A stretch of DNA of 53,284 bases from Methanosphaera sp. (GTDB lineage: Archaea; Methanobacteriota; Methanobacteria; Methanobacteriales; Methanobacteriaceae): the NCBI RefSeq assembly GCF_016282985.1, contig NZ_JAEELZ010000144.1:1-53284 (forward strand), read 5' to 3'. A program made the translations under genes and the position numbers. Below, one piece after another: positions 1-53,284 of the stretch (the first letter of the stretch is position 1; every line of letters starts with the position of its first letter). The notes below the pieces were generated by a model. It was given only the letters and a program-made list of their open reading frames with translations. It was not told the DNA's origin and made no database searches.

Positions 1-35
1 ATTATACAATTCTGAAAAATTCGGGTAATGTAATC

Positions 36-605
36 ATGTATCATAAAGATAATGACTTAGTACTACTGGGAGAAGTTTTATGTACTTATGAAGAGTATAT
101 TCCATCAAGTTGGACTTATGTTGAGGATGGAAATATAAAAGCAAGTATTACTGGGAGAATAAAAATTGATGATGATGAAAAAACAATTTCAATATCCTCT
201 ATTAATCCTCCAAGTTCTCTTAAAGTAGGAGATTATGTTATTGGTCATATTACGGAAGTAAAACAGAATAAAGCACTAGTCACGATTAAGATGATAAAAG
301 ATAATCCTCGTGAAATAGTAACAGGTTATAAAGGTTTTATTCATATATCAAAGACTAATGAAGATTTTGTTTCTTCACTTCATGAATTATTTAAAATAGG
401 CGATATTGTAGAAGCTAAAGTAGTAAACATATATGGCTCCGAATATATTGACTTAAGTACATCTGAAGAAGAAACTGGTGTAATAAAGGCAATGTGTGTA
501 AATTGTCGTAAATTTATGAAAATGGATGAAAAGACTCATAAATTAATATGTGAATGTGGAAAAATAGATTCACGTAACATATCAAGTAATTATGGAGGTA
601 TTTAA
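36..605 (+). CDS. csl4: Exosome RNA-binding subunit Csl4
   Basis: Likely the Csl4 cap subunit of the archaeal exosome, which binds RNA and helps present substrates to the Rrp41/Rrp42 ring for 3'-5' degradation. The 189-residue protein has an N-terminal beta domain, an S1/OB-fold region at about residues 60-145 (GDYVIGHI, GFIHIS) and a C-terminal zinc ribbon with C154, C157, C172 and C174. Its stop lies 3 bases before rpoL, so the two are probably co-transcribed, a pairing I recall from other Methanobacteriales. The ATG at 36 has only a weak upstream ribosome site. A separate reading frame ending in TAA at 26-28 may be the tail of the upstream gene, too short to identify. Confidence 0.88.
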   Translation: MYHKDNDLVLLGEVLCTYEEYIPSSWTYVEDGNIKASITGRIKIDDDEKTISISSINPPSSLKVGDYVIGHITEVKQNKALVTIKMIKDNPREIVTGYKGFIHISKTNEDFVSSLHELFKIGDIVEAKVVNIYGSEYIDLSTSEEETGVIKAMCVNCRKFMKMDEKTHKLICECGKIDSRNISSNYGGI

Positions 606-608
606 ACA

Positions 609-875
609 ATGAAATATTTAAGAAATGATGAAGAACATGTAGTATTGGAAATTACTGGTGAAAGTCACACAATTTGTAACATATTAAGAAAAAGATTAAT
701 GTCACAAGAGGAAGTAAGTGCAGCTGCATATGATATTACTCATCCTTTAATTGGACAACCAGAATTTGAAGTAGTTAGTTCAAATCCTCAACAATCATTA
801 ACCACTGCTGCAGAAACAGTTAAATCAGAAGCAAATGAATTTAAAGAAGCATTAACTGATGCTTTCAACGAATAA
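609..875 (+). CDS. rpoL: DNA-directed RNA polymerase subunit L
   Basis: Subunit L (RPB11/AC19-like) of archaeal RNA polymerase; it dimerises with subunit D to nucleate core assembly. The 88-residue length fits the family, and the N-terminal half carries the typical H-T-I-C-N-I-L-R-K-R-L helix of the alpha-like dimerisation fold (about residues 20-30). The C-terminal 25 residues are Glu/Ala-rich. A GGAGG at 594-598, inside the end of csl4, sits about 10 bases upstream of the ATG, which supports translational coupling. Confidence 0.95.
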   Translation: MKYLRNDEEHVVLEITGESHTICNILRKRLMSQEEVSAAAYDITHPLIGQPEFEVVSSNPQQSLTTAAETVKSEANEFKEALTDAFNE

Positions 876-953
876 ACATAATGATTTATTCTATTAACTA
901 TTTTTTAAAATTTTTTTAAAATTACATAAATTATTATTAATAAGACTGATTCT

Positions 954-1358
954 ATGACAAAATATAAAAATCCTGCATTAACAGTAGATACTATAATTAT
1001 AGAGGATAATAAAGTCATTCTAATTAAACGTCTTAACAACCCATTTAAAGACCATTGGGCAATACCTGGGGGGTTTGTGGAATATGGTGAAAAAGTTGAA
1101 GATGCAGCAGTTAGAGAAGCAAAAGAAGAAACAGGATTGGATATTGAATTAACTAAATTGGTAGGAGTATACTCTGATCCTGATAGGGATCCTAGAGGAC
1201 ATACTGTTACGGTGGCTTTTTTATCTAAAATAATAGGTGGAACACTTAAAAGTGATTCCGATGCAAAAGATGCAAAATTTATTGACATCAGTGAATTAAA
1301 AAATATGAAGTTAGCATTTGATCATAATGAAATTTTGAAAGATTCGGGAATATTATGA
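954..1358 (+). CDS. Nudix hydrolase (ADP-ribose pyrophosphatase-like)
   Basis: A 134-residue single-domain Nudix hydrolase that should cleave a nucleoside diphosphate linked to another moiety. The full Nudix box is present: G40, E46, R54-E55, E58-E59 and G61, followed by L62. The protein resembles the small archaeal ADP-ribose pyrophosphatase group, but the substrate cannot be fixed from sequence. The ATG at 954 lacks a strong Shine-Dalgarno match and the upstream bases are A/T only, so a leaderless transcript is possible. It stands between rpoL and tfs on the same strand. Confidence 0.85.
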   Translation: MTKYKNPALTVDTIIIEDNKVILIKRLNNPFKDHWAIPGGFVEYGEKVEDAAVREAKEETGLDIELTKLVGVYSDPDRDPRGHTVTVAFLSKIIGGTLKSDSDAKDAKFIDISELKNMKLAFDHNEILKDSGIL

Positions 1359-1431
1359 TTAAATATATTTTATATTATTAACAAATAGTTATGTAAGAAC
1401 AAAACAAATATTAAGGAGATAATGATTATAA

Positions 1432-1749
1432 ATGGAATTTTGTCCAGACTGTGGAAAAGTACTATTTCCAAAAGATGGTAAGTTCTCATGTGATGCATGT
1501 GGATATGAAAAATTAGTAACTGAAGAATCTAAAAAACAATATGAAGTGTCAGAAAAAGTTGATAAAGAAGATACTATAATTGTTACAGATGGTAACGTGA
1601 AAACTTTACCGACAATAAAAGTTATTTGTCCAAAATGTTCCAATAAATTAGCATTTTGGTGGTTACAACAAACACGAAGTGCTGATGAATCTGAAACTCG
1701 ATTTTTCAGATGCACGGAATGTGATTATACTTGGCGTGAATACGATTAA
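1432..1749 (+). CDS. tfs: Transcription factor S (TFS/RPB9-TFIIS-like)
   Basis: Archaeal TFS stimulates transcript cleavage by stalled RNA polymerase. The 105-residue protein has an N-terminal zinc ribbon (C4, C7, C20, C23) and a C-terminal TFIIS-type ribbon (C66, C69, C94, C97). The tip loop has the acidic pair D85-E86 in R-S-A-D-E-S, the residues that enter the polymerase funnel, so it should be cleavage-active. An AAGGAG motif about 14 bases upstream precedes the ATG. The 5' half also resembles RPB9, as in all archaeal TFS proteins. Confidence 0.93.
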
Positions 1750-1883
1750 TTTCTAATCGTATGAACTTTTTTTATTAATTTATTTTTAAATTTATTCTAT
1801 AATAGTAAATTATTTATTATTAAAAAATTAAAATAATATCATTAATAAATTTTATTTTAATAATTTCGGTTAAGTGACTTGTC

Positions 1884-2744
1884 ATGGCAGAAAAAAATAA
1901 AAAATCTAATACTTTTGATCAAAATGAGGTAGATCCTTTCGATGAACTAAATGTGTTTGATGAAGATTTTACAAGTATAGAGACCGAAAAAGACTTTTTT
2001 GATGAAATTGAACAATCTGATTTAGAAACTGTTCCTGAATATGATAGTACAAGTGGTAAAATCATAGAAGGTTCAGATTTGGCATCTCAATCTAATTCTA
2101 ATACAGGTAATATTATTAATGAAAAGAACTCATTAATGGAAACTATTGATGAAGTTGATGTTAACAATATTAAAAATTCTGTAGAAGATACAAAAATTAA
2201 AACTAAAAAGGATGAAAATAAATTAGGTTTTCTATCTAAATTAAAACCATCTAAATCAGAATCTTCAAAGCCTTCAAAGCCTTCAAAACCATCAAAATCT
2301 AAAATAAATAAACCAGTTAAAAAATCAAAATCTAAGAAAACAATTGATGATGATACTAAAATAATTGACAACGTTAAAGTTGATAGCGATGGTGTTCCAT
2401 TACTTAATCAATTTGATACGGAAAAAATTAAGGAATCTAATTTATTCCCAAAAATTAGAATTAGTAAAATATCCGTGTCTAAAATTATTATGATTGTTTT
2501 AGGTTTGATTGTTGCTCTTATAGGTATTTTCCAAGCAATGAATGATGTTGTTAGGGTTTCCGATCATGTTATGTATGGGGAACATGAATCTATAGCATTT
2601 GGTTTAATATTTTTAGGTATAATAATAATTATCTTAGCTTTCTACAAAGAACTTATGAATATGGTTGGTTTAAATAATTTATCTAATGTAATGGATGATA
2701 TAGACGATTCTGATTCAGAAAAAGAACATAATAATAAGAAATAG
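1884..2744 (+). CDS. Acidic protein with two C-terminal membrane helices, unknown function
   Basis: I do not recognise the function. The 286-residue protein has a long acidic, low-complexity N-terminal part (about residues 1-190) with Lys/Pro/Ser repeats (S-K-P-S-K-P) near residues 125-150. Two hydrophobic segments follow at about 201-219 and 238-254, then an acidic tail. The N-terminal region is predicted to be disordered and cytoplasmic, anchored by the hairpin of helices. It sits between tfs and pcn, a position where I recall other Methanobacteriales also having an uncharacterised gene. The repeat Ser-Lys-Pro codons form a short tandem DNA repeat near 2260-2300. Confidence 0.75.
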   Translation: MAEKNKKSNTFDQNEVDPFDELNVFDEDFTSIETEKDFFDEIEQSDLETVPEYDSTSGKIIEGSDLASQSNSNTGNIINEKNSLMETIDEVDVNNIKNSVEDTKIKTKKDENKLGFLSKLKPSKSESSKPSKPSKPSKSKINKPVKKSKSKKTIDDDTKIIDNVKVDSDGVPLLNQFDTEKIKESNLFPKIRISKISVSKIIMIVLGLIVALIGIFQAMNDVVRVSDHVMYGEHESIAFGLIFLGIIIIILAFYKELMNMVGLNNLSNVMDDIDDSDSEKEHNNKK

Positions 2745-2930
2745 AGATTATGTGAGTAATATATTTCTTAGATTAATAATTAAACTTCAACTACAAACTA
2801 ATTTTAAATTTAACTGGTTTTATAGAACTTTTTTTTATATCAATATCTAAAGTTAATAAAATTTATTACCAACTTTTACTAAAACATTAATTATAATCAA
2901 AAAATTCATTTTTAAGGAGAGTATGGCATA

Positions 2931-3662
2931 GTGTTCAAACTAGTATTAAGTGACCCAAGCATTTTTAAAACAAGTTTTGATGCAATATCATCAATCGTTG
3001 ACGAAGTACAAATAGAAGTAGATTCAGATGGACTTAGATTGAATGCAATTGATAGAAGTCATATCACATATGTTCATTTAGAATTAAAAGAATCTTTATT
3101 TGATATTTATGAATGTGATAAACCAATTAAATTAAATTTAGATACTGAAGAATTAATGAAAGTACTTAAAAGATCCAAATCCGATGATGTTATGGAATTG
3201 ACTGTTGATGCAGGAAGTCTCATAATAACATTTGAAGGTGCAATTAAGAAAACATTCAAAGTAAAACTCATTGATTTGGAATATGATACACCAGCACAAC
3301 CACAAATAGAATATCCTGTAAATATTTCAATACCTATCTCAACATTAAAAGAAGCTATTCAAGATATTGAAATAGTTGCAGACAGAGTATCATTCAATGT
3401 GGATGAAGATAATCTTACATTAGAAGCAGTTGGAGATTTTGCTGATGCAAAAGTTGAATATTTACACGGTGAAAAAATTTCTGAAACTGCAAAAGCAATT
3501 TATGCTATTGAAAATATTAAAGAAATGTTAAAAGCAGAAAAATTCGCTGATAAAACCTATGTTCAATTAGGGGATGACATGCCATTAACTTTAGTTTTAG
3601 AATTATTAAATGATGAAGGAGAATTATCATTTTTATTAGCTCCTAGAATAGAAGAAGAATAA
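2931..3662 (+). CDS. pcn: DNA polymerase sliding clamp (PCNA)
   Basis: Homotrimeric sliding clamp for replicative polymerases, ligase, FEN1 and other replication and repair proteins. The 243-residue length and N-terminal F-K-L-V-L-S-D pattern fit archaeal PCNA, and the two-domain fold with an interdomain linker near residue 120 is recognisable. The start is GTG at 2931. The earlier ATG at 2923 reads only ATG-GCA-TAG, while GGAG at 2916-2919 is about 11 bases upstream of the GTG. The GINS gene follows on the same strand, a common archaeal replication pairing. Confidence 0.96.
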
Positions 3663-3718
3663 TGCTCTCTCTATTATCTTTTGTAATTATAGATTTAACT
3701 AATATAGGGGAAATATAA

Positions 3719-4735
3719 TTGGATACTTTTTTTCAAAAATTAAGGGATATTCAGAAGAAAGAAAGAACTACAGGTACTTTATCTGAAATAGATGATTCTT
3801 TCTATAATGATGCTTCTAATTATCTTCAAGAATTGCTAAAAAGGGTTAACAATAATCCTCTATCATTAGAAGCATACCAATTACGTGATGCTCAAAGGAT
3901 AACAACGGAAATTTGTGAAAGACGTGAGTTTAAAATCGTCAGTACAGCTGCGACAAATGTTCAAAAATCTCATGATATTTTTAAAGGACATAAAAATGAC
4001 TCTGAATTATATGATGTAATACCTTATAACACCACTCCGGAAGAGGAAGAGTTTTATAGAAAAATTGTTGACATGATGGTAAGTCATCGTGAACATTTAA
4101 TGGAAAAAATCATAATAAATAATCAATCTAATGAAACTAAAATCGGTTTTAAGCCTAAAAAGGAAATTAAAGAAGAAAAGATTGAAAAGAAAATTGATGA
4201 AGAAACAAAAGTTGAAGATGATGTTTCTTCTGTTGATGAAAAAACTCCCGAAACTAAAGAGAATGAAACAGAAATTGCAAGTCCTAAAAAATCATCAAAA
4301 CCTAAACCTCCACTTCTTGATGAAAGTCAAATTGCGATGATGTTTGGTCAAGCACCTGATGATGTTTTATTGGATGAAAACAATAACCCAGTACAACCAG
4401 TAAAAAGAGATATATCTACACCTTTTAAGGGTCCTAAACCTCCTAAAGAGGATTCTGTAGTATTACAGAATATACCTGAAAAAGAGTCCGAAACTAAAAA
4501 TGAGAATGAGTTGGAAGTTCAAAAAGACATTAATGAAACAACAATTGAGACAGATAATGAAGCAGTTGTGTTAAAAGATGTTGAATTAGTTGAATTCAAG
4601 CAAGAAATTATCACAGATATTCTTGATGAAAATGAAAAAACTTATGGTCCATTTTTGGTAGATGATATTGTTTTACTACCAAAATCTATTGTTGAAATAT
4701 TGTGTAAAAATGATGTTATTAATATCATAGAATAA
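3719..4735 (+). CDS. GINS complex subunit (Gins51-type)
   Basis: Probable Gins51/Gins15 subunit of the archaeal CMG-like helicase complex. The N-terminal helical domain (about residues 1-140) shows the GINS pattern, with Y-Q-L-R-D-A-Q-R-I and a following helix. A long acidic, Lys/Glu-rich linker covers about 140-300. The last 30 residues (Y-G-P-F ... L-P-K-S-I-V-E-I-L) match the small beta domain expected at the C-terminus of a Sld5/Psf1-like protein. The start is TTG at 3719 with GGGG about 10 bases upstream. The gene lies 56 bases after pcn. The linker is longer than in most homologues I know. Confidence 0.78.
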   Translation: MDTFFQKLRDIQKKERTTGTLSEIDDSFYNDASNYLQELLKRVNNNPLSLEAYQLRDAQRITTEICERREFKIVSTAATNVQKSHDIFKGHKNDSELYDVIPYNTTPEEEEFYRKIVDMMVSHREHLMEKIIINNQSNETKIGFKPKKEIKEEKIEKKIDEETKVEDDVSSVDEKTPETKENETEIASPKKSSKPKPPLLDESQIAMMFGQAPDDVLLDENNNPVQPVKRDISTPFKGPKPPKEDSVVLQNIPEKESETKNENELEVQKDINETTIETDNEAVVLKDVELVEFKQEIITDILDENEKTYGPFLVDDIVLLPKSIVEILCKNDVINIIE

Positions 4736-4812
4736 TATTTCACATTACTTTTTTTTTAATACTAAATTATAAATATAGATGATTAACATAATATAATATA
4801 GATAAATTATTG

Positions 4813-4893
4813 ATTGTTCTACATTTAACGAACAATTAGGATTAACTAGTTATACATAAAGCTAAAGTCATAGAATCAGTTATGTGGCTTTAT
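4813..4893 (+). other. Two adjacent hairpin-forming inverted repeats in the 322 bp gap before rpl44e
   Basis: The gap 4736-5057 holds no gene I can support. It contains ATTGTTC (4813-4819) facing GAACAAT (4830-4836), and then ATAAAGC (4856-4862) facing GCTTTAT (4887-4893), the latter with an inner CATA/TATG stem at 4869-4872/4881-4884. A TTTATATAAG stretch overlapping the second right arm resembles a TATA box. The repeats could be operators, a terminator or part of an unannotated RNA. Confidence 0.4.
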
Positions 4894-5057
4894 ATAAGCT
4901 TTTTAGTGTAAATAATACAATTATTTGTATTAATATTTTTAAAGAATAAATTTAAAGGAAATAATTTATTCAAATATTTTATCGAATTTTAAAGTATTAT
5001 TACTTTAAACATCAATTAAATTGTACAATTTAATTTTATAAATAACGAGGTGAAAAG

Positions 5058-5339
5058 ATGAAAATACCACGAGAAAGAAGGACTTACTGTCCAAAATGTA
5101 AAAAACACACAGTACACGAAGTACACACATCAAAAAGAAGAAAAGCAAGCGAATTAAAATGGGGTCAACGTCAGTTCAGACGTGTAACTGCTGGTTACAG
5201 AGGTTACCCAAGGCCATTACCATCAGGAAGTAAACCTGTTAAAAAATTAGACTTAAGATACAAATGTAAAGAATGTGGAAAAGCACACATTAAAGGTACA
5301 GGTTTCCGTGCAGGAAAAGTTGAATTCGTATCAAACTAA
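5058..5339 (+). CDS. rpl44e: Large ribosomal subunit protein eL42 (L44e)
   Basis: Ribosomal protein of the large subunit near the E site. The 93-residue protein is strongly basic and has the zinc-binding pairs C11-x2-C14 and C-x2-C near residues 72-75 (Y-K-C-K-E-C-G-K). The segment [14 protein letters not shown] is characteristic of the family. A GAGGTGA ribosome site lies 5 bases before the ATG. It starts an operon with rps27e and aIF2-alpha, the order seen widely in archaea. Confidence 0.97.
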
Positions 5340-5368
5340 TCTTAAAATAATTTATGGAGGAACTTTCA

Positions 5369-5548
5369 ATGGCTAAACAACAAAGTAATTTTTTAAAAGT
5401 CAAATGTGGGGATTGTGAAAATCATCAAGTAATATTTGACCACGCAGCATCCACTGTAAAATGTGTCATCTGTGGTAAAACATTAGTTGAACCAAAAGGT
5501 GGACGTTCTAAAATTTATGCACAAATTGTAGAAGTATTAAACTACTAG
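5369..5548 (+). CDS. rps27e: Small ribosomal subunit protein eS27
   Basis: Small-subunit ribosomal protein with a C4 zinc finger (C-x2-C at K-C-G-D-C and V-K-C-V-I-C-G). I chose the ATG at 5369, giving 59 residues starting M-A-K-Q-Q-S-N. GGAGG at 5356-5360 is then placed 8 bases upstream, whereas an in-frame ATG at 5354 overlaps that site and has no ribosome site of its own. The gene is 29 bases downstream of rpl44e and 36 upstream of the aIF2-alpha gene. Confidence 0.95.
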
Positions 5549-5584
5549 ATTAAATACAACAAGATTACTATTCCAGGTGATTAT

Positions 5585-6367
5585 ATGGTTAGAATGAACA
5601 AAGAATGGCCTGAAGAAGGTGATCTAATTGTTGGAACAGTTCATAAAGTATTAGGTTACGGTGCATTTGCAAAATTAGAAGAATATGAAGGAAAAGAAGC
5701 TTTTATTCACATTTCTGAAGTTTCTTCTGGTTGGGTAAAAAATATAAGAGATTATGTAAGAGAAAACCAAAAAATAGTAGCACGTGTACTTAGAGTAAAT
5801 CCTAAAAAAGGTCATGTTGATGCTTCATTAAAACGTATTCGTGAAGATCAAAGGACTAGAAGAATTCAACAATGGAAAATAGAACAAAAAGCTGAAAAAT
5901 TATTAGAAATATCCGCTAAATCTATAAATAAGACTTTAGATGAAGCATACGAAGAAGTTGGATATCTAATAATGGATGAATTCGGAGACTTATATGAAGG
6001 ATTTGAGTTAGCTTCTGATGAGGGTGAAGAAGTTTTATTAGCAATAGATGTCGATGAACTATGGGCAAAAACTATAACTGATGTAGCTAAGAAAAATATT
6101 TCAACTCCAGAAGTGCAAATCACTGGTTATGTAGATATAACCTCATATAAACCAAATGGTGTAGAGATAATCATTGAAGCTTTAGAATCTATAGAATCAG
6201 AGAACGTTGAAGTTCAATGTGTGGGAGCACCTAAATACAGAGTGATGGTAACAGCACAAGATTACCCAACAGCTGAAAAAATATTAAGAGAATCAGCTGA
6301 AAAATGTATAGAAATGATTGAAGAAAATGATGGAGAAGGTAGTTTCCATCGTGAATTAGATGATTAA
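5585..6367 (+). CDS. eif2a: Translation initiation factor aIF2 alpha subunit
   Basis: Alpha subunit of archaeal initiation factor 2, which with beta and gamma delivers initiator Met-tRNA to the ribosome. The 260-residue protein has an N-terminal S1 domain (about residues 10-85: [17 protein letters not shown]), a central helical domain and a C-terminal alpha-beta domain that binds aIF2-gamma. The ATG at 5585 follows a GGTGA at 5576-5580; a second ATG at 5594 is less well placed. It is the third gene of the rpl44e operon. Confidence 0.96.
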
Positions 6368-6433
6368 TTTCATTTCTATAATTACTTTTTTTTAAATATT
6401 TTATTTATCAATTAACTAATTTTGAGGAATTTT

Positions 6434-7405
6434 ATGGAAATTGAATCTATTAATCCAGAATATTATACTTTAGATGATTTTACTTTTATAAATGGAACAA
6501 CCTTGGAAAATTTAACAGTTGAATATTTAACATTTGGAACTCCATCTTATGATGAGGAAGGTAATATTAACAATGCAATAATATATTTCCATGGAACAAG
6601 TGGAAATTATGCTTCAATTAAGAGAATTTCAGAGGCAGTTGGAAAAGGATTGCCATTTGATACAGATAAGTTTTTCTTTGTTTCATTGTCTACTCTTGGA
6701 ACTCCTGGAACCAATAGTCCAAGTACCTCAAAACTATTTAATAAATATCCTGAGTATACAGTATTGGATATGGTAAATTTTAATAAAAAGTTTTTAAAAC
6801 AGGCACTTAAAATTAAAAAACCTTTAGGTCTTATAGGTAATTCGATGGGAGGTTTTGAAGCATTAACATGGGCATCAAAATATCCTGATGATATTGAGTT
6901 TTTAATATCCTTGGTCAGTAGTTATAAGGTTGGGGGTCAAAATTACATTTTAGGTAAAGTAATGAACGATATCATTGAATCTGATCCTAATTTTAACAAT
7001 CCGGATAAAGAACTTAAACGTTCTCTTAAATTATCAAGTAAAGCAATGTACTCTTTTGGATTATCCAGACAGTATTATATGGATTTGTCTAAAGAAGAGA
7101 TAAATAACTTTATGGATGAATTTGCAGTTGAAGATTCTGAGGAAAATGTTTATGATGCTTATTATAGAAATAAAGCATCCATTAATTATGATTTATCAAA
7201 TGAAGTTTCTAATATAACTGCCCGTACATTGATAATTGCAATATACGAAGATCAATATTTCCCTCCGGAGTTGGATGCAATTCCAATGAATGGATTAATT
7301 AATGATTCAAAACTGATTATTTATAATTCATATATTGGACATATTGGTTCAAGTCAGTTAAATAAAATTCAAGATGAACTTGCAGAATTCATGTCACAGT
7401 TTTAA
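6434..7405 (+). CDS. Alpha/beta hydrolase, MetX (homoserine O-acyltransferase)-like
   Basis: A 323-residue alpha/beta hydrolase whose layout resembles homoserine O-acetyltransferase. The nucleophile elbow is G-N-S-M-G-G, and late segments E-D-Q-Y-F-P-P and G-H-I-G-S offer the acid and His of the triad. Homology to true MetX appears partial and the substrate is unknown. ATG at 6434 is preferred because GAGGA at 6424-6428 precedes it by 5 bases; a TTG at 6422 would bury that site. The gene separates the aIF2-alpha gene from nop10, which are usually neighbours in archaea. Confidence 0.72.
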   Translation: MEIESINPEYYTLDDFTFINGTTLENLTVEYLTFGTPSYDEEGNINNAIIYFHGTSGNYASIKRISEAVGKGLPFDTDKFFFVSLSTLGTPGTNSPSTSKLFNKYPEYTVLDMVNFNKKFLKQALKIKKPLGLIGNSMGGFEALTWASKYPDDIEFLISLVSSYKVGGQNYILGKVMNDIIESDPNFNNPDKELKRSLKLSSKAMYSFGLSRQYYMDLSKEEINNFMDEFAVEDSEENVYDAYYRNKASINYDLSNEVSNITARTLIIAIYEDQYFPPELDAIPMNGLINDSKLIIYNSYIGHIGSSQLNKIQDELAEFMSQF

Positions 7406-7420
7406 TGATATTTATTGTTT

Positions 7421-7442
7421 TAGACATATATTGCAAGTGTAA
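7421..7442 (+). repeat. Dispersed 22-nt repeat, copy 1
   Basis: This stretch and 20426-20447 match at 21 of 22 bases, with the shared core TATATTGCAAGTGTAA; only the sixth base differs (A here, G there). Both copies lie just past the 3' end of a gene, here the MetX-like hydrolase and in the other case the TnpB element. See the other copy for possible meanings. Confidence 0.7.
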
Positions 7443-7493
7443 CTTTAGTTAAAATAGTACAAATTTAAGTTAATAGTAGTTAAATATAATAAT

Positions 7494-7667
7494 ATGAAAT
7501 TTCAGATGAAACGTTGCAACAAGTGTAAAGAGTACACATTACAAGAAATATGTCCTGATTGTAATGAAAAAACTGGAGTAATATTTCCAGCAAGATATTC
7601 TCCACAAGACAAATATGGAAAATATAGGAGAATCTTGAAAAAACAACAAGAACAAGGTGAGAAATAA
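7494..7667 (+). CDS. nop10: Ribosome biogenesis protein Nop10
   Basis: Small H/ACA ribonucleoprotein subunit that, with Cbf5, Gar1 and L7Ae, guides pseudouridylation. The 57-residue protein has a zinc ribbon (C8-x2-C11, C20-x2-C23) and the family signature F-P-A-R-Y-S-P-Q-D-K-Y-G-K-Y-R-R. An alternative start at the in-frame ATG 7506 would give 53 residues. It ends two bases before the ATG of the PAC2 gene, and AAGGTGAG in its last codons serves as the ribosome site of that gene. Confidence 0.95.
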   Translation: MKFQMKRCNKCKEYTLQEICPDCNEKTGVIFPARYSPQDKYGKYRRILKKQQEQGEK

Positions 7668-7668
7668 T

Positions 7669-8445
7669 ATGGTAAGAGAAAATATAATTAAAGAAATTAA
7701 AGATTTTGACATAAAAGATCCAATAGTATTAGAAGGATTACCTGGTATAGGTTTTGTAGGTAAATTTGTAGTAGATCAGATAATTAAACAGGCAGAAGCA
7801 ATAAAATTCGCTGAATTAAAATCAGATTATTTCCCACCACAAGTAACTATGAAAGAAAATGGTTTAATTGAACACATGAAAAATGAATTTTACTATTTAA
7901 AAGATTTTGGCGAAGATAAACATGATTTAATATTACTCACCGGAAATACTCAAGGTTCTGATTTTGAAGGACAAACAGAAATTTGTAAAGTATTAATTGA
8001 TTATTTTGAAGATTTAGGTGCTAAAAAAATATTTACACTTGGTGGTTTAGGTACTGGTGAATTAGTAAAAGATAACAGAGTATTTGTTGCAGCAAATAAT
8101 CAAGAATCACTTGATGAAGTAATTCAATTGAACAGCACTTCCATCAGAAAAGATGAAGGTGGAGCAATTATAGGAGCATCAGGATTATTATTATATTATG
8201 CAGAAGAAAGAGACATACCTGCCACTTGTTTAATGGGAGAAACACCCGGATTTTTTGTCGATGCCAGTGCAGCTAAAGCAGTTTTATTAGTACTGTTTGA
8301 ATTATTAAAATTCACAATTCCACTTGATGAAATTGAAGAACAAATAGATTTAATCAATCAAAGAATTGAAGCATCTCAAAAAATACCACCTCATGTAATG
8401 GAACAGCAAGTTCAAAATCAAGACGATTTACAATACATAGGATAA
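7669..8445 (+). CDS. PAC2-family protein (proteasome-assembly-chaperone-like)
   Basis: A 258-residue archaeal PAC2/COG2047 protein, related in fold to proteasome assembly chaperones and nucleoside phosphorylases. Recognisable segments are L-E-G-L-P-G-I-G-F-V-G-K-F near residue 20, G-G-L-G-T-G-E in the centre, and G-E-T-P-G-F-F-V-D near residue 195. The ATG at 7669 is preferred over a GTG at 7657, because the AAGGTGAG at 7654-7661 is a good ribosome site for the ATG. Translational coupling with nop10 is likely. The biochemical role in archaea is not settled. Confidence 0.88.
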   Translation: MVRENIIKEIKDFDIKDPIVLEGLPGIGFVGKFVVDQIIKQAEAIKFAELKSDYFPPQVTMKENGLIEHMKNEFYYLKDFGEDKHDLILLTGNTQGSDFEGQTEICKVLIDYFEDLGAKKIFTLGGLGTGELVKDNRVFVAANNQESLDEVIQLNSTSIRKDEGGAIIGASGLLLYYAEERDIPATCLMGETPGFFVDASAAKAVLLVLFELLKFTIPLDEIEEQIDLINQRIEASQKIPPHVMEQQVQNQDDLQYIG

Positions 8446-8482
8446 TTATTCTTCTCCCTTTTTTTACTATTTTTGTGATTAT

Positions 8483-9655
8483 ATGATAATTAATGCAGAT
8501 TTACATGTACATAGTAAATATTCTATGGCAACATCTAAAAATATGAATCCTGAAACAATGGCTGTTGAGTCAATGAAAAAAGGATTAAATCTCATAGCCA
8601 CCGGTGATGCTTTACATTCCAAATGGCTTGAGGAATTAGAAGATCAACTAACCCCTATGGATGATACGGGAATCTATAAAACCAATATTGAAGGAGTATC
8701 AACTAATTTTATTACTACAACAGAAGTAGAAGATAACGAAAGAATACATCATTTGCTTATTATACCATCATTGGAAGTGGCATGGCAGATGCGGGATGAA
8801 TTCATTGTTAAAAATATGGATGCAGACGGCAGGCCTAAAATTAGAATGCATGCTTCAGAAATTATTGATATAGCAAAGGATTATGATTGTATTGTAGGAC
8901 CTGCACATATATTTACACCATGGACAGGAATATTCAAAACTTACGATTCAATTGAGGAATGTTACGGTCAAAAAGTTGACTTTGTAGAATTGGGATTATC
9001 AAGTGATACAATTCTTGCAGATACAATTGAAGAGTTGCATGATTATCCATTTCTAACAAATTCAGATTCACATTCTCCATGGCCACATAGAATTGGAAGG
9101 GAATTTAATAAAATAGACTTAAGCGAGTTATCTTTTAAGGCAATAAAGAAAGCTATTGGATCTGACAAAATATTAGAAAATTATGGTATTAACCCCCGCA
9201 TGGGAAAATATCATGAAACTGGCTGCATAAAGTGTTATAAGTTGTATGATATAAAAGATGCTCAGAATAATAATATGAAATGCAGTTGTGGAGGACAAAT
9301 AAAAAAAGGTGTAAAATCTCGAATAGATGAATTATCTACACTTGCAGAAGGTAAACATCCAAAAAATAGACCACACTATCAATATGTTCTTCCTCTGGCA
9401 GAACTGTTAAGTACTGTTCATGACAAAGGTGTAACAACAAAATATGTCCAGACAAGGTATAATCAGTTGATAGAAGAGTTTTCAAACGAAATCGATGTAT
9501 TGATTAACATACCTGTAGAAAAAATTGCAATTATTGATAAAAAATTAGCCAGTATCATTCAGGCTTACAGAACAAATAATCTGGATGTTATTCCTGGGCG
9601 GGGAGGACAGTACGGTACTGTAAACTATAAAGAAAGTGTTAATGAAGTTATATAA
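8483..9655 (+). CDS. PHP-domain phosphoesterase-like protein (TIGR00375-type)
   Basis: A 390-residue protein with an N-terminal PHP metal-binding domain: D-L-H-V-H-S-K-Y-S at residues 6-14, further His/Asp residues (G-P-A-H-I-F, N-S-D-S-H-S-P-W-P-H). A zinc-ribbon-like C-I-K-C ... C-S-C-G segment lies at about 245-270. This architecture matches a conserved archaeal/bacterial family with a helicase-related name in databases but no settled activity. Its 3' end overlaps the convergent FrhD-like gene by 8 bases. Confidence 0.8.
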   Translation: MIINADLHVHSKYSMATSKNMNPETMAVESMKKGLNLIATGDALHSKWLEELEDQLTPMDDTGIYKTNIEGVSTNFITTTEVEDNERIHHLLIIPSLEVAWQMRDEFIVKNMDADGRPKIRMHASEIIDIAKDYDCIVGPAHIFTPWTGIFKTYDSIEECYGQKVDFVELGLSSDTILADTIEELHDYPFLTNSDSHSPWPHRIGREFNKIDLSELSFKAIKKAIGSDKILENYGINPRMGKYHETGCIKCYKLYDIKDAQNNNMKCSCGGQIKKGVKSRIDELSTLAEGKHPKNRPHYQYVLPLAELLSTVHDKGVTTKYVQTRYNQLIEEFSNEIDVLINIPVEKIAIIDKKLASIIQAYRTNNLDVIPGRGGQYGTVNYKESVNEVI

Positions 9656-10115
9656 TAACTTCTTCATATACTATGTCTAGTGCTTTTGGAATTGCTTCAG
9701 CAACACTATCAGATACTCCGTATTCAACAAATGGTGAAGATACTTTTTCTGGTTGACATGCAATAATAACTATTTCTACTTCTCCTAATTCATCTAAAGG
9801 ATCTGCTACAGATACTGAATGTGGGTCTTGATATTTTCCTTGAGGTACATCTTCTTTACTTAATATTTTAATATCTCCAGGTTTTCCACCAAAGTCAGCT
9901 ATATCCAGGATAATTATTTTTTTCCACATTGGATTTGGTAGGGAGAATATGTAATGAGGAGCACTTGTACCAGCATCAATAGTCATTGTATTTGGTGGTA
10001 AAGGTCTTTCTTCTAATTGTTCTTCAAGTTTGTTTATTGCTGCCGGTCCAAATCCATCATCTTTAAAAAGAACGTTTCCACATCCTATTACTAATACTTC
10101 TGCATCATATGCCAT
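9648..10115 (-). CDS. F420-reducing [NiFe]-hydrogenase maturation protease (FrhD-like)
   Basis: A 155-residue HycI/HybD-fold endopeptidase that trims the C-terminus of a [NiFe]-hydrogenase large subunit after nickel insertion. Supporting segments are V-I-G-C-G-N-V-L-F-K-D-D-G-F-G-P near residues 9-24 (with the nickel-sensing acidic residue), D-A-G-T-S-A-P-H and the H-S-V-S region. The sequence is closest in pattern to the coenzyme F420 hydrogenase type. It is not next to hydrogenase structural genes in this window. A GGTGAT site precedes the ATG. Confidence 0.85.
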   Translation of the reverse strand: MAYDAEVLVIGCGNVLFKDDGFGPAAINKLEEQLEERPLPPNTMTIDAGTSAPHYIFSLPNPMWKKIIILDIADFGGKPGDIKILSKEDVPQGKYQDPHSVSVADPLDELGEVEIVIIACQPEKVSSPFVEYGVSDSVAEAIPKALDIVYEEVII

Positions 10116-10165
10116 TTATTATCACCATTATTTATTAATATATTAATTTAAGTTGTTCATCATTT

Positions 10166-10558
10166 TTAATTATTTGTACTTGGTATGTAACAAGTAATCC
10201 TTTTTTTCTCTTCATTTTCATCTAAAGGTTCTTCAAGGCTGGAATGATACCATGCTAATTCATATTCATGATTTTCCGGATTTTCATACAATGCATAACC
10301 TTCATAATCATCTTTCATTAACATGATCCATCTATCTAATCCGAACGAAGTTTTGTAAATTTTACAAATGAATTCATTATTTTCAATATCACTACAAAAA
10401 TAAGCAAAACAATTAGGTATATCAACTATTTCTTTACTCTTTAAATCAATATTTTTATATTCTGATAATAGTTCTTCAACCTCTCTGAGATTAAGTTTAT
10501 AAAATTTTTTTCCATTAATCAAAATGTCAATAAAGATATTTTCATCTTTAATAATCAT
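10166..10558 (-). CDS. Small acidic protein of unknown function
   Basis: I do not recognise this 130-residue protein. It has no membrane segment or signal peptide and is rich in Glu, Asp, Ile and aromatic residues. It contains one Cys at about residue 49 and others at about 54, 64 and 122, not spaced as a metal site. A GTGATTTT stretch upstream of the ATG on the - strand may serve as the ribosome site. It lies 45 bases downstream of dnaJ on the same strand and could be its last co-transcribed gene. Confidence 0.6.
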   Translation of the reverse strand: MIIKDENIFIDILINGKKFYKLNLREVEELLSEYKNIDLKSKEIVDIPNCFAYFCSDIENNEFICKIYKTSFGLDRWIMLMKDDYEGYALYENPENHEYELAWYHSSLEEPLDENEEKKRITCYIPSTNN

Positions 10559-10603
10559 AAAATCACATAAAAATAAAATTAAAAAAAGGGAATGAAGGCT
10601 TAA

Positions 10604-11764
10604 TTATTTTAAAGATTCCTTAACTTTATCAAAGAAGCCTTGTTTTACGTGTGAAATTTCTTCACCACTAACACTGGCAAATTCTTCCAGTATTTCTTTC
10701 TGTTTATCGGATAATTTTTTAGGAACAACTACGTGGGTTTTAACATATAAATTACCTTTACCTGACCAATTCACATGTTTAATACCTTCTCCTCGAAGTT
10801 TAAATGTTGTTCCACTTTGAGTACCGGCAGGTATTTTTACAGTTGCACTACTTCCATCAATAGTAGGAACTTCTACCTCTGAACCTAAACAGGCCTGTAC
10901 ATAACTAATCGGTAAATCATAGTATAAATGTTGGCCGTCACGCATGAATAAATCATGAGGTAACACTTTTATAGTAATATATAAATCACCAGGAGGAGCA
11001 CCATTTATACCATCGTCACCTTCTCCTGAAACTCTGAGTTTACTGCCTGTTTCTACACCTGCAGGAATCGGGATTGAAATTTTATTGGTTGTAGGTGTTA
11101 GACCTCTGCCCTTACATTCTGAACATGGAGTTTCAATAATTTTACCTTCCCCATTACACTGTGGACATGCAGACACTGTAGAAAATTGTCCGAGAGGAGT
11201 ATTTTGGACCTGACGAACCTGTCCTGAACCGTTACAGTTAGTACAGGTTTTTACGTCACTACCAGGTTCTGCTCTACTTCCATGACAATGAGGACAAGAT
11301 TTTTGATGTCTGATGTCTAAATCTTTGGTAACACCACTGGCAACTTCTTCTAGGGTTACTTCGATGGTTTGCATAAGGTCTCTACCTGCATAGGCATTTC
11401 TAGGAGAGCCTCCAAATCCACCGCCGAACAAGTCTTCAAAAATACTTCCAAATCCACCTTGACTTCCACCAAAGGAGAAACCTCTAAATATATCTTCAAA
11501 GTTTATGTTGTTGAATATGTCTTCTTGACTAAATCCTTCCATACCGGCATGTCCAAATTGATCGTATCTTTGTCTTTTATCATCATCTGATAAAACACCG
11601 TAAGCTTCACTTAACTCTTTGAATTTTTCTTCGGCATCTGGATCATCTTTGTTTACATCTGGATGATATTTCATTGCAAGCTTTCTGTAAGCTTTTTTAA
11701 TAGTTTTTTTGTCAGCGTTTTTGTCAACGCCTAAAACTTCATAATAGTCTCGTTTATCTGCCAT
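10604..11764 (-). CDS. dnaJ: Chaperone protein DnaJ
   Basis: Hsp40 co-chaperone that stimulates DnaK ATPase and delivers substrates. The 386-residue protein has a J domain with H-P-D near residues 33-35, a Gly/Phe-rich region (about 70-120), four C-x2-C-x-G-x-G zinc motifs (about 150-220) and the C-terminal substrate-binding domains. An AAGGGGA ribosome site precedes the ATG. The gene is separated from dnaK by 156 bases, unlike the tight grpE-dnaK spacing, and that gap carries a hairpin and U-tract. Confidence 0.97.
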
Positions 11765-11794
11765 TTCATTTCCCCTTTTAATTTAATATTCGAT

Positions 11795-11831
11795 AAAAAA
11801 AAATTAGCTAAGGTTAATTTCCTTAACTAAT
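11795..11831 (-). promoter_or_regulatory. Hairpin plus U-tract in the dnaK-dnaJ gap (attenuator or terminator candidate)
   Basis: On the - strand, 11-base arms (11821-11831 and 11803-11813) enclose a 7-base loop. In RNA all 11 positions pair, one as a U-G wobble, followed directly by a run of eight to nine U (11795-11803). On the + strand the wobble becomes a C/A mismatch, so the hairpin favours - strand RNA. It lies about 90 bases after the dnaK stop and about 30 bases before the dnaJ start. It may terminate read-through from dnaK or act in the dnaJ leader. Confidence 0.6.
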
Positions 11832-11920
11832 CTGTCCCGTATCAAGTCATAGGGTTTAACTTAACAATTTATAATTAAGTAATATACTTGTATATTGTTT
11901 TGTAGCTAATTAGTATTTAC

Positions 11921-13783
11921 TTATTTTTTTTCAAAGTCAACATCGATGGTGTCATCATCATCAGTTGGTTGTTGACCAGCATTGCCTGCAGCTTGTTCAG
12001 CTTCTTGTTGAGCTTGTGCTGCCTGTGCTGCTTGCTGATAAATTTCAGCCCCGATTTCTTGGATGGTTTTATCTAATTGTTCGGATTTTTCTTTAATTAA
12101 ATCAATGTCATCTTTTTCTATAGCATCTTTAAGTTCAGCTTGTTGATCTTTAAGTAATTGTTGTTTGTCTTCAGATAATTGATCTTTAAGTTCTTCTAAA
12201 GTTTTATCAGTGGTGTATACTAAACTGTCAGCATTGTTTCTGATTTCAATTTCTTGTTGACGTTTTTTATCTTCTTCTGCATGAGCTTCTGCTTCTTTGA
12301 CTTTTTGTTCAATTTCTTCATCGGATAATTTGTTACTTGAAGTGATTGTAATTTGTTGTTCTTTACCAGTACCTTTATCTTTTGCAGATACGTTAATAAT
12401 ACCGTTTGCATCTATGTCAAATGTAACTTCAATCTGTGGAGTTCCTCTAGGTGCTGATGGGATACCTACTAATTGGAATCTACCGAGGGTTGTGTTATCA
12501 TTTGCCATTGGTCTTTCACCCTGTACAACGTGAATGTCTACACTGGTCTGACCATCTGCTGCAGTTGTGAATATTTGGCTTTTCTTGGTTGGGATTGTAG
12601 TGTTTCTTTCGATAAGTTTTGTTGCTACTCCACCCATAGTTTCAATTCCTAATGATAATGGGGTAACGTCTAATAATACTAAGTCATCGATTTCTCCAGC
12701 TAATACTCCACCTTGGATGGATGCTCCACTTGCTACACATTCCATTGGGTCAATTCCACGTTCTACTTTTTGACCGACATAGTCTTCCACATATTTTTGT
12801 ATTACTGGCATTCTTGTAGGTCCACCTACTAAGATGATTTTATCAATGTCACCGTTTGACATTTTTGCATCGCTGATTGCCTGTTTGATAGGTGCTCCAC
12901 ATTTTTGTACAATAGGGTCTACAAGTTCTTCGAGTTTAGCTCTGGATAATGTCATGTTTAAGTGTAAAGGTCCTGCCTGTGTTGCTGTAATGAAAGGTAA
13001 GTTAATGTCTGTTGTTAATGTTGTTGATAATTCGATTTTTGCTTTTTCAGCTGCTTCTCTTAATCTTTGTGCTGCTTGGTCATCATTTAATAAATCAACA
13101 CCATTTTCTTTTTTGAATTCTTCAGCTAAATATTTCATTAAAGCTGTATCCATGTCTGTTCCACCGAGGTTTGTGTCACCACTGGTTGATTTTACTTCGA
13201 AGATTCCGTCTCCGAATTCCATTATGGTTACGTCTAACGTTCCTCCACCAAGGTCGAATACTAAAATGTTTACGTCTTCTTCATCACTTTTATCTAATCC
13301 GTATGCTAAACTTGCAGCTGTAGGTTCGTTTACTAATCTTAATACTTCTAAACCTGCAATTTTACCTGCATCTTTGGTTGCTGTCCTTTGGTTGTCATCA
13401 AAGTATGCCGGTACGGTAATTACTGCTTTTTGTACAGGTTCTCCGAGGAATGCTTCTGCATCTTTTTTAATTTTTTGTAAGATTAATGCTGAAATTTCTT
13501 GAGGAGTGTAATCTTTTCCTTTAATGTTAACTTTGTAGTCAGATCCCATGTGTCTTTTGATTGCACTTATTGTGTTTTCAGGGTTTGTTACAGCTTGTCT
13601 TCTTGCAGGTTCTCCTACTAATACTTCTCCTTCATCTGTGAAAGCTACATAACTTGGGAATGATTTTCCGTATTGTGTTGCTCCTTCTGCACTAGGGATA
13701 ATTGTTGGTTTTCCACCAATTAATGCAGCTGCTGCTGAGTTACTTGTACCTAAGTCTATTCCGATTACTTTTTCTTCTGCCAT
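11921..13783 (-). CDS. dnaK: Molecular chaperone DnaK (Hsp70)
   Basis: ATP-dependent chaperone for unfolded proteins. The ATPase domain carries G-I-D-L-G-T-S-N-S near the N-terminus, [11 protein letters not shown] and V-G-G-P-T-R-M-P; the substrate-binding domain follows (about 380-500), then a helical lid and a Gln/Ala-rich tail ending D-D-D-T-I-D-V-D-F. The start is ATG at 13783 (620 residues): an AAAGGTGAT site lies just upstream, and the in-frame GTG nine bases earlier is part of that site. Only 48 bases separate it from grpE. Confidence 0.97.
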
Positions 13784-13831
13784 AAATATCACCTTTTATT
13801 CGTTTTTTTTTTAATTATTATATTATCGTAA

Positions 13832-14398
13832 TTATTTTTTACATACTTTAACTTTAGAGTATCTAATAACTTTGGAATTTAATGTATAACCTTTTTGAAG
13901 ATCTTGTATTATTTCATTGTTTTCATAATCTTCATTGTTTTCGGTCATTAGAGCTTCATGTTTATATGGGTCAAATTTTTGGTGTTCTGTTTCTATTTCT
14001 TCTACACCTTCATCTTCTAAGATTTTTGTCATTTTTTTGTATATTAATTCTACTCCTTCTCTTAGATTTTTATCTTCTTTGACTTCCAATGCTCTTTCTA
14101 AATCTTCATATGCCTCCAGCACTTTAAGTATTAAACCTTCATTGGCATACTTGACGAATTCTGACTTTTCTTTTTCAGATCGTTTTTTATAATTTTCGAA
14201 ATCTGCTTGCATTCTTTGCATTTTGTCTTTGTATTGTGTAAGTGTTTCCGCTAGTTGTTTAATTGTGTCTTCACATGAATCTTCTTCAGGTTCTTCTGCT
14301 TCTTCTTCAATGATTTCTTCTTCTTTTTCATTGATTTCTTCTTCGTTGATTTCTTGTTCTTCCATATCTTCCTTTTCTATTTTTTTTTCATCTTTCAT
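13832..14398 (-). CDS. grpE: Nucleotide exchange factor GrpE
   Basis: GrpE releases ADP from DnaK. The 188-residue protein begins with about 50 very acidic residues, continues with a long dimerisation coiled coil ([15 protein letters not shown] region, about residues 60-85) and ends with the small beta domain that contacts DnaK (H-E-A-L-M ... [10 protein letters not shown]). It is first in the grpE-dnaK-dnaJ block and divergent from an ArsR-type regulator, with two palindromes in the shared promoter region. Confidence 0.93.
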
Positions 14399-14456
14399 TT
14401 ATTCACCCTTATTTTTTTACATATTTTACTTATTTTAAGGGCTTTAACTATTATAG

Positions 14457-14554
14457 TAACCCTAAGTTATAAAAGTTTTTTTGTTAATTATAGATTAATT
14501 ATTAAAGTATATATAGTTAACGGTCTTTTAGTAACCTAAGGTTATATTTATATA
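14457..14554. promoter_or_regulatory. Divergent heat-shock promoter with two TAAC-N5-GTTA operators
   Basis: Two palindromic sites share the form TAAC-N5-GTTA: 14457-14469 and 14532-14544, the second a perfect odd palindrome. The first abuts a TATA-like sequence for grpE (CTTTTATAAC on the - strand, 14466-14475). The second lies just upstream of TTTATATA at 14547-14554, the probable TATA box of the regulator at 14613. From memory, the Archaeoglobus heat-shock regulator HSR1 binds CTAAC-N5-GTTAG, the same core. Binding by the adjacent ArsR-type protein is inferred. Confidence 0.72.
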
Positions 14555-14612
14555 ATAGGTAGTAATATAATATTATATAGGACAATATCAATAAAATGCA
14601 AAAGGTGATAAC

Positions 14613-15119
14613 ATGGACTTAGAGGCTATACTAGATGTAATTGGATGTAAAACTAGGCGAGATATATTAGGTTTATTAACGGAAGAACCATGTTTTGTAA
14701 GTCAAATTTCACAAGAATTAAATGTGGGACAAAAAGCAATTATTGGACATTTGAAAGCTATGGAGGATTTAGGTTTAATATATCCGTCATTCCAAAAAAT
14801 TGAACGTGGAAGACCTAGAAAATATTATGAAATAGCTCAGGATATAGAAATAAAAATATTCATAAAACCTGACTCAATTAATATGCATATGATGGGTGAA
14901 GAATTCACGGAATTATTTAATATAGAAGAAAGATTATACATGGGAGATTCAAAGGCAATTGATGATTTAAAAACTGCAATAACCAAATATAAAAATGCTC
15001 TTACATATGCTGAAGAGTTACTTAATCAAGTAGAAAATCCAGAAAAACGTAAAACTAGAACAATAATCACAGATATCACTAAAACTAAAGCAATTCCTGA
15101 ATATAATTTAGATGATTAA
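14613..15119 (+). CDS. ArsR-family winged-helix regulator, probable heat-shock repressor
   Basis: A 168-residue DNA-binding protein. Residues about 1-75 form an ArsR-type winged helix: L-D-V-I-G-C-K-T-R-R-D-I-L-G-L-L, then Q-I-S-Q-E-L-N-V-G-Q-K-A-I-I-G-H-L-K-A-M recognition helix, then the wing with R-G-R-P-R-K-Y-Y. The C-terminal half is helical and may dimerise. It has no metal-binding cysteine set typical of arsenic sensors. Its position divergent from grpE-dnaK-dnaJ and the matching palindromes suggest an HSR1/Phr-like role; that role is inferred. AAAGGTGAT precedes the ATG. Confidence 0.85.
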   Translation: MDLEAILDVIGCKTRRDILGLLTEEPCFVSQISQELNVGQKAIIGHLKAMEDLGLIYPSFQKIERGRPRKYYEIAQDIEIKIFIKPDSINMHMMGEEFTELFNIEERLYMGDSKAIDDLKTAITKYKNALTYAEELLNQVENPEKRKTRTIITDITKTKAIPEYNLDD

Positions 15120-15232
15120 AAAATCTTATATACTACAGATAAACAAATAGTATTATATATAAAATGTTGAGTATTAAAAAAATACTTGATATTGATAGTG
15201 GTATGCTAACGAAAAAATAATAAGGTGAAATG

Positions 15233-16048
15233 ATGGATAAAAAGATAATCTTGTCCGTCTTAATAGTAGCTCTTATAGGAATCGTAGCAGCTACCTACCA
15301 AATAAATAACGGGGAAGATATATTAAATCCTCTTGCAAGTGTTGAAACTGAAGAATCTCCGGTTACGGATGTTTTAACAGCACCTGAAACTGCAGAAGAC
15401 GCTCAAGCTCAAGCTGACGCTCAGGCACAGGCAGATGCTCAAAAAGCTGCACAAGCTCAAGCTGAAGCCGATGCCAAGGCTCAAGCCGATGCGCAAGCAC
15501 AGGCAGATGCACAAGCACAGTCTGTACAGGCAGGTCAAACAAGTAAAAGGGATTCATTAGTTGATGCAAATAATGGAATAACTGTTCCAACAACATCTTC
15601 TGGTGATGGTTCCAACGGCGGTTCATCTTCTGGTGATGCTTCCAATGGTGGTTCATCTTCAAACGATGGATCCGGAAATAATCCTTCAACTGGAGATTCA
15701 AATCCAGACTCTAATGGACCATCTAATAATAATCCTAGCAACACCCCTGATGAGTCAAATGTAGCTTCAACTTTAACTGATAATATTAGACAACAAATAG
15801 AATCAGTTATTAGTCCACATTATGATTCAAGTGTGTTAATGTTAGATTGGGACAGTACTGAAGTTCAAGATGATTATTATGTTATTCCAGCATATTACAG
15901 GGATAATAATAATTATGCAGGAAAATTCTATATTCCTAAAAATGATTTCTCCGGATGGAAATATGTTGCTGCAGACTTAACAGTTTACGGTCAAGAAACA
16001 CCACTACCTGATTCTCCAAATCTTGGTGAAGCAGATACTAGTGAATAG
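15233..16048 (+). CDS. Exported repeat-rich protein (Ala/Gln/Asp repeats plus small C-terminal domain)
   Basis: I do not recognise the family. The N-terminal segment (about residues 3-22) is a signal peptide or membrane anchor. Residues about 55-100 are runs of A-Q-A-D-A-Q, likely helical; about 120-175 are Ser/Gly/Asn-rich linker; and the last 85 residues form a compact domain with several Trp/Tyr. The protein should be displayed outside the cell. I chose the ATG at 15233 over the one at 15230 because it is better spaced from AAGGTGA at 15222-15228. The repeats also give a long antisense reading frame. Confidence 0.72.
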   Translation: MDKKIILSVLIVALIGIVAATYQINNGEDILNPLASVETEESPVTDVLTAPETAEDAQAQADAQAQADAQKAAQAQAEADAKAQADAQAQADAQAQSVQAGQTSKRDSLVDANNGITVPTTSSGDGSNGGSSSGDASNGGSSSNDGSGNNPSTGDSNPDSNGPSNNNPSNTPDESNVASTLTDNIRQQIESVISPHYDSSVLMLDWDSTEVQDDYYVIPAYYRDNNNYAGKFYIPKNDFSGWKYVAADLTVYGQETPLPDSPNLGEADTSE

Positions 16049-16120
16049 TTATTTTATTTGGGTAGCTAAGATAAATATAAGACAGTTAAGACATAAAGGT
16101 CTATTTTTGATTAAATGGTA

Positions 16121-16149
16121 TGAGATATTATTCTCACAAACCTTTTTTT
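16121..16149 (+). terminator. Terminator-like hairpin after the repeat-rich protein gene
   Basis: TGAGA (16121-16125) pairs with TCTCA (16132-16136), flanked by GGT and ACC that can extend the stem, and is followed by seven T at 16143-16149. It lies about 70 bases after the stop codon of the repeat-rich exported protein, on its coding strand. Confidence 0.55.
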
Positions 16150-16255
16150 CATTGTAAATATAATCGTTTAAACTTTAAAAAGAAATATATACTATTTTGA
16201 TTATATATTATACTATAAAATAAATTAGGATTACAATAAGTATTGAGGTAATATT

Positions 16256-16345
16256 ATGGATTTTGTACCAATAATAGCAATTATTATAGTCGGAATGATT
16301 ATAGTAACTTTAGTCGGTCAAATATTAGGACGTTCAATTGAATAA
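16256..16345 (+). CDS. Candidate 29-residue single-pass membrane peptide
   Basis: A short reading frame of 30 codons encodes M-D-F-V-P then a hydrophobic stretch (about residues 5-24) rich in Ile and Val, ending with G-R-S-I-E. A GAGGT at 16245-16249 is ideally spaced 6 bases before the ATG, and an A/T-rich TATA-like region precedes it. One membrane-spanning helix with a short charged tail is expected. No family is recognised. Length alone could be chance; the ribosome site and hydrophobic composition favour a real gene. Confidence 0.5.
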   Translation: MDFVPIIAIIIVGMIIVTLVGQILGRSIE

Positions 16346-16380
16346 TTATGTTCTAATACAAATTTCTTTTTTTAAAAAAT

Positions 16381-16455
16381 ATTTATTCTTATTTTGAAAC
16401 AGACTATTTCTTATTTTAAAATTATTTATTCTTATTTTGAAACAGATTATTTCTT
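16381..16455. repeat. Tandem duplication of a 32-bp unit
   Basis: Two copies of a 32-base unit lie at 16381-16412 and 16424-16455 with one mismatch (C/T) and 11 bases between them. They are AT-rich with the core TTATTTTGAAACAGA. They stand between the 29-residue peptide gene and the 3' end of tRNA-Arg(CCU). A recent local duplication is the simplest explanation. Confidence 0.8.
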
Positions 16456-16488
16456 TTTAAAACTAGTTTTTTTTTAATATTTTATATA

Positions 16489-16563
<75 letters not shown>

Positions 16564-16631
16564 ATATTAATAAATCTATTATGAATAATTATTGTATAAA
16601 AATCTCGAAAAATAGTCATTAGTAAAATATA

Positions 16632-16706
16632 CGGACCTGGTGGGAATTGAACCCACGGTCTCTGGATTAGAAGTCCAGCGCCCTATCCAGGCTAGGCTAC
16701 AGGCCC
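16632..16706 (-). tRNA. tRNA-Arg (anticodon UCU)
   Basis: A 75-nt cloverleaf on the - strand with acceptor GGGCCTG/CAGGTCC, anticodon stem CTGGA/TCCAG, loop CTTCTAA (anticodon TCT) and T loop TTCAATT. No CCA is encoded. It reads AGA, a major Arg codon in this AT-rich genome. A perfect 12-base palindrome TAACATATGTTA lies immediately upstream of the 5' end (16708-16719), with a TATAAAA about 35 bases upstream. The following 16720-17019 stretch is AT-rich and I see no gene in it. Confidence 0.95.
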
Positions 16707-17019
16707 ATAACATATGTTACTATTATAATGTTTTATATCTTATTACTTTTATACTTTATGGTTTTAACCATTTTTTAAAATGTTATATTTATATTTTATA
16801 CACTAATTTTAATTCTTATATTTCTGTATTTAATTAATAAATAAGAATTAAATATTTATTGATTTAAATATCTAATGAAATACTTTATTTTACAAATATA
16901 AATTCAGTTCTCTCTTATTTGTTTTATTTTTAATTATATTTATAAATAAATAATTTATATTATGATAAATATAACTTATTATTAATAAAGAATTTTATAA
17001 AATTATTATAGGAGATTTC

Positions 17020-18798
17020 ATGTTACAAACGTTACCACTAATATTGCTTTTTGTTTTGTCTTTACTTTTTTTTAATAACAAGAATATTAGCTTGGATAAA
17101 AAAGTGAGTGTTGTAATTCCCGCTTTTAATGAAGAAAAATCAATTATCCATGTTATTAATACAGTAAAAAAAGTAAAATCTATTACAGAGATTATAGTTG
17201 TTGATGATGGCTCAACTGATAATACATATAATCTGGTATCTGATTGTGATGATGTAATATTACTAAAACATTTAACCAATAAAGGTAAAGGTTCTGCAAT
17301 GAAAACAGGACTAAAAAAGGTTACAAATGATATAGTATTATTTTTGGATGCTGATCTTTCTGAAATTAATCAATATCAAATAGAATCCATTATTCAACCT
17401 ATTCTGGATGGCGAAGCAGATATTACTAAAACAAAATTTAAACGTGAAGCAGGTAGAGTAACGGAATTAACGGCAAAACCTTTACTTCAGTTTTTCTTCC
17501 CTGAATTAAATTTTGATCAACCGTTAAGTGGACAATTCGCTTCCATTAAAAGTTTTTTAGATCATATTGATTTAGAACATGATTATGGTGTAGATATTGG
17601 TATAGTATTGGATGCTGATGCCAGGGGTATGAGAATTCAGGAAGTTGATATAGGAAACATTGTTCATGAAATGTCTACATTGAAAGAACTTAATATCATG
17701 GCTAATGAAGTTGTTAGAACAATTGTTGATCGTGCAATTAGTTATGGTAGATTAACGATGGTTGATGATTTGGGTAATGCAATACGAATGGAAATAATGG
17801 GATTGTCCATAATTACTTTTGGAATATTTGGATTATTTTTCATAAAATATATGGGTCCTCTTGTATCTGCTATAACCATATTAATAGGTTTGGTTATTTC
17901 GATTTATTATCTATATAAAATAATCAAAATGTCGGTGAAGGTTTATAATCAAACTAAAATTCCAACTAAACAAATTATCAAATCGTTTATTCACATGCAT
18001 TTTCCAGTGGTAATATCCATAATAATTATATTGGCAATCGTGGCTTCATTACTGGGTTCAGTTTCTATTTCATCCAATGAAATTTCCTTAGAACCTACAA
18101 CAAAAAATCTAGTAATTTCCACAGTCTCTCAACCAAGAAGTACCGTGGATGTCAGAGGACCTTATACAGTTGAAAGTGCATTGGAAAATGAACCTCATCT
18201 GTTAAGATTGTCGAATTCGGCATTGAATACATTGAATGCTCAGTACGGTGATTATATTTATATAGGTGATTCACGTTATCAATTAGAACAGGTAGTTAAT
18301 AACGAGAATGATATAATACGTATTCCGGAGTCTGCCAGAACAGAGTTGAATCTTAAATTAGATCAAGTTATCCGTGATAGTGACTTAAGAAGTGTATTTG
18401 AAAAATGTTATATTACTCATAATATTCATAAAGATGAGATTGCCAATATAGAAGCTGACGGAAATGAGACTAAACTTGGGGTTATTAATAAAACAACAGT
18501 AAATATTTTTTCACAAATATTAACAGATTCACACCCATCCAAAAATTTAAATGTATACGTTAACGATACAAAAGTGGCACAATCTGTGGGTATTATTGAA
18601 AACGGCACTTATATAATTGCTATTAACAATGAAACAGTGAAAAATTTAAGGTTAAATGATTCAAGTATAGGATTAGTATACAATTCAAGTTATCAATCCA
18701 CAAGTGTGAAAGTTATATTGGAAGAAACAGGTGTTAACTCAACAAATTTATTTGTTAGGGATCCATCTTTAAATCACTTCCTGAATATAAATTTCTAA
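17020..18798 (+). CDS. Membrane-bound GT2 glycosyltransferase with outer C-terminal domain
   Basis: A 592-residue protein. After an N-terminal hydrophobic segment (about 3-20) comes a family 2 glycosyltransferase domain (about 28-240) with V-S-V-V-I-P-A-F-N-E-E, V-V-D-D-G-S-T-D and the D-A-D metal site (F-L-D-A-D-L). Three hydrophobic segments at about 265-350 follow. The last 230 residues are Asn/Ser-rich and should lie outside; two stretches resemble a double-psi beta-barrel or AbrB-like pattern (L-R-L-S-N-S-A-L-N-T-L-N, I-R-I-P-E-S-A-R-T-E-L-N-L). It probably transfers sugars to a lipid or surface polymer; substrate unknown. Confidence 0.78.
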   Translation: MLQTLPLILLFVLSLLFFNNKNISLDKKVSVVIPAFNEEKSIIHVINTVKKVKSITEIIVVDDGSTDNTYNLVSDCDDVILLKHLTNKGKGSAMKTGLKKVTNDIVLFLDADLSEINQYQIESIIQPILDGEADITKTKFKREAGRVTELTAKPLLQFFFPELNFDQPLSGQFASIKSFLDHIDLEHDYGVDIGIVLDADARGMRIQEVDIGNIVHEMSTLKELNIMANEVVRTIVDRAISYGRLTMVDDLGNAIRMEIMGLSIITFGIFGLFFIKYMGPLVSAITILIGLVISIYYLYKIIKMSVKVYNQTKIPTKQIIKSFIHMHFPVVISIIIILAIVASLLGSVSISSNEISLEPTTKNLVISTVSQPRSTVDVRGPYTVESALENEPHLLRLSNSALNTLNAQYGDYIYIGDSRYQLEQVVNNENDIIRIPESARTELNLKLDQVIRDSDLRSVFEKCYITHNIHKDEIANIEADGNETKLGVINKTTVNIFSQILTDSHPSKNLNVYVNDTKVAQSVGIIENGTYIIAINNETVKNLRLNDSSIGLVYNSSYQSTSVKVILEETGVNSTNLFVRDPSLNHFLNINF

Positions 18799-19028
18799 AC
18801 ATTTTTTATTTTTTTTAATTTTTTTTAACATTTTATTATACAATTTACATTATATTCTGCTTTTTTTATAATATTTTCATATTTCATACAAAACATTTAA
18901 ATACTATGCAATATATAATATTGATTGTAACATGAAAAGTATTAAACAATATTCATAAAAATATATACCTCTCTGAAAAAGTTTTAATAAATACTATCAT
19001 GTTATAATTAACTGAATATTAATGAATA

Positions 19029-20150
19029 ATGTTCAGTGTGGAGGAAACAATATTTAAAATGAATTATCATCCATTAACCCATAAATGCAGAATTTATCCA
19101 AAAGATAAACAGATTAAACAGTTTGAAATGACATTGGACGCTTGTCAATTCTTATACAACGAACTATTAAATCAATACAAAGTCGATTACAAAAATAATA
19201 ATATACCCTACAATTTAATTAATTATTTTAAAATGGTTATTGGACAGGCAAAAAACAATTATAGTTCAATATCTAAGCTTAATGATTCAACTATAGATGA
19301 TGTATTGAATAACGTAATTCGTGCAATAAGACTTAGTAAAGATCCCTACAAATTAAAAGCTAAAGATGAAAAGATAAGAGTTCATTCATTTCTACTGAAT
19401 AATACAAAAAACATAGAGTTAATAGGAAATATTTTACATTTAGATAAATATGGAAAATTCAAGTTACACTATGGAAAAACTATTGAATACAACAGAGTAA
19501 TATCATATAAAGTTTTATATCAGAATAAGAAATGGTTCATCTTAATCACTATCAGGTCTGACAACATAAAACCCTTTCCAAAAACGGGTAAAAAAATCGG
19601 TATAGATCTAGGGTTAAAAAATTTAGTAGTCTTGTCAAATGGACAAAAATATGACCCTCCAAACATTTTATATTCTAATAAAAAGCTTAGCAAATTTAAT
19701 CGAAAGTTATCATCAAAATCTAAAGGTAGTCGAAAATATGAAGACATAATTTCAAAACAAAATTCAGAACAGTTTCATAGAAAAAACATAATAAATGATT
19801 ATTTCCATAAACTCAGTACAAAAATTGTCAAGGAAAATGATGTAATCGCAATGGAAAGTTTAGATATCCAGGATATGCTAAAGGACAAGCGTTACAGTAA
19901 AAACATATTCCAAGCAAACTGGCATAAACTAGTGTATATGATAAAATACAAATGTGAACTCTATGGTAAAATATTTATTCAAGTAAATACGAGATTTCCT
20001 TCAACGAAACTCTGTAGTAAATGTGGATATAAATACGATGATATCACTATTGATGTTAGAACATGGGAATGCCCAAAATGTGGAGAAATACATGATAGGG
20101 ATGTTAATGCAGCAAAAAATATATTACGAAAAGCATTGTTAAAAAATTAA
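19029..20150 (+). CDS. tnpB: TnpB (IS605 OrfB family) RNA-guided nuclease
   Basis: TnpB family proteins use a guide RNA from their own 3' region to cut DNA. The 373-residue protein looks intact. Numbered from the ATG at 19029, the RuvC triad is D193 (G-I-D-L-G-L-K-N), E276 (A-M-E-S-L-D) and D358 (H-D-R-D-V-N-A-A), and the zinc finger is C329, C332, C348, C351. The N-terminal R-I-Y-P motif is present. A later ATG at 19059 (363 residues) is also plausible; GGAGG at 19040-19044 is about 14 bases before it. Confidence 0.93.
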   Translation: MFSVEETIFKMNYHPLTHKCRIYPKDKQIKQFEMTLDACQFLYNELLNQYKVDYKNNNIPYNLINYFKMVIGQAKNNYSSISKLNDSTIDDVLNNVIRAIRLSKDPYKLKAKDEKIRVHSFLLNNTKNIELIGNILHLDKYGKFKLHYGKTIEYNRVISYKVLYQNKKWFILITIRSDNIKPFPKTGKKIGIDLGLKNLVVLSNGQKYDPPNILYSNKKLSKFNRKLSSKSKGSRKYEDIISKQNSEQFHRKNIINDYFHKLSTKIVKENDVIAMESLDIQDMLKDKRYSKNIFQANWHKLVYMIKYKCELYGKIFIQVNTRFPSTKLCSKCGYKYDDITIDVRTWECPKCGEIHDRDVNAAKNILRKALLKN

Positions 20151-20189
20151 TTAAAAATCGTATTTATAACATTTATTATTAAAACAAAT

Positions 20190-20330
20190 GAACCTGGGGA
20201 ACCTGGGGGATAGCTTTGTCGAAAGGCATAGAATCTTGCAAAAGAAGTTCAAGATCTCGCGGGTCAGGGGGAGAGTTCTCCATAACCTATGGGACATGGG
20301 GGCTAGCTTTGTTAATAGCCCTGGATATTA
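20190..20330 (+). ncRNA. Candidate TnpB guide (omega/reRNA) scaffold
   Basis: Directly after tnpB the sequence becomes strikingly G-rich, against an AT-rich background. It contains a 16-base direct repeat (20204-20219 and 20297-20312, 15 matches) around TAGCTTTGT, and a hairpin GGGCTA (20300-20305)/TAGCCC (20316-20321). A reading frame across 20216-20428 has no recognisable protein features. Position and structure match the guide-RNA region known for TnpB elements. Exact ends and guide are not determined. Confidence 0.55.
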
Positions 20331-20425
20331 ACATAGAAAATAGAAATATTAGTCCATTACGCTCTATCTTTATAGAGATGTTTTTTCATAAATTTTTTTC
20401 AAGAAAAATAATTTATAATAAAATC

Positions 20426-20473
20426 TAGACGTATATTGCAAGTGTAAAAATTTGCAAATACACTAGATTTTTT
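20426..20473 (+). repeat. Dispersed 22-nt repeat, copy 2, within a terminator-like inverted repeat
   Basis: 20426-20447 matches 7421-7442 at 21 of 22 bases. The copy is embedded in an imperfect hairpin: GTGTA (20442-20446) faces TACAC, with TCTAG/CTAGA flanks, followed by seven T ending near 20473. It lies between the TnpB element and the 3' end of the convergent UbiD-family gene. It may be an element end, a terminator shared by the two sites, or a small repeat family. Confidence 0.6.
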
Positions 20474-20482
20474 TAACTATTT

Positions 20483-21766
20483 TTAATCATCAAGAGTAAA
20501 ACTTACCCTTTCATAATCATCAATATTATGGAAAGATTTTGTAGCATCCACACCAACCTTGGTGGTAGTACCATCAATTTCAGCAACAGGATCTAAAGAA
20601 GAACCTCTGGCTTTAGGAATAATGAAAATATCATCATCACCTTTTACACGAGTAGCAACAGCATACTCAACATCAACAGGATCAAAAATATTAATATCCT
20701 CATCAACAATGACACAATGTTTCAAAGAAGGATGCGCAGATAAAGCAGCCATCATAACATTCTTGGCATCACCTTCGGTTTGTTTTTTAATAGATACTAC
20801 AGCATGTAACCAACAACAACCTCCTTCCGTCAAGACAACATTTTGGACAGTAGGCAAAGTATTTTTTACGCTGTTATAAATACGAGGTTCCTGAGGTAAA
20901 CCCTGTAACAGTTTATGCTCATTACCTGCAGGAAGGATAGCATGATAATACGGATTATCCTTATAATGCATTCTGGTTAAGGAAATAACCGGTTCATCCC
21001 TAATCTTATCATAAGTATCAGTCAAATCAACAAACGGACCTTCACTTTTTCTTTTATTAGGTAAAATCTTACCTTCAAGTAATATTTCACATTCGGGAGC
21101 TTCAATATCCACAGTTTCACATTTAACTAAAGTCAAATCACCATCTTTGAAAGTATTAGCAACCTCCAATTCATTTTCACTTATGGATATGCTTGTGGTA
21201 CTTGCAAGTAAAGTGGAAGGACTTAAACCGATAGCAATTGCAACCTCCAGTTCCTGATTCAACTCTTCAGCCCTCTTATAATAAGTATATAAATGTCTAG
21301 GAACAATCCTAATACCTAATTCATCATCAGAATGAACTAACATTCTATGAATGGAAGCATTAGTTAAACCGGTATCCGGATCTTTAGCAATAACAATACC
21401 TGCTGTAATGTATTTGCCCTTATCCTTTGGATAATGCTTTAAAATAGGGAGTTTACTTAAATCAGCATATTCATTATTAGGATAGACTTCATCAAAATTT
21501 TTAATATTTTCAATGCTGGTAGGATTGTTGGTAGCATTAATAATATTTTCAGTAATCTTATCCACACTGGTACCTATTGACTTAGCAATTTTGTCTCGGG
21601 TATTGCAGATACCTGAAATAATATTCATTTCAGAATCTTTAACATTAGTAAAAATCAAAGTATCATGAGGATGCTTTTTTAAAATTGAAGTAATTTCATA
21701 TTCAGTAGATACTTCCTCAGTGATTTCAATAATATCATCATCAATTTCCTCAATTAAACGGGACAT
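20483..21766 (-). CDS. UbiD-family decarboxylase (possible anhydromevalonate phosphate decarboxylase)
   Basis: A 427-residue UbiD-family protein, a prenyl-FMN-dependent decarboxylase. Recognisable parts are [19 protein letters not shown] near residue 150, [11 protein letters not shown] near 230 (catalytic Glu region) and the C-terminal metal-site segments. In archaea one UbiD homologue makes isopentenyl phosphate precursors in the modified mevalonate pathway, so that role is plausible, but other substrates are possible. ATG at 21766 is chosen because AAAGGTGAA lies just upstream and a GTG nine bases earlier is inside that site. purE is 12 bases upstream. Confidence 0.8.
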
Positions 21767-21777
21767 AATATTCACCT

Positions 21778-22782
21778 TTAATCATAATAAACATTTCTAT
21801 GCAATGTCTTCATAAATTTAACAAGTTCATTTCTAATATTCTCATCATAAATAGCAAAAATTCTACCAACAAACAAAGCAGCATTTTCACCAGCGTCCAA
21901 TCCCATGGTAGCAGTCGGTACACCCGGCGGCATCTCAATCATACTAAGAAGAGAATCAATACCGAACAATCTGGTAGTACAAGGAACACCAATCACCGGC
22001 TTAGTCGTATGAGAAACAATAACACCAGTTAAAATAGTGGATAAACTGGAAACTGCAACATACATGTCAACATCATCATCAATATCCTTGATAAAACTTT
22101 CTAATTTCTCAGGACTTCTGGTAGCAGAAATAACTTTATACTCACTTTTAATTTTTAAAGTATCCAAAGTTTGAATAATTCTCCTGACAACCTCCATGTT
22201 GGAATAATTACCAGAAATAATCAAAACCTTAGTATCCGGATTCAATTTTAAAGAAGAATTAACCTCCTCAGCTTCTACAACAGAACGTTCAGTTCTTCTA
22301 TAATTCTTTCCAGCAATTTTCTCAATAAGTTCCTCTTCAGATTTTTGAATCTTAGCATTATAAGCAAAACGTTTCTCTTTAAGAACATTCTTCAAATTCT
22401 CATCATTACATGCAATAATCTGACAAGCTAACCAAGCAGCATTATCTCCCCTATCAATACCCATAGTGGCAACAGGAGTTCCTAATTGCATTTCGGTAGA
22501 AGATAACAAAGAATCAATACCACCTAATTTAACATCAACAGGAACTGCTATAACAGGTTTAGTAGTAAGTGAAGCAGTTACACCTGGTAAATGTGCAGCT
22601 AATCCAGCAATAGTGATAATTACTTCAACACCTTCAGTTTCATTCTTAATAATTTCCTTTAAACGTTCAGAAGTTCTATGAGCTGAAGCAACACGTAAAT
22701 CATAGTTAATATTCATTTCTTCAAAGACATTTACAGCTTTTTGTGCAACTTTATAATCAGATGCACTACCCAATAAAATCAT
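21778..22782 (-). CDS. purE: N5-carboxyaminoimidazole ribonucleotide mutase / AIR carboxylase, two PurE domains
   Basis: Purine biosynthesis enzyme that forms CAIR. It has two tandem PurE domains. The first (about 1-155) has G-S-A-S-D and S-A-H-R-T. The second (about 170-334) has diverged equivalents, S-G-N-Y-S and S-A-T-R-S-P, and may be structural. Such double PurE proteins are known in this order. The first ATG at 22782 lacks a ribosome site and cuts the first beta strand. The homologous frame extends upstream through S-Q-T-K-V to an ATA at 22800, which sits 7 bases after a GGGGG tract; no ATG, GTG or TTG is available. Confidence 0.9.
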
Positions 22783-22994
22783 TACTTTAGTTTGACTTAT
22801 GATTATGCCCCCTTTCTATATTGTGTAAGATTAATTATTATATAATATTGTGTTTTTATTCCTATTTAATTAATTGTAAATAAATAATATTTTCAAAACA
22901 ATACTTAAAATTATAATTAAAGCAATAAAATAATAAAAGATATTATTTATAATAAACATAGTACTTTTATAAGAAATTTATAGAGATGATAATC

Positions 22995-23405
22995 ATGGAC
23001 ATGATTTTTACTGGAGATCAAATATTCTTACTAATACTAGCAGTAATATTTTTAATAGCAGTAATAACAATAGCAATTGAATGGCGTAAAAGCACAGTAT
23101 CTAAAAATGACATAATACTACTAGAAAAACAAGCAGAACTTAAAAAAATTGAATTAGTAGAAAAAGATTTAGAAAGTAAACAAAGAAAAGAAAACTTAGC
23201 AGACTTATCAGAAGAAGATCAAAACAAACTAAAAGAAATTAGAACAAACACATCTGAAATCACAGCAAAAGTAGGTTTGTTAAGTACTCAAGTCAATGAA
23301 AGAGTTGAACAATTAGAAGCAAAAAACGAATTGGTAAAATTATTAAAATTATCTAATGAACTAGATAAAAAAGAAAAAGAACTCAATGATATATTGAATA
23401 AATAG
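22995..23405 (+). CDS. Membrane-anchored coiled-coil protein A
   Basis: A protein of about 136 residues with one N-terminal membrane helix (about residues 8-29: F-L-L-I-L-A-V-I-F-L-I) and a charged cytoplasmic part of about 105 residues forming coiled coils (E-K-Q-A-E-L-K-K-I-E-L-V-E-K region and the C-terminal K-E-K-E-L-N). The ATG at 22995 follows GAGATGAT; an in-frame ATG at 22986 overlaps that site. Function is unknown. It ends 11 bases before a similarly built gene, so they are likely partners. Confidence 0.7.
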   Translation: MDMIFTGDQIFLLILAVIFLIAVITIAIEWRKSTVSKNDIILLEKQAELKKIELVEKDLESKQRKENLADLSEEDQNKLKEIRTNTSEITAKVGLLSTQVNERVEQLEAKNELVKLLKLSNELDKKEKELNDILNK

Positions 23406-23416
23406 GAGTTGATTAA

Positions 23417-23884
23417 ATGGAACCTGCTACCACTTTAGCAATAATTATATTAGTTGTAGCTATATTGATCTTATTATACTACTATTTAGAATCTACAAAT
23501 AATCCAGTTTATCAAAATATTCATGAACATGCTTCAGGTTTTTCTAGTCGAGTAAGCCAAGAAGAATATATAACTAACATAACAGGAAGAGTAAACAACT
23601 TTAGTGACAAATTCAAAGACAGAGTTCAGGATGATGAAGAGGAACATGTCTCCAAAACGGACATAATGTCTAAAAAAATAACCCAATTTATTGATGAACA
23701 AAGTGAACAGGTAATTGAAGATTGGGATCTTGCTACTCACAAAGATTTGGACAGCGTATTAGAAAAATATGAAAATCTTGAACTAGAATTGAATTCATAC
23801 AAAGAAACAAATGATACACGGGTTTCTGATTTAGAAGAACGTGTAAATAGAATTGATGAAGAACTTAAAAGTATTAAAAAATAG
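23417..23884 (+). CDS. Membrane-anchored coiled-coil protein B
   Basis: A 155-residue protein with an N-terminal membrane helix (about residues 5-23) then a soluble part with mixed acidic sequence and a C-terminal coiled coil (L-E-E-R-V-N-R-I-D-E-E-L-K region, about 135-152). AGGAGTTGATT precedes the ATG. No family is recognised. It shares design, strand and an 11-base spacing with the upstream gene, suggesting a two-protein membrane complex; the role is unknown. Confidence 0.7.
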   Translation: MEPATTLAIIILVVAILILLYYYLESTNNPVYQNIHEHASGFSSRVSQEEYITNITGRVNNFSDKFKDRVQDDEEEHVSKTDIMSKKITQFIDEQSEQVIEDWDLATHKDLDSVLEKYENLELELNSYKETNDTRVSDLEERVNRIDEELKSIKK

Positions 23885-23994
23885 TTTTTCATTATAACTT
23901 TTTTTAATTAATATTTTAAACAATTATTAAAAATAAAAAACAAGGAAGTAAACTAATACTTCTAAATAAATTTTTTTTACATTAATTACTCTGG

Positions 23995-26139
23995 TCAATA
24001 AGACTGACTACTAAGTATTTTAATATTATTGTCAACTATTCCATAGTTAATTACTAAGTTGTCATCATACTTTAGATTATTCTGCTTATACTCCCCAACT
24101 ATGTAAAGACTTTCTTGTTCAACATTCTTTTTAGAATATTTAAGAAGTTCTACTTTATCGAAGTTATAAACAAAACTACCATCCTCAGCTAACTGTGGAT
24201 AAATAGTTTTTATAGGAGTATTTGTTGATTTATCTGGTTTTTCATTATAAATGTCTAATTTAACAAATTTATCAGTTAAATCATAACTGGATAAAATTGA
24301 ACCAGAAATATCTACAGAGTTAGCATAACCATATTCATCTTCATTTACATTATACACATCTAAAATTAATTCATGTTCAAATAATGAGTACTCATCAATA
24401 ACAGTATTATTATCAGTAGTAATGGTTTTTAACTTAATCTCACTGCTGTTGATAGTCATACCATTAGATAATTCGTAAGATAAGTGAAGTAAATGAACGT
24501 TGTTAGTTTTAAATGTATAAAGATCTTCATGAGCTATAACAAAAGTGAACTCTTCTGGCGGAGTATATGATAAAGGTGAAAAGGTAATTTTCTCATCAGG
24601 AAACTTTTTTACTTCAGGAATCACAACTAATTTGAGTGAATAATCCTTTGAATTAATATACTTTCTACTTTCATCACTAACAGAAACATATCCTTTAAGG
24701 GTAATCAAACCATCTTTTTTATAAAAACTGTCCTGTTGGAAAATGTCAGTTATAATAATATCATCCTCAGTTGGATTGACATAAAAGAATGTGCTTTCCT
24801 GGCAGGGATTATTAAAATCATTTTCATAACAAATAACATTAATAGTATATGCTCCGACAGCTAAATTATGGAAAATCTCGTTATCATCAGTTGAAAATAA
24901 TCCATCAGAATCAGTGCTGGTTTCAATAGTTTTATTATATCTTAAACCATCCTCATTCTCATCATAATATTCCATAACTATCTCAACATTCCTGCTACCT
25001 AAAGGTTTACCAGTATCTGATATGAAAGAACCACTAACAGTAACATTAGCGCCTTCATGACAACTAAAAATTGGATCGATAGTTACAACTGGATCTTTAG
25101 AATGAACATTAACAGAAATATAAGATGAATCAGAGTAAGCATAATTATGATAACCCGGATAATAGAATAACAAATCTTTAATTCCTACTTCAGAAGGAAC
25201 ATAAGTATAATTGAAATGCCCATTAACATCAGTTCTAATGTAAGTTTTATTATCAGTTAAAACTCCAACTCCCGTATATCTTAATGGATTACCATTACCA
25301 TCGGTAAGAGTACCGGTAAAGCTAATATTTTCTCCATAATATATGTCGAGATTATTATCATCAACATTTACTATAGTTTTATGAGGATAAACTAAAACAG
25401 ACTTATCAGTACGATTAAACCTATAATAATGATAACCCGGATAATAAACACAAATATCATATCTGCCCGCAAATTCTGGAGTTAACATATAAGAATAGAA
25501 ACCATCATTATCAGTACGACAGTATGTCTTACTGAAATTTTCATAATTCTTATCACCATAAGCGGTTCCTCTTAATAAAACGCCTACGCTGGTATATCTG
25601 AGGATATTGCCTTCACAATCAGTTAATCTACCTGTAAGGTTAAAACTTTCTCCAACAGTTATAGTTTTTGAACAATTCATATTAACATTAGTAGATTTTG
25701 GTATGATATATGTTGAAGTTGATGCAGAATCATTATGATAACTAACAGTAATATTTAATGAACCACCTGTGTTGGGTTTATAATTAAAACTGTAACGACC
25801 TTCATGGTTTGTTTTTACATTGGTATTAATATAATTTGTACTTTCATTGTCACCATATGCTATTCCCTCTGCAACAATATTTACTTCGGAATTTCTAATG
25901 GGAACACTATTTTCATCAGTTAAAGCACCAGAAATACTTACATCTTCCATAACAGAAGTATCTTCAATAGTATCTATATTAATATTAAAATTTGAAGTAT
26001 CACTAATACTTTGTTCTGAACTAGGAATACCAATATCTGTACCATTAGAATTAATATCTGTAGCAAAAGTACATGTAATTGAAGTACCGATTAAAAACAA
26101 AGCAATTAAAATGAAAGCATGTTTTTTATTAAATCTCAT
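23995..26139 (-). CDS. Adhesin-like surface protein with Ig-like repeats
   Basis: A 714-residue exported protein. The signal peptide is clear (K-K-H-A-F-I-L-I-A-L-F-L-I-G-T, ending near T-F-A). Several repeats of about 90-100 residues follow with the phrase G-x-L-T-D-x-x-G-N-x-L-R-Y-T-x-V-G-V, then D-x-x-G-x-F/Y, as in Big/carboxypeptidase-regulatory-like Ig folds. No C-terminal membrane anchor or sorting motif is visible. Proteins of this type are abundant in host-associated Methanobacteriales. ATG at 26139 is favoured by the GGGAGGT just upstream over an earlier in-frame ATG. Confidence 0.82.
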   Translation of the reverse strand: MRFNKKHAFILIALFLIGTSITCTFATDINSNGTDIGIPSSEQSISDTSNFNINIDTIEDTSVMEDVSISGALTDENSVPIRNSEVNIVAEGIAYGDNESTNYINTNVKTNHEGRYSFNYKPNTGGSLNITVSYHNDSASTSTYIIPKSTNVNMNCSKTITVGESFNLTGRLTDCEGNILRYTSVGVLLRGTAYGDKNYENFSKTYCRTDNDGFYSYMLTPEFAGRYDICVYYPGYHYYRFNRTDKSVLVYPHKTIVNVDDNNLDIYYGENISFTGTLTDGNGNPLRYTGVGVLTDNKTYIRTDVNGHFNYTYVPSEVGIKDLLFYYPGYHNYAYSDSSYISVNVHSKDPVVTIDPIFSCHEGANVTVSGSFISDTGKPLGSRNVEIVMEYYDENEDGLRYNKTIETSTDSDGLFSTDDNEIFHNLAVGAYTINVICYENDFNNPCQESTFFYVNPTEDDIIITDIFQQDSFYKKDGLITLKGYVSVSDESRKYINSKDYSLKLVVIPEVKKFPDEKITFSPLSYTPPEEFTFVIAHEDLYTFKTNNVHLLHLSYELSNGMTINSSEIKLKTITTDNNTVIDEYSLFEHELILDVYNVNEDEYGYANSVDISGSILSSYDLTDKFVKLDIYNEKPDKSTNTPIKTIYPQLAEDGSFVYNFDKVELLKYSKKNVEQESLYIVGEYKQNNLKYDDNLVINYGIVDNNIKILSSQSY

Positions 26140-26375
26140 TTTTACCTCCCTTTCAATTTTTATTACAAAAATATTCATAAATGAATGATTTTGTTTATAT
26201 AAAGTAATATATAAATAATTTTATTTTCATCATTTTATTGATTATTTTACTCAAAAAGAGATTAATATAATATAGTCATAAAATCAACTTAGAAAATGAT
26301 TTTTAGGGATTGTAATTTAAGTAATAATAAAAATAGATATTATGAGAATATTCAAAAAAATTATATTTTTAATAT

Positions 26376-26647
26376 GGTATGCTAAGAGTAATCCACTTCA
26401 TGTTTTATCACAGTATTTATCTATGCAAGTCACCTTTGTCTAAGACATGTTTACTTTTGCACCACATGGATTGTTCGTTTCATCGATTACTAAAGTCAAG
26501 CTAATCAACCTAATTGTATCATCTATTATCGCTTTGTTATAGCCTATCGTATCGTTTCTATGACAGGGTCACACCTCTCGGTGTATGCCAATGAAGAGCA
26601 TCATGCTTCAATATGGTGTGTGGAATTTCCTCAGTAAAAAATATACC
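26376..26647 (-). ncRNA. rnpB: RNase P RNA (archaeal type A-like)
   Basis: The RNA subunit of RNase P, which removes tRNA 5' leaders. On the - strand, GGTAT (26643-26647) pairs with ATACC (26376-26380) as the terminal P1 helix. In order follow the CR-I element ACTGAGGAAATTCC, an ATAGAAACGATAC element (CR-II/III), GGTGCAAAAGT (CR-IV) and ACATGAAGTGGATTACTC (CR-V). About 272 nt, somewhat short for the group. Two normally invariant bases of the P4 helix are changed in a compensatory way (GUCC/GGCU to UUCC/GGAU). The ends are approximate to a few bases. Confidence 0.87.
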
Positions 26648-26696
26648 GTAAACTGTGCTTTAGCTTACCAAAATTAATAATGATTAAATAAATTAA

Positions 26697-26771
<75 letters not shown>

Positions 26772-26902
26772 ATATGTAAAAATAATTAACTCTGTTGTAG
26801 AGCTATAATTATTTAAGTCATAACTTATATATAAAGTTATCTATTATAATTTGTTTAATTATATAAGTTTGTTAAATTAATATAATTAATTAGTGATATA
26901 AT

Positions 26903-27880
26903 ATGTTGGAAAAATATGAGAAAGCTGGGAAAATAGCAGCTAAAGTTCGTAAACAAGCAGCTAAAAAAGCTACTGCAGGTATGAAAGTTATTGATTTGAT
27001 TGATTGGATTGAATCAGAGATTAAGAGTACTGGTGCAGGCCTCTCTTTTCCGTGTAATGTTTCAATAAATCAAATTGCAGCTCATTATACTTCTCCACCT
27101 GGTGATGATACAGTATTTTGTGAAGGGGATATTGTTAAAATTGATTTGGGTGCGGAAGTTGATGGTTATGTATCAGATACTGCTGTTACTGTGATTATTG
27201 AAGGGGATAATGCTGATCTTGTTGATGATGATGGTAATCCTTTGAAAATGCCTGGACGTCTTGATGATGGTAATCCTATTGTTTCTGAAGATGAAATAGA
27301 GGAAAGACGTGCTATTATTGATGCTTCAAGCAGTGCTTTGGAAAATGTTATAAGTATTATTAAGGATGGCGTTAGTTTAGAGGAGATTGGCCGTGTTGTT
27401 CAGGAGACTATGAATAGTAAGGGTTATAATCCTATTGTTAATTTAAGTGGTCATAGTTTGGAGCAATATAATTTGCATGCTGGTTTGTCTATTCCTAATT
27501 ATCCTGAGAAAAGTTCTGTTGTACTTAAGGAGGGGGACCATGTTGCTATTGAACCGTTTGCTACTAATGGTGTTGGTATGGTGAATGATATTCCTAGTCA
27601 TTATATTTATTCCTATTTGAGGACTCGTCCTTTGAGGCAGCCTGATGCTACTAAGTTGTTGAAGAGAATTCGTGAGGATTTTACTTATTTCCCTTTTGCT
27701 CAGAGACATTTGTTGGAAGGTTATGATGAACATTCTTTAAATAGGGCTATGCGTCCTTTAATTACTTCCCGTTCTATTTATCCGTATAATGCTTTGAAGG
27801 AGAAGACGGATGGTATGGTTGCTCAAACTGAACATACTATTATTGTTGAAAAGGATGGTTGTAAGGTTACAACTTTATAA
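26903..27880 (+). CDS. map: Methionine aminopeptidase, type II
   Basis: Removes N-terminal Met from nascent proteins. The 325-residue protein has the pita-bread fold with metal ligands in D-L-G-A-E-V-D-G-Y-V-S-D-T-A-V-T (two Asp), S-G-H-S-L-E-Q-Y, the A-I-E-P-F-A-T segment and Q-T-E-H-T near the end. The insertion between about residues 210 and 280 identifies type II, as in archaea. Just before the ATG is TAGTGATAT. The coding strand is G+T-rich relative to genes before 20 kb. Confidence 0.95.
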   Translation: MLEKYEKAGKIAAKVRKQAAKKATAGMKVIDLIDWIESEIKSTGAGLSFPCNVSINQIAAHYTSPPGDDTVFCEGDIVKIDLGAEVDGYVSDTAVTVIIEGDNADLVDDDGNPLKMPGRLDDGNPIVSEDEIEERRAIIDASSSALENVISIIKDGVSLEEIGRVVQETMNSKGYNPIVNLSGHSLEQYNLHAGLSIPNYPEKSSVVLKEGDHVAIEPFATNGVGMVNDIPSHYIYSYLRTRPLRQPDATKLLKRIREDFTYFPFAQRHLLEGYDEHSLNRAMRPLITSRSIYPYNALKEKTDGMVAQTEHTIIVEKDGCKVTTL

Positions 27881-27979
27881 TTTTTATTTTTTAAGAATCT
27901 TTATTTATTATAAAGTTTATAGATTTAATTAAGTTGAAATTGTTATTTTATATATATAAAAAGGATTAACGTGATTCGA

Positions 27980-29005
27980 ATGAATGAAACAGTAGGTATG
28001 ATTTTATGTGGTGGTTTTGGTAAGAGACTTAGACCTGTTACTGAAACTGTTCCTAAACCATTAGTTGAACTTAAGGAAGATTATACTATTTTGGATAAGC
28101 AGTTATTTGACTTTAAAAGTGCAGGTATTTCAAAAGTAATTCTTTTAACTGGATTTTTAGGAGAAAAGATTGAAGAACGCTATGGTAATTGTTATATGGG
28201 CGTTGAAATTGAGTATGTTCGTGAAGAACAGCCTCTTGGTACTCTTAATGCTATTCGTTTAGGTATGGAAGCTATGGATGATGGTGTTCAGTGTGTTATC
28301 CGTAATGGTGATGTTGTCGCTGATTTGAGTATTAAGAAGATGGTTGAGGATGGTGAAAAGTCTCCGTTTGATTTTTCTATTTTCGTTACTCAGATGATGT
28401 CTCCTTATGGTATTGTTGAGCTTAGTGGTGACAAGATAGTTTCCTTTAAGGAAAAACCTTTGCTTGACTATTATATTAATGGTGGTATTTACTTTTCTAA
28501 GGGTAAGCTCGATTTTGGTAATTATAAGACGGGCGATATTGAGAAAACTATTTTCCCTGAACTTGCTAAGGATAAGAAGTTAGGTTATTATAAGGAAAAT
28601 GGTCTTTTCTGGATGGCTGTTGATACTAGTAAGGAGTTGCAGCAGGTTCAGGAAGAGTATGAGAATAGGGAAGATAAGCCTTGGGGTTATGAGAAGGTTC
28701 TTATTTATACTGAGAAGTATTTGACTAAGGAGTTGTTTATTAAGGAGGGTTATCAGACCAGTTTCCATTATCATCCTAATAAGGATGAGACTATGTATAT
28801 TGTCAGCGGTAAGGGTTACATAGAATTTGAGGATTCCAAGGAATATTTTGGTGCTAAGGATACTGTCAGGATTGAGCCTAATACTCCTCATACTATTGTT
28901 GCTATTGAGAATACTGTTTTACATGAGGTTTCTACTCCTGATTTAGATGATACTGTCCGTATTAAGGATTATTATGATTCTCAAACTCCGTCTGGTAACA
29001 GATAA
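27980..29005 (+). CDS. Sugar nucleotidyltransferase-cupin fusion (mannose-1-P guanylyltransferase/isomerase-like)
   Basis: An N-terminal nucleotidyltransferase (about residues 4-230) with G-G-F-G-K-R-L-R-P and the V-P-K-P-L-V motif is followed by a cupin domain (about 235-340) containing [12 protein letters not shown] and P-H-T-I metal-site residues, as in mannose-6-phosphate isomerase type II. It probably makes an NDP-sugar for cell-surface glycans. The true sugar and nucleotide are uncertain. The start may be GTG at 27971 (AAGGA 5 bases upstream) or ATG at 27980. Confidence 0.83.
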
Positions 29006-29041
29006 TTCTTTTTTTTTCTATTTTTTTTAGGTTGTGTTATT

Positions 29042-29659
29042 ATTAGTGATATTGTTATTGTTGATTATGGTAGTGGTAATTTACGCAGTATTTATAATGC
29101 GTTTAAGCGTATTGGTGAGGATGTAGTTGTGTCTTCGGATACTGCTGTTTTGGCTGATGCTGATGCTCTTGTTATTCCTGGTGTCGGTGCTTTTGGGGTT
29201 GCCATGAGTAATTTGTCCGGTTTTGTTGATGTTATTGCAGGTCATGTTGATTGCGGTAAGCCTTTGCTCGGTATTTGTCTGGGTTTGCAGTTGTTGTTTG
29301 AGTCCAGTGAGGAGACTCCGGGCGTTAATGGTTTGGGCTTTTTTGAGGGTTCCTGTAAGCGTTTTGATTTGGATAGTTCTTTTAAGATTCCTCATATGGG
29401 ATGGAATCAGATTAGGGTTAATGATACTTCCCTGAATAATGTCAGTATTCTTGAGGGTGCTGATAATAAGTACATGTATTTTGTTCATTCTTATTATGTG
29501 GATCCTGTCTGTAGGGATTTTGTGACTGCTTATTGTGATTATGGGATGGATGTTCCGGTTGCTGTGGGTAGGGATAATTTGTTTGCGCTTCAGTTTCATC
29601 CTGAGAAGAGCGGTAAGGTCGGTCTTGGTATTTTAAGTAATTTTGTTGATTTGATCTGA
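29042..29659 (+). CDS. hisH: Imidazole glycerol phosphate synthase subunit HisH
   Basis: Glutaminase subunit that supplies ammonia to HisF in histidine biosynthesis. The frame carries I-V-I-V-D-Y-G-S-G-N-L-R-S-I at its N-terminus, the nucleophile region L-G-I-C-L-G-L-Q and the C-terminal F-H-P-E-K-S. About 205 residues fits the family. The first GTG in frame (29129) would delete the conserved N-terminal strand, and no ATG, GTG or TTG occurs between it and the upstream region. The listed start, ATT at 29042, is a guess 9 bases after AGGT; ATT at 29051 is also possible. Confidence 0.88.
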   Translation: MSDIVIVDYGSGNLRSIYNAFKRIGEDVVVSSDTAVLADADALVIPGVGAFGVAMSNLSGFVDVIAGHVDCGKPLLGICLGLQLLFESSEETPGVNGLGFFEGSCKRFDLDSSFKIPHMGWNQIRVNDTSLNNVSILEGADNKYMYFVHSYYVDPVCRDFVTAYCDYGMDVPVAVGRDNLFALQFHPEKSGKVGLGILSNFVDLI

Positions 29660-29746
29660 TTGTTTTTTTTGGGGATATTTTTATTAATTGTGTATGATAT
29701 ATATTTATTCATACTTTTTTAATTATTTGTATTACTGGTGGTTGTT

Positions 29747-31087
29747 ATGGATATTGAAAGTTATGTGAAAAAGTGTATTGGTGAGTCTGAGTCCGAGGAT
29801 GAAATTGTTGAGAAGCTTAGTTCCATTATCAGATTTTATAAGGATATCAGTGTTTCTGATTCTGTTAAACTTTCCAGGGCCGTATTTGATGAGGTTAGTG
29901 TTGTTTCTTCTCTTGATGAGAGCAGGTTTTTATCTTATCCCAAATCCAACATTCATATGGGCGAGTTTGGTGTTGGTTCCAGGGGGAAGGGTGACTTTTT
30001 TGTTCACAGTAAGATTGCTGAAATAATCAGGAATTCGGATGTTAATTCTGTTGTTAATCCTACTGCCCAGGATGATGGTGGTGTTGTTGAGATTGATGAG
30101 GATTCACGTTATGTCACCACTGCCATTGACGGTATTCATTCCCGTCTGGGTGATTATCCTTTTCTGGCCGGTTTTCATACTGCCAGGGCTACTCTTCGTG
30201 ATGTTTGTGTGATGGGTGCCACACCTGTTAGTCTTATTAGTGATATTCATTTGGCCGATGATGGTGATGTTGCCAAGATTCTGGATTTTACTGCAGGTAT
30301 CTGTGCCGTCAGTGAGTTGACGGGTGTTCCTCTGGTTTCGGGCAGTACTCTTCGTGTCGGCGGTGACATGGTTTTGGGTGATAGGCTGGTGGGTGCAGTT
30401 GGTGCCGTCGGTACTTCATCCGTTGTTCCAACTGCCAGAAGCGAGGCTGTTGCGGGGGATGTTATTCTGATGACTGAGGGTTCCGGTGGCGGTACGGTTA
30501 CTACTACTGCAATTTATAATAATTTTCCGGAGGTTATTGACGAGACATTGAATGTTCAGTTTATTAAGGCGTCCCGTATTTTAAATTCTATTGATGGCAT
30601 TCATGCAATGACCGATATTACCAATGGCGGAATCAATGGGGATGCCAATGAGATTAATAAGACTACGGGTTTGGGTATTCATTTGTATGAAAAGAGGATT
30701 GTTGATCTTATTAATCCGAGGGTTTATGATATGTTTAAAAAGCTGGACATTGATCCATTGGGTGTTTCCATTGATTCTTTGATGGTTATTGCTCCCGCTA
30801 ATCTTGTGGATGTCATTGTTGATTCGCTGACGGAGTCCAATATTAGGGTTGATGTTATCGGTGTTGTTAATGATAGCGGCGTGACTACCATTGAGTCTGC
30901 CGATGGCGAGGTTAACGTTCTGGTTCCCAAGTTTAGGGAGGCAGCTTACACTCCGGTTAAGAAGGTTGTTGATTCGTTGGATTCGGTTGATTTTGATGAG
31001 GGTGCCGCTGAAATTGACAGGGTTACACGTGAAATTATTTCTAAAAAGGATGAGATTGTGAGGTGGATTAGGAATAGGTATGAATAG
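29747..31087 (+). CDS. AIR synthase-related protein (PurM/HypE/SelD superfamily)
   Basis: A protein of about 446 residues. After a helical N-terminal extension of about 80 residues comes the PurM-like ATP-binding fold, with G-K-G-D-F-F-V-H, D-D-G-G-V-V-E, T-D-I-T-N-G-G-I-N-G and a C-terminal domain. This resembles the methanogen AIR-synthase-related proteins and is not a canonical PurM. An ATP-dependent enzyme on an unknown substrate is expected. ATG at 29747 follows GGTGGT; a GTG at 29738 is also in frame. It overlaps the next gene by 8 bases. Confidence 0.8.
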   Translation: MDIESYVKKCIGESESEDEIVEKLSSIIRFYKDISVSDSVKLSRAVFDEVSVVSSLDESRFLSYPKSNIHMGEFGVGSRGKGDFFVHSKIAEIIRNSDVNSVVNPTAQDDGGVVEIDEDSRYVTTAIDGIHSRLGDYPFLAGFHTARATLRDVCVMGATPVSLISDIHLADDGDVAKILDFTAGICAVSELTGVPLVSGSTLRVGGDMVLGDRLVGAVGAVGTSSVVPTARSEAVAGDVILMTEGSGGGTVTTTAIYNNFPEVIDETLNVQFIKASRILNSIDGIHAMTDITNGGINGDANEINKTTGLGIHLYEKRIVDLINPRVYDMFKKLDIDPLGVSIDSLMVIAPANLVDVIVDSLTESNIRVDVIGVVNDSGVTTIESADGEVNVLVPKFREAAYTPVKKVVDSLDSVDFDEGAAEIDRVTREIISKKDEIVRWIRNRYE

Positions 31088-31451
31088 TGGTGGACAGTTT
31101 TTGTTGTATGATGCCATTCTGGCTTTTTTAATTCTTTTTGTTGTATTGCTTGGCGTGGTTTTTGTTCTTGAAGGGGAGGATGATTCTTCTATGGAGTCTA
31201 ATCCTGCTCTGGAGAGGCTTTTATTGCTGAGTTCTATTGATTTTCATGGTGAAAATCTTTTATCCGCTCTTGGTGATGATTCGGCGGCCCGTGATGTTGT
31301 CCGTGATGTCTTGTCTGGGGAGTCCTTTGTGCTCAGGGATTTGACTTCGGGTAATGTTTTGGTTAATGGGAAGTCGGGGGGTTATGTTAACGCCTTTTCT
31401 GCTAGAAAAATAGTTGGCGGTCATGAGTATGAACTGACTTTATATGTTTAG
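31080..31451 (+). CDS. Pilin-like or signal-anchored small membrane protein
   Basis: A 123-residue protein with a hydrophobic segment (about residues 7-30) preceded by M-N-S-G-G-Q-F, which resembles the start of an archaeal type IV pilin-like mature sequence, then an acidic exterior domain with no Cys. The function is unknown. The ATG overlaps the end of the AIR-synthase-related gene by 8 bases, so the two are translationally coupled. The stop overlaps the convergent PHP gene by four bases. GC and G+T content are higher than average. Confidence 0.65.
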   Translation: MNSGGQFLLYDAILAFLILFVVLLGVVFVLEGEDDSSMESNPALERLLLLSSIDFHGENLLSALGDDSAARDVVRDVLSGESFVLRDLTSGNVLVNGKSGGYVNAFSARKIVGGHEYELTLYV

Positions 31452-32104
31452 TCTGTTTTTGCTTTTGTTTTTCTTCCTTTTTTTCTTATGACTTCCTTTA
31501 TTATCAGGTTCATTGGGGTGCGTTCTCCGTGGGCTTTTGTGTTTCCTTTTTTTATGTTTTTTAGTATGTCGTCCACGTTGTCGCAGTCCGGCACTTCGGT
31601 GTAGCAGCGTCCTATTCCTTTTACGAAGTGTGCGTCACTTGCTCCTATTTCCGGGATTCTGTTTTTTTCCGATACCTGTTTTGCAAGGTAGTTTGATATT
31701 CCGAGTATGAATCGTGAATTTTTTGTTTCCATTGCATCCACGTCCAGCTGTCTTACTATGTCTCCCAGTCCGCTTCTGTAGTAGCAGTAGGGGTGTGCTG
31801 CGATGGCTATTCCTGCATTGTCGTGTATCTGGTCTATTGTTTCTGCCGGTGTCTGGAGCGGTTTTATGTAGTCTGTTATTCCCAGTGCTACGATGTGTCC
31901 CTGTGTGCTGCTTACTTCTTCGCCGGGTATGAGTATCAGCCCTTCATGTTCCATTTTTCTTATTGCCCATGTTCCTTCTATTTCGTCATGGTCTGTTATT
32001 GCTATTGCGTTTAGTCCGATTTTTTGGCTGTATTTTATTATATCTTTTAAAGGAGTTATTGAGTCCTTTGAATATTGGCTGTGGATGTGGGTGTCTATTA
32101 TCAT
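31448..32104 (-). CDS. PHP-domain phosphoesterase
   Basis: A 218-residue PHP-domain protein with D-T-H-I-H-S-Q-Y-S near the N-terminus, I-A-I-T-D-H-D-E, A-A-H-P-Y and A-S-D-A-H-F, the four metal-binding motifs. It resembles small archaeal PHP phosphoesterases and could act on nucleic acid or phosphosugar substrates. ATG at 32104 is supported by AGAGGG upstream and the classic D-T-H-I-H start; a longer frame would add 26 basic residues without homology. Confidence 0.86.
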   Translation of the reverse strand: MIIDTHIHSQYSKDSITPLKDIIKYSQKIGLNAIAITDHDEIEGTWAIRKMEHEGLILIPGEEVSSTQGHIVALGITDYIKPLQTPAETIDQIHDNAGIAIAAHPYCYYRSGLGDIVRQLDVDAMETKNSRFILGISNYLAKQVSEKNRIPEIGASDAHFVKGIGRCYTEVPDCDNVDDILKNIKKGNTKAHGERTPMNLIIKEVIRKKGRKTKAKTD

Positions 32105-32251
32105 TTTTTGCCCTCTTATATTATGAATTATTATTATCTTTGTAGTTTTTGTTATTATATTTTTTTTAGTCTTCCTTTTCAATAGTCAATTATATTATTT
32201 AAAAATTACATATATTATATTATAATATTAATATTTATAAATCCAATATCT

Positions 32252-32272
32252 AATGATCTACAATGGGTCATT
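32252..32272 (+). promoter_or_regulatory. Palindrome at the predicted start site of the Fae/Hps gene
   Basis: AATGATC (32252-32258) faces GGTCATT (32266-32272) with a 7-base loop and is followed by a T run. A TTTATAAA box at 32234-32241 would place transcription start near 32262, inside the palindrome, so it is more likely an operator than an RNA hairpin. The coding start is at 32299 after a GGAG. Confidence 0.5.
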
Positions 32273-32298
32273 TTTAAAAATATAATGGAGATTAACTT

Positions 32299-33510
32299 AT
32301 GTATGAAATAGGAGAAGCTTTAATTGGTAATGGGCCAGAACTCGCTCATATTGATTTAATTATTGGGGATAAGAATGGTCCTGTAGGAACAGCATTTGCA
32401 ACTAATATGGGTAATATGTCTGTTGGACACACTCCTTTGTTGTCTGTTGTTAGACCTAACTTACCTACAAAACCTGCAACACTTATTATACCTAAAGTAA
32501 CTGTTCAGAATTTGGGAGATGCCAGTAAAATTTTCGGTCCTGCTCAAACTGCTGTTGCTAGAGCTGTTGCTGATGCGGTTGAAGAAGAAATTATACCTAG
32601 AGATATGGTTGAAGACATTGTTTTAATGGTTAATGTCTTTATTGATCCTTCTGCTGAGGATTTCCGTAAAATTTATCAGTATAATTATGGGGCTACAAAA
32701 CTTGCAATTAAACGTGCATTTGATAAGTATCCTTCAGTTGACAAAGTTTTAGCTGAAAAAGACAGGGGAACACACCCAATTATGGGATTCAAGGCTATGA
32801 AATTATGGAACCCACCTTATTTACAGGTTGCATTGGATCTTGATAATGAAGATAAGATGCGTAGTATTATAAGAGATTTACCTAAACGTGAAAGAATATT
32901 GATTGAAGCAGGTACTCCTCTTGTGAAAAAATTTGGTGTAGAAATTATTAGTAAAATCAGGGAGGAAAGACCTGGTGCTTTTATTATCGCTGATTTAAAA
33001 ACATTAGATGTTGGAAGGGTAGAAGTTAAAATGGCAGCAGATGAAACTGCTGATGCCGTTGCTATTTCCGGTTTAGGTACTAATGAATCTATTGAGAAAG
33101 CTATTCATGAATGTACAAAACAGGGTGTTTATTCCATTCTTGACATGATGAATGTTAAGGATATTCCTGCTAAACTTGAACAACTTAAATTAAAACCTAA
33201 TATTGTATTGTTACACAGAAACATTGACTCTGAAACCATGAGTGACAATGATAATGAACAGCAATCAGAATGGGGTAACATTATGGACATTAAGTCCAAG
33301 TTAGGAGAAAGAGGTTTAATTGCTGTTGCCGGTGGAGTTACTCCTGAAAAAGTTAACACTGCATTAGGTAACGGTGCCGATATTATTATTGCAGGTCGTT
33401 ACATCATAGGTTCTTCCGATGTAAGAAGGGCTGCAGATGATTTCTTAAGATACATGCCTCAGGATTCCGATACCATGAGGGTTGCTCTTGATGAGGATGA
33501 AAAAATTTAG
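32299..33510 (+). CDS. fae-hps: Bifunctional formaldehyde-activating enzyme / 3-hexulose-6-phosphate synthase
   Basis: A 403-residue fusion. The N-terminal half (about 1-165) is formaldehyde-activating enzyme, which condenses formaldehyde with tetrahydromethanopterin ([10 protein letters not shown] and N-Y-G-A-T-K). The C-terminal half (about 170-400) is 3-hexulose-6-phosphate synthase, a TIM barrel with A-D-L-K-T-L-D and A-V-A-G-G-V-T-P motifs. In archaea lacking the oxidative pentose pathway, it releases formaldehyde from hexulose phosphate to supply ribulose 5-phosphate and recycles it. Codon use is even with the genome average. Confidence 0.95.
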
Positions 33511-33612
33511 ATGATTTTTTCATCTGTTTTTTTTATAAAAAAATTTATATATAACCTGTTTTAATATATAGTATTATATCCTAAGGTTGGTCTTAGCATT
33601 TTTTACATGATT

Positions 33613-33755
<143 letters not shown>

Positions 33756-34001
33756 TTTTATTAATAGGAATTTTTCACTTTTTTTATCAATGTTTTTTAA
33801 TACTTTTTTTATTTTTTGTATTATTTGTTAAGGAACTTTTATATTTTACTTCAAATATATTATTTAATATCTTTTATTTATTTAATGATAAAATAGGGGG
33901 TTTTAAATTTAGGTTCACTTAAATTTCTAAGTTTCTACTCTTTAATAGGGGAAATAGGTATTATATGGGACGATAATACAAAAATATTAAAACAGGTTGT
34001 A

Positions 34002-34493
34002 TTGCCGGACATAGTTACAAAGAAACAAAATTATGGTAAAATAGCATTTCATGGCGTGGTTGAAGAAAAACATCCCGATAAGGAAATATTTCAGCTGATG
34101 TCCGATATAAAGAACGTGATTCTTGGAAAAGAAGTCAGTTTTGATATCAGCAAATTCGATTTTTCTGATTTAACAGATTTTCAAAAAAAGGTTCTTATCA
34201 AACAAAGCGAAGTACCCTTCGGTAAGGTAACATCATATAAAAAATTGGCAGAAATGATAGGTAAACCTAAAAGTGCCAGACCCGTTGCAAACGTTTTATC
34301 AAATAATCTCTTTCCCCTGGTTATTCCATGTCACAGAACTGTACGTTCGGATTGGACTGTTGGAGGATATGCCGGAAATGCCGAGGGATATTATAAGCAG
34401 TTCATATTGGAAAAAGAGGGAATAACAATTAAAAACGGAATAGTTTCCAAACAATTCAGATATCCTGAAGATCCAAATTTCAAATCCATTTAA
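34002..34493 (+). CDS. ogt: Methylated-DNA-protein cysteine methyltransferase
   Basis: Suicide repair enzyme that moves a methyl group from O6-methylguanine to its active Cys. The segment V-I-P-C-H-R-T-V holds the active-site Cys, preceded by a helix-turn-helix (Y-K-K-L-A-E-M-I). TTG at 34002 is the first usual start and gives 163 residues. The same open frame continues upstream to 33897 and encodes G-E-I-G-I-I-W-D-D, which fits the first beta strand of the family, but lacks an ATG, GTG or TTG. Confidence 0.88.
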   Translation: MPDIVTKKQNYGKIAFHGVVEEKHPDKEIFQLMSDIKNVILGKEVSFDISKFDFSDLTDFQKKVLIKQSEVPFGKVTSYKKLAEMIGKPKSARPVANVLSNNLFPLVIPCHRTVRSDWTVGGYAGNAEGYYKQFILEKEGITIKNGIVSKQFRYPEDPNFKSI

Positions 34494-34539
34494 AAACTTT
34501 TTTTAACTTTTTTTTAAAAATAATAATAATTTTGGGGGG

Positions 34540-34920
34540 TTATTTTGTTTTTTTAATAAGAATCCTTTCTGCGACAATCTGCGGAGGAATGGTGTTTGTA
34601 GCATCTCCAATCGTATGGACTTCAATTTTACTGCCCTTCTTCAAGTCACGCATGTTACTTTCCAGCTGCTTGTTGTCACTGCTTTCCCTGTAAATCTTGG
34701 TGTTTTTTGTAATTATCACTGAAGTGTTTGTAGTGTTTGTTTCGTCTTGTACATAAACAGTACCGATGCTGTTGTTTGTTATATTGGAACTACTTGTTGT
34801 GTTTCCCACGACAACACCCGTTATGTCGGGCATTTGATCTACCGTAGCCCAATAGGTTCCGTAAGCTATTCCTGCTAAGATAACAAGTATAACCACCATC
34901 TGTAAAGGAGTAAGTTTCAT
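34540..34920 (-). CDS. Exported membrane-anchored protein, unknown function
   Basis: A 126-residue protein with an N-terminal hydrophobic helix (about 8-25) followed by an Asn/Thr/Ser-rich stretch and a short soluble C-terminal domain (about 65-126) with K-K-G-S-K-I-E-V-H-T, resembling a small beta-rich OB-like domain. Its many N-x-T/S sites suggest N-glycosylation outside the cell. There is no recognised family. Confidence 0.65.
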   Translation of the reverse strand: MKLTPLQMVVILVILAGIAYGTYWATVDQMPDITGVVVGNTTSSSNITNNSIGTVYVQDETNTTNTSVIITKNTKIYRESSDNKQLESNMRDLKKGSKIEVHTIGDATNTIPPQIVAERILIKKTK

Positions 34921-34985
34921 ATTTATTTTTCCTGTTTGTCTTGATTATATAATTATATGTTGATATTCTATATTATTATTTTAGT

Positions 34986-36779
34986 TTATTTCAGCTCACC
35001 GATATATGTTGCATAGAAACCATCGGTATCGGCATAAATAGGTTTAAAACCATATTTTTCAGATTTTTTCATGGCATTTTGAATATATTCCCTTCCCCAT
35101 GCGGTAATTGCAGCTCCACATTCTTTTTTATACCATCTGAACCTTGAATATCCGTATACACCGTACATGGAATTTGCCAATCTTTTAAGTCCCTGCTGTT
35201 CAAAGTCATACGCTTTTTTCTGTTCGGGAACTTTTTCTTCCTTCATTAATTTTTTGATTTTCTGACGTTCATCCAGAATGTTTCCAATAATGGATGGAAT
35301 AAATCCCTTGGGTTGCTTAAGGAATTTGTAACCGTTTTCCGGACAGACGTAATAATCGTCCTCGTCAAGTCCTTCACCCGTTGTAAAGGTATCCGGGGAT
35401 ATGTTCTGGGCGATGATTATAGTAGGATACAGGCTTTTGAAGTCAAGGTATGCAATATGTTCAAACAATCCCTTTTCAGGTTCCTTGACGTATCCTCCCT
35501 CATTTTTCTTGGACATTCTCCTTTCATTGTATTCGTTTGCCGACGGCTTGTTTGGAACTATGTTGTTTTTTTCATAGGCCTTCAGCATAAGATACCATTC
35601 AATCATCTGTCCCGTTGTCATACGGGCAATATCAAATAGGGGCTGGCCTACAAGTCTGCTTTGGGCAATGGTCAGGGGAGTAATCTTGTCACCGATTTTG
35701 GTCGTGCTCACAGCATCGTCCATGGAATAATCAAAGAGTTCCTCCAGCCTTTCATCATCCGAATCCCAGTACTGGTATATTTTATCTCCGGGAACGTCTA
35801 TCTTTTCTTCATCAAACATTTCCTCATAAACTCTCTCCAGGGTATAACGTTCCAGACGCATATACTGTCTGATAAGCAGGTATAAATCAACGTGAACTCT
35901 TCCCTTTATGATTCCCGCATTGTTAAATCCTCTTTTCATAAACTTTATTGAGGAGTTGTCTATTCCCAGATTTAATTTGACCTTAAGAACGTCGGCCCGT
36001 TTTTTAATGTATGGCAGGTCAAAGTTATCGGAATTGTAGCCCACAAGCAAATCAGGATTTTCCTCTTTAATGATTTCAACAAAGCGCTTTAACATTTCTT
36101 CTTCCGAATCTAAAGTTTCAACAAATTCCTTTTCTGATTTTTTAGTAGACAGAACCCTGTTAAACCCATAATTTCCGCTTAGGCTCATCATTATAATCGG
36201 ATCACTTTCTGCATCGGGCATACCCTCCGCATTGTACACCTCAATGTCAAAGCTTAATATTTTGTTTCTGGTGATTGTCTTGCCCGTATCGACTGGTTCT
36301 TCTTCCATCTTAAACAGGAGAACGTTTTCATCAATATTTATGTCGCCATAGATGTCCCTTTCAATTATGTGACCATTCAATTTAATGATATTTCTGGGCG
36401 TAATCTGCTTGTCAATAAGGTATCTTCTATAGAATGGAATATCGTATTCCCTGATTTCCTTTACTTCACTCAGGTCACGGATGCTGTCCCTGATTTTTGG
36501 AACTTCCTGGGGATGTTTGAGAATTATTTTAATAAATTCCTTTTCAACGCCTATGTCAATTTTATTTTCAAGTTCAAGATTATCCAAACCCAATTCGCGA
36601 AGCTGGTTCAAACATTCATCAAGATCATAGGCAAGAACATACATGTAAGGAACAAATGAATTGTCATATGCTATGATGTTCTGGTTGCTTTCAGGATCGG
36701 TTCCAAATAGTCTGATTACAGGTTTGTCATTACGGGTAATATAATCAATATCGTTTAGAAGAATTGTCTTTGTCTGCAT
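34986..36779 (-). CDS. polB1: DNA polymerase B, large part of split enzyme (PolB1)
   Basis: Family B DNA polymerase truncated after motif C. The exonuclease motifs are present (S-F-D-I-E-V, N-S-D-N-F-D-L-P, Y-S-M-D-D), and so are polymerase motif A (D-F-K-S-L-Y-P-T-I-I), motif B (N-S-M-Y-G) and motif C (Y-A-D-T-D-G). The stop comes 10 residues after motif C, so the thumb domain is missing. In Methanothermobacter the same split occurs, with a small PolB2 encoded elsewhere. ATG at 36779 (597 residues) is preferred to a TTG 21 bases upstream. A TATAAAA lies about 35 bases upstream. Confidence 0.93.
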   Translation of the reverse strand: MQTKTILLNDIDYITRNDKPVIRLFGTDPESNQNIIAYDNSFVPYMYVLAYDLDECLNQLRELGLDNLELENKIDIGVEKEFIKIILKHPQEVPKIRDSIRDLSEVKEIREYDIPFYRRYLIDKQITPRNIIKLNGHIIERDIYGDINIDENVLLFKMEEEPVDTGKTITRNKILSFDIEVYNAEGMPDAESDPIIMMSLSGNYGFNRVLSTKKSEKEFVETLDSEEEMLKRFVEIIKEENPDLLVGYNSDNFDLPYIKKRADVLKVKLNLGIDNSSIKFMKRGFNNAGIIKGRVHVDLYLLIRQYMRLERYTLERVYEEMFDEEKIDVPGDKIYQYWDSDDERLEELFDYSMDDAVSTTKIGDKITPLTIAQSRLVGQPLFDIARMTTGQMIEWYLMLKAYEKNNIVPNKPSANEYNERRMSKKNEGGYVKEPEKGLFEHIAYLDFKSLYPTIIIAQNISPDTFTTGEGLDEDDYYVCPENGYKFLKQPKGFIPSIIGNILDERQKIKKLMKEEKVPEQKKAYDFEQQGLKRLANSMYGVYGYSRFRWYKKECGAAITAWGREYIQNAMKKSEKYGFKPIYADTDGFYATYIGELK

Positions 36780-36863
36780 AGGATTAAATTTGTAAAACAA
36801 AATATTAAAAATTTTATATCTTTAAAAATAAAATATTATTTAATTACTTCTAAACGTGATTAA

Positions 36864-37472
36864 ATGACCTCTTTTAGAAAATTATATAAAAACGACAATA
36901 TGGATGTAATTGCCGAAGGAATTTACTCCAATAATAAAAAAGTATTTGACGCGTTATTCGATGATAAAAACAAGGCAACGGATGCCATTATAAAATTAAT
37001 TAACAGCGAATATGTTAACGAATATCATGGATTTTTTATTACGGTAATCTATGATGAAGATCCCCGGAAGATAGAGGGATTTGTAATTTCCTATAAACCG
37101 GATCAGATACCTCACAATTCAACATTTATGGCACTTAAGGATACTGAAGATTTTTCAATACCGTTAATGCTTGCGAATAGATTATTTAACAGATTTAAAT
37201 TTAATCTGATGAAGGATGATTATATTATAAATGAGTTGTATGTTTTAGAAGAATATAGAAATAAGGGTCATGGCACAAGGCTGATAAAAAAATCCATACA
37301 GAAGGCACGCCAGTACAATGCAGACAGCGTTGTTTTGGATGTTGAATATGGAAAGGATTATCTTTTAAATTTTTTCAATAAACTGGGATTTAAAAAACAG
37401 AACAAAATCTTTAAAAGATTTATGGGAAATGTACCCGGATATTACAGATTAGAATACAAACTGGAAAGGTGA
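36864..37472 (+). CDS. GNAT-family acetyltransferase
   Basis: A 202-residue protein with the acetyl-CoA-binding motif R-N-K-G-H-G-T-R-L-I near residue 133 and a downstream strand-helix pattern (A-D-S-V-V-L-D-V, N-F-F-N-K-L-G-F). The substrate is not predictable. It is divergent from polB1 with an 84-base gap. The MBL hydrolase gene begins four bases after its stop, so both are one unit. Confidence 0.8.
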   Translation: MTSFRKLYKNDNMDVIAEGIYSNNKKVFDALFDDKNKATDAIIKLINSEYVNEYHGFFITVIYDEDPRKIEGFVISYKPDQIPHNSTFMALKDTEDFSIPLMLANRLFNRFKFNLMKDDYIINELYVLEEYRNKGHGTRLIKKSIQKARQYNADSVVLDVEYGKDYLLNFFNKLGFKKQNKIFKRFMGNVPGYYRLEYKLER

Positions 37473-37476
37473 TAAT

Positions 37477-38109
37477 ATGGATAAAGTAGATGATATTATA
37501 ATTATAATGGGAAAAGGCAGGGATTCAAATTCTTACATTATTGGAGAAACCTTAATAGACCCTGGAAGCGGAGAAAATATTGATTACCTGAAAGATGAAA
37601 TTAAGGCCGCAGGATTGGAGATGACAGACATTAAAAAAATAGTTAACACTCACTGTCATTTTGATCATATGGGCGCCGATAAACAGTTACAGGATGAATA
37701 CGGCTATGAAATATATATGCATCCTCTGGATTTACAGACAGTAAAGGAAAAGGATGCCGATGCAACGGTAGCAGCATCATTCGGAATGGAAGTACCCGAC
37801 CTGGACATTAAGGAACTCAATGAGGGGGATACGGTCGAAGGTTATGAAGTGGTACATACGCCGGGACATACACGCGGAGGAATCTGTTTGTTTAACGGAA
37901 AAAGTTTAATAAGTGGGGACACGGTATTTTCCGGAGGTAACTTTGGAAGAACTGATTTACCCACCGGAAATACTGAACAGATGAGGGAATCCATTCTTAA
38001 AATATCAGAATTGGATGCGGTACAGCTATTCTCAGGTCACGGACCATATGCAATTTCACAGGTTCCTGAACAGATAGCATTGGCCGTAATGATAGCATCC
38101 AGATTATAA
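37477..38109 (+). CDS. Metallo-beta-lactamase-fold hydrolase
   Basis: A 210-residue MBL-fold protein. The metal-binding motif is N-T-H-C-H-F-D-H-M-G (H-x-H-x-D-H), with H-T-P-G-H-T, G-D-T-V-F and F-S-G-H-G supplying later ligands. It resembles glyoxalase II-like hydrolases. An AAAGGTGATA ribosome site overlaps the end of the GNAT gene. Confidence 0.87.
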   Translation: MDKVDDIIIIMGKGRDSNSYIIGETLIDPGSGENIDYLKDEIKAAGLEMTDIKKIVNTHCHFDHMGADKQLQDEYGYEIYMHPLDLQTVKEKDADATVAASFGMEVPDLDIKELNEGDTVEGYEVVHTPGHTRGGICLFNGKSLISGDTVFSGGNFGRTDLPTGNTEQMRESILKISELDAVQLFSGHGPYAISQVPEQIALAVMIASRL

Positions 38110-38126
38110 ACTCCCAAACCCTTTTT

Positions 38127-38891
38127 TTAAATAGGAAGCAGGTTGTTTTTGGTGAAAAACTTTCTTGTCTTCTTGATATATTTTGTTCTTACCAATACGC
38201 TAACAATATCATCCTTTTCTAAAATAATGTTGTTCTGTGCAATATACGTTTCATTTTTCTTATGACAGAGAACTATGATGAAGTTTTTATTCGGACTGAT
38301 ATCACACACGCATTTTCCGACAACCCTGTTGGCTTTTACGCTGATGTCAATAAGTTCAAAATCTCCCTTGCCGGTAACGGTTATTTCGGAAATGTTCTGT
38401 GGAATAATCATCTTTTCAATGTCACTACATGCTGCAAGTTCGGGACTAACCACTTCGGATACTCCCAGTTTACGGAACATTTTAATATGGGATGGATCGG
38501 TTGTTCGGGCAATAATCTTTTTTAAATTATATTTTTGGGCAGTAATTCCTATTAACAGGTTAATTTCGTCAACACTGGTTGCTGCAACAATAATGTCTGC
38601 CGTGTCAATGCCCGCTTTTTCAAGAGTCTTTTTTTCTGTAGCATTACCTATGATGAATCTGATATCATCATATTTTTCCTCAAGAGCCTCCAGATTTTCA
38701 CTATTGTCGTCAATAAGAGTAATATTGTAACGGGGACAGTTAAGTTTTTCAATAAGATGAACGCCAACTCTTCCTCCACCAACAATAATTACATCGGACG
38801 GCTTTTTTTCAACTTCATCTTCAGGTATGCTGCCGTCCTCCAGATTTGTTACAATATCATCAATCAACTTATTATCGCTCTTATTAAACAT
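38127..38891 (-). CDS. TrkA-family NAD-binding potassium uptake protein
   Basis: A 254-residue protein with an N-terminal extension, an NAD-binding TrkA-N/RCK domain (about 33-150: V-I-I-V-G-G-G-R-V-G-V-H-L, I-D-D-N-S-E-N) and a TrkA-C ligand domain (about 170-250). It is expected to gate or regulate a K+ transporter, but no transporter gene is adjacent here. Its 3' end is 18 bases from the convergent MBL gene. Confidence 0.85.
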   Translation of the reverse strand: MFNKSDNKLIDDIVTNLEDGSIPEDEVEKKPSDVIIVGGGRVGVHLIEKLNCPRYNITLIDDNSENLEALEEKYDDIRFIIGNATEKKTLEKAGIDTADIIVAATSVDEINLLIGITAQKYNLKKIIARTTDPSHIKMFRKLGVSEVVSPELAACSDIEKMIIPQNISEITVTGKGDFELIDISVKANRVVGKCVCDISPNKNFIIVLCHKKNETYIAQNNIILEKDDIVSVLVRTKYIKKTRKFFTKNNLLPI

Positions 38892-39031
38892 GGTAATTTT
38901 ATCCTAAAACTTCTAATACTGATATTATGTAATTTAATATATATAATTTTTAAAAATAAATATAAAATAATAAAATCAAATATTAACACATTGTATATTA
39001 ATTATCTAATAAAATTTGGTTTGTGAAGAAC

Positions 39032-40048
39032 ATGGATTATAAAAAAGTTGTAGTATTACTGGCGGTTGGTATTATTGTTTTGCTGGCTATGATCATGTTT
39101 GTAGGTCCCGGTCAGATATTTGAAGCATTAAAAACAGCCAATATTTACTATGTAATTCTGGCAATAATTATTCAGTTTGTCATTATTTGGTTATGGAATA
39201 TTAGGTGGAGTATTATCTGTGATTCATTGGATATTCCCCATAATAAATTGTCCTTATTTGCCATGACAATTGTAGGTCTGGCCATAAACGATTTGACACC
39301 TAGCGGTCGTAGTGGAGGAGAACCGGTAAGAGCTTATTTATTAAGTAAAAGTTCATCGGCGGATTTTAAAAAAACATTTGCAACAGTTATGGCAGACAAG
39401 TTATGTGATACATTTCCGTTTATTGTACTGGCAATATTTGCAATATCCTATCTGATGCTATATATGCATTTGAGCACGGCACTGTTTTCATTACTGATGA
39501 TTTCACTGGTTATATTTATAGTTGCATTGGTATTCATAGTATTTGTCTGTATAAATGAATCATTCGGTATTAATACTATTCAATGGGTCTTTAGACAATT
39601 AAGAAAACTTACTTCAAGAAATCTGGATAAGTATGAAGACACTGCAACAACTTCTTTGGTAGGTTTCCAAAGTAGTTTATTGTACCTTATGGATGATCAT
39701 AAATTATTGGTAATAGCTACCGTAATTTCATTCCTTGTATGGTTTTTGGAACTGACAAGGGTATATGTTGTTTTCCTGGCATTTGGGGTCCAAGTATCTC
39801 TCGGTATGATAGCAGCGGTATTCCTGGTTTCAACTTTAATTGGAATAATACCTATACTTCCTGGAGGACTGGGTTCCATTGACGGAGGAATGATTCTATT
39901 ATATTCACTTGCAGGAATAACTACATCAATCAGTACAGCAGCTACACTGATAGAACGTATGATATCATTATGGATGGTAATTATCATAGGATTAATATTG
40001 CTGCCGTTCTTTGGAGCCGGAGTATTGGACTATATTGATAGTGGTTGA
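39032..40048 (+). CDS. Flippase-like integral membrane protein (UPF0104/AglD-like)
   Basis: A protein of about 338 residues with around eight hydrophobic segments, typical of the lysylphosphatidylglycerol synthase TM/UPF0104 family. The conserved loop S-G-R-S-G-G-E-P-V-R-A near residue 95 is present, as is P-G-G-L-G-S-I-D-G. Members may translocate lipid-linked sugars. The start is uncertain between GTG 39023 and ATG 39032. Confidence 0.83.
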   Translation: MDYKKVVVLLAVGIIVLLAMIMFVGPGQIFEALKTANIYYVILAIIIQFVIIWLWNIRWSIICDSLDIPHNKLSLFAMTIVGLAINDLTPSGRSGGEPVRAYLLSKSSSADFKKTFATVMADKLCDTFPFIVLAIFAISYLMLYMHLSTALFSLLMISLVIFIVALVFIVFVCINESFGINTIQWVFRQLRKLTSRNLDKYEDTATTSLVGFQSSLLYLMDDHKLLVIATVISFLVWFLELTRVYVVFLAFGVQVSLGMIAAVFLVSTLIGIIPILPGGLGSIDGGMILLYSLAGITTSISTAATLIERMISLWMVIIIGLILLPFFGAGVLDYIDSG

Positions 40049-40201
40049 TGCTCTTCAACTATTTTTTTTTATTTTTAAGAAATTAAGATTTAAAACTTAT
40101 TTAAGTTAAATTTAAATCACTATTTGACTATAGATAATTATTATAGTTAAAACGAAGATTTAAAATCGTTATTTTTTTTAGTTAATGGGAGATTATTGAT
40201 T

Positions 40202-41080
40202 ATGAATTCACCAATTATTGAAGATACTTATGCGGAAGCATTCAGCACAAAAGCTGCATATTTATTAATTACCGCAGCAACAAAAAAGTTAGCGCTTATA
40301 GCAGCAACAGAAGCAACGGGATTTGCAACATCTTTCATAGGCTGTCCTGCAGAAGCCGGTATAAACTCTTACGTTCCGCCGGAAAAGACACCTGACGGAA
40401 GGCCGGGATATTCCATAATAATATGTCAGAATAAAACGGAGAAGGTTAAACAACAGCTCCTGGAAAGAATAGGGCAGTGTGTACTAACGGCAGCAACCAC
40501 ATCAGTATTTAATTTACTGCCGGATAGTGAGGTTCAGGATAATTTAGGATTCAAACTGGCATTTTTTGCAGACGGTTATCAGGAAAAAGTGGAATTATAT
40601 GATAGGGATATGTATAAAATTCCGGTAATGAGTGGAGATTTTCTTATTGAAGAAAACTTTGGAATTGTGGATGCAGTAGCTGGAGGAAACCTGTTTATAA
40701 TGGCTAAAACACAAGCATCTGCACTGGTTGCAGCAGAAGCAGCAGTCAATGCTATCCGTGAAGTGGAAGGAGTTATCATGCCATTTCCGGGAGGAATAGT
40801 TGCATCCGGTTCAAAAGTGGGATCAAAAAAATACAAATTTATGCACGCTACCACAAATGAGGAATATTGTCCAACATTAAAGGATGTCGTAGACTCCAAA
40901 TTACCTGAAGATGCTGAAGGTGTATATGAAATTGTTTTTGATGGATTAACTGAAAGCGCCGTCAAAAAAGCTACACAGGAGGCTATCAAAGCAATCAAAA
41001 CAATTCCTGGAGTAATCAGGATATCTGCAGGAAATTATGGTGGAAACTTGGGAAAATATAAGATAAATTTAATAGAATAA
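40202..41080 (+). CDS. ftr: Formylmethanofuran-tetrahydromethanopterin formyltransferase
   Basis: Transfers a formyl group between methanofuran and tetrahydromethanopterin in the C1 pathway. The 292-residue protein is near full length, with [20 protein letters not shown] and C-P-A-E-A-G-I-N near the N-terminus, and G-G-N-L-G-K-Y at the end. It may be one of two paralogues found in this order. ATG 40202 is used; a TTG at 40196 is 5 bases after GGGA and also possible. nnr follows 10 bases later. Confidence 0.93.
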
Positions 41081-41090
41081 GGGTGAAAAC

Positions 41091-42551
41091 ATGAAAGACG
41101 TACTTACACCAATTGAAATGAGGGCAACAGACAAAAACACGGAATACAATCACATTCCAACCATTGTACTGATGGAAAATGCGGGTTCAAAAATTTCGGA
41201 TTATATTGTCAGCAACTACCCTGAAAAGAAAAAAGTGTCAATATACTCAGGAACTGGTGGAAATGGTGGTGATGGATTTGTAATAGCAAGACATTTACTA
41301 AATCACGGCTATAAAGTACGTTTATTCCTACTGTCAAAACCTGAAAATATTAAAAACGGGGATTCCCGTTTAAACTTTGAATCAATCAGTGTTATTGATC
41401 AGACAGATAAAAATCTTCGATTGTCAGTAATAACGGATTCATCCCAGGTGGCTCCGGATAATTCGGATATAATTGTCGATGCAATACTTGGAACGGGAGT
41501 AAATGGTAAACTCAGAGAACCAATATCAAGTGCCATAGATACGATAAATTATTCGCCGGCAATAGTTATATCAGTGGACGTGCCTTCAGGTATGAATCCG
41601 GAAAACGGTGCGGTAATGGATAAAAGCGTAGTTGCCCATGAAACCCTGACTTTGCATAAGATGAAAACGGGATTGGAAAAGGCACAACAGAGTTATGTCG
41701 GAAAAATTACCGTATTGGATATAGGAATACCAAGAGTATCTGAGGAATATGTGGGGCAGGGAGATCTGTTAAAAATAGGACTTCCGGATAAATGTTCCCA
41801 TAAGGGAGATAACGGTTCTGTTTTAATAATCGGATCAAATCCGGATTATATAGGGGCGGTTATATTTGCTGCAGAAGCTGCATTGTCACAGGGAATAGAT
41901 CTTGTGTTTATTATAGCTCCTGAATCTTCGGCAGATATTATTAAAGAGTATAATCCTGAATTCATTGTTAGAAGCGTTCCGGGTAAAGTGTTGTCTATGG
42001 ATGCATATGATGCATTTTTGGATCTGGAAAAAAGGGTGGATGCAATTTTGATAGGTTCCGGTTCCGGATTGATGGAAGAAACATCTGACCTGTTTAATGA
42101 AATAATTTCCACAACCAAAAAACCATTGGTAATTGATGCCGATGCATTAAAATTAATATCTCCGGACATGTTAACGGAAAATGTTCTGGTGACTCCTCAT
42201 GCATACGAATTTAAACAGCTCTTTGATGAAGAGGTTCCGGATAAACTTGAAGATAAAATAGAATTGTTGAGGAAGCTGTCAGAGGAGTATAACTGTCAGA
42301 TTTTACTAAAAGGAGTTATTGATGTAATCACTTCCCGTGATGATTATAAGTTAAACAGAACAGGTAATCAGGGAATGACTATTGGTGGTACGGGTGACTT
42401 GCTTGCCGGAATAGCCGTGGCCTTAGCTACAAAAAATACTTTATTTGAGGCAGCTTACTTGTCTTCATTTATTTTAGGACAGACTGCAGATAAGGTTCTT
42501 GAAGAAAAGGGATTTAATTATAGAATAAAAGATATTTTAAAAAAGTTGTAG
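41091..42551 (+). CDS. nnr: Bifunctional NAD(P)H-hydrate epimerase/dehydratase
   Basis: Repairs hydrated NAD(P)H. The N-terminal epimerase domain (about 1-215) has S-G-T-G-G-N-G-G-D-G-F-V and D-A-I-L-G-T-G-V-N-G; the C-terminal ADP/ATP-dependent dehydratase domain (about 225-486) has the G-N-Q-G-M-T-I-G-G-T-G-D-L motif near 425. The length (486) is normal for the fusion. GGGTGAAA precedes the ATG. It is the second gene after ftr. Confidence 0.95.
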   Translation: MKDVLTPIEMRATDKNTEYNHIPTIVLMENAGSKISDYIVSNYPEKKKVSIYSGTGGNGGDGFVIARHLLNHGYKVRLFLLSKPENIKNGDSRLNFESISVIDQTDKNLRLSVITDSSQVAPDNSDIIVDAILGTGVNGKLREPISSAIDTINYSPAIVISVDVPSGMNPENGAVMDKSVVAHETLTLHKMKTGLEKAQQSYVGKITVLDIGIPRVSEEYVGQGDLLKIGLPDKCSHKGDNGSVLIIGSNPDYIGAVIFAAEAALSQGIDLVFIIAPESSADIIKEYNPEFIVRSVPGKVLSMDAYDAFLDLEKRVDAILIGSGSGLMEETSDLFNEIISTTKKPLVIDADALKLISPDMLTENVLVTPHAYEFKQLFDEEVPDKLEDKIELLRKLSEEYNCQILLKGVIDVITSRDDYKLNRTGNQGMTIGGTGDLLAGIAVALATKNTLFEAAYLSSFILGQTADKVLEEKGFNYRIKDILKKL

Positions 42552-42555
42552 GGGA

Positions 42556-42804
42556 TTAGAATATAAGGTAGAATATTGCTAATAATATTGTACCCATCAC
42601 TCCTCCAAATCCTGAGATTGCAAGTGTAATAATGTTTATTGGGACATTTATTCCAGGTAAAATGTTTGCTATTGTAAGTAAAATCCATCCGAATAAAAAG
42701 TGTACGGCAATTTTAACTAGTGTACTGCTTATATCTAAAATGAATCTGAAAGCAAGTACTCCGATAGCAATCAGTACTATTAAGAATATTATTTCCATGA
42801 TCAT
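42556..42804 (-). CDS. BofA-family small membrane protein
   Basis: An 82-residue protein with two or three hydrophobic segments and the pattern I-L-P-G-I-N-V-P-I-N-I-I-T of the pro-sigma-K processing inhibitor BofA family. Archaea have no sigma K, so its role is unknown. AGGTGAAAAT precedes the ATG, and it is 15 bases downstream of larB on the same strand. Confidence 0.8.
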   Translation of the reverse strand: MIMEIIFLIVLIAIGVLAFRFILDISSTLVKIAVHFLFGWILLTIANILPGINVPINIITLAISGFGGVMGTILLAIFYLIF

Positions 42805-42818
42805 ATTTTCACCTCCCC

Positions 42819-43598
42819 TTAAAATCCTTCATTTACTCGTTTTTCTATTTGTTTGAGTATGGTTATAGCATATACTCCTGCACCGTAACCGTTATCAATG
42901 TTCATTGTTGCAATACCCGGTGCACATGATTGAAGCATTGAAAAAAGTGCTATGAAACCTTTTTCTCCCACTCCATAACCGGTTGAAGTAGGCACTGCTA
43001 TTACAGGCATGTCAACAATACCTGCAACGACTGATGGCAGTGCTCCTTCCATACCTGCAAGGGTGATAATTACATCCACTTTTTCATCTAACAAATATGA
43101 TATTTTATCTATCAGTCTGTGAATTCCCGCTACACCCACATCATATGTTTTTACAACATTATAACCTGCCTGTTCTAATGTTATTCTGGATTCTTCTGCT
43201 ATGGGGACATCAGCTGTTCCTGCAGTTATAATTCCCACTTTTCCTTTGGATTTTTTTATTTCTCTATTATTGATAGTTAATATGGATGCTATTTTGGAAT
43301 AGTTTGAATTTTTGAGTACATCATTGTTAATGTATTGTTTGATGTCATTAAATCTATCTTCATTAAGTTTTGTTATCATTAAATTATTGACAGAATCAAT
43401 ATTATTGATAATGTTTAGCAGGTCATCATCAGTTTTTCCTCGTGCATAAACAGCTTCGGGAATTCCTATTCTATTTTCCCTGGAACTATCAAATTTAACA
43501 TTTTCACCAAGTTCCTGAACGTGGCTAAGCTTAATTTGATTTTCCGCTTCATCAATAGAAATTTCGCCCTCAATTAATTTTTTTAAAATATCTCTCAT
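42819..43598 (-). CDS. larB: Nickel pincer cofactor biosynthesis protein LarB-like
   Basis: A 259-residue PurE-superfamily protein. The C-terminal half has G-I-I-T-A-G-T-A-D, D-V-G-V-A-G-I-H-R and T-L-A-G-M-E-G-A-L-P-S-V-V-A-G, typical of LarB, which carboxylates nicotinic acid adenine dinucleotide on the way to the nickel-pincer cofactor of lactate racemase. The N-terminal half is helical. LarC and LarE are not in the window, so the pathway is not confirmed. The AIR-carboxylase family label is an alternative. Confidence 0.9.
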   Translation of the reverse strand: MRDILKKLIEGEISIDEAENQIKLSHVQELGENVKFDSSRENRIGIPEAVYARGKTDDDLLNIINNIDSVNNLMITKLNEDRFNDIKQYINNDVLKNSNYSKIASILTINNREIKKSKGKVGIITAGTADVPIAEESRITLEQAGYNVVKTYDVGVAGIHRLIDKISYLLDEKVDVIITLAGMEGALPSVVAGIVDMPVIAVPTSTGYGVGEKGFIALFSMLQSCAPGIATMNIDNGYGAGVYAITILKQIEKRVNEGF

Positions 43599-43724
43599 AC
43601 AATTCCTTCTTTTAAAAGAATAAAATTTATTCTATTTTTTCATAGTATGTAATTCTATTTAAACCTATCTATTTTAATATTTTAAAAGATATAAACTATC
43701 ATATTAAATGATAATGGGAAAAAC

Positions 43725-46049
43725 ATGAAAGAATATAATGCATACTTATTAGTGGATGGAATAGTACAGGGAGTAGGTTTTAGGCCAACAGTATACCGTT
43801 TAGCAAAGGTAATGCAATTGAATGGTTATGTACGGAATATGGGGAATATTGTTGAAATAGTTTTACAGGGAAGTTTGGATGACATAAACCTCTTTGTTGA
43901 TGAATTACAGGAACATAAACCGGTCCGTTCAGAAATCAATAATATTAAAGTAGAAATTCAGTCAGAGGTAACAGATGAAAACAGATACTCTGATTTTACT
44001 ATAATAGACAGCAGTAATAAAATATCCGGTTCGGCAGTAATACCTCCTGATATGAGTATTTGTGATGAATGTCTGGATGAAATATTAAATACCGAAGATC
44101 AGCATTACTATTATCCATTTACAGCATGTACCAACTGTGGACCAAGATTTACCTTAATCGATGAAGTGCCCTATGATAGAAAAAACACCACCATGGATGA
44201 TTTTCCATTATGTTCTTACTGTGAAAATGAATACAATGACCCATTAAACAGAAGATATCATGCAGAAGCCACATGTTGTCCAGACTGTGGACCTAGAGTA
44301 TACCTGTATGACGGTGGAGAAATTCCTTCCAGGGATCCCATAAGGGATGCTAGCAGACTGATAGATGAAGGGAATATTCTTGCAATAAAGGGTATCGGTG
44401 GAACACACCTTGTATGTAAAACATCAACTGATGATGCAATAGATAAATTACGTGAAAGACTGGGAAGAAAAACACAGCCCTTTGCATGCATGACACCTGA
44501 TGTTGAAACAGCAAATTTATTTGTTGATTTTAGTGAGGATGAAAGAAAGACAATGGAATCCGTTGCAAGACCAATTGTTGTATTGAACAAATCAGAGGAC
44601 TATTGTCTGTCCGATAATCTTTCACCTGGTTTACATAATCAGGGGGTAATGTTACCATATACTGGATTACATCATCTATTGTTCAAATATACTATTGAAC
44701 CCGCATATGTTATGACATCGGCCAATATGCCCGGCAATCCTATGTTAATAGATAATGAAGAAATAGTCACAAAGTTGGATGGAATTGCCGATTATTACCT
44801 GTTGCATGATAGAACAATACTTAATAGGTGTGATGACAGTGTAATCAGATATAGGAATGGATTGCCTGGTTTTATCAGAAGGTCCCGTGGTTATGTTCCA
44901 AAACCATTTGATTTTTCCAAAATAAACACCAAAGACAATATCCTGGCTGTAGGACCTGAATTGGACGTTACATTTTCAGTTCTTAAGGAAGGAAAATGTT
45001 ATCCATCACAGCACATCGGAAACACATCCAAGTTTCAGACACTGGAATTTATGGAAGATGCAATTAAACATCTGCTTAAGCTAACAAGATGTGATTCATT
45101 GGATTATATAGCGGCTGATATGCATCCGGAATTCAATACTACAAAATTAGCAAAAGAGTTAAGCGTCGAACACGATGCCGAATTGATACAGGTTCAACAT
45201 CACCATGCACATGCTGCAAGTTTAATGGCAGAACATAATCTGGATGAAATGGTTGTAATAGCAGCAGATGGTGTTGGATATGGTGAAGATGGAAACATAT
45301 GGGGAGGAGAAGTATTATACTTGAATAACACAGGCCAGTATGTTAACCATGGAGGACTTGAATTACAACCAATGCCTGGTGGAGATTTAAGTACAAAATA
45401 TCCTATAAGAATGGCAATGGGTATACTCTATGATGCAATGGATACTGAAGAACTTAGAAGTTTAATGAAAAACAAGTATTCATCCTATTTCAAATATGGT
45501 GAAAAAGAAGTTGACATGACTTTAAAACAACTTGAAAATAACTTCAATACAGCTTATACAAGTAGTATGGGAAGAGTACTTGATAGTATAAGTGTGCTGT
45601 TGGGAATTAGTAAAAATCGAGGATATGAAGGGGAATGTTCAATGAAACTGGAATCCGCTGCCAGAGAAGGATTTGACATGCTGGACATGATACTGCCTTC
45701 TAAAAAAACTGACGGTAGGATTATAATTGATACCAGTGATCTGGTATTGGATGTTCTTGACTTAATAGAAGCGGGAGTTTTAAGGGAAGAAATTGCGGTT
45801 GCATCTCAAAGAGCATTGGCTGAAAAATTAGCTGAATTGGCAATATCTGTTGCAAATTCATATAATACTGATGTAATAGGAGTAACTGGAGGGGTATTTT
45901 ATAATGAATTCATTTCCAGTGTAGTAAAAAATTTGGTAACATTGGAAGGATATACCTTTGTACAGCATGAACAAACTTGTGCCGGAGATGGAAGCGTATC
46001 CATGGGACAATGTGCAATTGTCGGATGGCAAAAGAATTTAAATCAGTAA
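43725..46049 (+). CDS. hypF: Hydrogenase maturation carbamoyltransferase HypF
   Basis: Makes the thiocarbamate group on HypE for CN ligands of [NiFe] hydrogenases. The 774-residue protein has an N-terminal acylphosphatase domain (V-D-G-I-V-Q-G-V-G-F-R-P), two zinc-finger cysteine sets (about 105-185: C-D-E-C, C-T-N-C, C-S-Y-C, C-C-P-D-C), a YrdC-like domain (about 200-375) and a Kae1-like carbamoyltransferase domain with H-H-H-A-H-A-A and V-T-G-G-V-F. All are present, so it should be active. Confidence 0.97.
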   Translation: MKEYNAYLLVDGIVQGVGFRPTVYRLAKVMQLNGYVRNMGNIVEIVLQGSLDDINLFVDELQEHKPVRSEINNIKVEIQSEVTDENRYSDFTIIDSSNKISGSAVIPPDMSICDECLDEILNTEDQHYYYPFTACTNCGPRFTLIDEVPYDRKNTTMDDFPLCSYCENEYNDPLNRRYHAEATCCPDCGPRVYLYDGGEIPSRDPIRDASRLIDEGNILAIKGIGGTHLVCKTSTDDAIDKLRERLGRKTQPFACMTPDVETANLFVDFSEDERKTMESVARPIVVLNKSEDYCLSDNLSPGLHNQGVMLPYTGLHHLLFKYTIEPAYVMTSANMPGNPMLIDNEEIVTKLDGIADYYLLHDRTILNRCDDSVIRYRNGLPGFIRRSRGYVPKPFDFSKINTKDNILAVGPELDVTFSVLKEGKCYPSQHIGNTSKFQTLEFMEDAIKHLLKLTRCDSLDYIAADMHPEFNTTKLAKELSVEHDAELIQVQHHHAHAASLMAEHNLDEMVVIAADGVGYGEDGNIWGGEVLYLNNTGQYVNHGGLELQPMPGGDLSTKYPIRMAMGILYDAMDTEELRSLMKNKYSSYFKYGEKEVDMTLKQLENNFNTAYTSSMGRVLDSISVLLGISKNRGYEGECSMKLESAAREGFDMLDMILPSKKTDGRIIIDTSDLVLDVLDLIEAGVLREEIAVASQRALAEKLAELAISVANSYNTDVIGVTGGVFYNEFISSVVKNLVTLEGYTFVQHEQTCAGDGSVSMGQCAIVGWQKNLNQ

Positions 46050-46114
46050 AAGGGAGTTTCATTATTACTCTTTTTTTATTGATTTTAAAGTTATGAAAAT
46101 ATCTGTTTTTTTAT

Positions 46115-46136
46115 TTATACCTTGAATTAGGTATAA
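46115..46136. other. Inverted repeat between convergent hypF and mmp11
   Basis: TTATACC (46115-46121) faces GGTATAA (46130-46136) with an 8-base loop, in the middle of a 200-base gap between two converging genes. It may serve as a bidirectional terminator stem, though no long T run follows it. Confidence 0.4.
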
Positions 46137-46250
46137 TCGGATAATTATTAATGAAAAACAAATAATTTATTAAAATAAGATTAATTAAAGTTTTATAATA
46201 AAATCATCCTTTTAATGATTCTATTATTAAAAAAAGTTACTAAAGAAATA

Positions 46251-47198
46251 TTATTCTTCATAATAAACTTTAGCATATTCTTCGGGCTTGTTGTATAAAC
46301 CAATAGCGGCTAGTGCTCCTATTAATCCACCTTCGCCTGTAACATATTCTACACGAATGTTATTTTCTTCAGCAATACGTTTTGCTTCATCAAGATATTT
46401 CATTGATTTTTTGGCTTCCAAACCATATTGTTGTACGGCTTCAGGTATTTCTAATTTTTCATATACAACAAATGCCGTGTTTTCCGAAAGAGTTTTTTCT
46501 TTAAGTTTAGATTTAACGCTTGATATTAAATCTTCTTTTTCTTCCTCTTTAACTGCAAATACTAATATAATAGATACACAGTTTTTTGTTTTATTTGGAT
46601 TGTTAGGGTATAACTGACATGTAATATGTTCCAGGTAGTGGTATCCTTTTTCTTCCTGTATTTCATTTGCAATGTTGTTTGCTAATGTCCAGGTTGCCCC
46701 TTCTGTTGGAATGTCCGTGTCATCCAATCCAATTATAACTTTTTTAAGTTTAGGGGTTATAATTGCTGCACGTCCAACTTTGGATCCTCCACCTTTATCC
46801 AATAATTCAATTCTTATAACTCCATCTGCCTTTCCACGACAAAATGCAGCTCCAACTCCAGCACCTGCAAGACCTGCATGTACTATTCTGATTTCATCTT
46901 CTTCAATACTTGCTTCTTGAATTCCTGCAGCCTGATAACTAGGTTTAAGATTTAGTTCTGTTTTTCCTTTATTAACATAGTACGTATGTTTGTTTCCGTC
47001 ACGTTTTGCATCTGTTATTAAAGGACTGGTCTGTTTATATTGTGTTATCATCCAATCGGAACCTATTGGGCATGGATGATATTCTATTAATTCAATCTTT
47101 TCTTCATCAGTGTCGGTTACTGTAAGAATTTCATGGTATGGGGTTATCCATGGATCTGTGTATTTTTCTTTTAATTCGTCCGGTGTTAAAATTTCCAT
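46251..47198 (-). CDS. mmp11: Methanogenesis marker protein 11
   Basis: A 315-residue member of the methanogen-specific marker family 11. The core G-L-D-D-T-D-I-P-T-E-G-A-T-W-T-L-A resembles the TiaS/DUF1743 nucleotide-binding fold, and the C-terminus has T-G-E-G-G-L-I-G-A-L-A-A. The family is restricted to methanogens and relatives, and its biochemical role is not established as far as I know. ATG at 47198 lies 53 bases after an AT-rich gap from the ribH region. Confidence 0.88.
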   Translation of the reverse strand: MEILTPDELKEKYTDPWITPYHEILTVTDTDEEKIELIEYHPCPIGSDWMITQYKQTSPLITDAKRDGNKHTYYVNKGKTELNLKPSYQAAGIQEASIEEDEIRIVHAGLAGAGVGAAFCRGKADGVIRIELLDKGGGSKVGRAAIITPKLKKVIIGLDDTDIPTEGATWTLANNIANEIQEEKGYHYLEHITCQLYPNNPNKTKNCVSIILVFAVKEEEKEDLISSVKSKLKEKTLSENTAFVVYEKLEIPEAVQQYGLEAKKSMKYLDEAKRIAEENNIRVEYVTGEGGLIGALAAIGLYNKPEEYAKVYYEE

Positions 47199-47257
47199 TT
47201 TATGTTTCCTATAATTTTTTTTAGTTATAAAAGAATATAGAAAGGAGGTTATATTAG

Positions 47258-47662
47258 TTATGCTAATCTTTTAACAAGTTTTACAGCAGCTTCCACTGCA
47301 CGTTTTCCGTATTCTACACGTTGATGAGCTTCAAGTCTGGTCATACCAGGACCTGATATTCCTAAAGTGACTGGTTTGTTGTATTCCAAGGATAAATCCG
47401 TGATTTTTCTTGCTGCATGTTGTACAACAATTTCATCATGTTCTGTGTCACCTTCAATTACAGCTCCTAATGTGATTACTGCATCAACATTTCCATCATC
47501 CAATAATTTTTTAATTGCTATAGGCATATCGTATACGCCAGGTACTGCGATGATTTCGGTGATTTCTGCATCTAAAAATTTTGCATGTTCTTTTGCTAAT
47601 TCTAACATCATACTAGTAATATCAAAATTAAATTCTGCTACTACTGCTCCTATTTTTATCAT
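47258..47662 (-). CDS. ribH: 6,7-dimethyl-8-ribityllumazine synthase
   Basis: Penultimate enzyme of riboflavin synthesis, which condenses 5-amino-6-ribitylaminouracil with dihydroxybutanone phosphate. The 134-residue length fits archaeal RibH. The segments [16 protein letters not shown] and [11 protein letters not shown] (active-site His) are present. AGGAGA lies upstream of the ATG. Confidence 0.94.
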
Positions 47663-47698
47663 AATATCTATTCTCCTAATTTTATAATATTTAGGCAG

Positions 47699-47785
47699 TT
47701 ATACTAAGTATAATACAAATGCTGATACTGAACTTACTACCATAATGAATATAATAAAGATTGCTGCTGCTTTTGCTGCTTCCAT
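47699..47785 (-). CDS. Candidate 28-residue membrane peptide
   Basis: A short - strand frame encoding M-E-A-A-K-A-A-A then a hydrophobic stretch (about residues 8-27) with Ile, Phe and Val. A GGAGA lies 7 bases before the ATG. It is between ribH and the leuB-type gene on the same strand, and the ATG sits 60 bases from the leuB-type stop. One membrane-spanning helix is expected. No family is recognised; coding status is inferred from the ribosome site and composition. Confidence 0.5.
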   Translation of the reverse strand: MEAAKAAAIFIIFIMVVSSVSAFVLYLV

Positions 47786-47845
47786 TTTAATTTCTCCGTA
47801 TGTATTATAATTATTGTTATTTTATTGTTTTACTTATATAATTAA

Positions 47846-48820
47846 TTATATTTTGCTTGCAATATATTCTGCCATTTCTTGTGTTGAAGCTGTTCCTCCA
47901 AGGTCTGGGGTCACAACTTTTCCTTCTTGAATTACTTCTACAATTATGTTTTCTATTTTTCTTGCGGAATCGGATTCTCCAAGATAGTCTAACATCATGC
48001 ATGCTGATAAAATTGTTGCTACTGGATTAGCTATTCCTTGTCCTGCAATGTCTGGTGCAGAACCATGTACCGGTTCAAATAATCCATTTTCATCACCAAT
48101 GTTTGCTGATGGTATCATTCCGAGACCACCCACTAAACCTGCTCCTTCATCTGATAAGATGTCTCCGTAAAGGTTTGATGTTACAATTACTTCAAAGTCT
48201 AACGGGTTTGTGATAAGATACATTGCTGTAGCATCAACATAGAAATCATTGGATTCAATTTCAGGATATTTTTCTGCTACTTCATAGAAGCATTTTTTGA
48301 AAAGTCCATCTGAAATCTTAAGTACGTTAGCTTTATGAACTGCAGTAACTTTTTTACGACCAGTATCTTTTGCATATTGGAATGCATATTCTGAAATCTT
48401 ATCGGATGCTGCTTTGGTAATTTTTTTTCTTGCTATTGCTCCTTCAGGAGTTTCTTCTTCGTCTCCAATATATAAATCTTCTGTGTTTTCACGTACAATC
48501 ATGAAGTCTATGTTTCCATATTTTTCTGGTTGTAATGATTTTACAGGTCGTAAGTTAACAAATGTGTTTAGTTCGTGTCTGAGTCTTACAATAACATCTG
48601 CTGCTGTTTCACCTGCAGCTCCGAATAACACTGCATCAGATTCTTTTGCGATTTGTATGGTTTCTTCAGGTAATGGAACACCTGTTTCTTCTTTACATTT
48701 GTCTCCTGCTATTGCATGGGTGTAATTAAATTCAACATCTAATTTATCTAAAACAGTTGTTGTTGCTTTAACTACTTCTTCTCCAATTCCGTCTCCAGGG
48801 ATTACTGCTATATTATACAT
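47846..48820 (-). CDS. leuB: Isopropylmalate/homoisocitrate dehydrogenase-type enzyme
   Basis: A 324-residue NAD-dependent beta-decarboxylating dehydrogenase with P-G-D-G-I-G at the N-terminus, V-R-E-N-T-E-D-L-Y near residue 115 and E-P-V-H-G-S-A-P-D-I-A-G near 250. In an operon with the two isomerase subunits it may act in leucine synthesis (LeuB) or in the homoisocitrate step to coenzyme B (AksF). The specificity residues cannot settle this by eye. Its ATG is 10 bases from the small-subunit stop. Confidence 0.88.
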   Translation of the reverse strand: MYNIAVIPGDGIGEEVVKATTTVLDKLDVEFNYTHAIAGDKCKEETGVPLPEETIQIAKESDAVLFGAAGETAADVIVRLRHELNTFVNLRPVKSLQPEKYGNIDFMIVRENTEDLYIGDEEETPEGAIARKKITKAASDKISEYAFQYAKDTGRKKVTAVHKANVLKISDGLFKKCFYEVAEKYPEIESNDFYVDATAMYLITNPLDFEVIVTSNLYGDILSDEGAGLVGGLGMIPSANIGDENGLFEPVHGSAPDIAGQGIANPVATILSACMMLDYLGESDSARKIENIIVEVIQEGKVVTPDLGGTASTQEMAEYIASKI

Positions 48821-48830
48821 ATTTTTGCCT

Positions 48831-49328
48831 CTAAAATCTTGTTTTGTTTAAGTATTCTATTAATCCACCGTTTTCTACAATTTCAAACATGAATTCAGGT
48901 AATTTTGTGAAGTCATAATCTTTATCTTGTGTGGTATTTGTAAGGGTTCCTTTTTCAAGATCTATTTTGAGAATATCTTCCTCTTCAATGTCATCCGGTC
49001 CGTTAGGAGCTTCCACTAATGGTAATCCAATGTTTGTTGCGTTACGATAGAAGATTCTTGCGAATGATTTTGCAACTACTGCTTTTATTCCAGCAGCTTT
49101 AAGAGCTATTGGTGCATGTTCACGGCTGGATCCGCATCCGAAGTTTGAACCTGCAACTATTACATCTCCTTCCTGGATTTTGTCCTTGTAGTGTAAATCA
49201 TATCCTTCCATTACGTGTTTACCTAAATCTTCTGGTTTACTTAATGTTAGGTATCTTCCTGGAAGTATACTGTCTGTATCTATGTCGTCTCCTAATTTTA
49301 GAGCTCTTCCTTCGATTATTTTTTCCAT
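48831..49328 (-). CDS. leuD: 3-isopropylmalate dehydratase/homoaconitase small subunit
   Basis: A 165-residue aconitase-type swivelling subunit, with [14 protein letters not shown] and [13 protein letters not shown]. The substrate loop is Y-L-T-L. From memory, methanogen homoaconitases carry Y-L-R-T and isopropylmalate isomerases a hydrophobic variant, which leans toward LeuD; this is tentative. It sits between the large subunit and the dehydrogenase. Confidence 0.88.
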
Positions 49329-49347
49329 ATTTTTTACCTCCTAACTT

Positions 49348-50604
49348 TTATTTTTTTTCAGGTGCTGTTATGTGTCCTGTTAATGCACTTTCAGCTGCAA
49401 CTATTGGTGAGCTTAGGTATACTTTTCCTTCCGGACTTCCTTGTCTTCCTTTGAAGTTACGGTTTGATGTTGAAAGACTTACTTCACCGTCACCAATTAA
49501 TCCGATGTGTCCTCCAAGACATGGTCCACAGCATGGGTTACATACGAGAGCACCAGCTTCTACAAAGATGTCCATTAAACCTTCTTTTAATGCTTGTTGG
49601 TAAATGGTTCTTGAAGCAGGAATAACTAATGTTCTTACTCCGTCTTTGATTTTGTTACCTTTGAGTACACGTGCTGCTTGTTCTAAATCTTTAAGTCTTC
49701 CATTGGTACATGAACCTATGAATACTTGGTCGATTTCAACATCTTCTACTTCACTGGCAGGTTTTACATTGTCCACGTAATTTGGACATGCTACCTGTGG
49801 TTCAAGATCACTGACATCGATGTCAATTGTGTTTAAGCTAGGTGCATCTAAGTCAGTAGTGAATTTGGTGTATGATTTGTTTGTTCTGTTTTTAAGGTAT
49901 TCGTCAGTAACTTTATCAGGTTCTACAATACCAGTTTTTCCACCCATTTCTATTGCCATGTTACTTAATACCATACGGTCTGACATTTCCATTTCCTGAA
50001 TGGTTTCACCTGCGTATTCACAAGATTTGTATGTTGAACCGTCTTGACCTACCTGACCGATTATGTTTAAGATTACATCTTTACTGGTTACGTTTTCCTG
50101 TAATTTACCTGTAATGTTGAATCTGTTGGTTTCCGGTACTTTAAACCATAATTGACCTGTTGCAAATACCATTGCCATATCTGTTGATCCAATACCTGTT
50201 GCGAATGCTCCTAATGCACCATTGGTACATGTGTGTGAGTCACTTCCTACTATGACTGTTCCAGGTAATGCATGACCTTTTTCAGGTACTACTTGATGAC
50301 ATACTCCTTCGTATACATCATAAAAATTAGTTATTCCTTGTTCTTTAACAAATTCTCTTAACATTTGATGGTTTTTTGCAGCATCTAATGTGTCTGCCGG
50401 TACTTGGTGGTCAAATGGGATAACTATTTTTTCTGGATCCCATACTTTGTCAGTATTAATTTGTTCTAATGCCTGGAGTGTTAATGGACCTGTTAAATCG
50501 TGTACCATAGCTATGTCTATGTCTGCCATTACTATTTCTCCAGCTTCTACTTTATCTTTTCCTGAAGCTTTTGCTAATATTTTTTCAGCTATTGTCATTG
50601 ACAT
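49348..50604 (-). CDS. leuC: 3-isopropylmalate dehydratase/homoaconitase large subunit
   Basis: A 418-residue [4Fe-4S] aconitase-family subunit, with [16 protein letters not shown] and [11 protein letters not shown] supplying cluster cysteines. It leads the operon leuC-leuD-leuB. A GGGAGGT ribosome site precedes the ATG at 50604, with a second ATG two codons later. The same order appears in other Methanobacteriales beside RPA, as I recall. Confidence 0.92.
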
Positions 50605-50846
50605 GTTTATTGTTACCTCCCTAATCGGTAAATATTTTATTTAAAGTGATGTTTTGAATTCTTTATAGAATAGATATATGATATTTTTTCAATCTTTTTG
50701 AAAGATAATTTCACTTTATATATATGTTTGGTTATCTTGATTATTATTTTTATTGTATGTGGAGGTTGTTTTGTTGAAATAATTATCGTGTGTAAATAAT
50801 CTTATGTTAAAAATTATTATTAGTAAAAAAATTTTCAGAAAGAGAT

Positions 50847-50867
50847 AATGGTATGAGTAGTACCATT
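50847..50867 (+). other. Hairpin repeat in the 1.3 kb leuC-RPA gap
   Basis: AATGGTA (50847-50853) faces TACCATT (50861-50867) around a 7-base loop. It stands 37 bases before a mini-ORF with a strong ribosome site. No other function is apparent. Confidence 0.45.
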
Positions 50868-50903
50868 TCAGGGTGGTTATTAGGATATTGGGAGGTTAAT
50901 ATT

Positions 50904-50951
50904 ATGTTAAATTTTCATGTTTTTATTGGAGTTTATTTATCTTTATTTTAG
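50904..50951 (+). CDS. Candidate 15-residue hydrophobic mini-ORF
   Basis: Fifteen codons, M-L-N-F-H-V-F-I-G-V-Y-L-S-L-F, with GGAGGT at 50891-50896, 7 bases upstream of the ATG. It could be a leader peptide or a small protein. There is no adjacent downstream gene on the + strand for about 950 bases, so a leader role lacks a clear target. Confidence 0.3.
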   Translation: MLNFHVFIGVYLSLF

Positions 50952-51252
50952 TCTTTTAGGGATCTAAAATCAGGATTAAAATTATTTAATGATTAATGTT
51001 TTTTTTTTCCTTTTTTATAAATGCCTCCTTAATTTTTTTCGTAATTTTAAGTTTTATTTAATATTATATAACAGCCGTTATTTTTTTATTTTCACAATTA
51101 TAATATAGTTAACATTGTTATATAAATGTTTTGTTAAATTGGATTAAATTATTTAATGAATATTATAGTAAAAATCACTTTAAAAATAAAAATAAGGATA
51201 ATAAAGTTTTAATTATGTTAAATAGTTTTATAAATAAAATAAAAACTAAAAA

Positions 51253-51461
51253 AAGGAATGGATTTATATTGTAGGGACAATATCATTATTTTTAGTTTTT
51301 AATATTTTTTTTCTATAAATCTATTTTTGTAATTAAGACTAAAAATTGAAAAATCGATAACATGGAGGCTAATAAATATGTTTACTCATTGTCAATTGTC
51401 TTAATTGGTATTTTCTATTTAGAATTGTTATTATTTTAAGTATGGTAATAATCCATTCCTT
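51253..51461. repeat. 209-bp segment bounded by 12-bp perfect inverted repeats
   Basis: AAGGAATGGATT (51253-51264) and AATCCATTCCTT (51450-51461) are exact complements. The segment between is AT-rich and contains a second hairpin ATATTGT-AGGG-ACAATAT (51266-51283). It includes a 25-residue hydrophobic frame (51362-51439) lacking a ribosome site. It could be a structured RNA or a MITE-like insertion; no target duplication is evident. Confidence 0.55.
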
Positions 51462-51764
51462 AATATCTTCTATGATATTAAGTATATAAAGGTTTTTTTC
51501 AATATTTATTGCAGAACTATTATAATTTAACTATAAATTATATACAAATTAACTACAATTTCATATAATATAAGATGGAATACAAACATTTAAGTATTAC
51601 AAAAATATATATTATTTAATACATAACTTTTATTAATAATTTTTATATTATTGTATGTACTTGTTTATTTATAATATAATTTAATGAACATAGTCCTAAT
51701 AATATATTAATTATTGTTATAATTATTCATAAATGAGTACTTATCATACATTAACCTAAAAACC

Positions 51765-51811
51765 TTTATATATGCCTTACAAAAATCTAAACATAAAGTA
51801 AGAAATATATA
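51765..51811 (+). promoter_or_regulatory. Probable promoter region of the RPA gene
   Basis: TTTATATA at 51765-51772 resembles an archaeal TATA box, giving a leader of about 110 bases before the ATG at 51906. A second TATA-like stretch at 51803-51811 would give a leader of about 75 bases. Either fits; no operator is visible. Confidence 0.4.
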
Positions 51812-51905
51812 TAGAATAAATATTTTTTAATAAATAATAAAAACATAATCAAAATTCACGATTATTAGTAATAATAATAAAAACCCACGTAGGAGACGAG
51901 AAGAT

Positions 51906-53284
51906 ATGACTTCAGAAAATGAAGAATATTATAAAGATAGATATCAAGAAGTAAAAGATAAAGTAGAATACAAAGACTTTTTAAATGATATTGAAGAAAT
52001 TACTTTAGAAAATAGTGATTCACCATTCATAACAACAGAACAAATAGTTAACATGGCAGTTGAAAAATATTCTGATAGAAAAAATGTTCAACAAACACAT
52101 ACAAACCAGGTACAAGACATTTCATCACTTGTAGAAGGTAATGGAAATATTAGTATTCAAGGAAGATTATTATCTATCTCTAATATCAAAACATTTACCA
52201 CTAAAAAAGGTCGTGAAGGAAAAGTTGCAAACCTTACTGTAGAAGATAGTACAGGAAAAATAAGGGTTGTAATGTGGACAGATAATATGAAATACATGTC
52301 CCGTATTAAAGAAGGAGACATAGTCAAAATAAACAATTTGGAAGTAAGAAAAGGTTATACTGGAGATCTGGAAGTTCAGATGAGAAACAATTCTTCAATA
52401 CAGGTAATGCCTGAAGAGTTAGGTGAAGATCTACCTAAATATGAGGAAACAATCACCAACCTTGAAGATATTGTAGAAGAAGGAGAATACAACGTAATAG
52501 TTAGGATAACAAAAGTTGCAACATTACGTGAAATTCAAAAAGAAGACAGAACCTTGAAAATTATCACAATAAATGTGATGGATGCAACTGGTGACATGGA
52601 ATTTACATTATGGAACAATGACACTGATTTGGTTGAAACATTGGAACTTAAGGAAAATGACACCATAAAAATTATCAAAGCAAGGGCACAAGAAAGAAAT
52701 GGGGTATTCTCATTATCCAATAGCTGGAATGGAAGAATAGTTAAGGATGACTATGATTTACCTGAATTTAAACAGGAAATCTTTAAAATCGGCAATGCAA
52801 CAGAAAAAGAAAATGTTACAATTATGGGTGTTCTAACAAAGATTTATGATACAATAGTATTCCAAAAAAATGATGGTTCCGAAGGAAAAGTAAGAAGTAT
52901 AGAAGTAACGGATGATACAGGTTCTATACGAGTAACTTTATGGAATAAAGAAACAGAAATTGCAATGAACAAGGGTGACTTCATAAAAATTGAAGGTGGA
53001 AATATAGAATTTGATGACTATTCTGGAGATAGTTATAGATATAACACAGGATGGAATGCAGCAATAGTATTAAACCCGGAAATGGATGAAGAATTAAAGG
53101 AAAAATTATCCGAAATTGATAATTTGGAAATTACCAAAATCAAAGATGTTCTTGATGTTGATTTGGATGAAGGACGAGAAGTTGATGTAATAGGTAGAAT
53201 TCTTGCAATGAATGATATAAGGGAATTCCAAAGAGTTGATGGAACAGAAGGACAAGTTCGTAGTATTGATTTGGCTGATGAAAC
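51906..53284 (+). CDS. rpa: Replication protein A (single-stranded DNA-binding), 5' part
   Basis: Archaeal RPA that binds single-stranded DNA in replication and repair. The visible 459 codons encode an N-terminal region and several OB folds (for example G-N-I-S-I-Q-G-R-L-L-S-I near residue 80, V-T-I-M-G-V-L-T-K-I near 305 and E-V-D-V-I-G-R-I near 425), each with the D-x-T-G-x-I/M-x-V/F-x-L-W pattern. The zinc finger expected near the C-terminus lies beyond 53284. AGGAGACGAGAAGAT gives a ribosome site before the ATG. Confidence 0.93.
   Translation, partial: MTSENEEYYKDRYQEVKDKVEYKDFLNDIEEITLENSDSPFITTEQIVNMAVEKYSDRKNVQQTHTNQVQDISSLVEGNGNISIQGRLLSISNIKTFTTKKGREGKVANLTVEDSTGKIRVVMWTDNMKYMSRIKEGDIVKINNLEVRKGYTGDLEVQMRNNSSIQVMPEELGEDLPKYEETITNLEDIVEEGEYNVIVRITKVATLREIQKEDRTLKIITINVMDATGDMEFTLWNNDTDLVETLELKENDTIKIIKARAQERNGVFSLSNSWNGRIVKDDYDLPEFKQEIFKIGNATEKENVTIMGVLTKIYDTIVFQKNDGSEGKVRSIEVTDDTGSIRVTLWNKETEIAMNKGDFIKIEGGNIEFDDYSGDSYRYNTGWNAAIVLNPEMDEELKEKLSEIDNLEITKIKDVLDVDLDEGREVDVIGRILAMNDIREFQRVDGTEGQVRSIDLADE

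What the first reader, a model, noticed from the sequence alone, without database searches (positions are those of the whole stretch)
18799..20475. Intact TnpB with a GC-rich structured RNA candidate at its 3' side
The TnpB reading frame keeps D193, E276 and D358 of the RuvC triad and all four zinc-finger cysteines, which is not a given for such elements. Immediately after it, 20190-20330 is strongly G-rich with a 16-base direct repeat and the GGGCTA/TAGCCC hairpin, in a genome otherwise low in GC. The candidate omega/reRNA is not covered by any protein gene. No TnpA accompanies it.
Basis: partly seen in the sequence, partly recalled or inferred. Interest (0 to 1): 0.72.

Follow-up and report, generated by a model that had tools for sequence, protein, structure and literature searches.

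The report
Immobile TnpB with tandem guide-RNA arrays
A gut methane-producing archaeon keeps, at a fixed place in its chromosome, a TnpB nuclease (a transposon-derived relative of CRISPR Cas12) that carries several guide-RNA-like units in a row instead of one, with a second set of units elsewhere in the genome, which looks like a transposon nuclease turned into a permanent multi-guide host system.

Summary
The TnpB gene is real and intact (conserved start 19059, not 19029). The G-rich stretch behind it is not one omegaRNA but two tandem omegaRNA-type modules (20189-20251, 20282-20356; 93-nt period). Relatives at the same locus carry 2 modules (G019), 6 (G007) or 5 (G014). A covariance model of the module, supported by compensatory changes in 12 of 15 pairs, finds further tandem arrays elsewhere. 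These stand alone, without TnpB, beside a tRNA-Ser gene: 2 modules in this genome, 3 each in G019 and G007. Tandem arrays of this module were found only in four species of this TnpB branch.

TnpB is not behaving as a mobile element. It is single copy, has no TnpA beside it and is under purifying selection (dN/dS about 0.17). It is monophyletic within Methanosphaera and sits directly downstream of the same glycosyltransferase gene in 6 of 7 genomes (down to 34% identity).

Non-terminal modules end in a short guide-like spacer plus a hairpin. Trans spacers are conserved between species, and those tested have no chromosomal target. Most likely this is a host-retained RNA-guided nuclease with several fixed guides, perhaps aimed at non-self DNA. 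Transcription, guide function and targets are unshown.

The parts
17020..18798 (+). Glycosyltransferase family 2 gene: the conserved upstream neighbour of tnpB
   Evidence: Pfam PF00535; same gene directly upstream of TnpB in G019, G007, G014, G002, G003, G006
18895..19008 (+). tnpB promoter-like TATA box (ATTTAAATAC) and 5' leader with a long hairpin (arms about 18925-18943 and 18990-19008)
   Evidence: Leader conserved in G019, G007, G014; folds to the same long hairpin with different sequence; partly retained in TnpB-less G015
19059..20150 (+). TnpB, RuvC triad D183/E266/D348 and zinc finger intact
20189..20251 (+). omegaRNA-type module 1 (P1, P2, P3 hairpins, tail AGTTCA)
   Evidence: Covariance model R1, 77.8 bits (training member); covariation over 25 modules
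20252..20268 (+). Guide-like spacer of module 1 (AGATCTCGCGGGTCAGG); first 13 nt identical in G019; can itself form a small hairpin
20269..20281 (+). Small hairpin GGGAGAGTTCTCC separating the modules; different sequence but still a hairpin in G019
20282..20356 (+). omegaRNA-type module 2 (long P2, tail AGTCCA)
   Evidence: 58.4 bits with R1, not used in training
20357..20386 (+). Terminal hairpin CTCTAT..ATAGAG plus T-run; no 16-nt guide; probable terminator or 3' cap
   Evidence: Same place in G019 and twice in G007; trans arrays end in other hairpins
20424..20475 (-). Conserved 3' element of ubiD (CTAGACGTATATTGCAAGTG..), not part of the TnpB locus
   Evidence: Present in G019, G007, G014 and, in part, in TnpB-less G009/G010/G015
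20483..21775 (-). UbiD family decarboxylase, convergent downstream neighbour

Best explanation
This is a host-retained, immobile TnpB nuclease locus of Methanosphaera. One transcript carries TnpB and a tandem array of omegaRNA-type scaffolds. One or more further arrays lie in trans under their own promoters. TnpB (by the RNA-processing activity known from other TnpBs) or a host RNase would cut the arrays into single scaffold-plus-spacer RNAs. Each spacer would guide TnpB to DNA next to a TAM, so one nuclease serves several fixed guides. The guides are conserved between species and those tested are absent from the rest of the chromosome, so the targets are more likely non-self DNA (virus, plasmid, other mobile element) than host genes. 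Shown: intact TnpB, fixed synteny, purifying selection, tandem and trans modules, module structure by covariation, conserved trans spacers. Inferred: transcription, processing, loading on TnpB, guide role of the spacers, non-self targeting.
For: TnpB lies immediately 3' of the same glycosyltransferase gene in 6 of 7 clade genomes, identity 83% down to 34%; the seventh (G016) has it beside ubiD of the same neighbourhood. The clade is monophyletic, support 0.997, all Methanosphaera, and its shallow branching matches the neighbouring gene's tree. dN/dS is 0.16-0.19. It is single copy in G000, G019 and G014 apart from a distant fragment in G000. Modules repeat with 88-96 nt period after TnpB (with larger gaps in G007) and 104-115 nt in trans. 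Over 25 modules 89% of cells pair, 12 of 15 pairs show double changes, 0 of 500 shuffles reach this, and slid controls reach at most 63%. The same fold is seen in canonical IS605 omegaRNAs of the genus. Trans arrays in G000, G019 and G007 sit next to a tRNA-Ser gene with a TATA-like promoter and a terminal hairpin; the site is empty in G009, G010 and G004. The trans spacer is 24/24 identical between G000 and G019 while the hairpin after it is 69% and the nearby intergenic DNA 64%. A second trans spacer, AGAGTTGATACC, is shared by G019 and G015 and occurs nowhere else in those genomes. GACTTGAGATTAGTAC has no other site with up to 2 mismatches in G000 or G019.
Against: No expression data exist. 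No target was found in phage records, and viral-contig matches are at about chance level. The module 1 spacer in the window can itself fold into a hairpin, so it may be structural rather than a guide. The last module of each array has no guide-length spacer. Single-sequence folding of the window modules is not better than shuffled sequence. G015 keeps a trans module although its tnpB site is empty; its genome is only 72% complete.
Confidence: 0.6

Rival explanations
1. The modules are not guides but control elements: tandem decoy omegaRNAs that TnpB binds and cuts in its own mRNA, so that array and trans RNAs titrate or regulate TnpB.
For: The terminal module has no guide-length spacer and the module 1 spacer can fold. 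The tnpB mRNA has a long conserved leader hairpin. TnpB cutting its own mRNA, with feedback from that mRNA, is published for other TnpBs (PMC10278001).
Against: Trans spacers are largely unstructured and conserved (24/24 nt between G000 and G019) while the adjoining hairpin changes; a pure decoy would not need this. A trans module persists in G015, whose tnpB site is empty.
Confidence: 0.2
2. RNA-guided regulation of host genes with short imperfect guides, as in TldR.
For: Guides are conserved between species and the locus is immobile. One spacer shares 11 nt (GGACTTGAGAT) with the anticodon arm of the adjacent tRNA-Ser gene.
Against: The RuvC triad is intact, so a well-matched chromosomal site would be cut. 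The 12-mer AGAGTTGATACC has no other chromosomal site in G019 or G015, and the other trans spacer has none with up to 2 mismatches in G000 or G019. Other spacers show no excess match to tRNA.
Confidence: 0.1
3. An ordinary IS605-type TnpB copy or remnant whose omegaRNA happened to be duplicated.
For: The family and the RNA fold are those of IS200/IS605 TnpB. Canonical mobile-type copies exist in the same genus.
Against: Fixed synteny in the genus, single copy, purifying selection, no TnpA beside it, tandem units in four species, trans arrays without TnpB. None of the 22 family loci L198-L219 shows such modules in tandem (L212 was flagged for other repeats).
Confidence: 0.1

Closest known systems
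IS200/IS605 TnpB with omegaRNA/reRNA (ISDra2 TnpB, PDB 8h1j/8exa)
   Same: Protein family, RuvC triad, zinc finger, RNA 3' of the gene; three-hairpin scaffold ending in GTTCA as in mobile omegaRNAs of the same genus
   Different: The usual omegaRNA is single and takes its guide from DNA outside the transposon (PMC10278001, PMC8612924). Here there are several scaffolds in tandem with spacers encoded between them, plus trans arrays, at a fixed locus
TldR (exapted TnpB-like repressors)
   Same: Derived from TnpB, no longer a transposon gene, RNA-guided (PMC13418256)
   Different: TldRs have a dead RuvC; here the catalytic triad is intact
Type V CRISPR-Cas12f / Cas12u and TranC intermediates
   Same: One RuvC nuclease served by several guides encoded in an array; related protein
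   Different: Each unit is a whole diverged omegaRNA scaffold of about 60-80 nt, not a short identical repeat; no CRISPR array or adaptation gene was seen in the stretches examined. TranC detail is from memory and from PDB names only
TIGR-Tas
   Same: Tandem guide-RNA array next to an effector, no adaptation genes (PMC12045711)
   Different: Nop-domain effectors and box C/D-like 36-nt RNAs; unrelated protein and RNA
Halobacterial sotRNA/omegaRNA (Rfam RF02656, RF02657)
   Same: Archaeal TnpB-linked RNA (PMC12558985)
   Different: No match to these families here even at E 1; single RNAs overlapping tnpB

Membership tests
IS200/IS605 TnpB protein family | OrfB_IS605, zinc-ribbon and HTH domains | tested here: met
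   Pfam all above cut-off; NCBIfam guided_TnpB 217 bits vs cut-off 100, while the stricter IS200_TnpB model (239.8 vs 425) is not reached
IS200/IS605 TnpB protein family | RuvC D/E/D triad and four Cys | tested here: met
   Invariant in the six sequences aligned
IS200/IS605 TnpB protein family | TnpB fold | tested here: met
   Model pLDDT 78, pTM 0.55; best PDB match TnpB 8h1j, E 5e-20
omegaRNA/reRNA | Conserved structured RNA 3' of tnpB ending in a fixed 3' motif | tested here: met
   Covariation in three helices; same motif and fold as mobile omegaRNAs
omegaRNA/reRNA | Pseudoknot near the guide | tested here: inconclusive
   73-77% of cells pair, at most one pair with a change on both sides
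omegaRNA/reRNA | Expressed and bound by TnpB | not testable with these tools
   No RNA data
Mobile IS605 element | Copies at different places; TnpA or its ends | tested here: not met
   Single intact copy; same neighbourhood in seven genomes; no TnpA among the neighbours tested
TldR | Inactivated RuvC | tested here: not met
   Triad intact
Type V CRISPR-Cas | CRISPR array of near-identical short repeats | tested here: not met
   Units diverge (74% over 42 nt in the window) and contain a whole scaffold
Type V CRISPR-Cas | Adaptation genes nearby | tested here: not met
   Neighbours tested are metabolic, translation, regulatory or surface-protein genes or have no Pfam match; not searched genome-wide

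The most novel reading that the evidence does not exclude
A CRISPR-free, array-based RNA-guided immunity: one domesticated TnpB uses cis and trans arrays of complete omegaRNA-guide units with fixed guides kept for long times, an independent route from transposon nuclease to multi-guide host system.
Probability: 0.35. Interest if true: 0.92.

Novelty: new variant of a known kind. Interest (0 to 1): 0.75.

Why it matters
How transposon nucleases such as TnpB became multi-guide host systems is a central question in CRISPR origins. Here the step from one transposon-end guide to several host-encoded guides appears to have happened without CRISPR repeats, in a vertically inherited locus where presence, loss and array growth can be followed across about 20 species. 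It also suggests compact nucleases whose guides come naturally in tandem. I found no paper describing tandem or trans omegaRNA arrays for TnpB in the searchable library, but several key papers are not held, so the novelty is not certain.

Tried and rejected
Single omegaRNA of a transposon: rejected by tandem modules in four species and by trans arrays. tRNA genes as general guide targets: one 11-nt match only, others at about shuffled level. Chromosomal targets: none for AGAGTTGATACC exact in G019 or G015, none for GACTTGAGATTAGTAC with up to 2 mismatches in G000 or G019, none exact for GATCTCGCGGGT. Viral targets: 2 exact hits on two contigs with near-identical context for one 16-mer and 45 for a degenerate 16-mer, read as chance; phage records none. 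Energy-based structure: not significant for the window modules. Pseudoknot: inconclusive. The terminal 'guide' CTCTAT..ATAGAG: rejected as a guide because other arrays have different hairpins in its place.

Full report
What is there. The window lies in a genome of the genus Methanosphaera: the only close relative in the named collection, locus L110, is Methanosphaera sp. rholeuAM6, and its contig length equals that of genus mate G007. The TnpB reading frame is intact. Its conserved start is 19059 and it ends at 20150; catalytic D183, E266, D348 and the four zinc-finger cysteines are invariant in the six sequences aligned. Family, solved-structure and fold searches agree on TnpB, with ISDra2 TnpB the closest natural solved relative.

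A fixed locus. In the genus, TnpB relatives at 83, 61 and 50% identity lie between the same glycosyltransferase and ubiD genes. At about 41% (G002, G003) and 34% (G006) TnpB is still directly behind the glycosyltransferase although other gene order has changed. At 39% (G016) it is beside ubiD. The TnpBs of these genomes form one clade (support 0.997) apart from the other archaeal and bacterial TnpBs included. Its inner branching (G014,(G007,(G000,G019))) equals that of the glycosyltransferase, and dN/dS is 0.16-0.19. The window's genome holds one intact copy. G015, which lacks TnpB here, still has sequence resembling the tnpB promoter and leader (z 6.3 against G014, 2.8 against G007), which suggests loss; the resemblance in G010 is not significant.

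Tandem RNA modules. Behind TnpB the window has two copies of a module, 93 nt apart. G019 has two, G007 six (the fifth of canonical mobile type) and G014 five. Each module has three hairpins and a tail like AGTTCA, and shares motif and fold with the omegaRNA of mobile IS605-type elements in the same genus, for example L019. A covariance model from eight short modules finds the others. Over 25 modules, 89% of cells pair, 12 of 15 pairs change on both sides somewhere, no shuffle in 500 reaches this, and slid controls fall to 63% or less. The alignment was fitted to the model, so the counts lean towards it, but the margin is large. Folding energy alone gives no signal for the window modules.

Arrays in trans. 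The model also finds tandem modules far from TnpB: two in this genome (C53), three in G019 (C25), three in G007 (C92), and one module in G015. In G019, G007 and G000 they lie behind a tRNA-Ser gene; in G019 this follows EF-1A and ribosomal S10 genes. In G019 and G007 they face the aRF1 gene, while in G000 the far side is rearranged. G009, G010 and G004 have the site empty. Each trans array has a TATA-like promoter and the complete ones end in a hairpin. Pairs of hits closer than 150 bp were not seen in genomes with only dispersed modules that I checked, such as G016 and G008. Most other TnpB loci of the family examined show no tandem modules; G013 and G018 show repeats of another RNA type.

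Spacers. Non-terminal modules are followed by about 12-17 nt and then, in most cases, a small hairpin whose sequence changes while pairing is kept; the G014 spacers fit this least well. One trans spacer is identical over 24 nt in G000 and G019, and similar in G007. Another is shared over 12 nt by G019 and G015. These spacers have no second site in the chromosomes tested. The length fits the roughly 16-nt TnpB guide reported for ISDra2 (PMC8612924), but in a mobile element the guide comes from flanking DNA (PMC10278001), whereas here it is encoded between scaffolds. Weak points: the spacer of module 1 in the window can fold on itself, the last module has no guide-length spacer, and no target is known.

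Reading. The best reading is a domesticated, nuclease-competent TnpB served by several fixed guides in cis and in trans. Conserved guides with no self target favour action on non-self DNA, but this is inference. Self-regulation by decoy modules is the main rival. I rate it a new variant of a known kind: the parts are known, the arrangement I could not find described, with the caveat that key TnpB surveys are not in the library.

Noticed in passing
L220 (G013:C93) and L223 (G018:C40), 3' of TnpB: Other Methanosphaera TnpBs are also followed by repeated RNA-like units of a different type (..GGGAATTTAAGCTTGTG.. / ..CCGAATTTATGCTTGTG..), both running into contig ends; omegaRNA tandem duplication may have happened more than once.
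   Followed up: partly
G016 C1:341346, 770173 (L269, L273): Standalone omegaRNA-type modules lie just upstream of unrelated reading frames in a genome with a single TnpB.
   Followed up: no
L090 7253-7348: A canonical mobile-type omegaRNA is embedded among the modules of the G007 array, with its own flanks, probably a remnant of a mobile element.
   Followed up: no
window 18923-19008: Long 5' leader hairpin of the tnpB transcript, kept as a hairpin with changed sequence in G007 and G014 and apparently also in TnpB-less G015.
   Followed up: partly
L263 7560-7900, L262 8094-8330: One trans spacer shares 11 nt (GGACTTGAGAT) with the anticodon arm of the adjacent tRNA-Ser(TGA) gene; not seen for the other spacers.
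   Followed up: partly
window 33613-33755: Rfam calls a 143-base tRNA that ARAGORN does not report, probably an intron-containing tRNA gene.
   Followed up: no
L002 (G000:C37:8060-8746): A distant (26%) TnpB-like fragment near a contig end in the same genome.
   Followed up: no
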